This document shows, in pieces, positions 1-64,000 of a DNA stretch of 64,000 nt. Within the stretch, counting starts at the first letter, position 1. Each line of letters starts with the position of its first letter. Origin of the DNA: an uncultured Planctomycetota bacterium (GTDB taxonomy: Bacteria > Planctomycetota > Brocadiia > CAIUPP01); assembly GCA_903901045.1 (NCBI GenBank), contig CAIUPP010000060.1:70661-134660 (forward strand), given 5' to 3'. Made by a program: the position numbers and the translations under genes. The notes beneath the pieces were generated by a model. It was not told the DNA's origin. It worked only from the letters and a program-made list of their open reading frames with translations, and did no database searches.

Positions 1-9
1 GTCGGCTGA

Positions 10-54
10 GGGCATCTTCAGTTGTCCGATCTTTTCGGACAACTGAAGATGCCC
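10..54. repeat. perfect 20-bp inverted repeat (hairpin)
   Basis: Arms at 10-29 and 35-54 are exact reverse complements (GGGCATCTTCAGTTGTCCGA) around a 5-base TCTTT loop. There is no strong T-run after either arm, so an intrinsic terminator is possible but not clear. It is followed at about 57-82 by a run similar to the ACGCAGGGACACGAAGGA-type word repeat. Confidence 0.85.
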
Positions 55-112
55 CCAAGAACGCAGGGACACGAAGGACACAGAATACTCCCAAGTGCAG
101 GAATGGTCCTTG

Positions 113-152
113 TGCTCTGCATTCTGCACTCTGCATTCTACATTCTGCACTC
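113..152. repeat. degenerate word array (TGCA/CTCTGCATT words)
   Basis: Four to five imperfect copies of a 7-10 base word (CTCTGCATT, CTGCACT, CTACATT) lie side by side. The array ends about three bases from the stop codon of the minus-strand sugar transferase. No unique spacers separate the copies, so this is not a CRISPR array. Confidence 0.7.
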
Positions 153-154
153 CG

Positions 155-1561
155 TCACATCCCCGTCCCTCTCAGCACCGCCGGGATGCTCTGAAGCGCG
201 ATCTTGAAGTCCAGCCAGAGAGACCAGTTGTCGATGTAGCGCAGGTCGTACTGCATCCATTGGTCGAACGTCGCCTTGTTGCGGTCGGTCACCTGCCAGA
301 TGCAGGTGAGGCCGGGGCGCATGGAGAGACGGCGGCGCTGCCAGCGCTCGTACGTGGCGACCTCGGCCGGGAGCGGCGGCCGGGGGCCGACGAGGCTCAT
401 TTCCCCCTTGAAGACGTTCCAGAGTTGCGGCAGTTCGTCCATGCTGTACTTCCGGATTATCCGGCCGATGAAGGTCACGCGCGGGTCGTTGCGCATCTTG
501 AAGACCGGCCCGTCCATCTCATTCAATTCGCTCAGCGTCCCGCGGCGTTCCTCGGCGTCGGCGTACATGGAGCGGAATTTGTACATCGTGAAGTCGCGCC
601 CGTACAGCCCGGAGCGCGTCTGCGTGAAAATCAGTGGCCCGCGCGAGGTCGCCTTGACCAGCAGGGCGATGAGCAGCAGCAGCGGCGAGAGCAGAGCGCC
701 GAGGAGCACGCTGCCGAGGATGTCCATCCCTCGCTTGATGCCGAGCGAGACGGGGTTGTAAGGGGTGGTGCTGAAGGTGAGCATGCGGATGTCGCGGAAC
801 ACTTCCAGGTGAGGGCGGCTGAGCGTGGCGCGGAAGAAGCTCGCGGGGATGTGGATGCAGACCCCCACCTCCTCGCAGGCCTGAATCAGCCGCTGCACCG
901 CCGAGAAGTCATTCTCCGGCCCGGCCAGGACGACGTCATCCACATTGCGCTCATCCAGGATGCTCGGCAACCCGGAAAGATCGCCCAGGTACTGTCCCTC
1001 AGGGAAGTCCCCCGAGGCGGCGAGGGGGGCGACGTAGCCGGTCAACTCCAGTCCCCACCCCGCCTGACGCACGGCCTGTCCGAACTCCAGCGCCGCCGGC
1101 CCCTCGCCGATGACCAGCACCCGGCGCAGCGCTCCGGTGGCGCGGTAGAGTCGCGGGGCGGCTTTCAGCATCGCGATACGGCCCAGCAGCAGCAGCGCGA
1201 CGTTCGTGGCGATGGAGGCGCCGATCAAGCGGCGGCTGAGGTCCTGCTTCCAGAAAAAGAGGACCGCGCCGAGCGCCAGCGCGCCGATCAGCAGCGGCAG
1301 CGCCATGCGGCGGAGATTGTCGCGGCTGCGTTCGATGGGAGAGAAGTCGTAGCAGCCGAACACCCCGAGCAGCAGCCACCACATCGGCACGCTGGCCGCG
1401 CTGAGCCAGAGGTAGTTCGACAGCGGGAGCACCACCAGGAAGCCGAGCCTCTCCGGAAGCTTGCCGGCGGCGTAATAAGCGACGAAGAAGGCCAGGACGG
1501 TGGCCATCGCGTCCACGACCGCTACGGCGGCTTGAAGCGACCGGGCGCGCTGCCTGAGCAT
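155..1561 (-). CDS. polyprenyl-phosphate sugar transferase (WcaJ-type)
   Basis: Predicted to transfer a hexose-1-phosphate from a UDP-sugar to undecaprenyl phosphate at the inner membrane, starting exopolysaccharide or O-antigen repeat synthesis. The N-terminal part has several hydrophobic segments (about residues 10-130), then a nucleotide-binding-like middle domain (VLVIGEGPAALEFG). The C-terminal 190 residues form the bacterial sugar transferase domain with FTMYKFRSM, RKYSMDELPQLWNVF and SLVGPRP motifs. Total about 468 residues, normal for the family. I chose the ATG at 1561 because GGAGG lies nine bases before it; a GTG at 1570 sits directly on that site. It follows the TPR lipoprotein gene after 30 bases and is probably co-transcribed with it. 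Sugar specificity cannot be read from sequence. Confidence 0.9.
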   Translation of the reverse strand: MLRQRARSLQAAVAVVDAMATVLAFFVAYYAAGKLPERLGFLVVLPLSNYLWLSAASVPMWWLLLGVFGCYDFSPIERSRDNLRRMALPLLIGALALGAVLFFWKQDLSRRLIGASIATNVALLLLGRIAMLKAAPRLYRATGALRRVLVIGEGPAALEFGQAVRQAGWGLELTGYVAPLAASGDFPEGQYLGDLSGLPSILDERNVDDVVLAGPENDFSAVQRLIQACEEVGVCIHIPASFFRATLSRPHLEVFRDIRMLTFSTTPYNPVSLGIKRGMDILGSVLLGALLSPLLLLIALLVKATSRGPLIFTQTRSGLYGRDFTMYKFRSMYADAEERRGTLSELNEMDGPVFKMRNDPRVTFIGRIIRKYSMDELPQLWNVFKGEMSLVGPRPPLPAEVATYERWQRRRLSMRPGLTCIWQVTDRNKATFDQWMQYDLRYIDNWSLWLDFKIALQSIPAVLRGTGM

Positions 1562-1591
1562 GCGGTTCACCCTCCGGGGTGGCGGAGCCGG

Positions 1592-2257
1592 TTACTTGGC
1601 CGGTTCCGGGGCGGTGAGCTGATAGATCAACTGGTTGGCCCGGTGGATCAAGATCGAATCGCGGGAATTCTCTCGAACGACCGTCAAGTCGCCCAGCGCG
1701 CGCTTGGTGTCCCCGGTCGCCATATAGGCGTACGCGCGGAGCAGATGCGCCCGATAAAGCCCGGGCTCCAGGTCGATGGCGCGGGTGAAGTCCTGAATGG
1801 CGCGATCGAAATCGCCCGTGGAGGCGTACACTTCGCCGCGCGACATGATGATGGGCGCCATATCCGGCACCATTTCCAGCGCTTTCTCCAGCGACGCCAT
1901 CGCCCCCGCGAAGTCCTTCTGGCGCTTCTGGACTTCCGCGATGCCGACGTACGCGGCGGGGCTGGCGGGATTCAGCTTCAGAATACTGTTGAAGTCCTTG
2001 AGCGCTGCGTCATCGCTCCCCATCTCGGAATAAATCCCGCCGCGGCGCATCAGCGCCCGCTCCGAGTTCGGCTCGATGGCCAGGGCGGTGTTGATCTCCT
2101 TCAGGGCTGCGGTGCGGTCCCCCAGCTTGTTCTTCTTCTCGGCAAGCGCGAGGTGCTGATCGACGAGCAGGGAGCGCTTCTTCTCCGCGGATTGGCAGCC
2201 TCCGACGAGCAGCAGAGTGGCCACCAGGGTGAAAGCCAGCCCGTAACGTGTCTTCAT
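1592..2257 (-). CDS. TPR-repeat lipoprotein
   Basis: 221 residues. A signal peptide ends in the lipobox LVGGC (Cys at about residue 21), so the protein is likely lipid-anchored outside the inner membrane. The rest is about four to five tetratricopeptide repeats of 34 residues (for example DRTAALKEINTALAIEPNS and DFDRAIQDFTRAIDLEPG), a protein-protein interaction scaffold. GGAGG precedes the ATG by five bases. It is the first gene of a two-gene unit with the sugar transferase and may be an assembly factor for polysaccharide export, which is inference from context only. Confidence 0.85.
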   Translation of the reverse strand: MKTRYGLAFTLVATLLLVGGCQSAEKKRSLLVDQHLALAEKKNKLGDRTAALKEINTALAIEPNSERALMRRGGIYSEMGSDDAALKDFNSILKLNPASPAAYVGIAEVQKRQKDFAGAMASLEKALEMVPDMAPIIMSRGEVYASTGDFDRAIQDFTRAIDLEPGLYRAHLLRAYAYMATGDTKRALGDLTVVRENSRDSILIHRANQLIYQLTAPEPAK

Positions 2258-2320
2258 AACGGCCTCCGGTTGAGTTGAGGGACTGATTCTATCACATCGA
2301 TTCGCGACCGGCGATTCCGA

Positions 2321-2445
2321 GAAGCTGTTTCAGAACTGAAGCGTGAGTTACTTGCCCTGAGCGTAGTCGAATGGGTCAAACCCGCGAGAAACATAGCGCG
2401 GACTCGTGTTAGTCCGCGCCACCTGCCGAGTTTTGAAACAGCTTC
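2321..2445. repeat. palindromic element, family E, copy 1
   Basis: Terminal arms GAAGCTGTTTCAGAACT (2321-2337) and AGTTTTGAAACAGCTTC (2429-2445) are 16/17 complementary. Inside is a second hairpin, GCGCGGACT...AGTCCGCGC, and a CCCTGAGCGTAGTCGAA word. It lies three bases past the tyrS stop codon. Copies 2 and 3 are at 5191-5328 and 9136-9255. Confidence 0.85.
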
Positions 2446-2448
2446 GAA

Positions 2449-3654
2449 TCAAAGCGCCAGGCGCGCAAACTTCCTTTTCCCGACCTTCAACAGCGCCCCG
2501 GCGGCGGGGGTGATGTTGGCGGAGGGGTCGGTAATGGGCGTTCCATCCAGCGAGACCGCTCCTTGCGACACGAGCCGCCGCGCTTCGCTGGTGCTGGGGG
2601 CGTGTCCGCAATGGACGATCAACTTGGCGATCCATATCTTCCCGCCTTCGATCAATTCGGGCGGCACGCGCACCTCCGGGATCTCTTCCGGCAATTCCTT
2701 CCGGCGCACCTCGCGGTCGAACTTCTCCGCCGCCTCGGCGGCCGGCTGCTCGCCATGGTACCGGCGCACGAGTGAGCGCGCCAGGGCCATCTTCGCCGTC
2801 ATCGGATCGCCCGCCAGCAGCCGTTCCATCTCTTCGGGAGGCACATCCGACGTCAGGTCGAAGTAAGTCCGCATGGCGCTGTCGGGGATGGACATCGCCT
2901 TGGCGTAGATCGTGGAGGCCGGCTCGTTGATGCCGATGTGGTTGCCGTAGCTTTTGCTCATCTTCATCTGCCCGTCCAGCCCCACCAGCAGCGGCAGCGT
3001 GACGGCCACCTGCGTTGGCTGGGCGGCGTCCTTCTGAAGCTGGCGGCCCACGAGCAGATTGAAGGTCTGGTCGTTGCCCCCCAGCTCCACGTCGGCGCGG
3101 ACCATCACCGAGTCGTAACCCTGCATGAGCGGGTAGATGAACTCATGCAGCGAGATGGGGGAGCCTTCCTTGTAGCGATTGGAGAAATCGTCGCGCTCCA
3201 GCAGCCGCGCCACGGTCATCTGGCTGGCCAGCTTGATGACGTCCAGGAAGTTCATCTTGCCGAACCAGTCGCCGTTGTAGACCACCTCGGCCTTGTCCAG
3301 CGCGACGATCTTGCCCAGTTGCGCGAGGTAAGTCCTGGCGTTGGCCAGCACCTGGTCGTGCGTGAGTTGGGGGCGCGTCGTGTCGCGGCCGCTGGGGTCG
3401 CCCACCATGGCGGTGTAGTCGCCGATGATGATGACCGCCTGGTGGCCGAGGTCCTGGAAGTGGCGCAGCTTCAGAATGGGCACGGCGTGGCCGATGTGGA
3501 TGTCCATGGAGGTCGGGTCGATGCCGTACTTCACGCGCAGCGGGCGGTTGTTGCGGCGCGACGACTCCAGCTTGGAGAGCAACTCCTCGCGCGGGAAAAT
3601 GTCCACTGTTCCCCGGGCGATCTGCTTCATCTGAGTTTCGACATCGGCGAACAC
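2449..3654 (-). CDS. tyrS: tyrosyl-tRNA synthetase
   Basis: Charges tRNA-Tyr with tyrosine in the cytoplasm. Class I signatures are present: DIHIGHAV (HIGH) near residue 53 and KMSKSYGN downstream. The last about 65 residues form an S4-like RNA-binding domain. About 401 residues, as expected. The start is taken as the GTG at 3654, which has AAGGA upstream; an in-frame ATG at 3732 would overlap the upstream CPBP gene by 60 bases and adds residues not typical of TyrRS. It lies 17 bases downstream of the CPBP gene on the same strand. Confidence 0.95.
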   Translation of the reverse strand: MFADVETQMKQIARGTVDIFPREELLSKLESSRRNNRPLRVKYGIDPTSMDIHIGHAVPILKLRHFQDLGHQAVIIIGDYTAMVGDPSGRDTTRPQLTHDQVLANARTYLAQLGKIVALDKAEVVYNGDWFGKMNFLDVIKLASQMTVARLLERDDFSNRYKEGSPISLHEFIYPLMQGYDSVMVRADVELGGNDQTFNLLVGRQLQKDAAQPTQVAVTLPLLVGLDGQMKMSKSYGNHIGINEPASTIYAKAMSIPDSAMRTYFDLTSDVPPEEMERLLAGDPMTAKMALARSLVRRYHGEQPAAEAAEKFDREVRRKELPEEIPEVRVPPELIEGGKIWIAKLIVHCGHAPSTSEARRLVSQGAVSLDGTPITDPSANITPAAGALLKVGKRKFARLAL

Positions 3655-3671
3655 GGCTCTTCCTTTCGAGC

Positions 3672-4697
3672 TCAGGATCTTACGGTCAGCACCTGCAATA
3701 TCGCCAGCGCGTTGAACAACACGTGCAGGCACAGCGGGGCCGCCAGCGAGCGGGTGCGATTATAGAGGTAGCCCAGCGTCAGGCCCAGAACGAACGTCGG
3801 CAGGAATACGTAGAAATCTCTGTGCGCCGCCGCGAAGAGCGCGGCGGTCAGCAGCACGCTTATCGCGCCGCCGAACCAGCGCTCCAGCGCCGGCTGCAGG
3901 TAGGCGCGGAAGAGCAATTCCTCCGACAGCGGAACCAGCAGGATCGCCGTGAACGCGGCCAGCCCCAGCAGCGACCCGGAGTGGCTCTCCAGCAGCGTCT
4001 GCAGGCTCGCCTGGAGGGGCACCTCGGGGAGCAGGGAGAACATCGCCGCGTAGATCAGGGCAAGGATCGGCTGCAGCGCCACGCAGGCGACGGCCCCGAT
4101 GAGGAGGTTGCGCCAGATCTTCCCGCGGAAACCCAGATCGGCCCAGCGGCCGTCGCGTTCGCCGACGACCACGTTGAGGATCGCCCCGATCACGAGGAGG
4201 CGGGTGAATATTTCCATGAACCAGCCGCGGTTGTCCATCAGCGGCGCGGCGGGGTTCGGCCGGAATATCCACGCGAAAACGACCACGCCGAGAACGTAAA
4301 GCGCCGCCACTTTCATGACGTCCCATAGGCCCCAGAGGGCGGGGCGCGCCAGGACGGGCCTCATCAGGGGGCGCTGGATCCGCACGATCAGCAGCACAGC
4401 CAGGATAGCGGCCCCCGCGAAGAGGAGCGCCAAGTTGAGCAGCCGAATCGTCAGGTGCGGCAGCGCCTCATTGAGACGCCGCTGATAGAGGCGTCCCTCG
4501 GTCTGGAACGAGGCGCGCCAGAGCATCTTCTGGTCCACCGCGCGGACCTGCTGCGAAGCGTCCTCCTGGGACTGCTCCTCCAGACGCCCCGCGTCCTGGA
4601 GGATTCCGGTGATCACGGCAATCGCCACAATCGCCGCCCAGAACCACTCGTTTCTGAGGTATGAACGCCAATTGAACTCTATTGGATTTGTATCCAC
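3672..4697 (-). CDS. CPBP-family intramembrane metalloprotease
   Basis: 341 residues with about eight hydrophobic segments. The C-terminal half carries the CPBP (ABI/CAAX protease) motifs: EELLFRAY (EExxxR), FAAAHRD (second motif) and LHVLFN (HxxxN-type third motif). The family includes CAAX-type and regulatory membrane proteases; the substrate is not predictable. Its start codon overlaps the last 19 bases of yjbQ, suggesting translational coupling, and tyrS follows directly. Confidence 0.88.
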   Translation of the reverse strand: MDTNPIEFNWRSYLRNEWFWAAIVAIAVITGILQDAGRLEEQSQEDASQQVRAVDQKMLWRASFQTEGRLYQRRLNEALPHLTIRLLNLALLFAGAAILAVLLIVRIQRPLMRPVLARPALWGLWDVMKVAALYVLGVVVFAWIFRPNPAAPLMDNRGWFMEIFTRLLVIGAILNVVVGERDGRWADLGFRGKIWRNLLIGAVACVALQPILALIYAAMFSLLPEVPLQASLQTLLESHSGSLLGLAAFTAILLVPLSEELLFRAYLQPALERWFGGAISVLLTAALFAAAHRDFYVFLPTFVLGLTLGYLYNRTRSLAAPLCLHVLFNALAILQVLTVRS

Positions 4698-5071
4698 GCC
4701 TGCCTCTGCCGTGGGCCATCGAATTCACAGAAGAAAATGGACTGCCATGTGCCGAGGCACAGGCGTCCCTCCTCCACGGGGACGGTCACGGAGGAGCCGA
4801 ACAGGCTGGACTTGATGTGCCCGGCGGAATTGCCCTCGTTATGGCGGTAATCCCCCCCCTGGTACGGGGCCACTTTGTCCATGTGCACGAGAACGTCGCG
4901 CTGAACGTCAGCGTCCGCGTTCTCGTTGATCGTGATCGCGGCGGTGGTGTGAGGCACAAAGACGACGCACAGGCCGGACTTGACGCCCGAGTCCGTCACG
5001 GCCTGGGAGACCTGCTTGGTGATGTCCAGCATCTCGTCGCGGGCATGGGTGGGGACGGCTATCTTGAGCAT
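4679..5071 (-). CDS. YjbQ/UPF0047 family protein
   Basis: About 130 residues, the usual length for YjbQ. It contains the family core HTTAAITINENAD and GNSAGHIKSSLFGSSVTVP plus CEFDGPRQR near the end. E. coli YjbQ has weak secondary thiamine-phosphate synthase activity, but the real role is unsettled. The start is set at the ATG at 5071 (GGAG six bases upstream) rather than the ATG at 5086, which has no ribosome-binding site. First gene of the yjbQ-CPBP-tyrS run. Confidence 0.88.
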   Translation of the reverse strand: MLKIAVPTHARDEMLDITKQVSQAVTDSGVKSGLCVVFVPHTTAAITINENADADVQRDVLVHMDKVAPYQGGDYRHNEGNSAGHIKSSLFGSSVTVPVEEGRLCLGTWQSIFFCEFDGPRQRQAWIQIQ

Positions 5072-5149
5072 TTGATACTCCGGCATGGAAGAGCAAATGG
5101 AACGGCGCTGATAGTAGCAGAGGGGATGGGGGTTTGCAACATTCATACG

Positions 5150-5428
5150 GATTCAACATTCAACATACGACGTTCGACTTTCAACGTTCTGGAACTGGTT
5201 TCACAACTGTGGCGCGGGTTATCCCCATCGACAAGCTCAGGGCCGTGAGCAACGTCGAACGGCAACCGCGAAATCATTGGCGCGGACTGTGTCGTCCGCG
5301 CCCACAGGCTAGTTGTGAAACCAGCTCCAGTGACGGCGGCGGCTTGCTTTGTCGGGGGGGCAGGGTTGTGTCCTTCGTTCTTTGAACGTTGGACGTTGGA
5401 AGTTGAATGTCGAACGTTGAATCCGTTC
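5150..5428. repeat. nested inverted repeat around element E copy 2
   Basis: The 437-base gap between yjbQ and the ketosynthase holds this repeat. The outer arms are arrays of the words TTCAACATTC/ACGTTCGAC at 5150-5190 and their inverted counterparts at about 5374-5428. Inside sits a family E palindromic element at 5191-5328 with terminal arms GGAACTGGTTTCACAACT and AGTTGTGAAACCAGCTCC (17/18 complementary) and an inner GCGCGGAC...GTCCGCGC hairpin like copy 1. No gene is visible in the gap. Confidence 0.8.
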
Positions 5429-5508
5429 AGCCACGCGAACACTGCACGTTTGCGCTGCGAAGTGGCAGGGCTTAGAATGCTGCCGGGCACCACTTCGGGA
5501 GAGAGTGT

Positions 5509-6669
5509 ATGAATCAGGTGGTCGTGACGGGCATGGGGGCGGTCAGTTGCCTGGGGAACGACGTGCCCGCGCTCTGGGATGGCCTCATCGCCGGGCGCTG
5601 CGGCATCGCTCCTCTGACGCGCATCAAGGCCGACGACTACCGGAACAAACTGGCCGGGCAGGTCGCCGGAGTGGATGAACCGCCCGGCAACGACGCCTCG
5701 GTCCGATTCCTCCTAAGAGCGGCTGCCGAGGCGCTGGACCAGGGGGGGATTGACGAAGGCGCACGCAGGAAGATCGCGCTCGTTCTCGGCACGAACTTCG
5801 GCGCGATGGCTGCAACGGAGCGGCTCCTCTCCGGCAAGGCCGACAATGCCGATGTCGCGCTCGCCGAGGGAGTGACCGGCTGCGTCGCGGGGCGGCTGCG
5901 TCTGGGCGGGGCGCAGATGACGCTCTCCCTCTCCTGCGCTTCCGGCAACGCGGCCATCGGCAGGGCGGCTGATCTCATCCGAAGCGGTCGCGCCCAGATG
6001 GCGCTGGCGGGGGGGTACGATGCCATCAGCGACGTCGTCTGGGCCGGCCTCTGCTCCCTGCGCGCCATGAGCGCCACCGCCGTGCGTCCCTTCGACAAAC
6101 GCCGCGACGGGACGATCTTCAGCGAGGGGGCCGGCTTGATGCTGCTGGAGAATCGCGACCACGCCCTCGCGCGCGGCGCGCTGCCCCTCGCGCGTTTCCT
6201 GGGCTACGGCACCAGCAGCAACGCCTTCCACATGACCCACCCGGATGAGGATGGCGCGGGGATGGCCCGCGCCATGCGCGGCGCGTTGCAGGACGCCGGC
6301 GTCGCCCCCGAAGCGGTGGAGCACATCAACGCCCACGCCACCGGCACGCCCCCCAACGACCGGCTGGAGACGATGGCGATCAAATCCGTCTTCGGCGAGC
6401 GCGCCCGGAGCATCCCCATCAACGGCATCAAATCCATGCTCGGCCATGCCATGGGCGCAGCCAGCGCGCTGGAGGCGATTGCGACGGTGATGACGATCCG
6501 CGAGGGAGTCATCCCGCCCACGATCGGCCTTGAAGAGTCCGCCCCGGAGTGCGATCTGGACTACGTTCCCCGCGCCGCGCGCAAGGCGAGAGTGGGGGTG
6601 GCGCTCAACAACTCCGCCGGGTTCGGCGGCTGCAACGCCTCGGTCCTCTTTGGTCGATGGGAGATCTGA
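5509..6669 (+). CDS. beta-ketoacyl synthase (FabF/KAS II-like), active
   Basis: Performs Claisen condensation of an acyl thioester with malonyl-ACP. 386 residues. The catalytic triad is intact: Cys143 in SCASGNAAIG, His276 in HATGTPPND and His313 in MLGHAMGA; the spacing between the two histidines matches FabF. GGGAGAGAG precedes the ATG. It overlaps the next gene by one base (TGATG), so the two are translationally coupled as a KS/partner pair. No acyl carrier protein, malonyltransferase or ketoreductase lies in the window, so the product (aryl polyene-like, specialised lipid, or auxiliary fatty-acid step) is not known. Confidence 0.9.
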   Translation: MNQVVVTGMGAVSCLGNDVPALWDGLIAGRCGIAPLTRIKADDYRNKLAGQVAGVDEPPGNDASVRFLLRAAAEALDQGGIDEGARRKIALVLGTNFGAMAATERLLSGKADNADVALAEGVTGCVAGRLRLGGAQMTLSLSCASGNAAIGRAADLIRSGRAQMALAGGYDAISDVVWAGLCSLRAMSATAVRPFDKRRDGTIFSEGAGLMLLENRDHALARGALPLARFLGYGTSSNAFHMTHPDEDGAGMARAMRGALQDAGVAPEAVEHINAHATGTPPNDRLETMAIKSVFGERARSIPINGIKSMLGHAMGAASALEAIATVMTIREGVIPPTIGLEESAPECDLDYVPRAARKARVGVALNNSAGFGGCNASVLFGRWEI

Positions 6670-7865
6670 TGGGGCAGGGAGTGGTCATCACCGGCTGCGG
6701 CGTCCTGGCCTCCAACGGCATCGGGCGCGAAGCGTTCGCCGCCGCGCTGGCCGCCGGGAAAAGCGGCATCGGCGACCTGGTCAGCTTCGACGCCTCCGCC
6801 CTTGGGCGCGAAAAAGCGGCGGAGATTCACGGCTTCGACGTCGCCGCCTACCTGCGCTCGCCGAAGAACTACCTCGACCGCAACAGCGCGCTCGCCTTCG
6901 CCGCCGCGGAAATGGCGCTGCGTGAGAGCGCGCTGGCCGTTCCCGACCTGGCTAGGGAATACGGCCTGAGCGTGGGGAGCATGGGGGGGAACTTCGCCTC
7001 GCTAGCGCTGTTCCACGCCAAACTCGCGGAAAAAGGGCCGCGTTTCGCGCCTCCCTTCCTCTTTCCGCACACCTACTACAACGCCACCGCGGGGCTGCTG
7101 AGCATCGAGTACGGCCTCTCCGGGCCGCACGGGCAGTTCTGCTCCGGACCCGCCGCCGGGATGGAAGCGCTGGCGTACGCCGTCGATTGCATCCGCTGGG
7201 GGCGGACGGATGCCATGATAGCGGGCGGCGTGGAGGCGTTTGGAGAATCGCTCCTGAGCTACTGCGCGTCGAAGGGGTGGTTGTCGCCGGGGATTTCTTT
7301 GGGAGCTTGTGGCACAGCCGCCCCCGGCTGTGCATTTCCCGGAGGGGAAGGGTGCCTTCCCTTCGGACTTGTCGCGAATGGGACCATCCTGGGGGAAGGG
7401 GGGGCGTTCCTCTGCCTGGAATCCGCCGATGGCGTGCGCGTGCGCAAGGGAAAAGCGCGCGGCAGAATCCGTGGAATCGGCATGGGCGCATGCGCCGAGG
7501 AAGCGATTTCCGGCGCGCTGCGCGACGCGGAGGTTCTCAAAACGGAAGCGGTCTTCGCCTCGGCTTCCGGCCGGCCGGACGATGACCGCGAGGAAGCCGC
7601 CGCGATCACGAAGATTCTCGGCAACCGGCCCATCGTCGCGCTAAAGGGGCTTGTCGGCGAGACGCTGGGGGCGAGCGGGCCGATGAACCTGATCGCCGCC
7701 CTGACCGCGCTGGAGTCCGACATGCTTCCGGGCTCGGGCGCGGAGTACGAAGCATTCCCCGTGAACCTCGTGCGCGCCCCGCTCTCCAAAACAGTCAACA
7801 GCATCCTCGTGAACGCGGGCTCGGGGAAACCGGGGGCGTGGGTGAGCGTCGTAGTCACCCGTTGA
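6669..7865 (+). CDS. degenerate ketosynthase, chain-length-factor-like
   Basis: About 398 residues, thiolase fold, clearly homologous to the gene before it. By hand alignment all three catalytic residues are lost: the nucleophile position in CSGPAAGMEAL is Pro (the nearest Cys, residue 158, is three residues early), the first His is Ser in FASASGRPDDDRE, and the second is Glu in GETLGASG. In type II PKS and aryl polyene systems such a partner forms a heterodimer with the active KS. Start at 6669, with GGGAG seven bases upstream, is preferred over an earlier in-frame ATG inside the KS gene. Residues of about 212-232 (LGACGTAAPGCAF region) are encoded by two tandem hairpins and look like an insertion (see repeat at 7308). 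Confidence 0.85.
   Translation: MGQGVVITGCGVLASNGIGREAFAAALAAGKSGIGDLVSFDASALGREKAAEIHGFDVAAYLRSPKNYLDRNSALAFAAAEMALRESALAVPDLAREYGLSVGSMGGNFASLALFHAKLAEKGPRFAPPFLFPHTYYNATAGLLSIEYGLSGPHGQFCSGPAAGMEALAYAVDCIRWGRTDAMIAGGVEAFGESLLSYCASKGWLSPGISLGACGTAAPGCAFPGGEGCLPFGLVANGTILGEGGAFLCLESADGVRVRKGKARGRIRGIGMGACAEEAISGALRDAEVLKTEAVFASASGRPDDDREEAAAITKILGNRPIVALKGLVGETLGASGPMNLIAALTALESDMLPGSGAEYEAFPVNLVRAPLSKTVNSILVNAGSGKPGAWVSVVVTR
7308..7361 (+). repeat. REP-like palindromes inserted in frame in the CLF-like gene
   Basis: Hairpin GCACAGCCG/CGGCTGTGC (7312-7333) is followed by GGGAAGG/CCTTCCC (7345-7361). A 27-base stretch from 7308 to 7334 matches the intergenic palindrome at 24218-24244 at all but one base. 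The encoded peptide GACGTAAPGC has no counterpart in the preceding KS protein. Confidence 0.75.
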
Positions 7866-7888
7866 TTGGCGAAGCGCGGTGAGCGGCA

Positions 7889-7935
7889 ACGGATGAATAG
7901 CGAATGGGGAATAGCGAAATGCGAATTGCCAATGG
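7889..7935 (+). repeat. word array, family W, copy a (forward)
   Basis: Consecutive 8-9 base words GGATGAATAGCGAATGG, GAATAGCGAA and TGCGAATTGCC occur here. Copies in the opposite orientation are at 9392-9435, 12251-12297 and 21065-21113, and one in the same orientation is at 11368-11413. It lies 23 bases after the KS-partner stop and upstream of coaD-HD. Confidence 0.8.
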
Positions 7936-7984
7936 GCCCTGTTCCAGTTTCGCCTGATTCCGATATCTCAGAGAGAGGGTCAGT

Positions 7985-9100
7985 ATGAAGCGAGCGATCT
8001 ATGCGGGCACATTTGACCCATTTACATACGGGCATCAACACATTATCGAAAAAGCGTTGACCGTGTTTGATGAGGTGATCGTGGCTGTAGCGCACAATCC
8101 GGGCAAGAGGACCTTGTTCGATGTGGAGGAACGACGGACGCAGGTGGTCGATAGCCTTAAGAGTTTCCCCAATATCCGAGTGGTCGTTATCGATAACGAG
8201 TATGTGGCCGACTACGCTGCGGAGAACAACATCGCTTTCTTGGTGAGGAGATTGCGCGACGGGGGCGACATGGAATTTGAGCGGAAGCTCTACTGCGGCA
8301 ACCGACTGGTGCAATCTGGCGTGGAGTCGGTGTTCCTGATGTGCGACCACGAAATGCAGCTAATCAGTTCGTCCGCTATTCAACAATGGGTCGGCCCCAG
8401 AGGATGGGTCAAGCACGTGCGGAATATGGTGCCCCCACCGGTCCTAAGGGCGCTCATTACAAAGAGCATGGAAAAGCGCTGGATGGCATGGACTGAGAAG
8501 CTGGGGATTTCCAGCAATCTGGCGGCCGAGCGTTTCGTCGATTTGCGAGCGCAGTATGAGGGCCGTCCATTTCACAATCTGCTTCATGTTCTGCGCATGC
8601 TGGAGGCTGTGGAATCGGGCCTGTATCCGGTTGAAGATTCGGCCAGTGTGACTTTGGCTGTCTGGTACCATGACTACATCGTGGAGTCCGACGACAAGGG
8701 TATGAAGTCTGACCGGAGCGCCGAGGTGCGCAGCGCGGAACGTGTGGCATCGGATCCCGTGTGGAAATCGATGACGCCACGAGTTGCCGATCTTATTAAG
8801 GCGACGCAACATACCGCAGAAGCTCAGCTTCGCACCAGCGACGAGAAGATCATTGTCGGTGTTGACCTCTTGACACTGGCGCTGGACGAGCCACTGTACC
8901 AGGAATATGTGGAGTGCTTGAGGCAAGAGTATGGGTGGGCATCCGAGGCGGACTTCAACAAAGGGCGCGCGGCATTCCTGCGACAGATGCTGGCAAAACC
9001 ACGCCTCTTTCCGGGAATGTCCTGTTTCCAACGCGACGAGTTGAAGGCACGCGACAATATGCAGTCGGAGTTGGACCGGCGCGAAAGCAAGGGGCGCTAA
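7985..9100 (+). CDS. CoaD-HD fusion: phosphopantetheine adenylyltransferase plus HD hydrolase domain
   Basis: 371 residues, against about 160 for ordinary CoaD. Residues 1-155 are CoaD-like: GTFDPFTYGH (T/HxGH nucleotide-binding motif at 14-17), LFDVEERRTQV, and ISSSAIQQ near the ATP site. CoaD makes dephospho-CoA from 4'-phosphopantetheine and ATP. Residues about 185-350 resemble the predicted HD-superfamily hydrolases of COG4339 type: RAQYEGRPFHNLLHV, WYHDYIVE with His229-Asp230, and a following Asp-rich helix. AGAGAGGG precedes the ATG. Codon use is visibly less GC-rich than in neighbouring genes, suggesting transfer. It is flanked by inverted family W arrays at 7889 and 9392. The HD substrate is unknown; a CoA-related phosphate is a guess. 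It may or may not be the genome's only CoaD. Confidence 0.82.
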   Translation: MKRAIYAGTFDPFTYGHQHIIEKALTVFDEVIVAVAHNPGKRTLFDVEERRTQVVDSLKSFPNIRVVVIDNEYVADYAAENNIAFLVRRLRDGGDMEFERKLYCGNRLVQSGVESVFLMCDHEMQLISSSAIQQWVGPRGWVKHVRNMVPPPVLRALITKSMEKRWMAWTEKLGISSNLAAERFVDLRAQYEGRPFHNLLHVLRMLEAVESGLYPVEDSASVTLAVWYHDYIVESDDKGMKSDRSAEVRSAERVASDPVWKSMTPRVADLIKATQHTAEAQLRTSDEKIIVGVDLLTLALDEPLYQEYVECLRQEYGWASEADFNKGRAAFLRQMLAKPRLFPGMSCFQRDELKARDNMQSELDRRESKGR

Positions 9101-9135
9101 GAGGCCCTTGGGATATCGATGCAAATAGGGAGAGT

Positions 9136-9255
9136 GGGGCTGTTGAAAAAGTGTAGCGCGGGTTATCAAACCCGCGTGCGCAGACCGAGCAGCCCGCGCC
9201 ATTTGCGCAATGATCTTGCGGGGAGGTTCGGTCTCAGGGCTTCTTCAACAGCCCC
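9136..9255. repeat. palindromic element, family E, copy 3
   Basis: Terminal arms GGGGCTGTTGAAAAAG (9136-9151) and CTTCTTCAACAGCCCC (9240-9255) are 15/16 complementary. The left part contains TAGCGCGGGTTATCAAACC, shared in part with copies 1 and 2. Located just after coaD-HD. Confidence 0.8.
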
Positions 9256-9328
9256 CGAGTCACCTATTTATCCCATTGTCGCGTGTCGCGCTCCTTCGTT
9301 GTGCCACTCACGCCTAACCTGCGGTTCT

Positions 9329-9435
9329 GACGCGCTGAGGACCCTTCGGCTTCACTCAGGGCAAACAGCGTGCTTCACCAATGCCTTTCCAGTGGCAATT
9401 CGCAATTCGCCAATCGCTATTCGCAAATCATCCGT
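9329..9435 (-). repeat. composite repeat: palindrome plus family W array (copy b)
   Basis: A GCGCTGAGGACCCTTCGGC...CTCAGGGCAAACAGC stem is followed by ATGCCTTTCC and the array AATTCGCAATTCGCCAATC through CAAATCATCCG. A near-identical 106-base unit is at 12192-12297. The array orientation is opposite to copy a. Confidence 0.8.
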
Positions 9436-9451
9436 GCCGCCGTCTTCCCGT

Positions 9452-9481
9452 TTGACCCTTCCCCTTGGCGTGGTCTATAAT
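9452..9481 (+). promoter_or_regulatory. sigma-70 promoter of the ABC-F unit
   Basis: TTGACC (9452-9457), an 18-base spacer and TATAAT (9476-9481). It would give a leader of about 195 bases before the ABC-F gene, which contains a short ORF at 9488. Confidence 0.7.
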
Positions 9482-9487
9482 GGAGGA

Positions 9488-9559
9488 ATGAACTGGATTA
9501 TCGTGATCCGCCCAATACTGCGAACGCACGTTCCGCCTGTCGGCAGCGCGCCGACGTAA
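9488..9559 (+). CDS. possible 23-residue leader peptide upstream of the ABC-F gene
   Basis: A short ORF, MNWIIVIRPILRTHVPPVGS plus three residues, begins seven bases after the -10 box with GGAGG just before the ATG. Some ABC-F resistance genes are induced by ribosome stalling on such leaders. The sequence after it contains a GGGAC-TATC-GTCCC hairpin (about 9651-9664) just before the ABC-F ribosome-binding site. With the -10 so close, the transcript may begin at or near the ATG, which would make it leaderless or remove the Shine-Dalgarno. The peptide itself is unconfirmed. Confidence 0.4.
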   Translation: MNWIIVIRPILRTHVPPVGSAPT

Positions 9560-9681
9560 TCCATTCGCGCCGCAACCGCTGCGCTGCTATCCCCTTTGCT
9601 CGTCTGTTCCATCGCGTTTCGCCGCAATGAATTACAGCGCCTGTCGCGCAAGGGACTATCGTCCCTGACTTGAGGAGCAAT

Positions 9682-11298
9682 ATGATCACCGTTAGCAATG
9701 TATCGCTTCAGTTCGGAAAGCGGAAACTGTTTTCCGAGGTCAACGTCATCTTCTCACCGGGGAATTGCTACGGCCTGATCGGCGCCAATGGCTCGGGCAA
9801 GTCAACGTTCCTCAATGTCCTCTCGGGAGAGATTGAGTCCACCGGAGGGGAAGTCTCCATCGCCAAAGGCAAGCGCCTTTCGGTCCTCAAACAGGACCAT
9901 TTCGCGTTCGACGCATACTCCGTCCTGACGACGGTGATCATGGGGCACAGGAGACTTTACGACGTGATGATGGAGAAGGAGGCGATCTACGCCAAGCCGG
10001 AGTTCTCCGACGCCGACGGCTTGCGCGCTTCCGAACTGGAAGGGGAGTTCGCGGAAATGGGGGGCTGGAATGCGGAGCCGGACGCGGCCAAGCTGCTGAG
10101 CGAGGTCGGGGTGCCGCCGGAAATGCACTCGCTGCTGATGAGCCAGCTCGAAGGCGGGTTCAAGGTGCGCGTCCTCCTGGCGCAGGCGCTCTTCGGCAAC
10201 CCGGACATTCTTCTCCTGGACGAGCCGACCAACCACCTCGACGTGGAGACCTGCATGTGGCTCGAGGAGTTCCTCTCCCGGTTTGACAACACGGCCATCG
10301 TGGTGTCGCACGACCGCCACTTCCTCGACAATGTCTGCACGCATATCGCGGACATCGACTACGGCAAGATCAAGATGCACGCCGGCAATTACACGTTCTG
10401 GAGCGAGTCCAGCCAGTTGGCCGCCCGGCAGCGCAGCGAGATGAACCGGAAGCTCGAGGATCGCCGCAGGGAGCTGGAGGAATTCATCGCCCGTTTCGGC
10501 TCCAACCTCTCCAAGGCGCGCCAGGCCACCAGCCGGAAGAAGATACTCGACAAGCTCACGGTCGAGGATATTGAGCCCTCATCGCGACGATATCCGTACG
10601 TTCATTTCGAGCAGGAACGCGAAGTGGGCAACGACCTCCTGACCGTTGAGGGGCTGTCCAAGTCCGTGGACGGCCAGGTGATGTTCAGCGAACTCGCCTT
10701 CACGATCGAAAAGGGGGAAAAGGTCGCGTTTGTCGGTCCGTATGAACTCGCCAGAACCACGCTGTTTCAGATACTCATGGGGGAGAGCGACGCGGACGCG
10801 GGCGCGTTCAAGTGGGGCTCTTCGACCCGGCGCGCCTATTTTCCGAAAGACAACGCGGCGTATTTCGACGCGCCGCTGAGCATGGTGGACTGGCTGAGCC
10901 AGTACTCCGAGGACAAGAGCGAGTCATTCATTCGCGGCTTCCTGGGCAAAGTGCTTTTCTCGGGTGAGGAGTCGCTCAAAGCGGTCAACGTGCTTTCAGG
11001 CGGCGAGCGGGTGCGCTGCATGCTTGCGCGCATGATGCTCATGAAGCCGAACGTCGTCATTCTCGACGAGCCGACGAATCACCTCGACCTTGAATCCATC
11101 ACCTCGCTCAACAAGGGACTGGAGCGCTTCAAGGGGAGTCTGCTTCTTTCGTCGCACGATCATGAGCTTGTTCAGACCGTGGCGAATCGCATCATCGAAA
11201 TCACCCCCAAGGGAGTCATCAACCGGGTGAACACAACGTATGACGACTACCTGGCCGACGCGCGAATCAAGCAGTTGCGCAGGGAATTGTATTCCTGA
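9682..11298 (+). CDS. ABC-F family ATPase (YkpA/YbiT-like)
   Basis: 538 residues with two ABC domains and no membrane segments, acting on the ribosome as a translation factor or antibiotic-protection protein. Domain 1 has GANGSGKST (Walker A), a degenerate signature SQLEGGFKVRV, ILLLDEPTNHLD (Walker B) and VVSHDRHFL. Domain 2 has LSGGERVRCMLARMM, VILDEPTNHLD and LLSSHDHE, but its P-loop reads GPYELARTT without the usual Gly-Lys, a trait I recall in YkpA-like members. Linker residues (about 235-300) are charged and helical. The ATG at 9682 with GAGGAG is chosen over an upstream TTG. Confidence 0.9.
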   Translation: MITVSNVSLQFGKRKLFSEVNVIFSPGNCYGLIGANGSGKSTFLNVLSGEIESTGGEVSIAKGKRLSVLKQDHFAFDAYSVLTTVIMGHRRLYDVMMEKEAIYAKPEFSDADGLRASELEGEFAEMGGWNAEPDAAKLLSEVGVPPEMHSLLMSQLEGGFKVRVLLAQALFGNPDILLLDEPTNHLDVETCMWLEEFLSRFDNTAIVVSHDRHFLDNVCTHIADIDYGKIKMHAGNYTFWSESSQLAARQRSEMNRKLEDRRRELEEFIARFGSNLSKARQATSRKKILDKLTVEDIEPSSRRYPYVHFEQEREVGNDLLTVEGLSKSVDGQVMFSELAFTIEKGEKVAFVGPYELARTTLFQILMGESDADAGAFKWGSSTRRAYFPKDNAAYFDAPLSMVDWLSQYSEDKSESFIRGFLGKVLFSGEESLKAVNVLSGGERVRCMLARMMLMKPNVVILDEPTNHLDLESITSLNKGLERFKGSLLLSSHDHELVQTVANRIIEITPKGVINRVNTTYDDYLADARIKQLRRELYS

Positions 11299-11367
11299 AG
11301 GTCTGATGGCGTCAGAAACGACGGCTTTCCGCCGATTTCGCAGATTACCGCCGATTATGGCAAGGCG

Positions 11368-11451
11368 AACGGAGGAATAGCGAATGAAGAATAGCGATTT
11401 GCGAATTGCCAACTGGGGGCGGTCAGTGGAGCGCGCTGTCCCCAGCGCGCT
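11368..11451 (+). repeat. composite repeat: family W array plus AGCGCGCT palindrome (copy c)
   Basis: Array GGAGGAATAGCGAATGAAG, AATAGCGATTTGCGAATTGCC (11368-11413 overall), then the hairpin AGCGCGCT-GTCCCC-AGCGCGCT at 11430-11451. The same two-part order, reversed, is found at 13939-14004 and 33048-33117. The rest of the 257-base gap (11333-11358 and 11468-11509) has CAGATTTCACAGATTGG-type words. Confidence 0.8.
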
Positions 11452-11555
11452 GACGTTTTCAACGGCAACGGCTGTCCACAGATTTCACAGATTGGCGCAG
11501 ATTACGGCAACGGCCGCATCTTTGACAAGAAAGCGTTACCAGCCAAACGGTTATG

Positions 11556-12101
11556 CTAGGTTTCAGTCGCAAGATACTTGAGCTTTTCCCATCTCGACAG
11601 TTGCTGTCCTAGCGGAATCATCTTATGCACTCGAATGAACGCAGCCGTTTTCTCATGACTAGCGTTAACATCTTTAATGTAATTCTTTGTCGCAACCTTC
11701 AGGTCGGCAAGTAGTTGAAAAGGGTTCACGACAGTCTTGCTTGTTCTCCTATCTACGCGCAGATGAACCTGGCGAGCCCAAGTCTCATCTCGGCAGAGGA
11801 TTGTATATCGGTCCAGCATTGAGTAGCTATGAACGATCCCACATCGGACAAACTTGTAGAAATCATCGGGATCATATTTCGCAGAAAAATACTCATTGAG
11901 AAAAGCTATGTATCTGGCGCGGTTACCAGAGTTCTTCGGGTGGCCCGAATTAAACTTGGCGAGCAGGTCAATTGCGCAGCACAGGAGTATCGTTGCCGCC
12001 AAGCCTTGGCCATCGTCTAGACACAAACGAATAGGACGATAGGTATATAGCTTAAAGCGAAAGGCGAATCGATCTGTTGGTTTGGAGACATATTCCTTCA
12101 T
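11556..12101 (-). CDS. hypothetical protein with HEPN-like RX4H motif
   Basis: 181 residues, not assigned to a named family. Predicted mostly helical. Residues 86-91 read RCGIVH, an R-x4-H pattern like the ribonuclease motif of HEPN domains, within DFYKFVRCGIVHSYS. A hydrophobic helix LAATILLCCAIDLLAKF precedes it, as in HEPN two-helix cores. HEPN proteins are often toxins or defence RNases, but no antitoxin partner is adjacent. Base composition is clearly lower in GC than neighbouring genes, and inverted family W repeats lie on both sides (11368-11413 and 12251-12297), both pointing to recent acquisition. It could also be a non-catalytic HEPN-like protein. Confidence 0.6.
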   Translation of the reverse strand: MKEYVSKPTDRFAFRFKLYTYRPIRLCLDDGQGLAATILLCCAIDLLAKFNSGHPKNSGNRARYIAFLNEYFSAKYDPDDFYKFVRCGIVHSYSMLDRYTILCRDETWARQVHLRVDRRTSKTVVNPFQLLADLKVATKNYIKDVNASHEKTAAFIRVHKMIPLGQQLSRWEKLKYLATET

Positions 12102-12191
12102 CCTTCATGCATCCATTTTCATTTCACGCGATCTTGGGAAATCCGGGAAATCCGGGGGAACGCGACCTAATTTGCCTATCCAAGAAATCGT

Positions 12192-12297
12192 AGAGCGCTG
12201 AGTACCCTTCGACTTCGCTCAGGGCAAACAGCGCGCTCCCAACGCCTTTCCATTCGCAATTCGCTATTCGCCAATCGCTATTCGCAAATCATCCGTT
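12192..12297 (-). repeat. composite repeat: palindrome plus family W array (copy d)
   Basis: Almost the same unit as 9329-9435: GCGCTGAGTACCCTTCGAC, CTCAGGGCAAACAGCGCGCT, AACGCCTTTCC, then ATTCGCAATTCGC words to CAAATCATCCG. The final bases overlap the murA 3' end, and the murA stop codon TGA lies inside the repeat word. Confidence 0.82.
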
Positions 12298-13580
12298 CCC
12301 CGCCCCCGCCTTTTCCGGCACCCGCTTGATCCTCGCCCCGAGCCCCGCGAGTTTTTCCTCGATGCGTTCGTAGCCGCGGTCGATGTGATAGACGCGGCTG
12401 ATGGTGGTGGTGCCGCGCGCGACGAGCCCTGCCAGGACGAGCGCCGCGCTGGCGCGCAGGTCGCTGGCCATGACGGGCGCGCCGGAGAGGTAGTCCACCC
12501 CGACGATGATCGCGCTGGAGCCTTCCTTGCGGATATTCGCGCGCATGCGGTTCAACTCCGCCACGTGCATGAAGCGGTCGGGGTAAATGCGCTCGGTGAT
12601 CACGCTGATCCCGTTCGCCAGGGCCAACAGCGCCATCATCTGCGCCTGCATGTCGGTGGGGAAGCCGGGGAAGGAGGCGGTGGTCAGGTCCACGGTCTGG
12701 AACCGCTCGGGGCCGATCACGCGGCAGCCCTTCTTCTCGGGAATCAGTTCCACCCCCGTGGAGCGCAGTGCGTCGAAAACCGCGCCCATGTACTCGCGCT
12801 GCACGTCGCGCACGAGCACATTGCCGCCGGTGAGCGCCGCCGCGACCATGAACGTGCCGGCCTCGATGCGGTCGGGCAGAATCTCGAACTCCGCGCCATG
12901 CAACTCATCCACCCCCTCCACGATCAGGCGCTTTGTGCCGATGCCGCTGATCTTCGCCCCCATCAGAACGAGGAACTTCGCCAGTTCCTGTATCTCCGGC
13001 TCGCAGGCGGCGTCCTCGATGATCGTTTGCCCCTCGGCCAGCGTGGCGGCGCTGAGGACGTTGGCGGTGCCCAGCACGGTGGAGCCGTGCGGCCCGCCGA
13101 GATAAATCTCATTGCCGAACAGCTTGACCGCGTTGGCGATGACGTCGCCATGTTCCACATCCACGTCGGCATGGAGCGCCTTGAGACCTTTCATGTGCAG
13201 GTCGATGGGGCGCACGCCGATGACGCAGCCGCCCGGAAGCGGCACGCGCGCGGAGCCGCGCCGGGCCAGCAGCGGGCCGAGGACGCAGATGCTGGCCCGC
13301 AGCGTGTTCACCAGGTCGTAGGGGGCCACGGTGCAGGATTCATCGCGCACTTCGAGCTCGACGGTGTCGGGCCCGGACCATTCGGTGGAGACCCCGAGCG
13401 TGCGCAGGATCTTCATCATGCTGTCGATGTCGCTGAGGTGCGGCATGTGCTTCAGCGTGACCTTGCCGCGAGCGAGATGGCGGCGGCCATGATCGGCAGC
13501 GCGGCGTTCTTCGCGCCGCTGAGGGCGACCTCGCCGTGAAGCGGAATGCCTCCCTCGACTTCAAATGTATCCATGGTCAT
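12289..13580 (-). CDS. murA: UDP-GlcNAc enolpyruvyl transferase, frameshifted
   Basis: First committed step of peptidoglycan synthesis, PEP plus UDP-GlcNAc in the cytoplasm. The frame from 13446 down to 12289 encodes most of the protein, with the active-site loop [13 protein letters not shown] (the Cys that fosfomycin attacks is present) and [16 protein letters not shown]. The N-terminus [20 protein letters not shown] with GAKNAALP lies in another frame starting at 13580 or 13574 and runs into a stop just after SLAARSR. The two frames join near 13463-13470 (CTCGCGGCAAGG), where one base seems missing before a [11 protein letters not shown] segment. The gene is essential, so a sequencing or assembly error is more likely than a true pseudogene. 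Its ATG overlaps the prmC stop (ATGA). Confidence 0.88.
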
Positions 13581-14542
13581 CGTTCTTTCTGCAACGCGAC
13601 GACGCGCTCGATGCCGGCGCCGTCGCGGACTGTGCGCAGGAGTTTCCAGCCGGCCGATGCGTTTTGCTTCACGAACTCCGCCTCGCCGATTCCGATCTCC
13701 ATGACCAGAAAGCCGCCCGGCCGGAGCGGCAGGCGCGCCTCGCGGAGCAGCCGGCTGATAATTGTGCATCCTTCCGGCCCGCCGCGCAAGGCCAATTCGG
13801 GATCATGGTCGCGGACTTCGGGCTGAAGCGTCGCCATATCGGCGTCGGGGATGTAGGGGGGATTCGAGAGAATCAGGTCGAAAGCGCCCGGCCCGTCCTG
13901 CGCGAGAGGGGCGAGAAGGTCGCCGCGGCGGAGGGAAATATTGATCATTGATGATTGATGATTGATGATTGCCGTTTGGTGGAGCGCGCTGTCCCAGCGC
14001 GCTTCTTCGCGCCCCTCCTTCATCCTTATGTTCTCTCCGGCCAGCGCCAGCGCGTCGGCTGAGATGTCCGTGGCGATGATCCTCGCTTGCGGCAACTCGC
14101 ACGCCATGGCAATGGCGATGCAGCCCGTGCCGGTCCCGATGTCCGCGATGAGGGGAGAAGCTATTCCACGCGCCAGTTCCAGCGCGAGCTCCACCAGCAG
14201 CTCGGTCTCGGGCCGGGGGATCAGCGCGCGCCGGTCGCAGCGGATGGGCAGCGACCAGAACTCCGTGAAGCCGATCAGGTGCTGCACCGGCTCGCGGGCG
14301 AGGCGGCGCTGGACGAGATGGCGGAATGAGGAGTCCCGGTCGGGCGAAAGGAGGAGCGCGGGGTCGATGGTGAGGTGCAGCCGGTCGCAGCCCAGGACGT
14401 GGGCCAGGAGCAGTTCGGCGCACAGGCGCGGGGAGTCGATCCCCGCGCCGGCCAGGGCGGCAGCCGCCCACCGAATCGCCGTGCGGGCGTCGCGAGGGGC
14501 GTCAGTCGAGTTGGAGACCTTTCTCGCGTTCTGCAAACTCAT
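13577..14542 (-). CDS. prmC: release factor glutamine methyltransferase
   Basis: Methylates the GGQ glutamine of release factors using S-adenosylmethionine, fitting its place directly after prfA. Motifs: [14 protein letters not shown] (SAM site) and [13 protein letters not shown] (NPPY). About 321 residues against about 280 for the family. The excess is partly N-terminal (the start at ATG 14542 overlaps prfA by 41 bases) and partly an internal insertion of about 25 residues between [14 protein letters not shown] and [11 protein letters not shown]. That insert, containing [16 protein letters not shown], is encoded by a repeat also found between genes at 33048. It replaces the loop between two beta strands of the Rossmann core and might be tolerated. 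Confidence 0.9.
13939..14004 (-). repeat. composite repeat inserted in frame in prmC
   Basis: Two parts: words ATTGATCATTGATGATTG (13939-13973) and the hairpin AGCGCGCT-GTCCC-AGCGCGCT (13983-14003). Read on the minus strand this encodes [18 protein letters not shown]. The intergenic copy at 33048-33117 would encode [18 protein letters not shown] in the same relative frame. Confidence 0.85.
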
Positions 14543-15590
14543 ACTCGAGCAGCCCCTCAATCAGGGGGTTAAGGTCGCCGCCCATCACGCGCTGGAGGTC
14601 GTGGATGGTGAGGCCGATGCGGTGGTCGGTGACGCGGTTCTGAGGGAAATTGTAGGTGCGGATGCGTTCGTTGCGGTCGCCGGATCCGATCATGGAGCGG
14701 CGCTCCTCGTCGCGGGCGTTCTGCCGCTTGGAGTTGAAGTGCTCCAGCAGCCGCGCCTTCAGCACGCGCATGGCGGCGGCGCGGTTCTTGTGCTGCGAGG
14801 GGGTTTCCTGGCTGCGCGCCTCGATCCCGGTCGGCTTATGGATCAGGCGCACGGCGGAGGAGGTCTTATTCACGTTCTGTCCGCCGGGTCCCCCCGCGCG
14901 TGAGAACTCCATCTCGACATCCGCCGGGTTGATCTCGATATCGATGTCCTCGGTGTCCTGAAGGACCGCCACGGTCACCAGGGAGGTGTGAATGCGCCCC
15001 TGCGACTCCGTCTCGGGAACGCGCTGCACGCGGTGGCCGCCTCCCTCAAAACGCAGGTGGCGGTAGGCGTCCGGCCCCGAAACGGAAAGGGTGACCTCCT
15101 TGTAGCCGTTCAACTCGGTGGGGCGGGCGTCGAGGACGGAGACCTTCCAGCCGCGCCCCTCGGCGTAGCGGGTGTACATTCGCGCAAGGTCCGCCGCAAA
15201 GAGGGCGGCCTCGTCGCCGCCGGTGCCGGCGCGGATCTCCAGGATGGCATCCGCGTTCGCCCCGCTCTCTTCGGCCACCGCCACGCGCTTCACCTGATCG
15301 CGCAGCCGCGTCATCTCGGCGCGAAGGTGGTCGATATCGTCGCGGGCGAGGGATTTCAAATCGGGGTCGCCCTGTTCGTCGGCGAGAATGGCCTCCGCCT
15401 CCTGAAACGCCGCGCGGGCTTTCTTCCAGGCTCGGTAGGGGTCGATGATTTTGACGAGGCGACCGCGGTCGCGGAGATAGGTGGAGTACAACTGCCCCTG
15501 CGCGATGATCGCAGGGTCCACGATCTTGCGCTCAAGGTCCTCGAACTTCAGTTCCATTTCCCTGAGCTTATCGGCCAGAGAGACAGGCAT
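14502..15590 (-). CDS. prfA: peptide chain release factor 1
   Basis: Terminates translation at UAA/UAG. 362 residues. The GGQ peptidyl-hydrolysis motif is in [36 protein letters not shown]-like sequence near the C-terminus and the overall length mark it as RF1 rather than RF2; no frameshift site is needed. Transcribed rpmE-prfA-prmC-murA. Confidence 0.95.
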
Positions 15591-15649
15591 GAACTGCGTC
15601 CCCGATCAAGCCAGGAAAAAACGGGAAGCGTAACGCCCAACCCGAAAAA

Positions 15650-15690
15650 GGGTCTGGCTCATTTTTGTGAAGCAAAAATGTGCCTGACCC
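15650..15690. repeat. palindromic repeat GGGTCTGGCTCATTTTTG type
   Basis: Arms 15650-15667 and 15673-15690 (CAAAAATGTGCCTGACCC) are 16/18 complementary around TGAAG. It lies in the rpmE-prfA spacer. Repeats of this GGGTCAGGCAC kind occur in many bacteria and are often linked with RAYT/Y1-type transposases; none is in this window. Confidence 0.8.
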
Positions 15691-15724
15691 TGTCGCTTCC
15701 CGACGGCCACACGTGAGCGCGCAA

Positions 15725-15958
15725 TCAGCCCTTGTTCTCTTCGCCGGGCTGCGCCTGGAACTTCGCGCCATAGCGGCGCTGGAACTTCTCGACGCGGCCG
15801 GCCGTGTCCACCAGCTTCTGCTTGCCCGTGAAGAACGGGTGGCACTTGGAGCAGATTTCGACGTTGATCTCCGACTTCGTGGCGCGGGTCTGGAACGTCT
15901 CGCCACAGCCGCAGGTGACCTTGCAGTCGACGTACTTCGGATGAATGTCCTTCTTCAT
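15725..15958 (-). CDS. rpmE: 50S ribosomal protein bL31 (zinc form)
   Basis: 77 residues. Starts [20 protein letters not shown]. The Cys pairs CGCG and CSKCH are the zinc-binding C+ form. The C-terminal tail [14 protein letters not shown] is slightly long and charged. First gene of the rpmE-prfA-prmC-murA run. Confidence 0.95.
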
Positions 15959-16453
15959 TGCTCAAACACTCCTGAGACGCGGATAGAGGGTTAACGTAAG
16001 CAGGCTAACATCTTTGGGCGTTTTATGCAAACGAAGACCGGCCCGCCGTTCTCCTGCCATGCCGTTCTCCGTGCTTTCCGTGGTGAATCTCGGGCGCAGG
16101 GCAAACGCGTCTAAATAATGACGCGTCATTGGCATGCCCTGGCCGCGACAGCGTCTATGGAGTGCGCCGCCATAGGCGGCGCTTTGGCTGCGCCGGGGAG
16201 CGAGGGTCCGAACCGACAGGCCCACCGCATGATCAAGTCTCCACCAAGACAAAGCGGCGTCGTTGCCGCCGCAGTCCATAAGCGGCCTCGTTCCGCGCGA
16301 TCATACCGTGCGCAGCGTCAAACGGGCGGACAGGGGAGTTTAGATGCGTTCGCCCTGATCTCGGGCGCTCCGCCGTTTGCGTGTAATGCCTCATTTTGCT
16401 ACCATACTTTACTCTTGGCTGATTTCTGCGCGCATGCGGAGGTGGAGGCGCTA
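15959..16453. repeat. gap of repeats, including element M copy 1 (16175-16280)
   Basis: No convincing gene in 495 bases. From left: a TTCACCACGGAAAGCACGGAG-type word (reverse strand, 16066-16088); one arm AGGGCAAACGCGTCTAAA (about 16098-16115) whose inverted counterpart is near 16340-16365; and nested inside, element M at 16175-16280, beginning GGCGGCGCTTTGGCTGCG and ending TTGCCGCCGCAGTCCATA. Element M copy 2 is at 19614-19725. A promoter for the next gene may lie near 16390-16440 but is weak. Confidence 0.7.
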
Positions 16454-17074
16454 TTGGCTGCACGACGCGTGCTCTGGGTGATCCTCAGGGGACTGTTGCG
16501 CGTGATGTGCCTCCTCGCATTCCGGCTGCGCGTTTTTGGCCAGAATAATGTGCCGACGCAGGGCGGCGTGCTGCTGGTGTCGAACCACCAGAGCTACCTG
16601 GACCCGATTCTTGTCGGGCTGGGGCTGGGCCGCTCCGTCTCGTACATGGCGCGCAAAACGCTCTTTCGCAATCGCTGGTTCGGCCTGTTGATCCGGTGGT
16701 GCAACGCGTTTCCGGTGGACCGCGACGGGCGCGACGTGTCGGCCGTGCGCGAAGCCGTGGACCGGCTGCGCGACGGCTGGTGCCTGGTGGTCTTTCCGGA
16801 AGGGACGCGCAGCCGCGACGGGGAGATCGCCCCGTTCCGGCACGGCGCTCTGGCAGTGGCCGACCGCGTGGATGCCGCGATTGTGCCGGCGGTGGTCGAG
16901 GGCGCGTTCGAAGCGTGGCCGCGAGGCCGCTGGCCCTGGCCGCATCCGATCCGCGTGGCCTACGGCCGCCCGATCACAGCCGCCGAGCGCGCGACGATGA
17001 CGCGAGATGAGGCGGTGGAACGGTTGCGTAACGATATGCTGGCGCTGCAACGCGAGTTGAGGCGCATGAAATAG
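16454..17074 (+). CDS. 1-acyl-sn-glycerol-3-phosphate acyltransferase family (PlsC-like)
   Basis: Adds the second acyl chain in phosphatidic acid synthesis at the inner membrane. About 206 residues. An N-terminal hydrophobic stretch, then NHQSYLDP (the HX4D catalytic motif) and FPEGTRSRDG (acceptor-binding block). I chose a TTG start at 16454 because GGAGG lies about eight bases upstream; a long upstream extension is repeat sequence. Confidence 0.87.
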   Translation: MAARRVLWVILRGLLRVMCLLAFRLRVFGQNNVPTQGGVLLVSNHQSYLDPILVGLGLGRSVSYMARKTLFRNRWFGLLIRWCNAFPVDRDGRDVSAVREAVDRLRDGWCLVVFPEGTRSRDGEIAPFRHGALAVADRVDAAIVPAVVEGAFEAWPRGRWPWPHPIRVAYGRPITAAERATMTRDEAVERLRNDMLALQRELRRMK

Positions 17075-17100
17075 CGGAGAAACGGACGACGAAGGCAGGG

Positions 17101-17132
17101 TTCACCGCGGAGACGCGGAGGGCGCAGAGAAC
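17101..17132 (+). repeat. left inverted repeat of the GxxExxY unit
   Basis: 32 bases beginning TTCACCGCGGAGACGCGG. They are 29/32 complementary to 17562-17593. It ends two bases before the ATG of the GxxExxY gene, so the arm also forms the 5' untranslated region, including a GGAGG 13 bases from the start. Confidence 0.88.
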
Positions 17133-17134
17133 GG

Positions 17135-17533
17135 ATGACGGCAACGAGAACACCGGGCGAGATTAACGAACTAACGGAAAAGATCATCGGCGCCGCAATC
17201 GAAGTGCACAAGGCGCTTGGCCCGGGGTTGCTTGAATCGGCCTGCGACGAATGCCTCTGCCGCGAGCTCGCAATGCGCGGCATTCCGTTTGTGCGGCAGC
17301 AGTCGCTTCCGATAGGCTACAAGGGAGTTCAACTGGACTGCGGCTACAGGCTGGATATTGTTGTCGCGGAATGCGTTGTGGTCGAGATCAAAGCCGTTGA
17401 GACGGTATTGCCAATTCACTCCGCTCAATTGCTGACGTACTTGCGGTTAAGTGGAATCAGGGTTGGCTTGCTGCTGAACTTCAACGTAGCCGTTCTGAAG
17501 GATGGCATCAAACGGCTGGTCAACGACTTCTGA
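17135..17533 (+). CDS. GxxExxY family protein (PD-(D/E)XK nuclease-like)
   Basis: 132 residues. The family is named for the motif in GPGLLESAY; here it reads G31-LL-E34-SA-C37, so the Tyr is Cys. The nuclease-fold active-site pattern is intact: Glu34, Asp74 in YRLDIVV, and Glu84-x-Lys86 in VVVEIKAVE, followed by [13 protein letters not shown]. Such proteins occur in many copies in some Verrucomicrobia, Chloroflexi and Planctomycetes genomes; their function is unknown. This copy is precisely framed by 32-bp inverted repeats (17101-17132 and 17562-17593), as if the gene and the repeats form one unit. Confidence 0.9.
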
Positions 17534-17561
17534 TCTGTTAGTTGCCGTTGCCTGTATGTTC

Positions 17562-17593
17562 GTTCTCTGCGTTCTCCGCGTCTCTGCGGTGAA
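17562..17593 (-). repeat. right inverted repeat of the GxxExxY unit
   Basis: Begins GTTCTCTGCGTTCTCCGC and ends GCGGTGAA. It starts 28 bases after the GxxExxY stop codon. The three differences from the left arm are all G/A. Confidence 0.88.
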
Positions 17594-17772
17594 AGCAGTT
17601 GTCGTAAGAGGACTGCTCGGAATATGGCGCCTTGGCCTTTTGTCCCGCGTGCGCGGGACGGCTGCGGCTCTGAAAAAGCTGACGCTTTCCGGGCGACGCT
17701 CGCAGTCAGTCGTCGGATCTTTCAGCCCGCGAGGGCTGGCCGGCGGCGGCGAGAGTATGTAAGGAGAAGGGA
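17594..17772 (+). promoter_or_regulatory. rpsA leader region with hairpin
   Basis: About 180 bases before rpsA. It contains a GTCCCGC-GTGC-GCGGGAC hairpin (17642-17659) and AAGGAGAAGGGA immediately before the ATG. Leader structures of rpsA can mediate feedback by S1; nothing here proves that. No clear -35/-10 pair was found. Confidence 0.4.
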
Positions 17773-19503
17773 ATGGTCGACGAGCTGATTCTTCAGGACA
17801 TGAACGTACAGTGGGAGGAGATCAACCGCGAGGTCGAGGAGGCGATGACCGACCCGGCGATCAAGGACCTCGACAAGGCGATTGACGACTCCATCAAGCA
17901 CTTCGAGTCCGGCTCCATCATCCGCGGAAAGATCATCGGCGTGGTGGGCGACGACGTGGTGGTGGACGTCGGCTACAAGTCGGAAGGGCTTCTGGCGGTC
18001 AACGAGTTCTACGATCCCTCCGAGATCAAAATCGGCGAGGAAATCGAAGTGCTCCTGGACGCCGTGGAAGATGACGCCGGCGTGATCGTCCTCTCCAAGC
18101 GCAAGGCGGACCGCATCCGCGGCTGGGAGAAGGTCATCAATGATCACCATGAAGGGGACGTGGTCACCGGCCGCGTCATGCGCAAGATCAAGGGCGGCTT
18201 GCTCGTGGACATCGGCGTGCCGGTCTTCCTGCCGGCCAGCCAAGTCAACATCCGCCGTCCCGGCGACATCGCCGAGTACATCGGCAAGGAAGTCACCTGC
18301 AAGATTCTCAAGATCGACGAGGAGCGCCGCAACATCGTCGTCAGCCGCCGCAAGCTGATCGAAGAGGAGCGCGAGCGCCTCAAGGCCAAGGTCATGGCCG
18401 AGATCGAGCCGGGGCAGACCCGCAAGGGCGTCGTCAAGAACATCGCCGACTTCGGCGCGTTCGTCGACCTCGGCGGCATCGACGGCCTGCTGCACATCAC
18501 CGACATGTCCTGGAGCCGCGTCAGCCATCCCAGCGAAGTGGTGGCCATCGACGAGGAGATCGAGGTGGTGGTGCTCAACGTGGACCGCGACCGCGAGCGC
18601 ATCGCGTTGGGCCTCAAGCAGAAGAGCGAGAACCCCTGGAAGCGCGTTCCGGAGAAGTATCCGGTCCAGACGCGCCACAAGGGCGAAGTGGTCAACATCG
18701 TCAACTACGGCGCTTTCGTCAAGCTGGAAGATGGCGTCGAGGGGCTCGTCCACATCAGCGAGATGTCCTGGACGCGCCGCGTGAATCACCCCTCCGAAGT
18801 GGTGGCCATCGGCGACATCGTCGAAGTGGTCGTCCTGGGCATCAACGAGGAGAAGCAGGAAATCAGCCTGGGCATGAAGCAGACCGAGTCCAACCCGTGG
18901 GCGAAGGTGGAGGAGAAGTATCCCGCCGGCACGATGATCAAGGGGCGGGTGCGCAACCTCACCAACTACGGCGCGTTCGTGGAACTGGAAGAGGGGATCG
19001 ACGGCCTCCTCCACGTCAGCGACATGTCATGGACCAAGAAGATCAACCATCCCTCCGAGCTGCTCAAGAAGGGAGACCGCGTCGAGGCGGTCGTCCTGAG
19101 CGTCTCCGAGGAGAAGAAGCGCGTCGCCCTGGGCCTCAAGCAGCTCGAGCGCGACCCGTGGCAGGGGGACATCCCCGGCAAGTACAAGCCCGGCCAGGTG
19201 TGCAAGGGGAAGGTCACCAAGCTCACCTCCTTCGGCGCGTTCGTCGAACTGGAGCCGGACCTCGAAGGGCTGCTGCACATCAGCGAGATGACCGACAAGA
19301 AGATCGAGAAGCCGGAAGAAGCGGTGACGGTCGGTCAGGAAGTGGAAGTGACCGTCCTTCGCGTGGACTCCGAAGCGCGGAAGATCGGCCTCTCCATGCG
19401 TGGCAGCGCTCCGCGGCCTGAAGGCGAAGCACCCGTGAGCGCGCCGGAAGCGCCGGCCGCTGAAGAAAAGCCGGCCGTCGAGGAGAAGAAGCCGGAGGCG
19501 TAG
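17773..19503 (+). CDS. rpsA: 30S ribosomal protein S1
   Basis: 576 residues, six S1 OB-fold repeats: about residues 40-110, 125-195, 210-280, 295-370, 380-455 and 465-540. Repeats 3-6 have the typical core GAFVDLGGIDGLLHITDMSW. The last about 35 residues are an Ala/Pro/Glu/Lys-rich tail (EAPAAEEKPAVEEKKPEA). S1 brings mRNA to the 30S subunit. A strong AAGGAG ribosome-binding site is present. Confidence 0.95.
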   Translation: MVDELILQDMNVQWEEINREVEEAMTDPAIKDLDKAIDDSIKHFESGSIIRGKIIGVVGDDVVVDVGYKSEGLLAVNEFYDPSEIKIGEEIEVLLDAVEDDAGVIVLSKRKADRIRGWEKVINDHHEGDVVTGRVMRKIKGGLLVDIGVPVFLPASQVNIRRPGDIAEYIGKEVTCKILKIDEERRNIVVSRRKLIEEERERLKAKVMAEIEPGQTRKGVVKNIADFGAFVDLGGIDGLLHITDMSWSRVSHPSEVVAIDEEIEVVVLNVDRDRERIALGLKQKSENPWKRVPEKYPVQTRHKGEVVNIVNYGAFVKLEDGVEGLVHISEMSWTRRVNHPSEVVAIGDIVEVVVLGINEEKQEISLGMKQTESNPWAKVEEKYPAGTMIKGRVRNLTNYGAFVELEEGIDGLLHVSDMSWTKKINHPSELLKKGDRVEAVVLSVSEEKKRVALGLKQLERDPWQGDIPGKYKPGQVCKGKVTKLTSFGAFVELEPDLEGLLHISEMTDKKIEKPEEAVTVGQEVEVTVLRVDSEARKIGLSMRGSAPRPEGEAPVSAPEAPAAEEKPAVEEKKPEA

Positions 19504-19530
19504 GACTCAAGGACGTTCTGACGAACATCA

Positions 19531-19565
19531 CGGGCGGAGCAGGCGGCGAATGCCTGCTCCGCCCG
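19531..19565 (+). terminator. hairpin after rpsA
   Basis: CGGGCGGAGCAGG and CCTGCTCCGCCCG form a perfect 13-bp stem, 28 bases after the stop. It is followed by TATCATTT rather than a solid T-run, so termination may be partial. Confidence 0.65.
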
Positions 19566-19613
19566 TATCATTTGCACTGCCCCGCCGAGCTGCCCTGAGC
19601 CTGCCGAATGGGC

Positions 19614-19725
19614 GGCGGCGCTTTGGCTGCGGTGGGAAATACCGGCGGCAAGCCGAGCGGACGGGTCGCCGATAAGACCCGGTTGGCGTGCAGCCTGAGC
19701 GGCGGCATTGCCGCCGCAGTCCATA
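19614..19725. repeat. element M, copy 2
   Basis: Begins GGCGGCGCTTTGGCTGCG and ends ATTGCCGCCGCAGTCCATA, as in copy 1 (16175-16280), with a divergent middle. It ends one base from the stop codon of the FAD monooxygenase. Read on the minus strand both copies begin MDCGGN and end with RSQSAA-like peptides, a common spurious translation in repeat-rich genomes. Confidence 0.8.
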
Positions 19726-19726
19726 T

Positions 19727-20962
19727 TCACAGTTCCTTCACATGCTCCGGCCTGAATCCGACGCCGATGAGGCGGGCGGGAATTCGACGCAGGCATGGGA
19801 AGTGTTGCATGAGCCGGAAGACCCGGGGCGGCTTCATCGGCTGGCCGCCCGGGCGCGCCAGAACGCGCTCGACGGCGTGGGTCTGAAGGAACCGCTGCAT
19901 CCCCTGCGTCAACCGCGTCGGCAATTCGCGGCGCTTCTGCACGCGATGCAGCAGCGACTCGCTCACGCTCCCGGCGCGCAGCGGCACGGTCAGGACGTTC
20001 GCCGCAGCGACCGCGTCCTGGATGGCCAGGTTGATGCCGACGCCCCCAATGGGGGACATCGCGTGCGCCGCGTCGCCGATGCAGAGCAGGCCGGGGAGAT
20101 GCCAGCGGGGCAGGCGATCCACCAGGACGGTCAGCAGCTTGACGTCATTCCAGTCCCTCAACTCATCCACGCGTCCTTTCAGGAAGGGCGCGAGGCGCGC
20201 GATCTCATCCCTCAGAACTTGCAGCCCGCCCTTGCGCCACTCCTCCGCGCTCCCCTTGGGAATGACGTAAGCGCATTGCCAGTAATCCCCGCGGTCGATC
20301 ATGGCCAGAATGCGACCGCCGCCGACGCGTCCTGTGGACTGTCCCGGGTCATCCGGCGATTTGGAAAGGCGCATCCAGAGCGCGTCCATTGGCGCGCCGA
20401 ACGCCATGCTGCGCAGCCCCGCGCGCTCGCGCACCACGGAGGAGCGGCCGTCGGCCGCCACAGTCAATTCGGCGCGAACCTCCAGCATTCCCTGCGGCGT
20501 CTTCGCCATCACCCCCGCAATACGCTCCCCGTCGCTGAGTAGATCAGTCACCTCGGCTTCCATCCGCAGGTGGAACGTGGGGCAGCGTTCGGCCTGCTCG
20601 GCCAGAAAGTCCAGGAAATCCCATTGCGGCATGAAGGCGAGGAACTTGCAGCGCGTCGGCAGGTGCGTGAAATCGGCGATCGTCAGCGCGGTTGGCCCGA
20701 ACTGCACATCGAGGTGGGGCAGTTCCTGGTGGGGGCGCTTGAGGAATTCATCCAGGAGATGCAGTTCATGCATTACTTCCAGGGTGGAGGGATGGATCGT
20801 ATCGCCGCGAAAATCCCGAAGGAAATCCGCGTGTTTCTCCAGCACGACCACGTCGACCCCTCCGCGCGCAAGGAGGAATCCCAGCATCATTCCCGCCGGC
20901 CCGCCGCCGACGATGCAGCAGCGGCAGTCGAGCTTTTCCGGGACGGACGTCGAACGTTCCAC
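19727..20962 (-). CDS. FAD-dependent monooxygenase (UbiH/PheA-type)
   Basis: 411 residues. N-terminal dinucleotide-binding motif CCIVGGGPAGMMLGFLLA, a central AADGRSSVVRE (DG motif), and LLCIGDAAHAMSPIGGVG (GD motif binding FAD ribityl): the three signatures of class A flavoprotein hydroxylases. The substrate is unknown; aromatic, quinone and polyketide rings are all possible. A GTG start has GGAGGTGA upstream. Stands alone. Confidence 0.87.
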   Translation of the reverse strand: MERSTSVPEKLDCRCCIVGGGPAGMMLGFLLARGGVDVVVLEKHADFLRDFRGDTIHPSTLEVMHELHLLDEFLKRPHQELPHLDVQFGPTALTIADFTHLPTRCKFLAFMPQWDFLDFLAEQAERCPTFHLRMEAEVTDLLSDGERIAGVMAKTPQGMLEVRAELTVAADGRSSVVRERAGLRSMAFGAPMDALWMRLSKSPDDPGQSTGRVGGGRILAMIDRGDYWQCAYVIPKGSAEEWRKGGLQVLRDEIARLAPFLKGRVDELRDWNDVKLLTVLVDRLPRWHLPGLLCIGDAAHAMSPIGGVGINLAIQDAVAAANVLTVPLRAGSVSESLLHRVQKRRELPTRLTQGMQRFLQTHAVERVLARPGGQPMKPPRVFRLMQHFPCLRRIPARLIGVGFRPEHVKEL

Positions 20963-21064
20963 GCATTCACCTCCAGCACAAAGTGATCAGCGCCCCGCGT
21001 CGCAGGCATCCATACCGATGATATCATGACAGGGAAGCGAGTCAATCGGCGCGCACCGCCGCGT

Positions 21065-21113
21065 CCGTTCGCAATTCGCTATTGGCAATTTTTCATTCGC
21101 TATTCATCCGTTC
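21065..21113 (-). repeat. family W word array, copy e
   Basis: GTTCGCAATTCGCTATTGGC and TTCATTCGCTATTCATCCG words. Orientation as copies b and d. Located between the FAD monooxygenase and the sigma factor. Confidence 0.75.
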
Positions 21114-21163
21114 TTCGGCATTCCGCGCCCAGCCGTCCGCAATCATTCCCCCCGCATCTCCCT

Positions 21164-21193
21164 TTGTTTTCCCCCGTCCAGTGTTGTTACAAT
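21164..21193 (+). promoter_or_regulatory. putative sigma-70 promoter of the sigma factor gene
   Basis: TTGTTT (21164-21169), an 18-base spacer and TACAAT (21188-21193), 55 bases before the ATG. Confidence 0.5.
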
Positions 21194-21248
21194 ATCGCCG
21201 CAACTCGCCCTGAGAATCGATTTTCGGGCAAACGGGACGGCGGAGACC

Positions 21249-22061
21249 ATGCGATTCGAAGAAGCCGGGCTGGAAGCTTATCTCAAAGAGATCGACCAGG
21301 TCCCTCTCCTCAAACGCGAGGAGGAGGAGAAGCTGGCGCGGCTCGTCGCAAAGAATGATCCGGCCGCGCGCGACCGGATGATTCGCGCGAACCTGCGGCT
21401 CGTGGTTCACCTGGCCACCCAGTACGCGCGCCCCGGCGTCTCCCTGATGGACCTCATCGCCGAAGGGAACATCGGCCTGATGAAGGCGGTCGAGCGCTTC
21501 GACCCGAACCGGCATACCCGCTTCAGCACCTATGCCACCTGGTGGATCCGCCAGCACATCCGCCGCGGCATGCAGCTCTGCGGGCCGACGGTGCGAGTGC
21601 CCGGCTACATGGTGGAGCTGATCAGCCGCTGGAAACGCGTGACGCGCGAACTGCGGGAGGAGATGTCGCACGAACCGACCGACCGCGAGATTGCCGACCG
21701 GATGGAGGTCTCCCCGCAGCGCCTGCGGATGATCAGCCGCGCGATCCACGCCTCCGCGACCATGGAGAACCGCGCCGACATGTCCTGGGTCTTCGAAGGG
21801 GCGGTCGCCGACGTGCGGGCGGAGCAGCCCGACGAAGAGTTGCTCAGCGAGGGAAACCGCCAGCTTATCCAGCGCTGCCTGGAGGCGCTTTCGGAGCGGG
21901 AGGCGGAAATCCTGCGGCTTCGCTTCGGCCTCAATACCGGTACACCGCTGACGCTGGAGCAGATCGGCGAACGCCTGCACCTGACGCGCGAACGCATCCG
22001 CCAGATCGAGTCGGAAGCGCTGCGCAAACTGTCGATTGTCTTCAGCGCCGAGAGCGGCTGA
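21249..22061 (+). CDS. sigma-70 family RNA polymerase sigma factor (group 2/RpoS-RpoD-like)
   Basis: 270 residues. A short region 1.2 (LEAYLKEIDQVPLL), region 2 (LRLVVHLATQYARPGVS, DLIAEGNIGLMKAVERFD, FSTYATWWIRQHIRR), region 3 and region 4 (TLEQIGERLHLTRERIRQIE with the -35 helix-turn-helix). There is no long region 1.1, so it is probably an alternative rather than the primary sigma factor. Followed after 25 bases by a rhomboid gene. Confidence 0.92.
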   Translation: MRFEEAGLEAYLKEIDQVPLLKREEEEKLARLVAKNDPAARDRMIRANLRLVVHLATQYARPGVSLMDLIAEGNIGLMKAVERFDPNRHTRFSTYATWWIRQHIRRGMQLCGPTVRVPGYMVELISRWKRVTRELREEMSHEPTDREIADRMEVSPQRLRMISRAIHASATMENRADMSWVFEGAVADVRAEQPDEELLSEGNRQLIQRCLEALSEREAEILRLRFGLNTGTPLTLEQIGERLHLTRERIRQIESEALRKLSIVFSAESG

Positions 22062-22086
22062 GCAGACCGGAAGGACGCGCCCCGCG

Positions 22087-22884
22087 ATGAAGTACTGGGA
22101 GAATGACGCGCCAAACTACGACGCGCAGCCGCGTGGCCGCCGGCGCGGTTCGGTCGTTCGCACGCTGATCATCCTCAACGTGGTCATCTTCCTGCTGGAG
22201 TTCCTTGCCAGCCTCGGGGGCGGAAACAGCTTCGACCGATTGTTCGAGCCCTTCGGGCTTTCCCCGGCGGCGGCCTTCCATCGCGGCTGGCTCTGGCAGT
22301 TCATCACCTACGCCTTCCTGCATGACCCGAACAGCCTGATGCACATTCTCTTCAACATGCTCTTCCTCTATTGGTTCGGGACCGAGCTCGAGGAGGTCTG
22401 GGGGGAGAGGCGCTTCATCTGGTTCTACCTGGGCGGCGCGGTGTTTGCCGGATTCTGCTTTGTCCTGATCGCGCACGCGGATGCCTGGTGCATCGGCGCG
22501 TCCGGGGCGATCTACGCGCTGGTCATGGCCTACCGCATGTACTGGCCGAACCGCATTATCCTGTTCCTGTTGTTCATCCCGATGCGGATCAAGACATTCA
22601 TCTGGATTGTCGTGGTGATTGAGACGTATTCCGTCGTAAAGAGCAGTCCCTCCAACGGTGTTGCGAACGCAGCGCACCTCGGGGGCCTGCTGTTCGGGTA
22701 CGTCGTGATCAAGTTCGGGCCTGCGATTTCCGGCTGGGCTGAAGCGAGGGCTTTCAGCCGATGGGAGCCCAGTGCGCAGGAGGAGCGCAGGCGCGACGAG
22801 ATTCTTGACAAGGTCAGCCGCGAAGGGATCAACTCGCTGACCTGGGGCGAGCGGCGGTTCATGCGGCGATTCCGGCGAAAGTAA
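22087..22884 (+). CDS. rhomboid family intramembrane serine protease
   Basis: About 265 residues, six membrane helices. Catalytic Ser in CIGASGAIYAL and His in ANAAHLGGLLFG; loop WR-like and HILFNMLFLYWFG motif of TM2 present. A charged C-terminal tail follows. The ATG at 22087 follows GGAAGGA. Likely in one transcript with the sigma factor; cleaving a membrane regulator of that sigma factor is only a possibility. Confidence 0.9.
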   Translation: MKYWENDAPNYDAQPRGRRRGSVVRTLIILNVVIFLLEFLASLGGGNSFDRLFEPFGLSPAAAFHRGWLWQFITYAFLHDPNSLMHILFNMLFLYWFGTELEEVWGERRFIWFYLGGAVFAGFCFVLIAHADAWCIGASGAIYALVMAYRMYWPNRIILFLLFIPMRIKTFIWIVVVIETYSVVKSSPSNGVANAAHLGGLLFGYVVIKFGPAISGWAEARAFSRWEPSAQEERRRDEILDKVSREGINSLTWGERRFMRRFRRK

Positions 22885-22890
22885 CGGATA

Positions 22891-23011
22891 CAATGGTCAA
22901 TGGGCAATTATCAACTGGCAATTGTCAATGAACAACAGAGCCTCGGCTGAATGCGCATCACATAGCCCATTGACCGATGCCGATTGCCCATTGACAAATG
23001 CCCATTGAACT
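22891..23011. repeat. inverted pair of CAATGGGCAATT-type word arrays
   Basis: Left array 22891-22934 (CAATGGTCAATGGGCAATT and AACTGGCAATTGTCAATG) and right array 22965-23011 (CCCATTGACCGATGCC, GATTGCCCATTGACAAATG) are inverted versions of the same words around a 30-base centre. It lies seven bases after the rhomboid stop. Confidence 0.75.
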
Positions 23012-23076
23012 GGGGGCTTGCGCTCAGGCCGGTTCTTGGATATCCTACCGTTGACCTGCGCACATTGGAGAATTGC

Positions 23077-24210
23077 ATGGCGGAAGGAACTGGCGCACTC
23101 ACGCTGCTCGGCGAATCCGCCGACTGGCTCAAGGACGCCCAGGGGGCGTCGATACGGGACCATCGGCTTGCCGCCATCGAGGCGTATGAGGCGGCGTGGT
23201 CGAACCCGCTGGACAACGACCGCCAGGCCGCCCTGCAGGCGGCGTTCGGCCATCTCTTCGACGCCCTCCGCTACAACCATCTCTACCCGGACGGGGCCAT
23301 TCTGGGAAGCGCCGGCGCCAAGTCGGTTCGCTACCTCGCCGCCGCCGGCACCTTCCGCAAGGACTTTGACCTGCTGCGGAACCTCTGCGTCGTGAACAAG
23401 TTCGGCATCGGGGAGGCCCATCTGCTGCAAATGGTGCTTCTGCTGAGCCGGAGCGCGCTCCAGCCGAAAGTCGCCTACGACCACCTGCTCGAACGGGCCA
23501 TCGGCGACATCGTCCTCTTGCGCGTCCCGATCTATCGCGCGGACAACCTTGCGCCGTTCAGCGACGAATTGCGGGCGCGGTACCACGCCGTGCGTCTGCT
23601 GCACTCGATGAACAAGCTGGGGCTGACCGGCGAGGGGCCCGTCGAGTTGACGGCCCAGGACAACACCGAGGCGCACGCGCTGCTCGTCGACGAATTGCGC
23701 CCCGCGGCGTCCCTCTACATTCAGCGCCTCTATCGCCTCGCGTTCTCCATCTTCGACGCCGCGACGGCGCTGGAGGAGTACGCCCGCGCGCATGCGGCGG
23801 GCCGCGCGCCGGTCGATGAGCGCGCGCCGGAGGAACTCTGGGCGCGGCTGCGCCACCGGCTGCGTCAGCTGGCGGCGCGCACGGACATCGGCCCGGTCTG
23901 CAAGGGACGCCTGACCAACCTGAGCGTCGCCGCGATGACGCGCGCCATGGCGCATGTGGATATGGTGCTGGCGCGCGACATCTACGCCTTCCTGCGCAAC
24001 GACAAGCACAAGCCGACCGTCCGCCACTCCCGCATGTTCGAACTGCTTCCGAGCAACGCCGAACGGCTCAAGCTGCTCAACATGCTCTTCGTCCATGGCA
24101 AACAGAACCCGGCGCAGTACGCCGAGAAGTTCCAGCCCTATTTCGGGAAGGAACGACTTCGCTTCGTCAGCAAGGAAGCGGGATTCTCCCTGACGCCGGC
24201 CCAGGCGTAG
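23077..24210 (+). CDS. hypothetical helical protein
   Basis: 377 residues; I do not recognise the family. No signal peptide or membrane segment. Almost entirely alpha-helical by composition, rich in Ala, Leu, Arg and Glu, with a helix-rich C-terminal part ending PYFGKERLRFVSKEAGFSL. ATG 23077 with TTGGAG seven bases upstream. It sits alone between repeats, before apgM, and codon use matches the neighbours, so it is likely a native gene. Confidence 0.8.
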   Translation: MAEGTGALTLLGESADWLKDAQGASIRDHRLAAIEAYEAAWSNPLDNDRQAALQAAFGHLFDALRYNHLYPDGAILGSAGAKSVRYLAAAGTFRKDFDLLRNLCVVNKFGIGEAHLLQMVLLLSRSALQPKVAYDHLLERAIGDIVLLRVPIYRADNLAPFSDELRARYHAVRLLHSMNKLGLTGEGPVELTAQDNTEAHALLVDELRPAASLYIQRLYRLAFSIFDAATALEEYARAHAAGRAPVDERAPEELWARLRHRLRQLAARTDIGPVCKGRLTNLSVAAMTRAMAHVDMVLARDIYAFLRNDKHKPTVRHSRMFELLPSNAERLKLLNMLFVHGKQNPAQYAEKFQPYFGKERLRFVSKEAGFSLTPAQA

Positions 24211-24217
24211 CGCGGTA

Positions 24218-24244
24218 TGTGGCACAGCCGCCCTCGGCTGTGCA
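24218..24244. repeat. REP-like palindrome (intergenic copy)
   Basis: GCACAGCCG-CCCT-CGGCTGTGC hairpin eight bases after a stop codon. One base differs from the copy inside the CLF-like gene (7308-7334). It is followed by a second imperfect CAGCCG...CGGCTG hairpin to about 24283. Confidence 0.85.
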
Positions 24245-24334
24245 GATGCACGCGAGACACTCGCTCAGCCGGGGGCGGCTGGGCCGCAAAGACATCTCCG
24301 CGTCCGTCCTCTCGCGCGCATTGCCGTCGCGACG

Positions 24335-24363
24335 TTGACACCCGCCGCCCTCGCCCATAGAAT
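24335..24363 (+). promoter_or_regulatory. sigma-70 promoter of apgM
   Basis: TTGACA (24335-24340), 17-base spacer, TAGAAT (24358-24363). Confidence 0.7.
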
Positions 24364-24407
24364 AAACCACTCGATCTTGGCTGTTATTCAAGACAATCGG
24401 AGGACAT

Positions 24408-25613
24408 ATGCTTAGCGAACAGGTTATGCGCTCGTTGACGCTGCAGACTCCCAGCAAGATCGTCCTTCTGGTCATGGACGGGCTGGGCGGTCTCCCGGTG
24501 GACGGAAAGACCGAGCTTGAAGCGGCGCATCATCCTCGCCTGGATGAACTGGCCGCCGTCTCCGAGTGCGGCGTGACCGACCCGATCATGCGCGGGGTGA
24601 CGCCGGGCAGCGGGCCCTCGCACCTGGCGCTGTTCGGGTACGACCCCATCCAGCATGAGATCGGCCGCGGCGTGCTGGAAGCGCTGGGCGTGGGGCTGCA
24701 CATGACCAACCGCGACGTGGCCGCGCGCGGCAATTTCGCCAGCATGGACGCGCACGGCATCATCACCGACCGGCGCGCGGGCCGCATCGCCACTGAGAAG
24801 AACGAAAAGCTCTGCGCCCTGATGGCCAGGGAAATTCCGAAGATCGGCGATGTGGAAGTCATTCTGGAGCCGGGCAAGGAGCACCGCTTCACCGTCCTTT
24901 TCCGCGGCGACAAGCTGGACGGCCGCGTCGCCGACGCCGATCCCCAGAAGGCGCCCCATGCGCCGCAGCCCGCCCTGGCGCTCGCCCCCGAGGCGGAATA
25001 CACCGCTGGGATCATCAACGAATTCATCCGCCGCGCCAACGAGGTGCTGAAGGACCACCATCCCGCCAACACGCTCCTGGTGCGCGGGTTCGCGAAGTAC
25101 CCCGCGATTCCGACCATGTCCGACCTGTTCAAGCTCAAGCCGGCCGCCATCGCCACCTACCCGATGTACAAGGGACTGGCCAAGCTGGTGGGGATGAAGA
25201 TTCTCGACGCGGGCGAGACGATCGAGGATGAATTCAATACCCTGCGCCGCGAGTACGCCAACCATGATTTCTTCTACGTCCACATCAAGAAAACCGATTC
25301 CTACGGCGAGGATGGCAACTTCGCCAAGAAGGTGGGGATCATCGAGGAAGTGGACAAGCACCTCCCGGCCCTGCTGGCGCTGGAGCCGGACGTGATCGCC
25401 GTGACCTGCGACCACTCCACCCCGGCGGCGCTCAAGGGGCACTCCTGGCACCCCTGCCCGTTCCTGATCTACTCGCGCTACTGCCGCCCGGATGGGATGG
25501 CGCGTTACACCGAACGCGAGTGCGCGCGCGGCGGCCTGGGACGCTTCCCGGCCAAAGAGGCGATGGCGCTCATGCTGGCCAATGCGCTGAAGATGGAGAA
25601 ATTCGGCGCTTAA
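24408..25613 (+). CDS. apgM: cofactor-independent phosphoglycerate mutase (archaeal type)
   Basis: Interconverts 3- and 2-phosphoglycerate in glycolysis. 401 residues. Alkaline-phosphatase-fold metal site: VLLVMDGLGG at the N-terminus, GSGPSHLALFGYDP (phosphorylated Ser region), NRDVAARGNFA, and KKTDSYGEDGN with CDHSTPAALKGHSWHP near the C-terminus. This family is distinct from GpmI. CGGAGGACAT precedes the ATG. Confidence 0.93.
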   Translation: MLSEQVMRSLTLQTPSKIVLLVMDGLGGLPVDGKTELEAAHHPRLDELAAVSECGVTDPIMRGVTPGSGPSHLALFGYDPIQHEIGRGVLEALGVGLHMTNRDVAARGNFASMDAHGIITDRRAGRIATEKNEKLCALMAREIPKIGDVEVILEPGKEHRFTVLFRGDKLDGRVADADPQKAPHAPQPALALAPEAEYTAGIINEFIRRANEVLKDHHPANTLLVRGFAKYPAIPTMSDLFKLKPAAIATYPMYKGLAKLVGMKILDAGETIEDEFNTLRREYANHDFFYVHIKKTDSYGEDGNFAKKVGIIEEVDKHLPALLALEPDVIAVTCDHSTPAALKGHSWHPCPFLIYSRYCRPDGMARYTERECARGGLGRFPAKEAMALMLANALKMEKFGA

Positions 25614-25645
25614 ACGCAGGGACAATGGTGATGGCATGTCCCCAT

Positions 25646-25701
25646 CACCCAATCTCCCAATCACCTGATTTCCGGTCGGCAGGTGACTGGGAGATTGGGT
25701 G
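25646..25701. repeat. 22-bp inverted repeat of CCCAATCTCCCAATCACC words
   Basis: Arms 25646-25667 and 25680-25701 match at 21/22 positions around a 12-base loop. Located in the apgM-prenyltransferase spacer. Long enough to act as a terminator stem, but no T-run follows. Confidence 0.85.
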
Positions 25702-25760
25702 ATTGGAGTCTTCTTTCGTCGTCAGGACTTCGTCATTCCTCATTTTGACGAGGACAAATC

Positions 25761-26654
25761 ATGCCTTCTCTATCGGTATGGCTTCGTGTCGCTCGTCCCT
25801 TCTCATTTCCGGCGTCCATTGCCGGCGTCCTCGTCGGCACGGCGGCTGCCGCGCCCGTCGGACGCTGGAAATGGGGCATTCTGGCCGGCTGCGTTGCCCT
25901 GGTCTTGTTGTTCCACGCCGTCGGCAATCTCCTCAATGACTACTTCGATCTGCGCTCCGGCGTTGACCGCCGCCGGGAGGGGGATGAGGGAAGGCCGGGG
26001 CGCTTCCTTGTGCGCGGGGAAGTCCTGCCACGGCAAGCCCTGGCGCTGGCCGGCTTCTGCCTGCTATTGGCCCTGTTGCTCGCCTGCGTGCTCGTGGCGC
26101 GGGGGGGATGGGTCGTGGGAGTCATCGGCCTCGGCGGCCTTCTGGGCGCATACAGTTACACCGGCTGGCCCCTGCAACTCAAATATCGCGGTTTGGGGGA
26201 GCTCTGCATCTTCCTGGTGTTCGGCCCGGCAACCGTGGCGGGCGCGGTCTGGATGCAGGTGGGGGGGATGGAGATGCGGACCCTTTCCCTGTCGCTTCCG
26301 GTGGGGATGGCCGTCACGGCCATTCTGGCGGCGGGGAATCTGCGCGACATGGAGGAGGATGGCGACGCGGGGATTCATACCCTCGCGCGGTGGGTCGGTC
26401 GGCGCGCCTACCTTCTCTTCTATTTCACCCTGCTCTTCGGTGCGCCGGCGATTGTCGCGGCGCTGGTCGCAGCGGGGGTCGTGCCGGCATGGTCGCTCCT
26501 GGGCTTGCTGGCGATTCCCCTGGCGATTCCGCCCGCGCTGAATGCGGCGCGGGGGCTTCGAGCGCCGGATGCCGACGCCGTTACGGCGCGTTACATGACG
26601 GCGTTCGCCGCGCTGCTGTGGGGTGGGTTGATTCTGGGCGGGGGAGTGGGCTGA
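25761..26654 (+). CDS. UbiA-family prenyltransferase (MenA-like)
   Basis: Joins a polyprenyl chain to an aromatic acceptor in the inner membrane, in quinone synthesis. 297 residues, about eight membrane helices. First Asp motif NDYFDLRSGVDRRREG (NDxxDxxxD) and second DMEEDGDAGIHTLA. Most like 1,4-dihydroxy-2-naphthoate prenyltransferases, but UbiA members are hard to separate. GAGGA before the ATG. Confidence 0.85.
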   Translation: MPSLSVWLRVARPFSFPASIAGVLVGTAAAAPVGRWKWGILAGCVALVLLFHAVGNLLNDYFDLRSGVDRRREGDEGRPGRFLVRGEVLPRQALALAGFCLLLALLLACVLVARGGWVVGVIGLGGLLGAYSYTGWPLQLKYRGLGELCIFLVFGPATVAGAVWMQVGGMEMRTLSLSLPVGMAVTAILAAGNLRDMEEDGDAGIHTLARWVGRRAYLLFYFTLLFGAPAIVAALVAAGVVPAWSLLGLLAIPLAIPPALNAARGLRAPDADAVTARYMTAFAALLWGGLILGGGVG

Positions 26655-26689
26655 GGAACCGCCGTGTCTCCACCGCGCTGCATCTATCC

Positions 26690-26710
26690 GCGCCGCCTCA
26701 CGGGCGGCGC
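26690..26710. terminator. small hairpin between convergent genes
   Basis: GCGCCGCC-TCACG-GGCGGCGC, a perfect 8-bp stem between the prenyltransferase and the thioredoxin-fold lipoprotein. No T-run, so a weak assignment. Confidence 0.4.
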
Positions 26711-26725
26711 AACGCATTACTTCCC

Positions 26726-27391
26726 TCAGCCAAACCCCGTGCCGGCAGCCGTGAACTTGATGGCGCCGGTTCTCAGGCCCAGGGATTGTTCGACGGCCGA
26801 CCCCAGGTTCGCCCAGATCGCTTCCCCCTGGTATCCGATCTTCATGGCGGGGCTGACGTAGACCGCGATGGGAACGGAATGCACGTTCCAGGCCTCCCGC
26901 GTGGCGGCTCCCGTGTCGTAGAGAATCGGCGCGCCGAGGCTGCGAGAGGCGTAGAAGTTCTGCACCCGCTCTTTGGCATCGTCACTATTCAGCACGACGA
27001 CGTTGACCTTCTGCCCGGCCAACCCCTTGACGACGTCCGGCAACTCCTTCAGCGCAGTGCCGCTGAAAGGACAGCGGGTGTCGACGAACAACAGCATCAG
27101 TCCGCCTTCTCCCATGAACTCGCTCAGCGCTTTGACGTTGTCCTGCACATCAGGGAGTTTGGCGGCGAGCAGTGCCCTGGGGGCGATTTCCTTCGAAGGC
27201 TTGGCGGCCGCGTCAGGCGCGGGGTCGCAGCATGCGCCGCCCATTTTATCCCCGGCGGCGGGGAGCGGCATCGGTTGATGCGCGCGCGTCCCGCACCCGG
27301 CCAGTGGCAGGCAGCATCCCGCCACGAGCGCGGCGATCAGAGGCAGTACGAGGATTCTTCGCGGCAATCGTTTCATCAGGGTTACGCCCAT
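26726..27391 (-). CDS. thioredoxin-fold (AhpC/TSA-like) lipoprotein
   Basis: 221 residues. Signal peptide with lipobox-like LVAGC and LPLAGC, so probably anchored in the envelope. The redoxin-like domain (about residues 80-205) has LLFVDTRCPFSGTALKELP, a CxxS rather than CxxC centre, and VHSVPIAVYV with the cis-Pro. This suggests a peroxiredoxin-like or TlpA-like reductant acting with one Cys. The ATG at 27391 has AGGGAG eight bases upstream. It follows the small exported protein by 30 bases. Confidence 0.78.
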   Translation of the reverse strand: MGVTLMKRLPRRILVLPLIAALVAGCCLPLAGCGTRAHQPMPLPAAGDKMGGACCDPAPDAAAKPSKEIAPRALLAAKLPDVQDNVKALSEFMGEGGLMLLFVDTRCPFSGTALKELPDVVKGLAGQKVNVVVLNSDDAKERVQNFYASRSLGAPILYDTGAATREAWNVHSVPIAVYVSPAMKIGYQGEAIWANLGSAVEQSLGLRTGAIKFTAAGTGFG

Positions 27392-27420
27392 CGCAGACTC
27401 CCTATCGATAATGCAGCCGG

Positions 27421-27897
27421 TCACTTCTTCTCCTGCCCCAACACGATTTCCTTCACCGCGCTCAGGTCGAGGGTCGCCTCGGAATCCGCAAACGAATGCG
27501 TCCCCTTCCACTTGATCTTCTGGCCGTTGTCGAGCGTGGCCGCGAGCGTCTTCCCGTCGGTGCTGGTCAGCTTCAGCTTGACCTCCTTGCTCGTCTTGTC
27601 GGCCGGGATGATCTCGATCTTCGTCAGTTTGTCCATGGGCACTTCGAGGTGCAAATTGCCGGCCGTCACGGGCAGAGTGCCGAGCTGGGTGGGCGACGAG
27701 CCGAACAGCCCGGTGCTTTCGCTCACGAGTGCCAATGACCGCAGTTCAACCGTCGTCCCATCCCTGTTGACGACCGTGGCCGTGAGGACGGGCTTCTCCT
27801 TGGGCTTCTGAGCCGACTGGCCCGCCGGCTCCTCCGCAGCGCTTGCAACAAGGCACCAAACAGCCAGCAGCACCGCCGCCATCTTCATTATTCGCAT
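27421..27897 (-). CDS. small exported protein, unknown
   Basis: 158 residues. Signal peptide MKMAAVLLAVWCLVASA. The mature part is beta-rich with TTVELRSLALVSES and SKEVKLKLTSTDGKTLAATL, like short domains that probe surface interactions or form barrel-like lids; no family recognised. GGAAGGAG before the ATG. Co-directional with the redoxin lipoprotein and probably co-transcribed. Confidence 0.75.
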   Translation of the reverse strand: MRIMKMAAVLLAVWCLVASAAEEPAGQSAQKPKEKPVLTATVVNRDGTTVELRSLALVSESTGLFGSSPTQLGTLPVTAGNLHLEVPMDKLTKIEIIPADKTSKEVKLKLTSTDGKTLAATLDNGQKIKWKGTHSFADSEATLDLSAVKEIVLGQEKK

Positions 27898-27995
27898 CTC
27901 AGGTCTCCTTCCTTCGCAATGTTATTTTCCTGCCGCGTCGCAGTCAAGCTATTTCGTTGGGCCGTTCCGCCGGCGCGCGACGTGCGAACCATCGG

Positions 27996-28451
27996 TTACT
28001 GATCCGGAGTCTCCAGCCAGAGCGCCTGCCCCTCGATCCGATAGCGCAGGCCGTTCTTCAGCACGATCTGCGCAAGCGCCTCGTCGAGCGTCGCGTTCTC
28101 CAGATTGACCTGGATGAACAGGCGGCACTTGTCGCCGGTCTTCTCCCGCGAACGGTTGAAGTCGTACCGCATCCCGGCCTGGGCGCACACCTGTGTTGCC
28201 GCGGTCTGGATGGATATCCTTTGCTCCTTCAGCGTCACCGTTGGGCGCACCGACTCGCGCGGAGTCGCAGCGGCGGGGGGCGTTGCGGCAGAGGAGGAGT
28301 TCGCGACGGCCGGCGCTACGTCCGGGAACACGTTCTGCCGAACCGGCTCGGGGGCGGCAGGCTCGCTTCGGAAGAGGCTGGCGGTCGCCATGCCCATGGC
28401 GCATAGCCCCAGTGCAACCGAGAAACAGAGAACCGCAGTGCTCGCGCGCAC
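27996..28451 (-). CDS. exported protein with STN/secretin-N-like domain
   Basis: 151 residues. N-terminal hydrophobic segment TAVLCFSVALGLCAMGMA, a Pro/Ala linker, then about 75 residues (RISIQTAATQVCAQAGMRY, NLENATLDEALAQIVLKNG, GQALWLETP) matching the pattern of STN domains found in secretins and TonB-dependent receptors. There is no secretin barrel, so it is a free-standing domain. GTG start at 28451 with GGAGG eight bases before; the longer upstream frame runs into the tRNA gene and is not used. Confidence 0.68.
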   Translation of the reverse strand: MRASTAVLCFSVALGLCAMGMATASLFRSEPAAPEPVRQNVFPDVAPAVANSSSAATPPAAATPRESVRPTVTLKEQRISIQTAATQVCAQAGMRYDFNRSREKTGDKCRLFIQVNLENATLDEALAQIVLKNGLRYRIEGQALWLETPDQ

Positions 28452-28658
28452 GATCTCGCCTCCATCCTCCGAACCCTGTTTGGTGCCGAGAAAATAGCCT
28501 GCCGGCGCGGCAATGTCAACCGCTGCACCTGGCGGGGATTCGCCGTCGAGGCGCGCAAAGCGGAATGGGAGGGTCCCGGCGGGTGGAATAGCGTCGCCGT
28601 TTCCGTACCGCGGTCTTGCAGTCCTCGGGGGCTCCGCAGCGAACGCTGCCCGCGTGCG

Positions 28659-28687
28659 TTGACAGAAATCTCGCGTTCCGATATATT
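28659..28687 (+). promoter_or_regulatory. sigma-70 promoter of tRNA-Ala
   Basis: TTGACA (28659-28664), 17-base spacer, TATATT (28682-28687), 19 bases before the tRNA. Confidence 0.8.
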
Positions 28688-28706
28688 GACGTGACATACG
28701 ACTTGC

Positions 28707-28782
28707 GGGGACATAGCTCAGTTGGGAGAGCGGCTGGTTCGCAATCAGCAGGTCGGGGGTTCGAGTCCCCCTGTCTCCACCA
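28707..28782 (+). tRNA. tRNA-Ala (CGC)
   Basis: 76 bases including an encoded CCA. Acceptor stem GGGGACA/TGTCTCC contains the G3:U70 wobble pair that identifies alanine tRNAs. Anticodon loop TTCGCAA gives anticodon CGC (reads GCG). T arm GGGGG-TTCGAGT-CCCCC. Confidence 0.93.
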
Positions 28783-28785
28783 ATG

Positions 28786-28827
28786 AACAACCGGCTCGCC
28801 TGGAAGGCGGGTCGGTTGTTTTGTTTT
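28786..28827 (+). terminator. intrinsic terminator of tRNA-Ala
   Basis: AACAACCGGCTCGCC pairs with GGCGGGTCGGTTGTT, followed by TTGTTTTC. Confidence 0.85.
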
Positions 28828-28927
28828 CACCGTGCCATTCAATGTAAAATAGTTTCTTCCCGCGCGGTAGCGAGCCGCTGGGGCATTGCGCATCACCTTG
28901 GTACGAGGCCCGAAAGCGAGGCGCCCT

Positions 28928-30409
28928 ATGGCAGTCAGGCATGTCGGCCCGTTCGTGGATGGTCGCGAGTTGAAGGAGGGCGGGGCGGGATTCGCCGACG
29001 TGGTGAACCCGGCCACCGGCGAACTGATCGCCCGGCAGGCCTGTTGCGACGCCGCCTGCGTGGGCCAGATCGTTCGCTCCAGCGAGCGGGCGTTCCACTC
29101 CCCGGAGTGGCGGCGCGTCGGGGCCGCCGAACGCGGGAAGATGCTGCTCAAACTGGCCGACCTGATCGAGCAGCGCGCCGAGGAGTTGATCGAGTTGGAG
29201 CTGATCGACGTCGGCAAGCCGATCACGCAGCTTCGCGGGGAGATCGCGCTCACCGCCTCCATCGTCCGCTTCTACGCCGGAGCGGCGGACAAGATCGAGG
29301 GGACGGTCAAGTCCACCGAGGGAGGCTGCTTCTACCTGACCACGTACGAACCGTACGGCGTCGTGGCGGGCATCCTGCCCTGGAACTACCCGCTGGTCAA
29401 CGCCGCGCTCAAGGTCCCGCCGGCCATCGCCGCGGGCAACGCCATCGTCCTGAAGCCCTCCGTCGAGACGCCGCTGACCACCGTGGCTCTGGCCAAACTC
29501 TGCCTGGAGGCGGGGATGCCGAAGGGAATCGTCAACGTGGTCCTCGGCTCCGGCTCCAGCGCGGGCAACGCGCTCGTTGCGCACCCCGCGGTGCGGAAGA
29601 TTTCCTTCACCGGTTCGACCGACGTGGGCCGGCACATCCAGAAACTCGCCGCCGACCGGATGAAGATGGTGAATCTCGAACTGGGCGGGAAGAACGCCAT
29701 CATCGTCTTCGCCGATGCCGACCTGGAGCGCGCCGCCCAGGCGGCGGCTCTGAGCGCGTTCGTCAACTGCGGGCAATTGTGCGTCGCCTGCTCGCGCGTC
29801 CTGGTGGAGGATTCCGTCGCCGACCGGTTCCTCGAACTTCTCGCAGCCAAGGTGGCGAAAATCCGGGTCGGCGATCCGCGCGACGAAAAGACGCTGGTCG
29901 GTCCGATGACCACGAAGGGTCAATATCAAACGGCGCTGAAGTACATCGAGAATGCGCGCGGGGAGGGGGCCAGGGTGCTTTGCGGCGGCGGGAAACTGGA
30001 GATGTCCGGCGCGCTGCGCAACGGTTTCTGGCTGCAGCCGACGCTCCTGGCCGACGTGAAGCCGGGGATGAAGGTGCACGACGAGGAGATTTTCGGCCCG
30101 GCCCTGAGCGCCGTGCGTTTCAGCGGGGAGGAGGAGGCGGTCCGCATCAGCAACAGCGTGGAGTACGGGCTTTCCGGCTCGGTCTGGACCGCGAATATGG
30201 AGCGGGGGCTGAGGATGATCAAGGCGTTGGACACGGGCATCATCTGGGTGAACACGATGCTCACAGGCTATCCGCAGATCCCGGTGCCGCCGCGCAAGAT
30301 GAGCGGCACGGGAGTGGAACTCGGCATGGAAGGGCTCCTCGCGTACTGCAAGCGCAAGAGCGCGATGATCGGGTACGACGACCAGGCGCCCGTAGGATGG
30401 GGATTATGA
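28928..30409 (+). CDS. aldehyde dehydrogenase (NAD(P)+-dependent)
   Basis: 493 residues. Catalytic Glu251 in NLELGGKN and Cys285 in NCGQLCVACSR, 34 residues apart as in class-typical ALDHs; coenzyme motif GILPWNYPL and FTGSTDVGRHI. Betaine- and aminoaldehyde dehydrogenases are the nearest type by eye. Its stop overlaps the start of the D-threonine aldolase-type gene, so the two are one operon and may act on linked substrates (an aldehyde released by the aldolase). Confidence 0.9.
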   Translation: MAVRHVGPFVDGRELKEGGAGFADVVNPATGELIARQACCDAACVGQIVRSSERAFHSPEWRRVGAAERGKMLLKLADLIEQRAEELIELELIDVGKPITQLRGEIALTASIVRFYAGAADKIEGTVKSTEGGCFYLTTYEPYGVVAGILPWNYPLVNAALKVPPAIAAGNAIVLKPSVETPLTTVALAKLCLEAGMPKGIVNVVLGSGSSAGNALVAHPAVRKISFTGSTDVGRHIQKLAADRMKMVNLELGGKNAIIVFADADLERAAQAAALSAFVNCGQLCVACSRVLVEDSVADRFLELLAAKVAKIRVGDPRDEKTLVGPMTTKGQYQTALKYIENARGEGARVLCGGGKLEMSGALRNGFWLQPTLLADVKPGMKVHDEEIFGPALSAVRFSGEEEAVRISNSVEYGLSGSVWTANMERGLRMIKALDTGIIWVNTMLTGYPQIPVPPRKMSGTGVELGMEGLLAYCKRKSAMIGYDDQAPVGWGL

Positions 30410-31494
30410 TGGACTACAGAGATTACATCGGCAGGCCGGTTCAGTCGCTGCCGACTCCGGCGATGCTTCTGGACGTTTCCGTGCTTGACCAGAATATCAA
30501 GCTGCTGGCGGACTACTTTTCGAGCCGGCCGTGCAAACTGCGGCCGCACTTCAAGTCGCACAAATGCGTGACCCTGGCGAAGCGGCAGCTCCATGCCGGT
30601 GGCGCGGTGGGGATCACCTGCGCCAAGCTCTCCGAAGCGGAGGCGCTGGTCGCCGGCGGGATCAAGGACGTGCTGGTCGCCAACCAGGTCGTAGGCTCGG
30701 ACAAGGCGCAGCGGCTGGCCGCGCTGAACCGCTCCGCCATGGTGCGCTCGGCGGTGGACTCCGAGACGAACGTGATGGAACTCGGCGCGGCCGCGCAAGG
30801 CGCCGGGGTGACTATCGGCGTGCTGGTGGAAGTGGACATCGGGATGCGCCGCTGCGGCGTGGCCACGGGGGAACCGGCCGTCGCGCTGGCAACGCTGGTC
30901 AGCAAGACGCGAGGGCTGCGCCTGGACGGGCTGCAGGGATACGAGGGGCATCTCGTGATGACCCCCGACGCCGAGGAGCGACGCCGGAAAGTGGTCGAAG
31001 CGCTTGCGCCGATGGTTGAGACTCGGCACCTGTTCGAAAGCCGCGGCCTGCGGTGCCCGATCGTTTCAGGCGGTGGCACAGGCACTTACGACATCACAGG
31101 CAACGTGCCCGGAATCGACGAGGTGCAGGCCGGCAGCTATGCCATGATGGATTGCCACTACAAGAAGATCCGCTCGGAGTTCCAGAACGCCATGAGCATC
31201 CTGGCGACGGTGATATCCGTGACCGGGCGCAAGGTGGTGCTGGACGTCGGCCTGAAGGGGGTCGGGAGCGAGTTCGGGTTGCCGGCGGTCGCCAACGCGC
31301 CGGAGGCGAAGGCGCTCTACCTCGCCGAGGAACACTGCCCCGTGGACAACTGCACGGGCCGAGTGGGGGAAAAGTTGCGCCTGATCCCCTCGCACGGCTG
31401 CACGACGAGCAACCTGCACCGCCGACTCTGGATCATCCGCAACAAGATGGTTGAGGACGTCTGGGCGATCGAGGGGAGCGGCTGCCTGGAGTGA
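30406..31494 (+). CDS. D-threonine aldolase / D-serine dehydratase-like PLP enzyme
   Basis: 362 residues, fold-III (alanine-racemase-like) PLP enzyme. PLP Lys in LRPHFKSHKC (about Lys50). The C-terminal metal site is PSHGCTTSNLH, with His and Cys in the HxC arrangement of metal-dependent D-threonine aldolases and D-serine dehydratases. DVGLKGVGSEFGLP is also typical. Likely cleaves a D-beta-hydroxy amino acid to glycine and an aldehyde. The start overlaps the ALDH stop (ATGATG; 30406 or 30409). Confidence 0.88.
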   Translation: MMDYRDYIGRPVQSLPTPAMLLDVSVLDQNIKLLADYFSSRPCKLRPHFKSHKCVTLAKRQLHAGGAVGITCAKLSEAEALVAGGIKDVLVANQVVGSDKAQRLAALNRSAMVRSAVDSETNVMELGAAAQGAGVTIGVLVEVDIGMRRCGVATGEPAVALATLVSKTRGLRLDGLQGYEGHLVMTPDAEERRRKVVEALAPMVETRHLFESRGLRCPIVSGGGTGTYDITGNVPGIDEVQAGSYAMMDCHYKKIRSEFQNAMSILATVISVTGRKVVLDVGLKGVGSEFGLPAVANAPEAKALYLAEEHCPVDNCTGRVGEKLRLIPSHGCTTSNLHRRLWIIRNKMVEDVWAIEGSGCLE

Positions 31495-31505
31495 CCGGAG
31501 GGGGC

Positions 31506-32045
31506 ATGCCTGAGTCATCGCGTAGAACGGTAGGAGGGGGGCGATGGGCCATTGCGCTCATCGCCTGCTCTCTGGCCATCTCGCTGTTCGTCACACTCCC
31601 GCTGCGGTGCGACGACTCGCACGCGCTCGTCGGCGGCATGGCGTTATCGGGAGGGCGGCTCGAACTGCTGCGCTTCTTCCACGAGCCGCATGAATTTCCC
31701 GTGGTCGCGGCAACCTCAAGCTGTCGTGAAATGGCGTTTGCCCTGAGCGCCCGAGCGCCGCGGCAAACGCTGCCGCTCAGCGCGCTCCTGCCATACGCGT
31801 CTGCCCTCAGCGTTCAGCCTGTGCGGATTGCGGAACTTCCGCCGGCGCGGGGGGATGCCGGGGCATGGCTCGCCGAGTTGCGCGAGCAGGGGGTGACGCA
31901 TGTCGTCGTATTCAAGGACTTGCCCTCAGGCTCCCCTCCCGCAGACCTCCAAGCCGCCACAGCGGCTGCCATCTCCGCGCTGCCGGACAAGTTCGGCCTG
32001 ATTTGGGATGGGAGATGGGTGGAAGTGTACGAGATTGTCCGCTAG
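31506..32045 (+). CDS. membrane-anchored hypothetical protein
   Basis: 179 residues. One N-terminal membrane segment (AIALIACSLAISLFVTLPL) then a domain of about 130 residues resembling the periplasmic C-terminal part of family 39 glycosyltransferases (GVTHVVVFKDLP, FGLIWDGRWVEVYEIVR), so it may be a remnant. The segment ALSARAPRQTLPLSALLP is encoded by a GCGTTTGCC...GGCAAACGC inverted repeat and may be another in-frame repeat insertion. The ATG at 31506 (GGAGGGGGC upstream) is preferred over the GTG at 31491. Its end overlaps the convergent GspF-type gene by four bases. Confidence 0.6.
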   Translation: MPESSRRTVGGGRWAIALIACSLAISLFVTLPLRCDDSHALVGGMALSGGRLELLRFFHEPHEFPVVAATSSCREMAFALSARAPRQTLPLSALLPYASALSVQPVRIAELPPARGDAGAWLAELREQGVTHVVVFKDLPSGSPPADLQAATAAAISALPDKFGLIWDGRWVEVYEIVR

Positions 32046-32992
32046 AGGGGGGGAAGACTCCGGATGAGAGAGGGCAGGAGACTCATTCCCGCTCCCGCGA
32101 CGGCGAACGCAAAGGCTGCGAGGGAAACGTAGAACACCAGCATCGTGACCGCGCGGCACATCTTATCCAGCCGCGATTCGAGCACTTCCTTGTGCTGTTG
32201 AGCCAACCGCTCCAGAATCTCCTGAAGTTGACCCGCCTCCTCCGCCACAGCAATGCTTTCGATATACCCCGACGGCCACCAGAAAGCCGGCCGGAGCGCA
32301 TCGGCAAATGACGACCCCTTCTCCACCCGGGAGGCCGTCCCCGCGATTCGCCGGGAAATCTCCGAATTTCCCACGGCGCGGGCCGCGCTTCGGATAATCT
32401 CCGGCGCACTGACTGCGCCGATGTAGAGATAGTTGAAACAGATCGTGAACTGATAGAGCGCCAGGTCGCGCGCAATTTCGCCCAGGAACGGAATGTGGAT
32501 GATCGTGCAATCCAGGATGCGCCTCAACGGCGGCACATAGATGAACCCCAGAATCACCAGCGCGAGCGGCGCACAGGATTGCGCCTGGGCAACGAGGTAC
32601 CCGGGCCCGAGTATCAACGCGGTGGCAATCCAGAAAGCGACGATGATCATCAGCGGACTGAACCAGAGTTTGAAGATGGCGCGTTTGATCTGCGCCATCT
32701 TGCGGAAGTGGATGGCCCCCTCTCGGAAACCGGCTTGAAGCTGGCCCGCCATCTCCGCGCAGCGGGTCATCTCGACGAAGTAGGGGGGCCATGCCCAGGC
32801 GCTCCGTCGGAACCCCTCGTGGAATGGCAACCCCTGGCCGACCGTCTCGCGCACGATCTGCAGCGCGCGCCGCGCCCGCTTGGAACGGTATCGCTGGAGG
32901 AGGTCGAAAATGCGCTCGGGATGCACTCCCGCCCCCAGGAGTTCGGCCATGCTGTCGGCGATCTGCGCCGTCTCTTTGTAGGAAACCCGCAT
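32042..32992 (-). CDS. type II secretion/type IV pilus inner membrane platform protein (GspF/PilC-like)
   Basis: 316 residues. Two T2SSF domains: about 5-125 and 180-300, each with a helical bundle followed by membrane segments (LWFSPLMIIVAFWIATALIL; MLVFYVSLAAFAFAVAGAG). Motifs GLPFHEGFRR, AEMAGQLQAGF and AVAEEAGQLQEILERL are family hallmarks. It is shorter than standard GspF (about 400) and has no secretion genes next to it, so it is an orphan or simplified platform. Confidence 0.82.
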   Translation of the reverse strand: MRVSYKETAQIADSMAELLGAGVHPERIFDLLQRYRSKRARRALQIVRETVGQGLPFHEGFRRSAWAWPPYFVEMTRCAEMAGQLQAGFREGAIHFRKMAQIKRAIFKLWFSPLMIIVAFWIATALILGPGYLVAQAQSCAPLALVILGFIYVPPLRRILDCTIIHIPFLGEIARDLALYQFTICFNYLYIGAVSAPEIIRSAARAVGNSEISRRIAGTASRVEKGSSFADALRPAFWWPSGYIESIAVAEEAGQLQEILERLAQQHKEVLESRLDKMCRAVTMLVFYVSLAAFAFAVAGAGMSLLPSLIRSLPPL

Positions 32993-33047
32993 AGCGCTCG
33001 CCTTGCGAATGCAGAGTGGGTGCAGAGCATCACCGTCAAGAAAGACG

Positions 33048-33117
33048 AGCGCGCTGGGACAGCGCGCTCCACCAATCAGAAATCATCAATAATCAGTTAT
33101 CAATCATCAATTGCCGT
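33048..33117 (+). repeat. composite repeat, intergenic copy of the prmC insert
   Basis: Hairpin AGCGCGCT-GGGAC-AGCGCGCT (33048-33068), CCACCAA, then words AATCATCAATAATCAG and CAATCATCAATTGCCGTT. The gatA stop codon (33100-33102) and last residues TAIDD lie within the word part. Confidence 0.88.
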
Positions 33118-34569
33118 TCTCCGCGTCTGCCGCCAGTTCGTCTCGCGCTCATACGCGCGCGCCAGGCGCAGCAGCCGCGGTTCCTGCATGTCCGCCGCCA
33201 GAATCTGCAGCCCGACCGGCAGGTTCTCCCGCGTGAAGCCGCAGGGGATCGAAATCCCCGGCCCGCCGGAGAGATTGACCGACACCGTGTAGATATCCGC
33301 CAGGTACATCTCCAGCGGGTTTGCCGTGCGCTCCCCCATCTTGAACGCGGCGCTCGGGCTGGTGGCGGAGATGATGAAATCGACCTGATCGAATGCGCGC
33401 TCGTAATCGCGCCGGATGAGCTGGCGCACCTTGGAGGCTTTGAGGTAATAAGCGTCGTAATAGCCGCTGGAGAGCGTGTAGGTGCCCAGCAGAATGCGCC
33501 GCTGCACCTCCGGGCCGAACCCCTCGGCGCGCGTGCGGGAGAACATGGAGATGATGTCCTCCGCCTTCTCCGTGCGATAGCCGTAATGCGCGCCGTCGTA
33601 GCGCGCGAGGTTGCTCCCCGCCTCCGCCGGCGCGATGATGTAGTAGACGGCGATGGCGTAGTCGGAATGCGGCAGGGAGATATCCACCGCCTTCCCCCCG
33701 AGCCGTTCGATGACGCGCAGCGCCTCCATCACTTTCTCGCGCACCTGGGGGGCGAGCCCCTCCCCGAAGAACTCCTTCGGCACCCCGACCTTGAACCCTT
33801 CCAGCGGACGCTCGATCTCCGCAAGGCAAGGGCCGACGCCGCTCGGCCCGCTGGTGGAATCGCGCCCGTCATGGTTGGAAATGGCCTCCATCAGCAGAGC
33901 GGCGTCGCGCACGTCCTTGGTGATCGGGCCGATCTGGTCGAGGGAGGAAGCGAATGCAATGAGGCCGTAGCGCGACACCGCCCCGTACGTGGGCTTGAGA
34001 CCCACCACGCCGCAATGCGCGGCGGGCTGCCGGATGGAGCCGCCGGTGTCCGAGCCGAGCGCGAGGTGCGCCATCCCCGCGGCAATGGCCGCCGCCGAGC
34101 CGCCGCTGGAGCCGCCGGGGATCCGCGACAAATCCCACGGGTTGTGCGTGGGGCCGAACGCGCTGTTCTCCGTCGAGGATCCCATGGCGAACTCGTCAAG
34201 GTTCGTCTTGCCGACGATGACCGCTCCCTCGCGGCGCAGACACTCGACCACGTGCGCGTCGTAGGGGGGGTGGAAGTTCTTCAGCATCTTCGACGCGCAG
34301 GTCGTGGGGAAATCGGTGGTGCAGATGTTGTCCTTGACCGCGATCGGGACGCCGGCCAGCCGGCCCGGATTCCGCCCGGCCGCCAGCGCGTCGTCCGCGT
34401 CCTTCGCGCTGCGCAGGGACTGCTCTTCATTGAGAGAGAGATAGGCGTGGACCCTGGGATCGATGGATCGGATGCGCTGGAAGAGGCCGCGCACCGCCTC
34501 CTGCGAGGAAACCTTGCGCTGCCGTATCTGCTCGGCCAGTTCAAGGCCGGTCAATTCGTGGATTTCCAT
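33100..34569 (-). CDS. gatA: Asp-tRNA(Asn)/Glu-tRNA(Gln) amidotransferase subunit A
   Basis: Releases ammonia from glutamine for transamidation of Glu-tRNA-Gln or Asp-tRNA-Asn. 489 residues. Amidase signature triad Lys79 (VPIAVKDNI), Ser154 (GGSSGGSAAAIAAG) and Ser178 (LGSDTGGSIRQPA), the classic positions. The C-terminus ends ...RRTAIDD, where the last residues and the stop come from the repeat at 33048-33117. Transcribed after gatC; gatB is not in the window. Confidence 0.95.
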   Translation of the reverse strand: MEIHELTGLELAEQIRQRKVSSQEAVRGLFQRIRSIDPRVHAYLSLNEEQSLRSAKDADDALAAGRNPGRLAGVPIAVKDNICTTDFPTTCASKMLKNFHPPYDAHVVECLRREGAVIVGKTNLDEFAMGSSTENSAFGPTHNPWDLSRIPGGSSGGSAAAIAAGMAHLALGSDTGGSIRQPAAHCGVVGLKPTYGAVSRYGLIAFASSLDQIGPITKDVRDAALLMEAISNHDGRDSTSGPSGVGPCLAEIERPLEGFKVGVPKEFFGEGLAPQVREKVMEALRVIERLGGKAVDISLPHSDYAIAVYYIIAPAEAGSNLARYDGAHYGYRTEKAEDIISMFSRTRAEGFGPEVQRRILLGTYTLSSGYYDAYYLKASKVRQLIRRDYERAFDQVDFIISATSPSAAFKMGERTANPLEMYLADIYTVSVNLSGGPGISIPCGFTRENLPVGLQILAADMQEPRLLRLARAYERETNWRQTRRTAIDD

Positions 34570-34607
34570 CTTTCCTCTGCGCTTGGAAAATCAGCATGTC
34601 GTCCGTA

Positions 34608-34629
34608 GGGGCGCAGCATGCTGCGCCCT
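34608..34629. repeat. REP-like palindrome in the gatC-gatA spacer
   Basis: A 20-bp perfect palindrome GGGCGCAGCATGCTGCGCCC, flanked by AGG and TC. It sits inside the operon between gatC and gatA, where it could affect mRNA processing. Confidence 0.8.
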
Positions 34630-34641
34630 CTTGGCCGCAAT

Positions 34642-34929
34642 CTACTCAATAACGCGTGGCACGCGGAAATACCCCGCAGATTGTTCCGGCGCATTGCGCA
34701 GCGCCGCCTCGCGCTCCAGCGAGGGGGAGGGAACGTCCTCGCGGAATACGTTGCACAGCGAGCCGGAGTGGGACATCGGCTCGACGCCCGCCGTGTCGGC
34801 GGCGTCCAGCTTGGCGATGTAGTCGAGCACCTGGCTGAGTTGGCCCGCCATCTTTTCGGCCATCTCCTCGGTCAGTTCCAACCGCGCCAGATGCGCGATC
34901 CACTCGACCTCTTTGCGCGTCAAACTCAT
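34642..34929 (-). CDS. gatC: Asp-tRNA(Asn)/Glu-tRNA(Gln) amidotransferase subunit C
   Basis: 95 residues, normal length. VEWIAHLARLELTEEMAEKM and LDAADTAGVEPMSHSG, then an extended tail VFREDVPSPSLERE that in GatC wraps the GatA-GatB interface. AGGAG before the ATG. Confidence 0.93.
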   Translation of the reverse strand: MSLTRKEVEWIAHLARLELTEEMAEKMAGQLSQVLDYIAKLDAADTAGVEPMSHSGSLCNVFREDVPSPSLEREAALRNAPEQSAGYFRVPRVIE

Positions 34930-35008
34930 CGGCTATCTCCTGTCGGAAATCGATGCCGCAATTCTAACAGCCGGGAAGGAGAAATCCAACTGTCCGGAGG
35001 GCGCGCAA

Positions 35009-35037
35009 TTGACTGTCCAAAATGATACTGGTATATT
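35009..35037 (+). promoter_or_regulatory. sigma-70 promoter of tRNA-Val
   Basis: TTGACT (35009-35014), 17-base spacer, TATATT (35032-35037), ten bases before the tRNA. Confidence 0.82.
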
Positions 35038-35047
35038 CCGCTGACAC

Positions 35048-35124
35048 GGGCGATTAGCTCAGTTGGCTAGAGCGCCTGCCTTACAAGCAGGAGGTCACTG
35101 GTTCGAGACCGGTATCGCCCACCA
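35048..35124 (+). tRNA. tRNA-Val (TAC)
   Basis: 77 bases with encoded CCA. Acceptor GGGCGAT/ATCGCCC, anticodon stem CCTGC/GCAGG with loop CTTACAA (anticodon TAC), T arm CTGG-TTCGAGA-CCGG. Confidence 0.95.
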
Positions 35125-35127
35125 CTG

Positions 35128-35168
35128 AAAAACCCCTGAAACCCTCATGGTTGCAGGGGTTTTCTTTT
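35128..35168 (+). terminator. intrinsic terminator of tRNA-Val
   Basis: AAAACCCCTG pairs with CAGGGGTTTT, followed by CTTTT. Confidence 0.85.
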
Positions 35169-35266
35169 GCCAGCCTGCCTCACGCCCCGATGCGCCCAGG
35201 CGCAGAAAACGCGCTGCTCTGCTGAAACCATCGTTTTCAACAGGCCGGACCGACCGCGAAGTGATA

Positions 35267-35303
35267 GGGGCACAATACTTTCCTTCGGAAAGTACTGTGT
35301 CCC
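35267..35303. repeat. palindromic repeat GGGGCACAATACTTTCC type
   Basis: Arms 35267-35283 and 35287-35303 (GGAAAGTACTGTGTCCC) match at 15/17 positions around TTC. The GGGACACAGTACTTT motif is a known dispersed repeat in several bacterial groups, often near RAYT-type transposases. Confidence 0.8.
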
Positions 35304-35392
35304 AACATTGTGCTTGACCTTGTTGTGCCGATTCCCGATAATCGAAATACACAGCCCACCTCAGTCGCGGCAGGTCACCAAGCGAGGGTCGT

Positions 35393-38300
35393 ATGACGCA
35401 CGAGAACAGAACCCGCATCATCAATTCCTCCACCCCATTGGGGATGATCATCCTCTGTGCCGCCATCGGCTTGATCTTTTCGACCACGGCTGCAATGGCC
35501 GCGCCATTTGACCAACAGATTGCGTTCACGCAGCCCGATGGAACGGTCGTGCAGTTGCACGGCTGGGGGGATGAGTTCTACGCCGTGTTTGAGACGCTCG
35601 ACGGCTACACGGTGGCCTTTGATCCGGGCAAGAAGGCCTATTGCTACGCGACACTCTCCAATGATGGCAGCCGCCTGTTACCCTCCCCGGCGCAAGTCGG
35701 CAAAGACGCGCCGGCAACTCTGGGTCTGGCCAGGCACCTGCGGATGAGTCCGGCGGGGAGAAAGACGCAGGTCGGCGAGCGCTACGCGCGCTGGAACGAG
35801 GCGACGCGGCTTTCCGAACGTTGGGATGCCCAGAAGGCGCGTATGCACGTAGCGGAGACGCCATCGGCGCAGGGCGGGCCCGTTCTTGCGCCGCCGCCTT
35901 CCACCACCACGGGTTCCAAGACCGGCCTCTGCATGCTCATTGATTTCGATGACGACGTCGCCACGGTCCCGCGCGCGGATATTGACTCCTTCTGCAACGG
36001 CGCCGGCTACACCGGCTATGGCAATAACGGATCGGTCAAACAGTACTACCTCGACGTTTCCAACAGCACACTGACGTACACGAACGTTGTCACTGTGTAC
36101 ATCCGGATCCCCAACTCGCTGCACCCGAAGAGTTATTACAACGATACCAGCAAAGACAGCGGGGTGCAGGCCAACCTGCTCATTCGCGACGCGATCACCA
36201 TCATGAAGGCGCTGCCGAACTACGCGACGGAGATTCTTCCGACGTTTAGTGCGCTCAGTGTAGACGGCGGCAATAACGTCATTGCGTGCAACGTCTTTTA
36301 TGCGGGCGGCAACGGAGGAGTCTGGCAGTATGGTTTGTGGCCGCATTCCTGGTCGCTCTACAACGTCGGAGCCCAGGAACTCTCGGCGGGCGGCAAGAAA
36401 GTGTACCGCTATCAGGTCACCAATATTGGCTCCTCGCTGGAACTGGGCACCTTCTGCCATGAGAATGGGCACATGCTCTGCGGCTTTCCAGACCTCTATG
36501 ACTATAACTATGACTCGACCGGGGGCGCGGGGATGTTCTGCCTCATGAATAGCGGGGGGCATGGAACGAATCCGGTCCAGATCTGCGCCTACTTGAAACG
36601 TGCTGCCGGGTGGGCCGCCACGACGGAGTTGACGAGCTCATCGGCGCTGACGGCCACCCTGGCTTCTTCGGGGGCCGGCTTGAATCATTTCTATCGTTAT
36701 GCCAAGCCGGCTGTCCCCACGGAATACTACCTCCTGGAGAACCGCCAGCAGAGCGGCCGCGATGCATCTCTTCCGGCCTCCGGCGTGGCCGTCTGGCATG
36801 TGGACGAACTTGGGGACAGGGACAATCAAAGCCTGGTTCACAACGCCACGCATGCCAACTACGAGATCACACTGGTCCAGGCGGACAACCTGTGGGATTT
36901 TGAGGGGTACGTGAACTCGGGAGACCCATACGACCTGTTCTACAGCGGCAACACAACCATCACGTATTCCAACGTCCTCACGGACGGGACCGCGCCCGGC
37001 GCGCAATGGTGGGACGGAACGAACTCGGGCTTGAAACTGCACCACTTCAGCGCCAGCGGGACCACGATGACTGTGGAAGTCGGCGTCCCCGCGCCGGTAT
37101 TGGATCCCGAACCCGCGGGCACGTCCGGCACGAGCAACACGCTCTCCTGGGCAGCGGTGCCGAACGCCGACAAGTACTGGGTCGAATATGACACGACAAA
37201 TACGTTCCCCTCCCCCGATGCCAACAGCGGCTGGATTGCCAATCTTTCCAGACAATTCACCGGGTTGGCAGGGGGCACAACGTATTGGTATCGGGCCAAG
37301 AGCCGCATCGCCATGCCCGCCGTCGCAACGACGTGGTTGCAGACCAGCTGGGCGAGCTTCCTGACGGACGGCCTGACCAATACGGCCGCCGATGCGGCCA
37401 GCAACAGCGTAACGCTCAGCTCCGCGTCGAACGTCGCAACAAACACCGTCGGCAGTTCGCTCTACTCCTATGGGCCGCGTGTCGGAAAGACGGAGTTCAA
37501 CGTGTACCAATGCGCCACGAACAGCACCCTGACCAGGATCGAGGTTTATCTGTCAATTTCCACCTCGACGGCTCTGCAATTCGTGGTCTACGAAGCGACC
37601 TCGTACACGGGAACCTATAACCAGGTCTGCTCCGCAACGTCCGACAGCTCGGGAACCGGCGCGGGATTCTTCAGTTCCGGAACGATTTCTGTTCCGCTTG
37701 TGTCGGGGAGGTACTACTTCATCGGCATCGCATTCCAGGGGACGGCCACTGACGCAGTGGATATCGCAAGCGCGGGGTCGACAACGGCATTCGGAGTTGC
37801 GCGTGAGGGTGGTTTATCGGCAACGGCTTATCCCGCGCCTGTGGCATTCAACGGCAGCACGATAGCCGACAACGCTTCTCGTCTGTATCAGCGACTGACG
37901 ACCAGCGTGCCCACCTATTCAGCCTCCGGCACGGCGGTCTCCACGGCAATCACTCCAGGCTCCGTTGACCGCTGGACAACGCTGACTTTCAACAAGACCA
38001 CCCCTGCCAATACAACGTTAACGGTGGACGTGCTCGACAGCGCCAACAACGTGCTGGCGAGCAACGTGGCGTCGAACACGGACCTGAACAGCCTGGGCAT
38101 TACGCAATCCTCGATCAAGCTGCGCGCTAATCTGGCGACCGGCAACACCGCGATCAGTCCGGCGCTCGAAGATTGGATGGTTCGGTGGGTTTCCCCCTCT
38201 TCCTATGCGGAGAGCGCCTGGTCGAGCGCAGAGTTTTCCAAGCAATTGCTGCCATGCTCGCTCGACGTGACATCCACGCCGATATCCGGAGTGAGCATTG

Positions 38301-39676
38301 CATCGGTTACGGGGCATGGCGGAGACACGCATTACCAGAAGACGCCGGACGAAGGAACAGCCGTGACGCTGACTGCACCGGCCATAAAGAGTGTTGGAGA
38401 CACCGGCTACCACTTCGTGCAGTGGACGGGCACACCAGGGGGAACGGTCTTATCCGACGGCAATCGGACAATCAGCTTCACGATCCAGGCGGACGCCGCT
38501 GTCACGGCCCAATATGCGACCGATTCCACCACGACCACTACGTCAACAACCACTTCAACGAGTACGACGACTACAACAACTACAACAACCACAACAACCA
38601 CAACGCTGCCTCCGACCACAACCACGTCGACAACGACGACGACTTTGCCGCCGCCGACCACGAGCACGACTACCACCACAACCAGCACGACGACGACCAC
38701 GACCCTGCCTCCGACTACGACCACGTCGACCACGTCGACAACGACGACCACAACCAGCACGACCACGACCACGACATCTACCACCACGACCACGACGCTG
38801 CCTCCGACCACGAGTACGACTACCACTACGACCTCCACGTCAACGACCACTTCAACGAGTACGACGACCACAACGACAATGCTGCCTCCGACCACGACCA
38901 CGTCGACAACGACGACTTTGCCGCCTCCGACCACGAGTACGACAACCACCACGACCAGCACAACCACGTCCACGACTACGACCACGACATCTACCACCAC
39001 GACTACGACGTTGCCGCCCCCCACGACCACCAGCACAACTACAACCAGTACTACGTCAACGACGACCAGCACGACAACCACCACTACGACAATGTCCAAG
39101 TCCATCACAGTGCTCAATCCCTCGGACTCGGGGATCAGCTTTGAGCGCGGGCAGACGTACAACATCGAGTGGACTTCCACCCTGCCGATGGGCACGAAGA
39201 TGAAAATTGCGCTTGTGAAGGGAAGCGGCGGGACGTGGACGCTTTCCACCGGCGCATCGAAAAGCCCGTTCAAGTGGACGGTTGGCAAGGCGATCAAGGG
39301 GGTGGCGATGTACGTCGACGGGGACGATTACAGGATTCGGGTCAGCACGCTCAACGACAGCGACTCGGATCAGAGCGACAACGTCTTCGCCATCGGCGTT
39401 CTGGAATCGCTCACAGTCGCCGGCCCGACAACCGTTACAGGCGGAGGAGCGCCGGCGCAGTTCACCTGCACGGCTCAGTACAACTTCGGCGCGGACCGTG
39501 ACGCCACCAACGCGGTCAAGTGGAGTTGCTCAAAAATCAAGGGGGTGAAGATAGGCAAGGGGGGGCTGCTGACAACCGTGCCGGTTACTGGGTCCCAACC
39601 CTGCACGATTACGGCAACCTATGGAAAGAGTGCGCCGCCCGCACCGGGCACCCTCGGAATCACCATTACCCCTTGA
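35393..39676 (+). CDS. giant secreted M6-type metalloprotease with Thr-rich linker
   Basis: 1427 residues. Signal peptide to about residue 36 (CAAIGLIFSTTAAMA). M6 (immune inhibitor A-like) protease domain: zinc motif H356-E-N-G-H360 in CHENGHMLCGFPDLYDYN. Then a fibronectin type III-like segment (about 560-660), a beta-rich lectin-like region (about 660-960), and a 188-residue Thr/Ser linker (1046-1233) broken by seven LPP(P) blocks. The C-terminal part is like Ser-Thr-rich GPI-anchored/KNH domains (ITVLNPSDSGISFERGQTYN) with an Ig-like end. Extracellular, probably degrading proteins. No sorting signal is recognised at the C-terminus. Confidence 0.9.
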   Translation: MTHENRTRIINSSTPLGMIILCAAIGLIFSTTAAMAAPFDQQIAFTQPDGTVVQLHGWGDEFYAVFETLDGYTVAFDPGKKAYCYATLSNDGSRLLPSPAQVGKDAPATLGLARHLRMSPAGRKTQVGERYARWNEATRLSERWDAQKARMHVAETPSAQGGPVLAPPPSTTTGSKTGLCMLIDFDDDVATVPRADIDSFCNGAGYTGYGNNGSVKQYYLDVSNSTLTYTNVVTVYIRIPNSLHPKSYYNDTSKDSGVQANLLIRDAITIMKALPNYATEILPTFSALSVDGGNNVIACNVFYAGGNGGVWQYGLWPHSWSLYNVGAQELSAGGKKVYRYQVTNIGSSLELGTFCHENGHMLCGFPDLYDYNYDSTGGAGMFCLMNSGGHGTNPVQICAYLKRAAGWAATTELTSSSALTATLASSGAGLNHFYRYAKPAVPTEYYLLENRQQSGRDASLPASGVAVWHVDELGDRDNQSLVHNATHANYEITLVQADNLWDFEGYVNSGDPYDLFYSGNTTITYSNVLTDGTAPGAQWWDGTNSGLKLHHFSASGTTMTVEVGVPAPVLDPEPAGTSGTSNTLSWAAVPNADKYWVEYDTTNTFPSPDANSGWIANLSRQFTGLAGGTTYWYRAKSRIAMPAVATTWLQTSWASFLTDGLTNTAADAASNSVTLSSASNVATNTVGSSLYSYGPRVGKTEFNVYQCATNSTLTRIEVYLSISTSTALQFVVYEATSYTGTYNQVCSATSDSSGTGAGFFSSGTISVPLVSGRYYFIGIAFQGTATDAVDIASAGSTTAFGVAREGGLSATAYPAPVAFNGSTIADNASRLYQRLTTSVPTYSASGTAVSTAITPGSVDRWTTLTFNKTTPANTTLTVDVLDSANNVLASNVASNTDLNSLGITQSSIKLRANLATGNTAISPALEDWMVRWVSPSSYAESAWSSAEFSKQLLPCSLDVTSTPISGVSIASVTGHGGDTHYQKTPDEGTAVTLTAPAIKSVGDTGYHFVQWTGTPGGTVLSDGNRTISFTIQADAAVTAQYATDSTTTTTSTTTSTSTTTTTTTTTTTTTTLPPTTTTSTTTTTLPPPTTSTTTTTTSTTTTTTLPPTTTTSTTSTTTTTTSTTTTTTSTTTTTTLPPTTSTTTTTTSTSTTTSTSTTTTTTMLPPTTTTSTTTTLPPPTTSTTTTTTSTTTSTTTTTTSTTTTTTLPPPTTTSTTTTSTTSTTTSTTTTTTTMSKSITVLNPSDSGISFERGQTYNIEWTSTLPMGTKMKIALVKGSGGTWTLSTGASKSPFKWTVGKAIKGVAMYVDGDDYRIRVSTLNDSDSDQSDNVFAIGVLESLTVAGPTTVTGGGAPAQFTCTAQYNFGADRDATNAVKWSCSKIKGVKIGKGGLLTTVPVTGSQPCTITATYGKSAPPAPGTLGITITP
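38525..39091 (+). repeat. low-complexity Thr/Ser-coding tract
   Basis: About 190 consecutive codons, nearly all ACN or TCN/AGY, with seven CTGCCTCCG-type LPP interruptions. All four Thr codons are used in mixed order, so it is maintained at protein level rather than being a fresh microsatellite. Confidence 0.9.
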
Positions 39677-40100
39677 CGAAGGCGCTGAACGCTGACACGG
39701 GGCGTGTCATGGCGTTGCCCCACAACGCGCGAAAGACGTTCTGATTGACGAAGTTATAGCCCCCCGGAGCAGTCACCCGCAGTAGTTCGCCCAGATCGCC
39801 ACCACCCTCTGTCTGTCGCCAATGGCTCTGCGCAGGCCCAAGCTAGACCCCAACCGGGGTTGCAGCGACAATCCCTGATGGTGATCGCACCGATGAACAT
39901 GGCCGTATCTCGGTGCGAGCATTTTGCGGTTCCTTTTCAGGCCGCTTCTGATGCCAGGTCGAGTCTCGGGACGGGCCGCAACAGCCTGACACAACGCTGG
40001 CTTGACTCCGAGCAGCGAATATGATAACAATATAACAAACGAAGCAATATATTAGGCACAGCTAAACATTACTGGCACGGGACATCGTAATCGGACTCCC
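39677..40100. other. intergenic region, no gene seen
   Basis: 424 bases. The last 80 bases before the GntR gene become AT-rich (TATGATAACAATATAACAA, with TAACAA direct repeats near 40024-40037), a probable promoter/operator area. No clean -35/-10 pair, tRNA or repeat family member was found. Confidence 0.5.
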
Positions 40101-41192
40101 ATGACTATCAAACGCAGCACGACAGCCAGTTTGGCGACGCAGGTGGCGGGGCAGTATCGCCAGATGATCCTGTCCGGACGTCTCAAGTCGGGCGACCGGC
40201 TGCCGACCATCCGCTGTCTTGCGCGCGAACTATCCGTCAGCCCCGGGCCCATCAACTCCGCCTTCCGCACTCTGGAGGCCGAGGGGTTAGTCCGTCGGCG
40301 CACCCGTCTGGGCACATTTGTGGGCCACTTCACGCATCCCCTTCCTGCATCCCTTGAGATCAGCGTAGTCTTCCGTCCCGTCTCATCGTGGACGCAGGAA
40401 GACCGTTACGGCCTGGGTATGTTCGACGGCATCCAGCATGGCCTGACCGATGGCAAGCACCGCACCGTTCTGCACACGCGGTCCGAGACGGGCCGCATGG
40501 AAGATTGCGTTGACCTCGCGATGGAACACGCTTCGCACGGATATATTGTCGATGACCGCGTATCGGACGCGCTGATCGAGCGGCTGACCACGACGGGCCG
40601 TCCCGTGGTGGTGATCAACCGTGGCTGCAGCGTGCCGGGGGTGAGTGCGGTCTTCCGCGACAACGCTCAGGCGGGCGCGGAGGCGGCGCGGCAACTTCTG
40701 CGGCGCGGACATCGCGTGACGGGGTGCATCTCCCGCGCGGACTGGAACGGCCGGCAGACGGCCGAGGCGTTTCTTCAGGAGATGTTTGACGCGGGGTTCG
40801 CTCTGCAGCCGAACCGCGTGGTGACCTATGGCGGAAGCACGGGCGAGAACTCCATTGGCGGCTTTGTGACGCGGCTGCTCTGCACCGCCCCGATGCCCAC
40901 AGCCATCTACTGCACCGATGACCGCCTCGCGGGCATGGTGTACTGGGCTGTGAAGGACAGCGGCTTGCGAATCGGCGAGGCGCTCTCTCTGGTGGGCACG
41001 CTGGACCTGGGGATGGCCGCGCTTCAGGACCCTCCCTTGACGACCTTCCGGTTCGATCCGGAGCGCATCGGCCGCGCGGCGGTGGAGGAACTCGTCGCGC
41101 GCTGCCGCGACACGGACCGCCCCGCCCAGGCTATCGCCATCCCGGGCGTCTGGGTGGAGAGGCAATCGCTCATCTCTTTGAAAGTCCGTTAA
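40101..41192 (+). CDS. GntR-type transcriptional regulator with LacI-like sensor domain
   Basis: 363 residues. An N-terminal winged helix-turn-helix of the GntR kind (residues about 12-75: QYRQMILSGRLKSGDRLPT, ELSVSPGPINSAFRTLEAEG), then a periplasmic-binding-protein-like sensor domain (about 85-355) with RRGHRVTGCIS and YCTDDRLAGMVYWAVK, as in LacI/GntR chimeras. Likely senses a sugar or related ligand. First gene of the run continuing with the oxidoreductase, ceramidase-like and DegT genes; it probably controls them. Confidence 0.88.
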   Translation: MTIKRSTTASLATQVAGQYRQMILSGRLKSGDRLPTIRCLARELSVSPGPINSAFRTLEAEGLVRRRTRLGTFVGHFTHPLPASLEISVVFRPVSSWTQEDRYGLGMFDGIQHGLTDGKHRTVLHTRSETGRMEDCVDLAMEHASHGYIVDDRVSDALIERLTTTGRPVVVINRGCSVPGVSAVFRDNAQAGAEAARQLLRRGHRVTGCISRADWNGRQTAEAFLQEMFDAGFALQPNRVVTYGGSTGENSIGGFVTRLLCTAPMPTAIYCTDDRLAGMVYWAVKDSGLRIGEALSLVGTLDLGMAALQDPPLTTFRFDPERIGRAAVEELVARCRDTDRPAQAIAIPGVWVERQSLISLKVR

Positions 41193-41219
41193 CTCCAGAC
41201 TTGATGAAAGGCGACTATC

Positions 41220-42068
41220 GTGGCACAGGGAAAGCGCGTCGGCTTCGTTGACTTGAACGTTGATAACTTTCATGCCAATACGTATCTGAAGCACATTCGC
41301 GGCGCTTTGGTAAAGCGCGGCTACACCGTCGAAGGGTGCTTTGGGTTGATGGACGAACCGAGCCGGGCTTGGGCGCTCAAGAACAACGTGCCGTATTTCT
41401 CCGACCCCGCCGCTCTCAACAAGGTGTCCGACTGCTTCATGGTGATGGCCCCCTCCAACCCGGAAGCCCATCTTGAATTGTGTCAGGCCGTCTTTCCGTT
41501 CGGCAAGCCGACGTATGTGGACAAGACCTTTGCCCCCGACTCCAAGACCGCCCGTAAGATATTCGCCCTCGCGGACAAGCATGGCACGGTCGTGCAGACC
41601 ACCTCGGCACTGCGGTATAGCGAGGTCCAGGAATACGTGCAGCAGGCCGGCGGGGCGTCTTCCGTCCAGCACATGGTCACCTGGGGAAGCGCTGGGTCGT
41701 TCGACGAGTACGCCATCCACCCGACGGAGATGGCGGTGAGCTGTCTGGGGTTCGAGGCCGAGAGCCTCATGCGCCGCGGCACGGAGAAGTATTCGCAGTT
41801 GCTCATCAACTTCTCGCGTCGGCGCACTGCCGTGGTCAACGTGCATGTCATGGGGGAGACGCCGTATTCCGCCGCCGTCACGACGGATAAAGTGACGCGC
41901 TATATTGCGGTTGACGGAGCGAATCTCTTCGTGAAGGCGGCGTCGGCCATCCTGGATTTCTTTGACCAGAAACGCCCCACGATTCCGCGCGAAGAGAGTT
42001 TGCTGATCCGCCGTATTCTGGACGTCGCAAAGCAGCCTCAGGCGCTTAAGCGCTTCGTCCGTCTATGA
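41220..42068 (+). CDS. Gfo/Idh/MocA-like oxidoreductase, short form
   Basis: 282 residues. Rossmann-like N-terminal half with GFVDLNVDNFHANTYLKH, CFMVMAPSNPEAHLELC and KPTYVDKTFAPDSKTAR, the last resembling the EKP-type motif in which Lys binds substrate. The C-terminal domain is shorter than usual. The usual GxGxxG at the N-terminus is not seen, so the cofactor (NAD) is uncertain. GTG start with AAAGG nine bases upstream. Next gene overlaps or follows by 15 bases. Confidence 0.72.
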   Translation: MAQGKRVGFVDLNVDNFHANTYLKHIRGALVKRGYTVEGCFGLMDEPSRAWALKNNVPYFSDPAALNKVSDCFMVMAPSNPEAHLELCQAVFPFGKPTYVDKTFAPDSKTARKIFALADKHGTVVQTTSALRYSEVQEYVQQAGGASSVQHMVTWGSAGSFDEYAIHPTEMAVSCLGFEAESLMRRGTEKYSQLLINFSRRRTAVVNVHVMGETPYSAAVTTDKVTRYIAVDGANLFVKAASAILDFFDQKRPTIPREESLLIRRILDVAKQPQALKRFVRL

Positions 42069-42082
42069 TGAGGGAAGCACGG

Positions 42083-43393
42083 ATGCAGATCGGTTTCGGC
42101 AAGGTGAACGTATCCCCTCCCCCGGAGGGGGGCGGAGAGATGGACCTGCGCATTCTCGGCTTCTGGTATGAGCGCGAGAAACGGTATGGCCCCATACGCG
42201 ACCCGCTGTACGCTCGGGCTATGGCCGTTGAGGCGGCCGGCAGCCGCGCCTGCCTGATCGCGGTGGACATGATCGGCGACTCCATCGGTTTCAGCGAGGA
42301 AGCGCGCACGGAAATTCAAAAACGGGAAGGATTGACCGCCGAAGCTGTAATGATCGCCTGCACCCACTGCCACACCAGTCCTGAGACCATCGGCCTGACC
42401 GACCATCCCGTGGACGCCCGATGGCGGCGGCAGTTGGTCCATGGGATCGCCGACGCGGCGTCTCAGGCGTTCTCCTCCCTTCGCCCGGCGCGGCTGTTCC
42501 TGCGAGAAGGTCCACTACCGGGAGTCGCCTTCAATCGTTGTTCGGCCAACAAAGATTGTGTGGCTCGGTTGGGCGAGGAGGCGCGCAAGAGGTACGCCTT
42601 CCTGGACGAGACTCTGCGTCTGGCCTCGACGGAGTTCAAGGATGGCGCGCCCGCCGGCCTCGCGGTGAACTTCGCCTGTCACCCCGTGGGGTTTCAGACG
42701 CAGCCCTTCATCTCGGCGGACTATCCCGGTGTCCTCGTCCATTCGCTTGAACAAACCGGAGGGCCTGCCCTCTTTGCCAACGGCCCCTGCGGCGACGTGG
42801 ACCCCGTCCGATATAGGAACAGCGCGGATGTGCAATGGACCGGCGACGAGATGGTCCGCAGGGCGCGCGAGTTGCTGGACACCGCGCCGCCTGCGGAAAT
42901 ATCAGGGGGAATCCGCGGCGCTCGCAGACTGGTCCCTCTGCAGCGTCGCCCTTTGCGCGGCCCGGAGGAGTTACGCCGGCTGGAAGCCGAAACGCTTGCC
43001 GCGCTCGCCGGGGCCGGGCCGGTGGACCCGGACCATTGGGAGCGCACGCCGCATCGGAGGCTGTACGAAATCCAGCAGGAACTGGCCCTGACGCGGCTGC
43101 CTGGCACGATCACCGCCGAACTCCACGCTCTGGAAATAGGGGAATGGCTGATTCTGGGGGTGCCCGGCGAACTGGTGGGCTGCCTCGGACAAGAAATGCG
43201 CGCCGTTGCCCGCAAGCACCGGACTTGGGTGGTCGGATATGCCAACGGCTATCTCGGTTACATCCCCTCCAGCGCTTCGTTCGAGGCGGGCAACTACGAG
43301 GTGCGGATGGGGCGCTGGTCGCGCCTGGCGCCCGGCGCAGGTGAAACGTTGCGCGACGCGGCGGTTCAGTTGATAGGTGAGATCGAACGTTAA
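42083..43393 (+). CDS. neutral/alkaline ceramidase-like protein
   Basis: About 436 residues. The sequence resembles the N-terminal catalytic domain of neutral ceramidases: GKVNVSPPPEGG, DPLYARAMAVEA, CTHCHTSPETIG (metal-binding His pair), VNFACHPVGF and NGPCGDVDPVR. The C-terminal Ig-like domain of true ceramidases is absent and there is no signal peptide, so a cytoplasmic amidohydrolase role is as likely as ceramide cleavage. ATG 42083 has AGGGAAG upstream; the ATG at 42065 overlapping the previous stop is the alternative. Confidence 0.75.
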   Translation: MQIGFGKVNVSPPPEGGGEMDLRILGFWYEREKRYGPIRDPLYARAMAVEAAGSRACLIAVDMIGDSIGFSEEARTEIQKREGLTAEAVMIACTHCHTSPETIGLTDHPVDARWRRQLVHGIADAASQAFSSLRPARLFLREGPLPGVAFNRCSANKDCVARLGEEARKRYAFLDETLRLASTEFKDGAPAGLAVNFACHPVGFQTQPFISADYPGVLVHSLEQTGGPALFANGPCGDVDPVRYRNSADVQWTGDEMVRRARELLDTAPPAEISGGIRGARRLVPLQRRPLRGPEELRRLEAETLAALAGAGPVDPDHWERTPHRRLYEIQQELALTRLPGTITAELHALEIGEWLILGVPGELVGCLGQEMRAVARKHRTWVVGYANGYLGYIPSSASFEAGNYEVRMGRWSRLAPGAGETLRDAAVQLIGEIER

Positions 43394-43414
43394 TTTCGGG
43401 AGGGAGTGTCGGGT

Positions 43415-44638
43415 ATGGAAAAGCTTGCAATCCATGGCGACGACAAAGTGCGGACGAACCCCTGGCCTGTCCGCGCACCGTTCGGAGAAGAAGAAATCGC
43501 TCTGGTCACCGAGGCCATTCGTTCGCAGAACCTCTTCGCCTTGAGCGGACATTTCGTGCGGGACTTCGAGAAGGAGTTCGCCGCTTTGTACGGGATGGCG
43601 TACGGCGCGGCCTGCACTTCCGGGACGGCGGCAATCCACTTGGCGGTGGGAGCCGTGAACCCCAACCCCGGGGATGAATTCATCACCGCCCCGATCACCG
43701 ACCTTGGCACCGTGGTTCCTATCCTGCTCCAGAACGCCATTCCCATCTTCGCCGACGTGGACTCGACGTACAACATGGACCCCGAGGACGTGGAACGGAA
43801 AATCACTCCGCGCACCCGCGCCATCATCGCCGTGCACCTCTTCGGAAACGCCTGCCGGATCGACGAAATGGCGGAGATCGCTCGAAAACACAACCTCATC
43901 CTGATTGAGGATTGCAGCCAGGCGCACGCGACGAAGTACAAAGGCCGCTACCTGGGGACGTGGGGAGATATCTCCTGCTTCAGCCTTCAGGGATCCAAGC
44001 ACGTGACCACCGGCGACGGCGGCATGGCGCTCACCAACAACGAAGCGTTTCACAGGCACATGTGGCTCTTCTGCGACAAGGGATATGCCCGCGGGAAACT
44101 GGGGCCGCGCGCCTATGAATTCCTCGCCCCCTGTTATCGAATGAATGAGGAGACTGCCGCCATCGGCCTGCCGCAGTTGAAACGGGTGCGTGCCCTCGTT
44201 GAAAAGCGGATGGCGCTTGGCCGGAAACTGGACGAGCTTCTGAAAGGAATACCGGGGATCACGCCCGCGCCGATCACCCCGGGCAGCGAGCACTCCTATT
44301 GGGGCTACGCCCTCGGCATTCATGACTGGAACGCCGAAACCTTCTCCGACGCGCTCTCGGCCGAGGGGATTCCCTCCAGTCCCGGCTACATCGGACGGCC
44401 TATCTTCATGTGTGCCGAATGCTGCGTGGCGAAGAGGACCTACGGCGATTCGCATTTCCCCTTTGACAGCTCCTATGCGGGGCGCAAGGTCGAATACACC
44501 GAGGACATGTGCCCGAACGTCTCCCGCGCTCTGTCTCACATGACCCGGCTGTACTTCCACGAGGGATACGGGTTTTCCGACATCGAGGACATCGCGCGAG
44601 GGATCGCCAAGGTGGCGCGCCTGTTGCCCAGGGGGTGA
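43415..44638 (+). CDS. DegT/DnrJ/EryC1/StrS aminotransferase family protein
   Basis: About 407 residues. PLP-dependent sugar aminotransferase fold. PLP Lys195 in LQGSKHVTTGDGGMAL; CTSGTAAIHLAVGAV and LIEDCSQAHATKYKGR are family signatures. Aminates a keto sugar or keto-cyclitol, or in some members dehydrates. ATG 43415 has AGGGAG eight bases before; a GTG at 43406 is too close to it. Part of the GntR-led operon. Confidence 0.9.
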   Translation: MEKLAIHGDDKVRTNPWPVRAPFGEEEIALVTEAIRSQNLFALSGHFVRDFEKEFAALYGMAYGAACTSGTAAIHLAVGAVNPNPGDEFITAPITDLGTVVPILLQNAIPIFADVDSTYNMDPEDVERKITPRTRAIIAVHLFGNACRIDEMAEIARKHNLILIEDCSQAHATKYKGRYLGTWGDISCFSLQGSKHVTTGDGGMALTNNEAFHRHMWLFCDKGYARGKLGPRAYEFLAPCYRMNEETAAIGLPQLKRVRALVEKRMALGRKLDELLKGIPGITPAPITPGSEHSYWGYALGIHDWNAETFSDALSAEGIPSSPGYIGRPIFMCAECCVAKRTYGDSHFPFDSSYAGRKVEYTEDMCPNVSRALSHMTRLYFHEGYGFSDIEDIARGIAKVARLLPRG

Positions 44639-44652
44639 CGGAGAGAGTTAAA

Positions 44653-44820
44653 CCCGGATTTCCCGGATGCGAATGGATTGCGAGTATAATGAGCCATCGT
44701 TGGAACGCATGACATGGGTTGAGGATGGCCAGCGACGCGGGTTCGCTGGCGGATAACGTAGAGATATTGGCAAGAAGGTCCACCGTGGTCGCGGGTCGCC
44801 GGCTATCCGGGAAATCCCGG
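44653..44820. repeat. inverted pair of GGGAAATCCGGG words
   Basis: CCCGGATTTCCCGGAT (44653-44668) and ATCCGGGAAATCCCGG (44805-44820) are 15/16 complementary and bracket the gap between the DegT gene and the next gene. The same GGGAAATCCGGGAAATCC word occurs at about 12136-12155. Confidence 0.7.
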
Positions 44821-44838
44821 CTGAGGAGCGTTGTACTC

Positions 44839-47085
44839 ATGCGTGAATTGATGAACGTGACGTTCGAGTCCGGGAAGTTCCCAGCGGACTGGGTTGAGAC
44901 GGAGCGCGGGTGCACCTTCGAGCGCGGCGCACTGCGCAGCGGCCGGGTGGCCAATGTGAACGTGCCCTTGCCGGGCAGCGGCTGGCGCCGGCTGCGCGTG
45001 GAGGTGGACGTCGAACTGCAGCCGACCGGCGGCGCGGCGCTCACCTGCAGCGACGACAAGCTGACGATGGCCGTGGACCTGAAGCGCCACACCCACGGCA
45101 TCTACTTCTACGGCGGCCTGCCGCTGGCGGAGGGCAAACGGGCGGTCCCCGCAAAGTCTGGCCCGCGCCGCGTGGCCTTCGAGTATCACGACAACCGGCA
45201 GAGTATCTCCGTGGATGGGGAGGAATTCATCGCTGGAGCCGACCCGCATTCGATCCCGGCGGCGGGTACGCTGAAGCTGCAATTCTGGGAAGACTGCCTG
45301 GTCCACCGCGTGCGAATCCTGGGGGACGGGGAGGTCAAGACGCCGACGTTCTCCTACCCGCCGCGGCGAGCGAAGGATTTCTTCCTCGAAGTCAACGTAG
45401 ATTTCCTTGACGACCTGATCTATGCGCCCTACGACCGCGGAATGTTCGATCAACTTTTCGCGGAGTTCGCGCGTTGGGGGGTCCAGCGCTGCCATTGGAT
45501 TCACTATGGAACGCACGCGGAAGGTTTCTGGGACCACATAATCGGCTCCGATGTCAACTACCGCAAGACGTACGAGAACGTGGGGGAGATTTTCGCGGCC
45601 GCCGTTCAGGCCGCGCACGCGCACGGAGTGCAAATCGTTGGAATGCTCAGGCCGCTCGAGACCGGGTTGTACTACAGCGACGGCGAAGGCACCCCGGAGT
45701 TCCGTGCCCGGTCGCGCGAGCGGCGAATCGGGGGCGGTGTCAGCATGATTCCGCGCTTCTGCGCTGAACACCCGGAACTGACGATGGCGCGCAAGCCCGG
45801 CGTCTGGGGGCCGGACTCGGAAAATGCGCTCTTTCACAGGCTTGACCTGGTCAAGGAAGGGGACGGCCCCGCTGATTTCGGCGTGAATGACCTGCGCCTC
45901 TATGTCAGCGATGACAACGTCGCCTATCGCGCCTACGAAGGGACCATGGAGCGCGAGGAACTTGTTGAGGACTACCCGGTTTGGGAGCACACTTCCTCCG
46001 GCGGCCGGCCGACCGAGGTGACGCGGCGCAGCCGGGTGCTGCGGCTGAAGAACCTCAATCTTCGCAGCAAGTACGCGGCGCTTTACGTGGAAGGACGCGG
46101 AAGCTCGTTCACCAACACCCTGGTCAACCTGATTCATGTCTTTGGCGAGAAGGGAGAGGAGCGGCGGTTGACCTATGGCATCATGCGCCGCTCGCCCTAC
46201 CTGGAGCCGGACGTTAACGGCGGCCTGATCGCCCCCGTCATGGACTTCCGCAAGGTCGGCATCGAGTTCGACACGAACTATGGCGGGATGGGCTCCGCCT
46301 GTTACGCCGGCGACCACATGAGCCGGGCGCACGCGCTGGATTCCTATGACGGCATCCTGGCATTCGCCCGCGGAAAGGAGCGCGGCCCCGTCGGCCGTCC
46401 ATCCCCCTCCTTCCCTGCCGTACGCGAATGGTGGCTCACCTGGGTCCGAGATTGCCTCGACGCCGGGGCCGACGGCATCGAACTGCGCGTGCGCAACCAC
46501 AGCTACCACCTGGCATGGTCCGAGTTCGGTTTCGAGCCGCCCGTGCGGGACGAATTCCTCAAGCGCCACGGCGTGGACATCTGGCAAACCGACGACTTCG
46601 ACAAGGCGGCCTGGCGCAGGCTGCGCGGGGAGGGCTACACGGAGTTCTATCGGCAGGCGAAGCGGCTCTGCGCCTCCTACGGGAAGCCGCTGGGGCTGCA
46701 CGTGAGTCCGACGAACGAGATGGACCCGGCCATCGGCGCGGCGATGGAGATTCACTGGGACTGGCGCACGTGGCTGAAGGAGGGCCTCGCCGACAGCGTG
46801 ACGCTCAAGGAAGTCTGGCCGAAGACGCGGCTGGCGGAAGAGATACTGTCGCTCACGCGCCCGCGCGGCGTGCCGGTGATCTTCTGCCCGTATGCCGATA
46901 ACGCCTTCCGCACGCCCGGCGGCGAACGGACCATTGCCGACTGGATTCGCCTCGCGCGCGACGGCGGCTGCGACGGCTACCAGTTCTACGAATGCGCCGC
47001 CGTGATCAAAGGAACCCGCGACGGCAGGGTCCTGATGGAGCAACCTGCGCTGCGGGATCTGTTCCAGCGGGAGTTCGGGAGGTAG
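44839..47085 (+). CDS. TIM-barrel glycoside-hydrolase-like protein
   Basis: About 748 residues, no signal peptide. An N-terminal beta-sandwich (about 1-175, like a laminin-G/concanavalin domain), then a large (beta/alpha)8-type domain with RWGVQRCHWIHYGTHAEG, ADGIELRVRNHSYHLAW and DGYQFYECAAVIKGTRDG. I do not recognise the exact GH family; it is akin to uncharacterised hydrolase-like proteins common in PVC and Hydrogenedentes genomes. ATG 44839 with GAGGAG 12 bases upstream. Confidence 0.72.
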   Translation: MRELMNVTFESGKFPADWVETERGCTFERGALRSGRVANVNVPLPGSGWRRLRVEVDVELQPTGGAALTCSDDKLTMAVDLKRHTHGIYFYGGLPLAEGKRAVPAKSGPRRVAFEYHDNRQSISVDGEEFIAGADPHSIPAAGTLKLQFWEDCLVHRVRILGDGEVKTPTFSYPPRRAKDFFLEVNVDFLDDLIYAPYDRGMFDQLFAEFARWGVQRCHWIHYGTHAEGFWDHIIGSDVNYRKTYENVGEIFAAAVQAAHAHGVQIVGMLRPLETGLYYSDGEGTPEFRARSRERRIGGGVSMIPRFCAEHPELTMARKPGVWGPDSENALFHRLDLVKEGDGPADFGVNDLRLYVSDDNVAYRAYEGTMEREELVEDYPVWEHTSSGGRPTEVTRRSRVLRLKNLNLRSKYAALYVEGRGSSFTNTLVNLIHVFGEKGEERRLTYGIMRRSPYLEPDVNGGLIAPVMDFRKVGIEFDTNYGGMGSACYAGDHMSRAHALDSYDGILAFARGKERGPVGRPSPSFPAVREWWLTWVRDCLDAGADGIELRVRNHSYHLAWSEFGFEPPVRDEFLKRHGVDIWQTDDFDKAAWRRLRGEGYTEFYRQAKRLCASYGKPLGLHVSPTNEMDPAIGAAMEIHWDWRTWLKEGLADSVTLKEVWPKTRLAEEILSLTRPRGVPVIFCPYADNAFRTPGGERTIADWIRLARDGGCDGYQFYECAAVIKGTRDGRVLMEQPALRDLFQREFGR

Positions 47086-47258
47086 GCGCGCCTGCGCGCG
47101 CTCGTCGCCGGACAGTGCGCGGTACTCCGCGCACTCTGGGGCGGCGGCGCTACACTGGTTTGCGCCCCGCGGACCGTAAGGCGATGGCGGATAGTGGTTG
47201 ATGGCCTTTATTGTGCGGCAGAGAATTGCTGGATGCCGCCAGGAAAGTGAGAGTTCCC

Positions 47259-48368
47259 GTGCCGACATTCACCCCGATTTCCCAGGGTTTCATCTCCATC
47301 CGACAGAGCGGCACGCCGACGGCTATGCCCTCGGGGCCGCGCTGCGCGGTGACCCTCGATGGGGAGGTAGTGTGCTCCTTCATTGTTCAGGCCGCCTCGG
47401 GACTTAACGACTTCAAACCGATGCTGGCCCGTTCCGCCGACGGGGGCGTCACGTGGAAAGAACAGGGGCTGCTCTGGCCGCATCTCCAGGACCGGTACTC
47501 CATATTCGGCTCGGTCAGCCGCGCGCCGAAAGGAGAGCTCTTCTTCTACGGCAGCCGCACGCCCATCGGCACACCGGGCGAATCGTTCTGGTGCGACGCG
47601 ACGCAGGGCCTCAAGCAGAACGAGCTGATCTGGGCCCGCTCCGTCGACGGCGGCCGCACATGGAGCGACCCGGCGCCCATCCCCATGCCCATACCCGGCT
47701 CGGCGGAGGCACCCGGCGCGCTGTGCGTTGCGCGAGATGGAACCTGGCACGCCTGCTACGCTCCATACAACACGTTTGACTCAGGCCTCGCAGTGGACCG
47801 TAGCCAGATCGTCCATCTGCGCAGCGCCGATCAGGGCGCCACATGGCGACATGCCTCCATGTTGCGTTTCCCGAATCCACACTTCACTGGCGCGGAGGCA
47901 TGGGTGGTCGAGTTGGCGGACGGGCGGTTGCTAGGGGTCTGTTGGAACCTGAACCAGGAGGACGGGAGCGACTTCCCCAATGTCTACGCCCTTTCCCTCG
48001 ACGGCGGCAAGAGCTGGACGCCGACGCGTTCCACCGGCATCCGTGGGCAGTCCACGGCGCTGGCCGCGCTGCCGGAGGGGGGCGCTCTCTTCGCCTATAA
48101 CCAGCGCAAACATGGCGAGGTCGGAGTGTGGCTGGCGGGCGTGGACCCTGTGCCTGAGACCTTTGGCGTTCGTTTCAACGAGATCGTCTGGCGCGCAGCC
48201 AAGCCCACCGTCCGAAGCGGCGATACGGCCCACTCCAACTGGACCGACTTCGCCTTCGGTGAGCCCTCCGTTGCGCTCCTGCCCGATGGGCATCTGCTCG
48301 TGGCGTTCTGGTGCATCCAGCCCGACGGCCGCGGCATCCGATACGTGAAGGGGTGTTTGTCATGCTGA
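47259..48368 (+). CDS. sialidase-like Asp-box (BNR) repeat protein
   Basis: About 369 residues, six-bladed propeller pattern with four visible Asp boxes: SADGGVTWKE, SVDGGRTWSD, SADQGATWRH and SLDGGKSWTP. No signal peptide, so likely cytoplasmic. True sialidase activity is unproven, since Asp boxes also occur in other hydrolases. GTG start at 47259 preferred; a GTG at 47247 is the alternative. Overlaps the next gene by seven bases. Confidence 0.75.
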   Translation: MPTFTPISQGFISIRQSGTPTAMPSGPRCAVTLDGEVVCSFIVQAASGLNDFKPMLARSADGGVTWKEQGLLWPHLQDRYSIFGSVSRAPKGELFFYGSRTPIGTPGESFWCDATQGLKQNELIWARSVDGGRTWSDPAPIPMPIPGSAEAPGALCVARDGTWHACYAPYNTFDSGLAVDRSQIVHLRSADQGATWRHASMLRFPNPHFTGAEAWVVELADGRLLGVCWNLNQEDGSDFPNVYALSLDGGKSWTPTRSTGIRGQSTALAALPEGGALFAYNQRKHGEVGVWLAGVDPVPETFGVRFNEIVWRAAKPTVRSGDTAHSNWTDFAFGEPSVALLPDGHLLVAFWCIQPDGRGIRYVKGCLSC

Positions 48369-49486
48369 CTCCCAAAGAGCGGATGCGCCGCGCGATGACC
48401 AATGGGGTTCCCGACTGCGTTCCAGTCATGCCGCAGATCTGTCACCCGCACGCCATTCGCATGCTGGGCATGCCCTTCGAGGAGACGCTCATCGAGGTGC
48501 TGCTGCGACCGGAATTGATGAACCGTCTTGACTATGAATGTGCCAAACGCTACGGCGTTGACGGCATGCGCCTGGCGGTGACTGGCGATCCCACCGAGCG
48601 CAAGGAGATTCTCCAGGAGGACGGCATCATCTGGCGGATGAACCCCGGCACCGGACGCAAGACAGCGCGTTTGGATGTCGAGGGGGGCGGGTGGTGGGTG
48701 CCGCTGGAGGAGGAAGTGACGCTCCATGACGAGGCGGATGTTGACCGTCTGCCGTTGCCCACGAGCGCGGAAATCATCGCCAGTGGGAAGCTGGACAGTG
48801 CTCGCAAAATCGCTTGCGAAGCCGGACCTGATATGTTCATGGCGGCCTGGGCGCCGGCCTTCACTGTGGAATACCTGACCACGGTGCGCGGCAAGGCGCA
48901 GACCTTCGTGGACCTCATCGAGCGCCCGGAGTTCTGCCACCATGCCCTGAACAAGGCCACCGACATCGCCATTCAGACAGCCATTGCCATGGCGAAGGTT
49001 GGCATTGACGGTGTGATGCTCGGCGAGACCTTCGGTGGAGTCATCGGACCGCGGCTCTACGCTGAGTTCTGCCTGCCATACATGCGGCGCTTCGTGGAGG
49101 CCGTGCGCCCGCATGGGTTGTTGACCTACCAGCACACGTGCGGAAACTCGACGGCCCTTTTTGAGCTGATGGCCGACAGCGGGGCGGACTGCATCGAACC
49201 GCTCGACCCGCTCGGCGGGGTGAGCGTGGCGGATGCAAAACGGCGCGTTGGCGCGCGAGTGGGGCTGATGGGCGGGGTGCATACCGTGCTGCTGGCGCGT
49301 GGTTCGCTGCGCGAGGTGCAGGCTGACTGCGCCCGCTGTCTCGCTGAAGGCGCTCCGGGCGGAGGCTACATTCTCGCCTGCGGAGATATGTTACCCACGG
49401 AGACCTCGCCCGAGAAGGTCCGCGCCATGGTCGAGGCTGCTCACCTCTGCCGTTATTCCGACGAGAAACAACGTCGCCATGCATGA
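48362..49486 (+). CDS. uroporphyrinogen decarboxylase-family methyltransferase-like protein (MtaA type)
   Basis: About 374 residues, URO-D barrel. Zinc-thiol methyltransferase pattern is intact: TYQHTCGNST (His-x-Cys) and ILACGDML (third ligand Cys), as in MtaA/MtbA enzymes that move methyl groups from a corrinoid protein to a thiol. It lacks the Arg/Asp signature of true heme HemE. Overlaps the sialidase-like gene by seven bases. Confidence 0.85.
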   Translation: MLTPKERMRRAMTNGVPDCVPVMPQICHPHAIRMLGMPFEETLIEVLLRPELMNRLDYECAKRYGVDGMRLAVTGDPTERKEILQEDGIIWRMNPGTGRKTARLDVEGGGWWVPLEEEVTLHDEADVDRLPLPTSAEIIASGKLDSARKIACEAGPDMFMAAWAPAFTVEYLTTVRGKAQTFVDLIERPEFCHHALNKATDIAIQTAIAMAKVGIDGVMLGETFGGVIGPRLYAEFCLPYMRRFVEAVRPHGLLTYQHTCGNSTALFELMADSGADCIEPLDPLGGVSVADAKRRVGARVGLMGGVHTVLLARGSLREVQADCARCLAEGAPGGGYILACGDMLPTETSPEKVRAMVEAAHLCRYSDEKQRRHA

Positions 49487-49596
49487 ATGACACAGCGCGG
49501 AAATGGCTGTCCACGCGTTGCCATCTCATCAGCCCAACCGGAACCCTTACGAACCGAGAGATACGGGCCATATCGGTGTAAGGACAGCGATGCCCG

Positions 49597-50442
49597 TCAG
49601 ACGACAATCGGCTCCGGAGTCCATTTGACCTTGCGATACGTGCGGGAGCGCGACTTCTCGAGTTGGGCAAAGTGCTTCGCCATTTTCGCAACCCCTGACT
49701 TGACGGCGCGCTCGCCGAATTGCCGCGAGGCGAGTTGAGGGTCGCCCATGACGCCTACGCGGATGTCCGGACGCTGCGCCATCCGTGGGACAACGACTTC
49801 GTCGTCGACCGGCTTCATGGCGAACTGGTAATTGTCCGGGTGGTTGCGCATGATCTTCACCAGCGCGGGGGTGTCCAGCGCCAGCTTCTCCATCTGCACC
49901 AGCTCCGGCGCGACGGCCAGCATCAGGCCGGTCTCGACGTACCCCGCGTGCCAATCCTTCTTCTTGAAGCCTTCCTGAAACTCCTTGAAATAGCGCCAGT
50001 ACGGGCAGAAGCAGATCATGACTTCGCGGAAGGCCGGGTCGTCGCGCAGAAGGAGTTTCAGGGTGTTGTCGAGCGCGCGCAGGTTCTCGCTGCCGCCGTG
50101 GCCGAGGACGACGAAGATGTTGCGGACTCCCTGAACGGCCAGCGAGCGCAGCACCTCTCCTACAAGCAGCCCCATGACGTTGGGGTTGATATTGATGGTG
50201 CCGGGGAGCTGGCCGCCGGAGAAACTCATGTTGATTGTGGGAGCCACAATGATTCCGGCGCGCGCGCCGACGCGCTTGCACACCTCGCGCGCAAGCAGGG
50301 CGTCAGTGCAGGTGGGGAGGTGGTAGCCGTGCTGCTCGGTGACACCGAGAGGGAGGATCGCGCTCTTGCGTTTGGCTAGGTACTCCCGCACTTCGCGGAC
50401 GGTCATCTTTTCCCACTCGGGGAAGAACTTTGCAGCGGACAT
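49597..50442 (-). CDS. creatininase family amidohydrolase
   Basis: 281 residues. Metal-binding motifs TEQHGYHLPTCTD (Glu36, His38, Asp47), VLGHGGSENLRALDN and HAGYVETGLM. Family members hydrolyse creatinine, FAPy-type formamides or mycofactocin precursors; the substrate cannot be read here. Next to an MttB-type and a URO-D-type gene, which suggests N-methyl compound breakdown. Confidence 0.85.
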   Translation of the reverse strand: MSAAKFFPEWEKMTVREVREYLAKRKSAILPLGVTEQHGYHLPTCTDALLAREVCKRVGARAGIIVAPTINMSFSGGQLPGTININPNVMGLLVGEVLRSLAVQGVRNIFVVLGHGGSENLRALDNTLKLLLRDDPAFREVMICFCPYWRYFKEFQEGFKKKDWHAGYVETGLMLAVAPELVQMEKLALDTPALVKIMRNHPDNYQFAMKPVDDEVVVPRMAQRPDIRVGVMGDPQLASRQFGERAVKSGVAKMAKHFAQLEKSRSRTYRKVKWTPEPIVV

Positions 50443-50468
50443 GCAACTCTCCTTCTTGCTTCAGGGTG

Positions 50469-51923
50469 TTAGGAATATCGTCGTCCGGCGGTCTGGATTA
50501 CCTTGAGGAGTTCTTTCTCCGCGGCGCGAGAAATCCCTTGCGGGCGATGCTCGCGCAGGATCGTTTCGCATCGTTCGCGCGCCAGCATTGTATCCACTTT
50601 CTTTCCCGATTCCAACCAGCTCCCCAGCGCCTCCCGGCTGAAGATGGAGGGTTGCCAGTGCTCGCAGCGGAAGAACTCCAGGGTCTGCTCATGCTCCAGG
50701 AAGTTCCCGCCGGGGCCGACTTCGCGGATGGCGTCGAGGGCGAGATGGGTGTCGTCCACCTGGAAGCCGCGCGCAAAGCGCTTCACCGCTCCGGCGAACT
50801 CGTTGTCTATCACCAGTTGAACCGGCGAGTTCATCTCCGCGCCGGAGAGCAGTCCGAAGCACTCCAGCCCCAATGATCCGGCCATCACCGCCGGGGTGAC
50901 ATTGAAGGCGGCTTGCATGCCGGCCTCGCAACTCGGCACTTTCGCGTCGGGATAGATGGCGCTGGCCCACAGGCCGGCCCGCAGGCGGCGCGCCACCTGC
51001 CCGGTGGCCACCGTGAGCAGACCGCGCTCCGGCCGCCCGAAGGGAAACATGCCGCGCCGCATATCCAACACGCTGGAATTCGACTGGAACCACAACTTCT
51101 TGAAGCCGTAGCAGTGCCGATAGAGGAAATTGATGAACAGGTTCTCGGCCACGTTCAGCGCCATGAGCCCCGCCAGGGTCGCCGGAGCGGACCCGCCGGC
51201 CGAATGCATGAACCCGATGCCGCAGTACAAGTCCTGCTTCCAGAACTTCACAAAAATGGAGGCTTCATGCCGCGCGAACTTCAATGGAGAAATCAGTTCC
51301 ACTTCTCCGTACATGAACCGCCGAAGCGAAGACTTCTTGTCCGCCGCCGCAATGCGCCCCATCTCCAGCGCCGCGTCAAACAAGTCCTCATCGCGCACCT
51401 CGCCGCAGCCGCTGAGCTTGCGCTCGGCGTGTTTCCATGCCAACAGCCGTTGATAGAGGGGGGTCAGTTGCGCGGGGACGTCCGAAGGGACGCCCATGGA
51501 GCCCAGGCGGTCGATGTGCTCCATGGCGTCCGCGAGCCGCGTCATGTCCGCGACGGACTCGACCGTGTGCGTCTTTACCGCGCCTTCCACGTCGAGATAC
51601 GCTGTCGGGTAAGTGCCGGCGGTGCACTCGACCCCGTGCGAGTAGTTGGCGCGCTCTCCGTAGGGCAGCAGGCAGGAGACCTCCAGGCCGTCCAGAGCAT
51701 CGTACTGGTCGGAAGAGCCTTCCAGCAGAGCATCAATCACCTTGCCGCTGAACCGTGCGCGCATCTCCGCGCGGCTGACCTCGGCGCCGTGCGCCGCCAG
51801 AATATCAAGAAGCGCATCGTTCTCCACGACAACGCCGACCTCTCCGATCACCTTGCGCCCGGCCTCGATAATCCGAGTGACATCATCTTCCGACAAGATC
51901 TTGGCTTCAAAAGTCCTGCCCAT
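50469..51923 (-). CDS. trimethylamine methyltransferase family protein (non-Pyl MttB-like)
   Basis: About 484 residues. MttB superfamily barrel (KFWKQDLYCGIGFMHSAGG, FMYGEVELISP, EVGPGGNFLEHEQTLEFFR). The reading frame has no in-frame TAG, so it is the pyrrolysine-free type, which includes glycine betaine and related demethylases. ATG 51923 with GGAAGGAG six bases upstream; the longer ORF start at 51959 lacks this. 26 bases upstream of the creatininase gene. Confidence 0.88.
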   Translation of the reverse strand: MGRTFEAKILSEDDVTRIIEAGRKVIGEVGVVVENDALLDILAAHGAEVSRAEMRARFSGKVIDALLEGSSDQYDALDGLEVSCLLPYGERANYSHGVECTAGTYPTAYLDVEGAVKTHTVESVADMTRLADAMEHIDRLGSMGVPSDVPAQLTPLYQRLLAWKHAERKLSGCGEVRDEDLFDAALEMGRIAAADKKSSLRRFMYGEVELISPLKFARHEASIFVKFWKQDLYCGIGFMHSAGGSAPATLAGLMALNVAENLFINFLYRHCYGFKKLWFQSNSSVLDMRRGMFPFGRPERGLLTVATGQVARRLRAGLWASAIYPDAKVPSCEAGMQAAFNVTPAVMAGSLGLECFGLLSGAEMNSPVQLVIDNEFAGAVKRFARGFQVDDTHLALDAIREVGPGGNFLEHEQTLEFFRCEHWQPSIFSREALGSWLESGKKVDTMLARERCETILREHRPQGISRAAEKELLKVIQTAGRRYS

Positions 51924-51965
51924 CCGTTCTCCTTCCGGTGACGCCGCGAATTTTTGCATGCGTGC

Positions 51966-53120
51966 TCAGGTTGAGTGACCGAGTTCATGAACCAAATCGC
52001 AGTACCGCCGAACTCGGCTGAGGGGCGTGCCGGGCGTTACGGGGCTGCCGATACTGACGGCGAAGCGGTTCCGGTTCGTTCTTCCCGCGGCGCATTGCCG
52101 AGCGATCTCCCGGTGCAGGTCCTCTTCGGAGCCGCGTTCCAGCACGCCGATCGCATCCACATTCCCCAGCAGCGCCATCCGGCCGTCGAGTCGCTGCGCC
52201 ACGTCGGCGATGTCGATGACGAAGCCTTTCTTGCTCTCCTCCAGCGCCAGGGCATCGGCGCCGGAGTCCGTCAAAAGGTCCCAGCGGTCATCGAAGCGGC
52301 CGCAGTAGTAATGGACGCTGAGCATTCCCGTCGCGCGAATGGCCTCCGTCAGCGCGCGCAGCCAGGGCAGGCTGAAGCGGCGGCTCTGCTCCGGGCTAAG
52401 CATGTCGGTCATGCAGTCCTCGATCCAGACCGCTTCGACTCCGGACGCCGCGAGCCGCTTGATGTTGCGAAGATTGGCATCCAGGAAGCGCCGGCAGGTG
52501 TGGATGATCAGTTCAGGTGTTTCCACAAGGCCGACCATCATCCCCTCGAATCCCCAGAGCGAGTAGCAGTACCAGAAGGGGGAGGTTATGTGCGCCAGGG
52601 GAAGCTTCTCCTGGCCGAACTCCCTGATGAGAATGCGCGCCGCATCCATCGTTCCGTTGTCAAAAATCGCGTCCGCACTTCCAGGCCGCGGGCCGTAGAG
52701 GCGGTCCATCAGTTCGTCCAGTTTATCAAGGGTCCCAACGCCATGCGCCAGAGGCTTGGCTTCGCGAGCTGCCCAACTCTGCTCCCCGCCGACGGGCGGC
52801 TTTTCCAGCGGCGTCTGTTTTCCAGTGCGCTTGTCGAGAAGGAACACTCCGTCGCCGGAGCGTTCGATGCTGACCGCCTGCTGATCCTCGTGCTTGAAGC
52901 CTCCGGGGATGGCGAACCAATCCTCTCCTGTGCGGCGAATCATGTCCGCCCAGGGTGGTGTAGCGCGTTGCGCGGAGCGCTCGAAGAACGCCCACCATGG
53001 CTGGCCCGTCACCTCGGCCCAATGGTCGCGGAGGAAGATGCCGTGGTAGCAGATGGCGGCGGGGAACTCCGCGCTGCCACCCGGACTCAACGCTGCCTTG
53101 AACTTCTCTTTTCCTGTCAC
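51966..53120 (-). CDS. URO-D family protein, second paralogue
   Basis: 384 residues. URO-D barrel (ITSPFWYCYSLWGFEGMMVGL, ADALALEESKKGFVIDIADV, PVTPGTPLSRVRRYCDLVH). Zinc site differs from the first paralogue: HYYCGRFDD has Tyr where His is expected next to Cys, and the third ligand Cys is Ser in SIGSPVTPGTP. It may bind a different ligand or be non-catalytic. GTG start with GGAGG nine bases upstream. First gene of the URO-D, MttB, creatininase run, with a strong promoter at 53210-53238. Confidence 0.82.
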   Translation of the reverse strand: MTGKEKFKAALSPGGSAEFPAAICYHGIFLRDHWAEVTGQPWWAFFERSAQRATPPWADMIRRTGEDWFAIPGGFKHEDQQAVSIERSGDGVFLLDKRTGKQTPLEKPPVGGEQSWAAREAKPLAHGVGTLDKLDELMDRLYGPRPGSADAIFDNGTMDAARILIREFGQEKLPLAHITSPFWYCYSLWGFEGMMVGLVETPELIIHTCRRFLDANLRNIKRLAASGVEAVWIEDCMTDMLSPEQSRRFSLPWLRALTEAIRATGMLSVHYYCGRFDDRWDLLTDSGADALALEESKKGFVIDIADVAQRLDGRMALLGNVDAIGVLERGSEEDLHREIARQCAAGRTNRNRFAVSIGSPVTPGTPLSRVRRYCDLVHELGHST

Positions 53121-53187
53121 GAGTCACTGCCTCCATTGCCGAAGTCTTGACGAGTGCTGGAGCGCGCTATCTTCTGACGTGAAACGC

Positions 53188-53238
53188 GTTGCATTAAGTA
53201 TGCAACATAATTATAATGCATAAGACAACGTAAGGCAA
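53188..53238 (-). promoter_or_regulatory. promoter and palindromic operator of the URO-D/MttB/creatininase operon
   Basis: On the minus strand: TTGCCT (53238-53233), 17-base spacer and TATAAT (53215-53210). Just downstream, at 53188-53206, is a perfect 7-bp palindrome GTTGCAT-N5-ATGCAAC. The TATGCATTATAATT around the -10 is repeated at the GntR promoter at 59436-59449, suggesting shared control. It lies in the divergent gap with the 53327 gene. Confidence 0.7.
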
Positions 53239-53326
53239 CTGAACAGAACACCACGCCGTCCGACGAAACGCGGTCAAGCAGGGGCGCACCCTGCGCGGAC
53301 AAGTTCACCACAACAGAGGAGCCGTT

Positions 53327-54655
53327 ATGACTCGGATTCTCTTCGACGCGTTCTTCCACATGATGCCCGGGCACAGGATCGGGCGGGACATTGCCGTAGG
53401 GGGGTACCGGATGAATTTCGGCCGGTACAGTCCGGGGGATTGCTATCATCCCAACGGGTTGGCCTTTCTTGAAGCCGAGCTTGCGAAGGACTATGAGATT
53501 CGCCTGTTGCGCGCGCCGTACAGCATGACCTCCCTCTACGACGCGGATATTCTGCTCGTGACGAACCCGGACTATCCGCTCTACGAGGGGGCCTCCCCCT
53601 GGCGGTGGGAGCCTGAGGACGTTGACGCGCTGCTCGCCCACGTCGAACGCGGCGGCGGCGCGGTGCTGCTGATCAATTCATTCCTCTCCAAGAGCGACTT
53701 CTGGGAGGAGAACTTCGACATCGAGCGCGTCAACGTGCTCATGGAACGGCTGGGTATACGTTGGGATGCCAACTACATGTCCGATGACAAGTTCATCGAG
53801 AAGGCGCAGGCCGGCCGGTACCAGATCGGCTACGGGCAGGGGGGGCGAGTGGCGGATGGAAAGCTCGCGCCGGGAATGACGCCGCTGATCACGTACAAAG
53901 GGCAGGTGTACGGTTTCACCGTCGGCATCGGAAAGGGGGCGCTGGCGGTAATAGGGGACACGGGGATGTTGAGCAACGGGCTGATGACCTTCCCGGGATT
54001 TGAGAATGCCGCCTTTGCGCGCGACCTCTTCAGCAAGGTCACCCCCGCCTGGTGCCACGCGGGGATTGCTTCGTGGGACTACCGTCGATACGGCCACCTG
54101 AGCGGCGGGCCCAGCAAGGACGGGCTCAGCGAGGAGACGTTGCGCGCGCTGCGCCCCAAGGCGAATTGGCAAGTGGACCACCACTATCGCCACATGACCT
54201 GGGATCAAGACTCGCTCAAAGGCGCAGGGGAGGAAGTATGGAATGAATTGCCCGTTTCTGTGCAGGCGTTGAAGAACCAGTCGGACGTTACCGTGTCTCT
54301 CCCGAGTATCTCTCTTGATACGGACCGACCGGGGCGCGCACTCCCCATCACTCTAACCGTCTCGAAGAACGCCTACGCTTCGGGAACGGAAATTCATGCC
54401 ATCGGTCAATCCATCTCAAGCGATTTGCGCTGGAGCGACTTGAGCGAATCGCCGGAGCGCTTCCACGTTGCGGGTCAGGTGGAGCGCGTGCAGACGGTTT
54501 TCGATCTGCGCCTGATCACGGATCCGCAAGGACTTCCGACTCGCTGCCACTGGCGGCAGGGGCAGTTCCTCTTCGCAAGGAACCCGACGGCAAGTCACTA
54601 CGGGTATGAAATTCTGCTGGCCAGTTCCAGCGGCGTGATTGTGCCGCGCGCGTGA
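53327..54655 (+). CDS. hypothetical protein, GATase/ThuA-like fold suspected
   Basis: 442 residues, not recognised. An N-terminal alpha/beta part (YDADILLVTNPDYPLYEG, GGGAVLLINSFLSKS, MERLGIRWD, GFTVGIGKGALAVIGD) looks like a class I glutamine amidotransferase-like or DUF4350 fold without an obvious nucleophile Cys. The C-terminal part is beta-rich (WSDLSESPERFHVAG). No signal peptide. GAGGAGCC before the ATG. Divergent from the URO-D operon. Confidence 0.7.
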   Translation: MTRILFDAFFHMMPGHRIGRDIAVGGYRMNFGRYSPGDCYHPNGLAFLEAELAKDYEIRLLRAPYSMTSLYDADILLVTNPDYPLYEGASPWRWEPEDVDALLAHVERGGGAVLLINSFLSKSDFWEENFDIERVNVLMERLGIRWDANYMSDDKFIEKAQAGRYQIGYGQGGRVADGKLAPGMTPLITYKGQVYGFTVGIGKGALAVIGDTGMLSNGLMTFPGFENAAFARDLFSKVTPAWCHAGIASWDYRRYGHLSGGPSKDGLSEETLRALRPKANWQVDHHYRHMTWDQDSLKGAGEEVWNELPVSVQALKNQSDVTVSLPSISLDTDRPGRALPITLTVSKNAYASGTEIHAIGQSISSDLRWSDLSESPERFHVAGQVERVQTVFDLRLITDPQGLPTRCHWRQGQFLFARNPTASHYGYEILLASSSGVIVPRA

Positions 54656-54695
54656 CGGCCTTTGGGCAATTTGCGCAAGCCGGCAAATGAATCAG

Positions 54696-54725
54696 GCCTT
54701 CACGGTCATTGAATACCGTGAAGGC
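54696..54725. terminator. bidirectional terminator hairpin
   Basis: GCCTTCACGGT and ACCGTGAAGGC form an 11-bp stem around an 8-base loop, between two convergent genes. Confidence 0.7.
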
Positions 54726-54762
54726 TTGAACTGTTTCCAGCCTTTGTCCGGCCGGATGAAGG

Positions 54763-57700
54763 CTACTTAACCGTTGCGACCGTTTCCCCAATCACACCGC
54801 TGGCGATATCCGTCGCCTGCACCTTCCAGGCGCCCGCGGGGTCATTGAGAGCCGTGCGAATCGCGATGCTTCCCCGGCCCTTCTCCAGAATCACCTTCGT
54901 CCGGTAGGGGGCCAACTCGTGGCCATCCGGGGCGTAGAAGCGGACGGTGGCCACATGCCTGCCCACGTCTCCCTGCGCGTTCACAGCGATGGAGGCGGTC
55001 AGCTTCTCGCCGCGAACGGCTTCCGGACAAGTGACGGCCACCGACTGCACCTTGTACGGCAGCAGCGCGAAGAGCTGGCCGATGGATGGGGCGATCACCG
55101 TGTCTATCTTCTGGACGTTCCCAAGGTACTTGCCGGCCTTCACGTCATAGACGTGACTCACCTGGCCGAAATCCACCACGACGGGGATGCGTTCCTCCGG
55201 CAGGATTGGCTTGGAGTCGGAATTAACTTTTAGGAAACCCACATAGCGCAAGGCGCCGGCGTCATAAATGTGAGTGTTCATCAGCGGCTGAAAATTAGCG
55301 CCGTTCTTCATCGTCACCTTGACCGGCGGGCGAATGCCGTTGGCGGCCAGGATGCCTGCGACCATCTCACGCATCGGGCCGGTGAGCGCGGGATCTCCGC
55401 GCCCGACCAACTGCGTTTCGCCGCCACCGAGCATCTCGGTCTTCGCATACTCATGCATCACGCAGTTCAGAAGCAGCGTCTTGCCCTTGCCGACTTCGTT
55501 GAGGATGAGGGCCGGTTTCCCGCCGAAGGTTGCGCAGGCTTTGCCGGTCGTCAGGCGCAATCCCTCTTCGGCGTAACGCAACGGGATCGCGCGCGCCTTC
55601 AACCCCAGGCTCGGAGTTTCGGATATCGCCAACTCCCCGGCGGCGTTCTGGATGGCCGTTCCCGTGCGTTCAATGCCGAAGAGCTTGGACAATTCCGGGG
55701 CGGTGAACGGGTTCCCGTGCTCATTGAAGAAACCGGGGGCGTAGTCCGCGATGACCGTCCCGCCGCTGCGCGCGAACTCCGTCAACCCGGCGACTTCTCT
55801 TGTCGAGAGGCAGAAGGAGACGGGCAGTATGATGACCTTGTATTCAGGATACTGAAGCTGCCCCTTCTCGATTTGCCCGGCGGAGACGAAGGTGAAGCCC
55901 AAGCCGAGGTCATCCAGAAGGTACTTCCAGGAATCCAGTCCCAGCCGCCATGCCCGCTCGTTGTCCGTGGCGATGCCGGCGAATAGGCTGGGGTGGGAAT
56001 AGTGCATCGCGACACCATCCTTGTGCGCCGGCGTGGAGAGGATCAGCTTGTCGATGCCGCCGCGTATGACGGCAAGTTCTTCCAGCGCCATCTGCGTGTT
56101 GGAGTTCATCCGCAGATCGCCGCGCGATCCCCAGCAGGAACTGCCGTGGAAGAAATCGTAGCAGCAGCGGCCCGCGAAGAGGCCGTCCCATGGCGCGACG
56201 CGCTCGTATTTTTCCGCATGGTCCCAGGGATAAGCGTATCCGCCTGCCCATTGTCCGTTGCGCATGCCGGGCTGCTTGAAGGAGCGGATCAGGTCATCCT
56301 GGATGCCTCCATACGTGCCGTTGAAGTCCGCGTACTTCAGGAACTCCGTCCAGTTGTAGGAGTAGTTCGGCACCTGTGTGCCGGAGAGGCCGGCGTGAAT
56401 TTCGGGGAACACCGGCCGATAGATCGCCTTGACGTGTCCGATCATCTCGGCGAAGACCTGGGTCATGAACATGCGGTGATCGAGCCATGAGGCGAGCTTG
56501 GCCTTCTTCTCCTGGGTTTCCTTGAGGGTGTAAGGCTTGACCTCCTCCCAGTTCTTAAACGTCGTGCCCCACTCCGCGTTGAGCGCATCAAGGCTGGGGT
56601 AGATTGTCTTGAGGCTCTCGCGGAAACGCGCGAGGCAGTAGGGGCAGAAACAGACGCAGGGGCCGATTTCCAGCTCGTCCGACAGGAGGCAGTCGCGCGC
56701 GCCGTAGTAGAGGAGTTTCGGCGCGAGCGTGCGGGCGCTCTCTTCCGCGTGTTTCCAGAAGGCGGGGTTGGAGAAACAGGGGTCGCGGATTGTATCGTTG
56801 CCAGAGTACTGGCCTACCCCCTTGTGATTCAACGGTCCCATATCCAGGTCATAGCCGATGGGGCGCAGGTTGGCGTGGACGAGCGCGTCCGTGGCGACAT
56901 CCAATCGGCTGGCGCTCACCATGACTTCGTCAAACCCGGCGTTCCTGAACGCCATCAACCCGCCCGGCGCGAAATACGCTCCGCCCGGCCAAAGGCAGGC
57001 GGTGATTTCGTCATTCGAAGGATAATTGTCCGGCGTGGAGAATTCGGTCATCGCCTCCGCAACAGGCGTGCTGTCTTGAACGACTTTGACGAAAGCGCGG
57101 TGGGTGATCGTCAACGGTTCCGGCACGCTGAATTCCATTTTGACATTGCCCTGTGCGGGCGTCAGGGGGATGGACTGGCGCAGAACTAGGCGGCCGAGGG
57201 TGTCCCACACCTCCAGGACGAAATTCGACCCGGTGGGGACTTCGGAGAAACTCGCCTGAAGCTTGATCGGCTCACCATGGCGGTACGTGCGCTTGTCCAG
57301 GGCGAGTTTGTCGATACTGCACGGTCCTGCGTAGAAGAAATTCGTCGCGCCGAAATCCATCACCTTTCCTGCCGCGTCGAGCAGACGGTATTCGGCGATG
57401 TGTTTACCCCGCGGCAGTTTGGGGAGCGATACAGTGAGCGACTTGCCCGCGTCGGGGGGGACGTTCGTTCGCACGGGGTCCTGCCTGCGGCCGAAGGAAT
57501 CGCGCAGCGCCAGTTCCAGAACCGAGCCGGCGGGGGGCGTCGCATCCAGCGTGAGATTTAACTTATCCTTCGCGACCGCCGCGCCCGCGATGCGGACGGG
57601 GACTGGTTTGCCCGTCAGCCAGAGCATCGTCTTGATCCAGGGGATGTGCTGGTACTCCCAGCCCGGAAACTGAGTCGCGTTAAGATCGACGGTGAAGAAG

Positions 57701-59385
57701 ATCACCTGGCCGTCGGGCACGCAGGGGAAGAAGGTTTCCACGCGCGGCATGACGGCGAGCCGGCCCTTTTCGTAGGTGGCCAACTGGCAGAACTGCGACG
57801 CCATGGATGCAACCGTCCCGTTCAGCTCGGGCATCACCGAGAAGTTGGCGGGGAGGTCGACTTTCTTCGCCATGGCGGCTTGGACGGCAGGGGGGAGGTT
57901 GGTGCAGTCCAGGAACAGTATCCCCGCGCCGTTCGCCGCGGCCGCCAGCAACGGATCGACGAACTCCTTCTGCACCCCTTTGAAGTCCAGCCGGTCCACA
58001 ACGATCAGGTCGTATTTCGTTTGAAGCTTCTGCTTCAGCAGCGCGAGGGTGTAGGGTTCCAGGTCGTCCGTGAAGTCCGTGGACCAGACGGACTGACCGG
58101 GAATGCGGTGCTTCAGGATTGGCATGAACGTATAGTCCATATCCAATCGCTGCGCGAATTCCGGGGCGAAACGGGCCGTGGCATCGGTGTCCTTGCGGAG
58201 GAATGCCAGGTAGAGCGTCTTGATCTTTCCGGCCGCGTAAGGTTTAGCCCACTCCATGTGCGGCGTGACAACCTCGCCGCTGACGTCCAACATTTGCGCC
58301 AGCTCACGGTAGCTGGTGGTTTCAATCTTCATCCGCTCCGCTTCAATCGGATCGTCCGAAAGCACCTGCACGCGCGCGCTCATATCGTCGAGCCAGACGT
58401 GCCCGACAAGCGTATAGGTCTGCGTGGAGTAGGCGGCGAAACAGGCATTCTTCGGCGCTTCGATGATATTCTCGAAACACTGCCAAGTATAGTCCGTGGT
58501 CATGTACCCCTGGGGATTCATGACGCTGGATTCGAGCTGGCGGCCGGTCTCGTCTTTGATCGGTTCGCGGTTGCGGTCGAACCAATAGATTGAACTGGTG
58601 CTGACGCAGTTCGTGTCCGTCCCCTGGGCGCGCGACCAGAAACTGAAGATATAGTTCCTGCCCCCCTCCACGCGCAGGTCCAATACCGTGATGTTCACGG
58701 TGCCCCCCTTATCCTCTCGGTGCGGGTTAAGGCGGAGCGAATTCTTTCCGGAATGCACGACCTCGGTATCCAGAGACATGTAGGCCGGGTTGAAATAAAA
58801 GAGTTGGTCGGGCACCCCGGCCTTGCTGGTTTCCTCGAAGCCGCCGTTCGGGAAGAACTCCCCGTGGTCCGGCAGGCTGTTGTTTGCCGCGGTCGCCTGC
58901 GCCGCTTTTCCTTTCAGTCCGAAGAACACCCGGTACTTGGATTGGAATAGGTGTTGCCGCGCCTTGGTGGATTTCAGGATGACGTATCCCTGATCATCCA
59001 CGGCGATGTCCGTGAAGGGAATGCCATCTCCGGCGACTTGCCAGATCACGCGGCCCACCGGGTTGGCGGATTCATTGAACCCGGTGATTGGGACGAAGCG
59101 CGACTGCGCGGCCTCAGTTGAAACGACCCCGGCGTCGCTAACAGGGCAGACGCGGATGGAGTTCACATCGAGAGCGCCGGTGATCTTCTGACGCTCCATT
59201 TCCCGCTTGAAGTTGACCCACGCGTCCCCGAGTGTAGGCCAGGACTGGCGGACTGCCGTAACGTCCACAAAGAGCCCTTCGGCTGAAGAAGCCGTTTGTG
59301 GCGCTCCATTAGTGTCTGCTGCATAAGCAGTAACGACGCACGTTGCCGTGAGAGTGCACGCCATCATCATGCTTCGCCAAGTCAT
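54763..59385 (-). CDS. giant secreted glycoside-hydrolase-like protein (GH42-related)
   Basis: 1540 residues. Signal peptide MACTLTATCVVTAYA. An N-terminal carbohydrate-binding-like module (about 190-370), bridging beta domains, then a TIM-barrel region (about 930-1190) with SDELEIGPCVCFCPYCLARF, a GH42-type Cys cluster followed by barrel strands. Next is a beta-galactosidase-trimerisation-like domain (VSFCLSTREVAGLTEFARSG, about 1270-1400). The last about 100 residues are Ig-like. Exported, probably degrading a plant or algal polysaccharide. ATG 59385 with AAGGAA; the ATG at 59418 is too far upstream and adds a peptide before the signal sequence. Confidence 0.82.
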   Translation of the reverse strand: MTWRSMMMACTLTATCVVTAYAADTNGAPQTASSAEGLFVDVTAVRQSWPTLGDAWVNFKREMERQKITGALDVNSIRVCPVSDAGVVSTEAAQSRFVPITGFNESANPVGRVIWQVAGDGIPFTDIAVDDQGYVILKSTKARQHLFQSKYRVFFGLKGKAAQATAANNSLPDHGEFFPNGGFEETSKAGVPDQLFYFNPAYMSLDTEVVHSGKNSLRLNPHREDKGGTVNITVLDLRVEGGRNYIFSFWSRAQGTDTNCVSTSSIYWFDRNREPIKDETGRQLESSVMNPQGYMTTDYTWQCFENIIEAPKNACFAAYSTQTYTLVGHVWLDDMSARVQVLSDDPIEAERMKIETTSYRELAQMLDVSGEVVTPHMEWAKPYAAGKIKTLYLAFLRKDTDATARFAPEFAQRLDMDYTFMPILKHRIPGQSVWSTDFTDDLEPYTLALLKQKLQTKYDLIVVDRLDFKGVQKEFVDPLLAAAANGAGILFLDCTNLPPAVQAAMAKKVDLPANFSVMPELNGTVASMASQFCQLATYEKGRLAVMPRVETFFPCVPDGQVIFFTVDLNATQFPGWEYQHIPWIKTMLWLTGKPVPVRIAGAAVAKDKLNLTLDATPPAGSVLELALRDSFGRRQDPVRTNVPPDAGKSLTVSLPKLPRGKHIAEYRLLDAAGKVMDFGATNFFYAGPCSIDKLALDKRTYRHGEPIKLQASFSEVPTGSNFVLEVWDTLGRLVLRQSIPLTPAQGNVKMEFSVPEPLTITHRAFVKVVQDSTPVAEAMTEFSTPDNYPSNDEITACLWPGGAYFAPGGLMAFRNAGFDEVMVSASRLDVATDALVHANLRPIGYDLDMGPLNHKGVGQYSGNDTIRDPCFSNPAFWKHAEESARTLAPKLLYYGARDCLLSDELEIGPCVCFCPYCLARFRESLKTIYPSLDALNAEWGTTFKNWEEVKPYTLKETQEKKAKLASWLDHRMFMTQVFAEMIGHVKAIYRPVFPEIHAGLSGTQVPNYSYNWTEFLKYADFNGTYGGIQDDLIRSFKQPGMRNGQWAGGYAYPWDHAEKYERVAPWDGLFAGRCCYDFFHGSSCWGSRGDLRMNSNTQMALEELAVIRGGIDKLILSTPAHKDGVAMHYSHPSLFAGIATDNERAWRLGLDSWKYLLDDLGLGFTFVSAGQIEKGQLQYPEYKVIILPVSFCLSTREVAGLTEFARSGGTVIADYAPGFFNEHGNPFTAPELSKLFGIERTGTAIQNAAGELAISETPSLGLKARAIPLRYAEEGLRLTTGKACATFGGKPALILNEVGKGKTLLLNCVMHEYAKTEMLGGGETQLVGRGDPALTGPMREMVAGILAANGIRPPVKVTMKNGANFQPLMNTHIYDAGALRYVGFLKVNSDSKPILPEERIPVVVDFGQVSHVYDVKAGKYLGNVQKIDTVIAPSIGQLFALLPYKVQSVAVTCPEAVRGEKLTASIAVNAQGDVGRHVATVRFYAPDGHELAPYRTKVILEKGRGSIAIRTALNDPAGAWKVQATDIASGVIGETVATVK

Positions 59386-59418
59386 ATCAGGTTCCTTACA
59401 ACAGGGGAAAGAATGCAC

Positions 59419-59469
59419 TTGACAATTGCTTGATATGCATTATAATTGAATTGTATAACGTAATGCAAG
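59419..59469 (+). promoter_or_regulatory. promoter and possible operator of the second GntR-type regulator
   Basis: TTGACA (59419-59424), 16-base spacer and TATAAT (59441-59446). TATGCATTATAATT overlaps the -10, as at 53210. Downstream is TTGTATAACGTAATGCAA, an imperfect version of the 53188 palindrome. The divergent 1540-residue gene starts 34 bases to the left, so one bound regulator could affect both. Confidence 0.75.
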
Positions 59470-59498
59470 TTCACCGTTTTTGAGGGTGCGTCCGGTAA

Positions 59499-60629
59499 AT
59501 GGCAAGGCAATTGACAAGAGAGGCTGGAGCCGCGCCGAAGTACCAGCAGTTGGCCGGCATCCTCAGAGAACAGATCCTGAACGGGGATTTCCCGGTCGGG
59601 TTCAAACTTCCCACCGTCGTCGAACTCGCCAACAGCCACAAGGTAAGCCAACTGACGGCATTCCGCAGCATGCGCCTGCTCTCCGAAGAAGGGCTGGTTT
59701 CAACCAACGGGCGGCGCAAAGGGACCATCGTGGTGCGCAGCCGTCCAAACGCCGGGCTGGACCGGACGACGATCGGCTGCCTCCTGCGCTCGCACAGTTC
59801 GCGAAATGAGGTCGACAACTTCGGCTTGGATATCATCCAGGGTATTCGGGACGAAATCTCCAGGCATCACTTCCGCTTCATCTATCACTGTCTGGACGAG
59901 ACGGACTATGAACAGCGGATGCTCGACCTGGTGGAAGCCAACGCCATTTGTGGAATTATACTCGACGGGAAGACGCCGCTTTCCGTGCTCCGGCGCATTT
60001 CCCAGGCGAACCTCCCCGCCGTCATGTTCAACCGCATAGAGTCCTCCCTTCAGATTTCCGCCGTATCCCCCGACTACGCGCGAACCGTGGAGCGAACCGT
60101 CGCCCTGTTCCGCGAGCACGGATACGAACGCGTGGCCTTCTGGCCGACGATGCCCGACGAAGTAGAGTTGAACGAGGAAGAATACGCGCGTTCCGCGCCC
60201 GCGATCGAGATGCATCGTGTCTTCGCCGCGTCAGCGTCGTCGGCGGGCCTTGAGATGACCGAGTTCTTTCCGAAGAGCTCGATTCCCTCCGGTCTGGAGG
60301 AGGAGCCGGAAGGTTATAACCTTCCGCGGCGGAAACCGGCGAACTGGAAACCGACGGGTATCATGGTGTCGGGCGACCGGCTGGCCATCTACTTGATCAA
60401 CGCCATTGGCAAGACGAACCTCCGGCTTGGCAAGGACATCGGCGTTACCGGCTGTTTCGACTTGGAATGCAATAAGCAAGCGGCGGTTCCGCCGAGCACA
60501 TGGTCGGTGGACCGGCTCGCCATCGGGCGGGCCACGGTCCAGGAACTTCTGGCGCGCATTGAGAATCCGTCGAACCCGCCGGCGCGGGTCAAGATCAGCA
60601 TGGATTTTGTGGACCGCGAGACCGCGTAA
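59499..60629 (+). CDS. GntR-type transcriptional regulator with LacI-like sensor domain, second copy
   Basis: 376 residues. A winged helix-turn-helix (about 15-80: LAGILREQILNGDFPVGFK, LPTVVELANSHKVSQLT), then a sensor domain (about 90-370) with FREHGYERVAFWPTMP and LRLGKDIGVTGCFDLEC. Same architecture as the regulator at 40101 but a different sequence. Adjacent to a pseudopilin, a DUF4838 protein and, divergently, the giant hydrolase; it likely senses a sugar released by them. Confidence 0.88.
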   Translation: MARQLTREAGAAPKYQQLAGILREQILNGDFPVGFKLPTVVELANSHKVSQLTAFRSMRLLSEEGLVSTNGRRKGTIVVRSRPNAGLDRTTIGCLLRSHSSRNEVDNFGLDIIQGIRDEISRHHFRFIYHCLDETDYEQRMLDLVEANAICGIILDGKTPLSVLRRISQANLPAVMFNRIESSLQISAVSPDYARTVERTVALFREHGYERVAFWPTMPDEVELNEEEYARSAPAIEMHRVFAASASSAGLEMTEFFPKSSIPSGLEEEPEGYNLPRRKPANWKPTGIMVSGDRLAIYLINAIGKTNLRLGKDIGVTGCFDLECNKQAAVPPSTWSVDRLAIGRATVQELLARIENPSNPPARVKISMDFVDRETA

Positions 60630-60735
60630 GCGCAGTCTTGTAGAAAGGAGGCGGATCGCCTTCACGCCATGGCGCAGCCGTACACGTTGACAGAGCCATT
60701 CGACTTGGTTGGGGCTGGCAGAAAAGGAGAAGGTA

Positions 60736-61917
60736 ATGATAGGACGCTATATCAGGCAGCTTGCGGGGGCCTTTACGCTCATAGAACTGCTAGTCGTTAT
60801 TGCGATTATCGCGATTCTGGCCGGAATGCTTCTGCCCGCGCTGGCAGCGGCGCGTGAAAAGGCGCGGCGCACGGCGTGCATGAACAATCTCAAGCAGATC
60901 GGTGTGGCGCTGGAAATGTACATCAGCGATTACGGTCAGTACTACCCGAGTTGGGCCGGATACACCGACAAAGTGACGGCGACAAATGCCGTGGCTGTGG
61001 TCACAAGGAACAACCGAACCGTCGTGCAGTACCTGAGCGCCAATCCCGCCGCTGGCGGTGAGCCCGTGATCGGGCGCGGCTGTACGATCGCATCGCGTTC
61101 CTGTTATGACGGCAACAATACCACTACCTACAACATGGCGCTGGTGGGCGACGTGCCTGCCGCCGGGAAGTTCAGCATGATTGCCAGCGGATTAGGCATG
61201 TTGCTGACAGCCGGTTCGCTGCCCGACGGGAAGTCACTGCTTTGTCCTTCCATGCAAGGCGCATGGAAGTTGCCGAGTAACCCGCCTGGGGGGGATCTCT
61301 TTAATGCCTGGTTCTACCCGGACGTGTGGAAACGGGCGGGCGGGGCGGATGGCGCGCACCTCGAATCGCCAAACGACGTGAACTCGTTCATGCCCTGGGG
61401 AACAACCAATCCCCAGGAAACTGACGTGTTCTGCTCCTACGATTATCGCGGCGTTCCGGCGCTGGTGGATACCGTTTGGTCTCCCGGCACGCCGTACTAC
61501 TGGCCCGGCGTGAAGCCGGCCCTGCAGGTGAAGTCGGGCGTGCCTCCCTTCAAGACCCAGAAGATTCTCGGAGGGCGCGCGATCGTCCTGGACACGGTCG
61601 CCAACATGTATGGGTGGGAACCGATCAAAGGCGGCGCGGTTCGTTTCCATCACCAGGATGGCTACAACATCCTCTATGGTGATTACCACGCCAAGTGGTA
61701 CGGTGATGCGCAGAAGACCATCCAGTACATTTACGGAGGCGGCTCTAACTGCTTGTATGGAGGAGTTGCCTATCCGAACTATCGTCACTGGTACATGCTG
61801 GCCCTCACAAATGCGAACGTGGATCGTGCCGAAGGTTGGGACGTGGGCAACGGCTACCTTTGCGCGCAGCAGGTCTGGACGCTCTTTGATCAGGCAGCAG
61901 GAATTGATGTGCCGTAA
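60736..61917 (+). CDS. pseudopilin-like prepilin-cleavage protein (H-X9-DG/DUF1559-like)
   Basis: About 393 residues. N-terminal type IV prepilin signal [19 protein letters not shown], cleaved before Phe, with Glu at position 5. A large beta-rich domain follows and ends in the [20 protein letters not shown] motif typical of this big-pseudopilin class, which is abundant in Planctomycetes and Lentisphaerae. Role unknown: either secretion-apparatus subunit or surface binder. ATG 60736 with GGAGAAGG. Confidence 0.88.
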
Positions 61918-61971
61918 TCGGCCCTTGCTGAGGCGGCGACTACTATAAGCGATGGTGTTATGCGCACGGCA

Positions 61972-62000
61972 CCCGACCCCGCTAACATGGCGGGGTCGGG
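61972..62000 (+). terminator. hairpin after pseudopilin gene
   Basis: CCCGACCCCGC and GCGGGGTCGGG form a perfect 11-bp stem. No T-run, so it may be a REP-like element or a weak terminator. Confidence 0.5.
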
Positions 62001-62081
62001 CGACCGGGCGTTTGTAAGGCAAATTGAACGGCGTCGATTCGCTCCCCTCTCGTCATCCCCCCCAGGATTGGAGAAATGGCT

Positions 62082-64000
62082 ATGAAGCGTCTGGCTGTGT
62101 CACTTGTACTGGCGATTCCCCTGCTTTTCCAAGGGCGCGCGTTCGGGTTGGACCTCATCAAGGAGGGGAAGCCGGTCAGCGCCATCGTGATCCCTGACAA
62201 GGCGACGGTCATAGAGCAGGACGGGGCGCAGACGCTCGTTCGCTACTTCAAGCAGTCCTCCGGTGCGGAACTTCCCGTCGTTGCGGAGTCCAAGAGGCCG
62301 CAGGGGACGATAGTCTCCGTGGGCGCGACGAATATGGCCAAGGAGGCGGGAATCAACGCGGAGGGGCTCAAATTCGATGGGTACCGCCTCGTGGTGAAGG
62401 GGGGGAACCTGTACCTCTTCGGCCGGGACACCTCTTTCATTCAGGAGAACATACGCGCGGGCGCGCAGGGATCCATTCGCGCGGCGTTCGGATTATTGGA
62501 TCGCCTGGGATTCCGCTGGCTGCAGCCGACTCCGGCGGGGACCTACGTTCCACAACTGAAGACCATCAGCGTCGCCGATGACCTGAATGTGACGTACCAG
62601 CCTCCATTCATGTACGTCCATGGCCGGATGTACACTCTCGGCGACTGGTCCATGGCGAACAGTTTCCGCAAGGCGGTGAAGCTCTATTCCCAGGGGGGGC
62701 ACACATGGGATGTGGCGGTGCCGACGTCGCTCTACAAGACGCACCCGGAGTATTTTCGCATGCAGGGGGGAGTGCGTATCGAGCCGCGCGGCGAGGACAA
62801 ACTGCTCTGCGCCTCCAACCCCGACGTGCTGCGGATGATTACGGAATACACCCTCAAGAAGTTCGACGAAGGATATGACATCGTGGCGCTCGGCCAGCCG
62901 GATGGCTGGACGGCGTGCGAATGCCCGGCGTGTCAGGCGATGGGCAAGGGGGATGAGGCCAACGAGCAAGTCCACCTGACGCAGAAGAAGGTCATCGAGG
63001 CCGCGTATGCGAAATACCCGGACCGCTTCGTTCACCTGCTGGTCTATGGGCCGACGTACACGCCTTCCAAACGTTTCAAGGCGTATCCGCCCAACACGAT
63101 GATCGAGGCCGCCGGGGGCCACGAGCCGGAATTGATCGAATGGCAGCCGGTCGCTCCCGGCGGGATTACGGTGTATGTCTACTACATGGGGACCTACCAG
63201 GACGTGGGGATGGCTCCCAAGTTCACGCCGGCGAAGGCCAGCGAGCAACTGCGCCGGTTGCTCTCCCACAACGTCAAGGGAATCTATTTCTGCGGCGGCG
63301 GGGAGAACTGGGGCGCCGAGGGGCCGACGTACTACACCATCGGCCGCATTGCGACCGACCCGACGCAGGACTGGCGGACGCTGCTCAGTGAGTACTGCCG
63401 TCTCACCTTCGGCAAAGCCGGCGAGACCATGCGGCAATACTTTGACCTGCTCTACACGCGCATCGACATGTACCAGCGGAGCAGCTACGGCCCGAAAGAC
63501 GGCCCCGACGACTTCACGGCCGTTTACACTCCCGAGGCGCTGGAGCAGATGGGGAATATGCTGACGCTGGCAAAGAAGCAGGCGGAAGGGGACGTGCATG
63601 CAACGAATATGGTGCATGTTTCCCAGATTTCCTATGACCACTTCGCGGGGATTGCCCGAGTTTATCATCTGTACCAGGCGTACGAGATCAACCCGACGCT
63701 GAGCAACCTGGCGCAGGTGGGTGACGCCGTGAAGGCTTACCATGACTATGTCGACAATCTCAAGACGCTGCCCGTCAAGGAGCCGGTCTTCGTTCGGGAC
63801 TACTTCCCGTGCGCCGACCCCTGGATATCGGACAACGTGTCGTGGGGGTTGCTGAAGACGAATATCGCCACACTGACGTCCCCCTTTACGTGGGACTTCG
63901 ACAAGCTGCTCAAGAATGGAATCCTTCCGGGCAAGACTCGGGCGAAGGCCGTGGTGACGCGGCTGAAGGAAGCGCCGGTGATCGACGGCAATGTGGATAA
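62082..64000 (+). CDS. DUF4838-domain exported protein (partial)
   Basis: At least 639 residues, running off the right edge with no stop. Signal peptide MKRLAVSLVLAIPLLFQGRA. The N-terminal alpha-glucuronidase-N-like domain (residues about 25-170: IKEGKPVSAIVIPDKATVIE) is followed by DUF4838, with the Cys cluster GQPDGWTACECPACQA and GIYFCGGGENWGAEGP. These are uncharacterised carbohydrate-active-like proteins. The ATG at 62082 has GGAG eight bases upstream; the ATG at 62076 is too close to it. It is found after the GntR gene and pseudopilin, so it is probably part of the same substrate-induced set. Confidence 0.83.
   Translation, partial: MKRLAVSLVLAIPLLFQGRAFGLDLIKEGKPVSAIVIPDKATVIEQDGAQTLVRYFKQSSGAELPVVAESKRPQGTIVSVGATNMAKEAGINAEGLKFDGYRLVVKGGNLYLFGRDTSFIQENIRAGAQGSIRAAFGLLDRLGFRWLQPTPAGTYVPQLKTISVADDLNVTYQPPFMYVHGRMYTLGDWSMANSFRKAVKLYSQGGHTWDVAVPTSLYKTHPEYFRMQGGVRIEPRGEDKLLCASNPDVLRMITEYTLKKFDEGYDIVALGQPDGWTACECPACQAMGKGDEANEQVHLTQKKVIEAAYAKYPDRFVHLLVYGPTYTPSKRFKAYPPNTMIEAAGGHEPELIEWQPVAPGGITVYVYYMGTYQDVGMAPKFTPAKASEQLRRLLSHNVKGIYFCGGGENWGAEGPTYYTIGRIATDPTQDWRTLLSEYCRLTFGKAGETMRQYFDLLYTRIDMYQRSSYGPKDGPDDFTAVYTPEALEQMGNMLTLAKKQAEGDVHATNMVHVSQISYDHFAGIARVYHLYQAYEINPTLSNLAQVGDAVKAYHDYVDNLKTLPVKEPVFVRDYFPCADPWISDNVSWGLLKTNIATLTSPFTWDFDKLLKNGILPGKTRAKAVVTRLKEAPVIDGNVD

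Follow-up and report, generated by a model that had tools for sequence, protein, structure and literature searches.

The prmC gene of this draft genome (4.77 Mb, 94% complete) carries an in-frame insert that joins an array of 7-bp words to a GTGG-headed hairpin. The hairpin very probably belongs to a REP (repetitive extragenic palindrome) family, a miniature, non-autonomous element that would travel as single-stranded DNA through the action of a RAYT (REP-associated tyrosine transposase, TnpA_REP), one copy of which entered prmC. The element is of an ordinary kind; its place is unusual, and so is its statistically firm partner, the heptad array.

A 21-codon insert in PrmC

The gene for the release factor glutamine methyltransferase (13577..14560, minus strand, 327 aa) lies in the window, by which we mean the whole 64,000-nucleotide stretch analysed. 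Its product has the PrmC_N and methyltransferase domains and matches E. coli PrmC in PDB and fold comparisons. The insert of 63 bp occupies 13940..14002 by MAFFT alignment, although its ends may move by about 9 bp with the alignment: it corresponds to residues 187-207 by MAFFT and to residues 190-210 by tblastn. A 21-residue gap stands at this position in 27/27 PrmC proteins aligned from the same class, among them that of the sister genus (G001), and the stretch is also missing from E. coli PrmC on comparison. The tblastn match to the sister genus breaks at PrmC residues 189/211, where the subject bases are contiguous (7770/7771). The preliminary description had reported a palindromic element in frame inside prmC, and its sequences and coordinates are borne out. 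It had also estimated about 25 extra residues; that the residues are extra and in frame holds, but their number is 21, because the KEGREE segment pairs with native residues of the relatives.

The insert reads, in order, ATTGATG heptads (13940..13971, plus strand, period 7 by Tandem Repeats Finder), the GTGG head (13979..13982, plus strand) and the hairpin AGCGCGCTG-TCC-CAGCGCGCT (13983..14003, plus strand), with a 9-bp stem and a TCC loop. In the AlphaFold model of PrmC (mean pLDDT 89), residues 185-203 fall below 50, and this stretch sits between a helix (168-181) and a strand (208-212). Among PDB entries the model is best matched by E. coli PrmC bound to RF1, with a TM-score of 0.95 by target length; the catalytic NPPY motif is preserved, as are the remaining invariant columns. 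As modelled, the insert occupies a disordered loop and the rest of the fold is preserved, and the enlarged PrmC presumably still works. Most likely the 21 extra residues form a loop that the protein tolerates and that does nothing by itself, and would be neutral.

A misjoined repeat, produced during assembly or binning, would be a concern for any short multicopy sequence in a draft of 154 contigs with 3% contamination. Native PrmC nevertheless resumes on both sides of the insert in a single frame that aligns to the relatives, the prmC-prfA neighbourhood agrees with that of the sister genus, and three more genes carry the same kind of in-frame insert; we regard an artefact as very unlikely. In the sister genus, GACGGAC-type heptads lie directly behind prmC (locus L054, 2440-2580).

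The hairpin is a dispersed, structurally conserved family

The core AGCGCGCTGTCCCAGCGCGCT occurs twice in the window, at 13983-14003 (plus strand) and 33048-33068 (minus strand), where shuffled sequences lead us to expect none. The second exact copy also has the GTGG head (33048..33072, minus strand) and is preceded on its 5' side by a heptad array (33073..33111, minus strand, period 7), confirming the earlier report of the same element between genes at 33048-33117. The third site, reported at 11368-11451, likewise stands: GAATAGC-type words (11371..11423, plus strand) lie 5' of a variant of the core with a TCCC loop at 11430-11451 (11426..11451 with its GTGG head, plus strand). A genome-wide search of the kind the preliminary description had proposed found 36 exact cores, 35 of them preceded by GTGG, and no match to the reversed-pattern control; with the head required and up to three mismatches allowed there are 47 copies.

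Listed by mismatch count alone, with pairing ignored, the two-mismatch variants show compensatory double changes in four of six places, and the TCC loop is kept in all. Beyond a consensus TG ahead of GTGG and another TG after the core, the flanks have for the most part nothing in common, and some copies form inverted, REPIN-like pairs with the heads outward (for example at L014 and L096). A scan for hairpins that follow various heads recovered 57 with GGTGG, mostly with loop TCC, and 48 with GTAG, mostly with loops CATG, TTTA or TTCA; control heads such as GTCG and GCTG gave 12 and 13 hairpins with no preferred loop.

The core, with up to one mismatch, is absent from all 57 relatives searched. 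No exact core was found in IMG/VR or in a collection of 84,980 species, from which records of the source genome were possibly left out, and we accordingly rejected a phage or another species as the source of the hairpin.

A strong G+C hairpin of which several copies lie just past stop codons could in principle be a transcription terminator or RNA regulatory element that is repeated by chance. We consider this very unlikely, as the common 3' flank is TTG without a T-run, copies occur inside genes, and the hairpin matches no Rfam family. A known RNA family was also rejected for the window, where only two tRNAs were found. The hairpin may nonetheless have a secondary role of the kind suggested for REPs, at the ends of RNAs or in their stability.

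In-frame copies in other genes

Comparisons support in-frame copies of the REP in at least three more genes. A YfhO-like membrane protein has gained up to about 50 residues from arrays plus REP; the matches in relatives are interrupted at this very point, and so is the match in a paralogue that lies nearby in the same genome. An alpha/beta hydrolase carries an 11-residue REP insert that is absent in four relatives, and a RecQ-like open frame (L003, contig C11) contains three REPs, the first at a gap in the sister genus. Further candidates are a molybdopterin oxidoreductase (L096), a membrane protein (L098) and a site near the start of a T2SSJ-like gene (L101), identified by their open frames and, for two of them, by Pfam domains. 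Elsewhere in the window, at 38526-39092, CGACCACG-type units recur in a long and degenerate repeat whose period is in multiples of three and which probably encodes a repetitive protein stretch.

The REP can be read through in all six frames without meeting a stop codon, and the copies are read in differing frames and strands among genes, the very listing of frames that had been suggested as a check. Because the in-frame copies use different reading frames, no peptide is conserved, and a conserved encoded peptide was rejected. A functional, selected PrmC peptide, a domesticated loop, is highly improbable: it would suit an insert that preserves the reading frame of a gene which every good-quality relative conserves, but the peptide is predicted to be disordered, and elsewhere the REP is read in different frames and on different strands. 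The combination of differing frames and six open ones suits tolerance better than selection for a peptide.

RAYT genes and membership in the REP class

The genome encodes RAYT transposases. Two genes (on contigs C7 and C139) score above the NCBIfam NF047646 cut-off, a third RAYT-like gene (C29) is 59% identical to that of C7, and a fourth, weaker Y1 protein (C54) falls under the cut-off. The genes on C7, C29 and C139 each adjoin other hairpins with GT(A/G)G heads, and in this incomplete assembly none of the three is flanked by the prmC-type stem. The closest case, C7, shares the GTGG head and an ATCC loop and has a different stem. A RAYT gene of the sister genus (L117, contig C209 of G001) lies amid about ten GTGG-CACAGCCG hairpins.

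In published definitions a REP has GTAG or GTGG 0-2 nt 5' to a stem that is fully paired over 7-20 nt and closed by a 2-5 nt loop (PMC6006769), or is a GC-rich palindrome headed by GT(A/G)G (PMC2817692). The family described here agrees in its head, in stem and loop size, in its inverted pairs and in the presence of RAYT genes. Its 35-47 copies are fewer than the >100 per genome that are usual for REPs (PMC2817692), a soft criterion set against a count that does not include all sibling stems. GTGG-headed REPs and REPs inside genes have already been published for the PVC bacterium Opitutus terrae, whose GTAG-20 family is mostly GTGG and in which GTAG REPs within genes are most numerous; DNA repair genes, too, are on record with REPs inside them (PMC3733652). 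The preliminary description had proposed an undescribed system, a proposal that we do not retain: the hairpin fits the REP definition, RAYTs are present and intragenic GTRG REPs are known in the PVC superphylum.

With GTAG-tagged repeats such as GTAG-20 the family shares the GT(A/G)G head, a short G+C-rich stem, a loop of 2-5 nt, dispersed and inverted copies, RAYT genes, in-frame copies in genes and a PVC host. It differs in its new stem and loop sequence, found here in this genome only, in the heptad array that about one copy in four has on the 5' side of its head, and in that its cognate RAYT was not found. The likeness to Rickettsia palindromic elements drawn earlier was a fair one, since RPE-4 and RPE-6 are counted by Di Nocera et al. 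(2013) among CGTC-tagged REPs, which are said to be without a dedicated transposase (PMC3733652). Like RPE-1, RPE-4 and RPE-6, the palindromes described here lie in frame in protein genes and add tens of residues; unlike those elements and the CGTC REPs, they are tagged by GTGG rather than CGTC, are unrelated in sequence and occur in a genome with RAYTs.

Heptad arrays are coupled to the head side of the hairpin

The order of words and then hairpin, which had been seen to recur, is strongly enriched. In 12/47 REP copies a forward heptad array is present on the 5' side of the head, no more than 80 nt away, against 0.96 expected (p=1.5e-10), on a null of random intergenic positions that relied on a crude custom gene caller and on contigs partly chosen for REPs, a choice that, if anything, raises the expected number. 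Reversed arrays were found on that side within 80 nt in 0/47 copies, and on the 3' side in four (p=0.008).

Sequence stretches totalling 400 kb represented the genome beyond its exact-copy search. Across the window and L076-L095 (about 455 kb of the genome) we counted 36 heptad arrays of several word classes, and ACGGA lies near the 5' end in 15 of them versus 1.7 expected. The words vary between copies (ATTGATG, GAATGCA, GAATGAC). Cyanobacterial short tandemly repeated repetitive (STRR) heptamers are dispersed arrays with a 7-bp unit, and passing mentions of these were all that we found on bacterial heptad arrays in the literature. The arrays here are similarly dispersed and of the same unit length; they differ in having other words, and in that several word classes share the 5' ACGGA and sit beside a REP. 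Having found no description of it, we believe that the coupling of REPs to 7-bp word arrays is new; it appears to be undescribed.

Arrays of the GAATGCA type occur in many other bacteria, and 2/85 of those in other genomes are followed by a GT(A/G)G hairpin no more than 110 nt away, which is rare yet exceeds the 0.0006 per 110 nt of the control. In a MAG of Verrucomicrobia subdivision 3 (L206, CAIWJG010000374.1, and L185), in-frame GAATGCA arrays lie inside neighbouring long open frames and repeatedly follow LLLDYWPLG-like and YGQR-like sequences, a pattern suggestive of repeated insertion at corresponding positions in related genes. Such arrays in paralogous genes may point to an unnamed, widespread class of coding-compatible repeats. 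It is possible, if rather less probable than not in our estimation, that heptad arrays are themselves dispersed elements, oriented, with a defined 5' end and the REP at the 3' end, that enter protein loops in frame.

A still more doubtful proposal is that array and REP form one composite mobile unit that is kept translatable, like a Rickettsia palindromic element, with the prmC insert as such a composite. The orientation-locked association, the presence of both parts within the single 63-bp insert and the joint occurrence of arrays and REP in the YfhO-like gene speak for this. So does a pair of composites in the window, in which heptads are followed by a REP-like hairpin with another palindrome in its loop (CCCTGAGCGAAGTCGAAGGG): these lie at 12195..12299 and 9332..9438 (both minus strand; families D6 and D18), are 91-92% identical, words included, and appear to be REP derivatives. 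The words otherwise differ between copies, however, 35/47 REPs have no array and most arrays have no REP, as would be expected of separate parts that join. The position of the arrays on the head side may reflect preferred landing sites, slippage beside the hairpin or a composite element.

Proposed origin of the prmC insert

The origin that we favour is transposition of the REP by a RAYT. The dispersed copies, compensatory stem changes, REPIN-like pairs and RAYT genes with REPs of their own support it. Counting against it are the lack of a RAYT with the exact stem, the low copy number and the absence, among the 47 copies, of any position upstream of the head enriched for a CT/CA/CC cleavage dinucleotide; the heptad coupling, too, lies outside the usual picture of REPs. 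We infer both that a RAYT moves the prmC-type family and the order in which array and REP were inserted in prmC. Under RAYT transposition the REP would travel as single-stranded DNA, a copy would enter prmC beside an array of 7-bp words or along with one, and copies would persist in genes only where their overall length and the frames used leave the protein open. The prmC insert would have survived because the REP is stop-free in six frames and the ATTGATG words are open on the prmC strand, and because its total of 63 bp makes 21 whole codons at a site in the loop between a helix and the next strand.

Our analysis contributes a GTGG REP family, some copies of which lie inside genes, from a genome distant from the model organisms, and it shows how REP-type repeats can lengthen a conserved protein while leaving it unbroken. 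Moreover, the strict spatial coupling of REP and heptads could reveal the insertion sites of RAYTs or the origin of the arrays.
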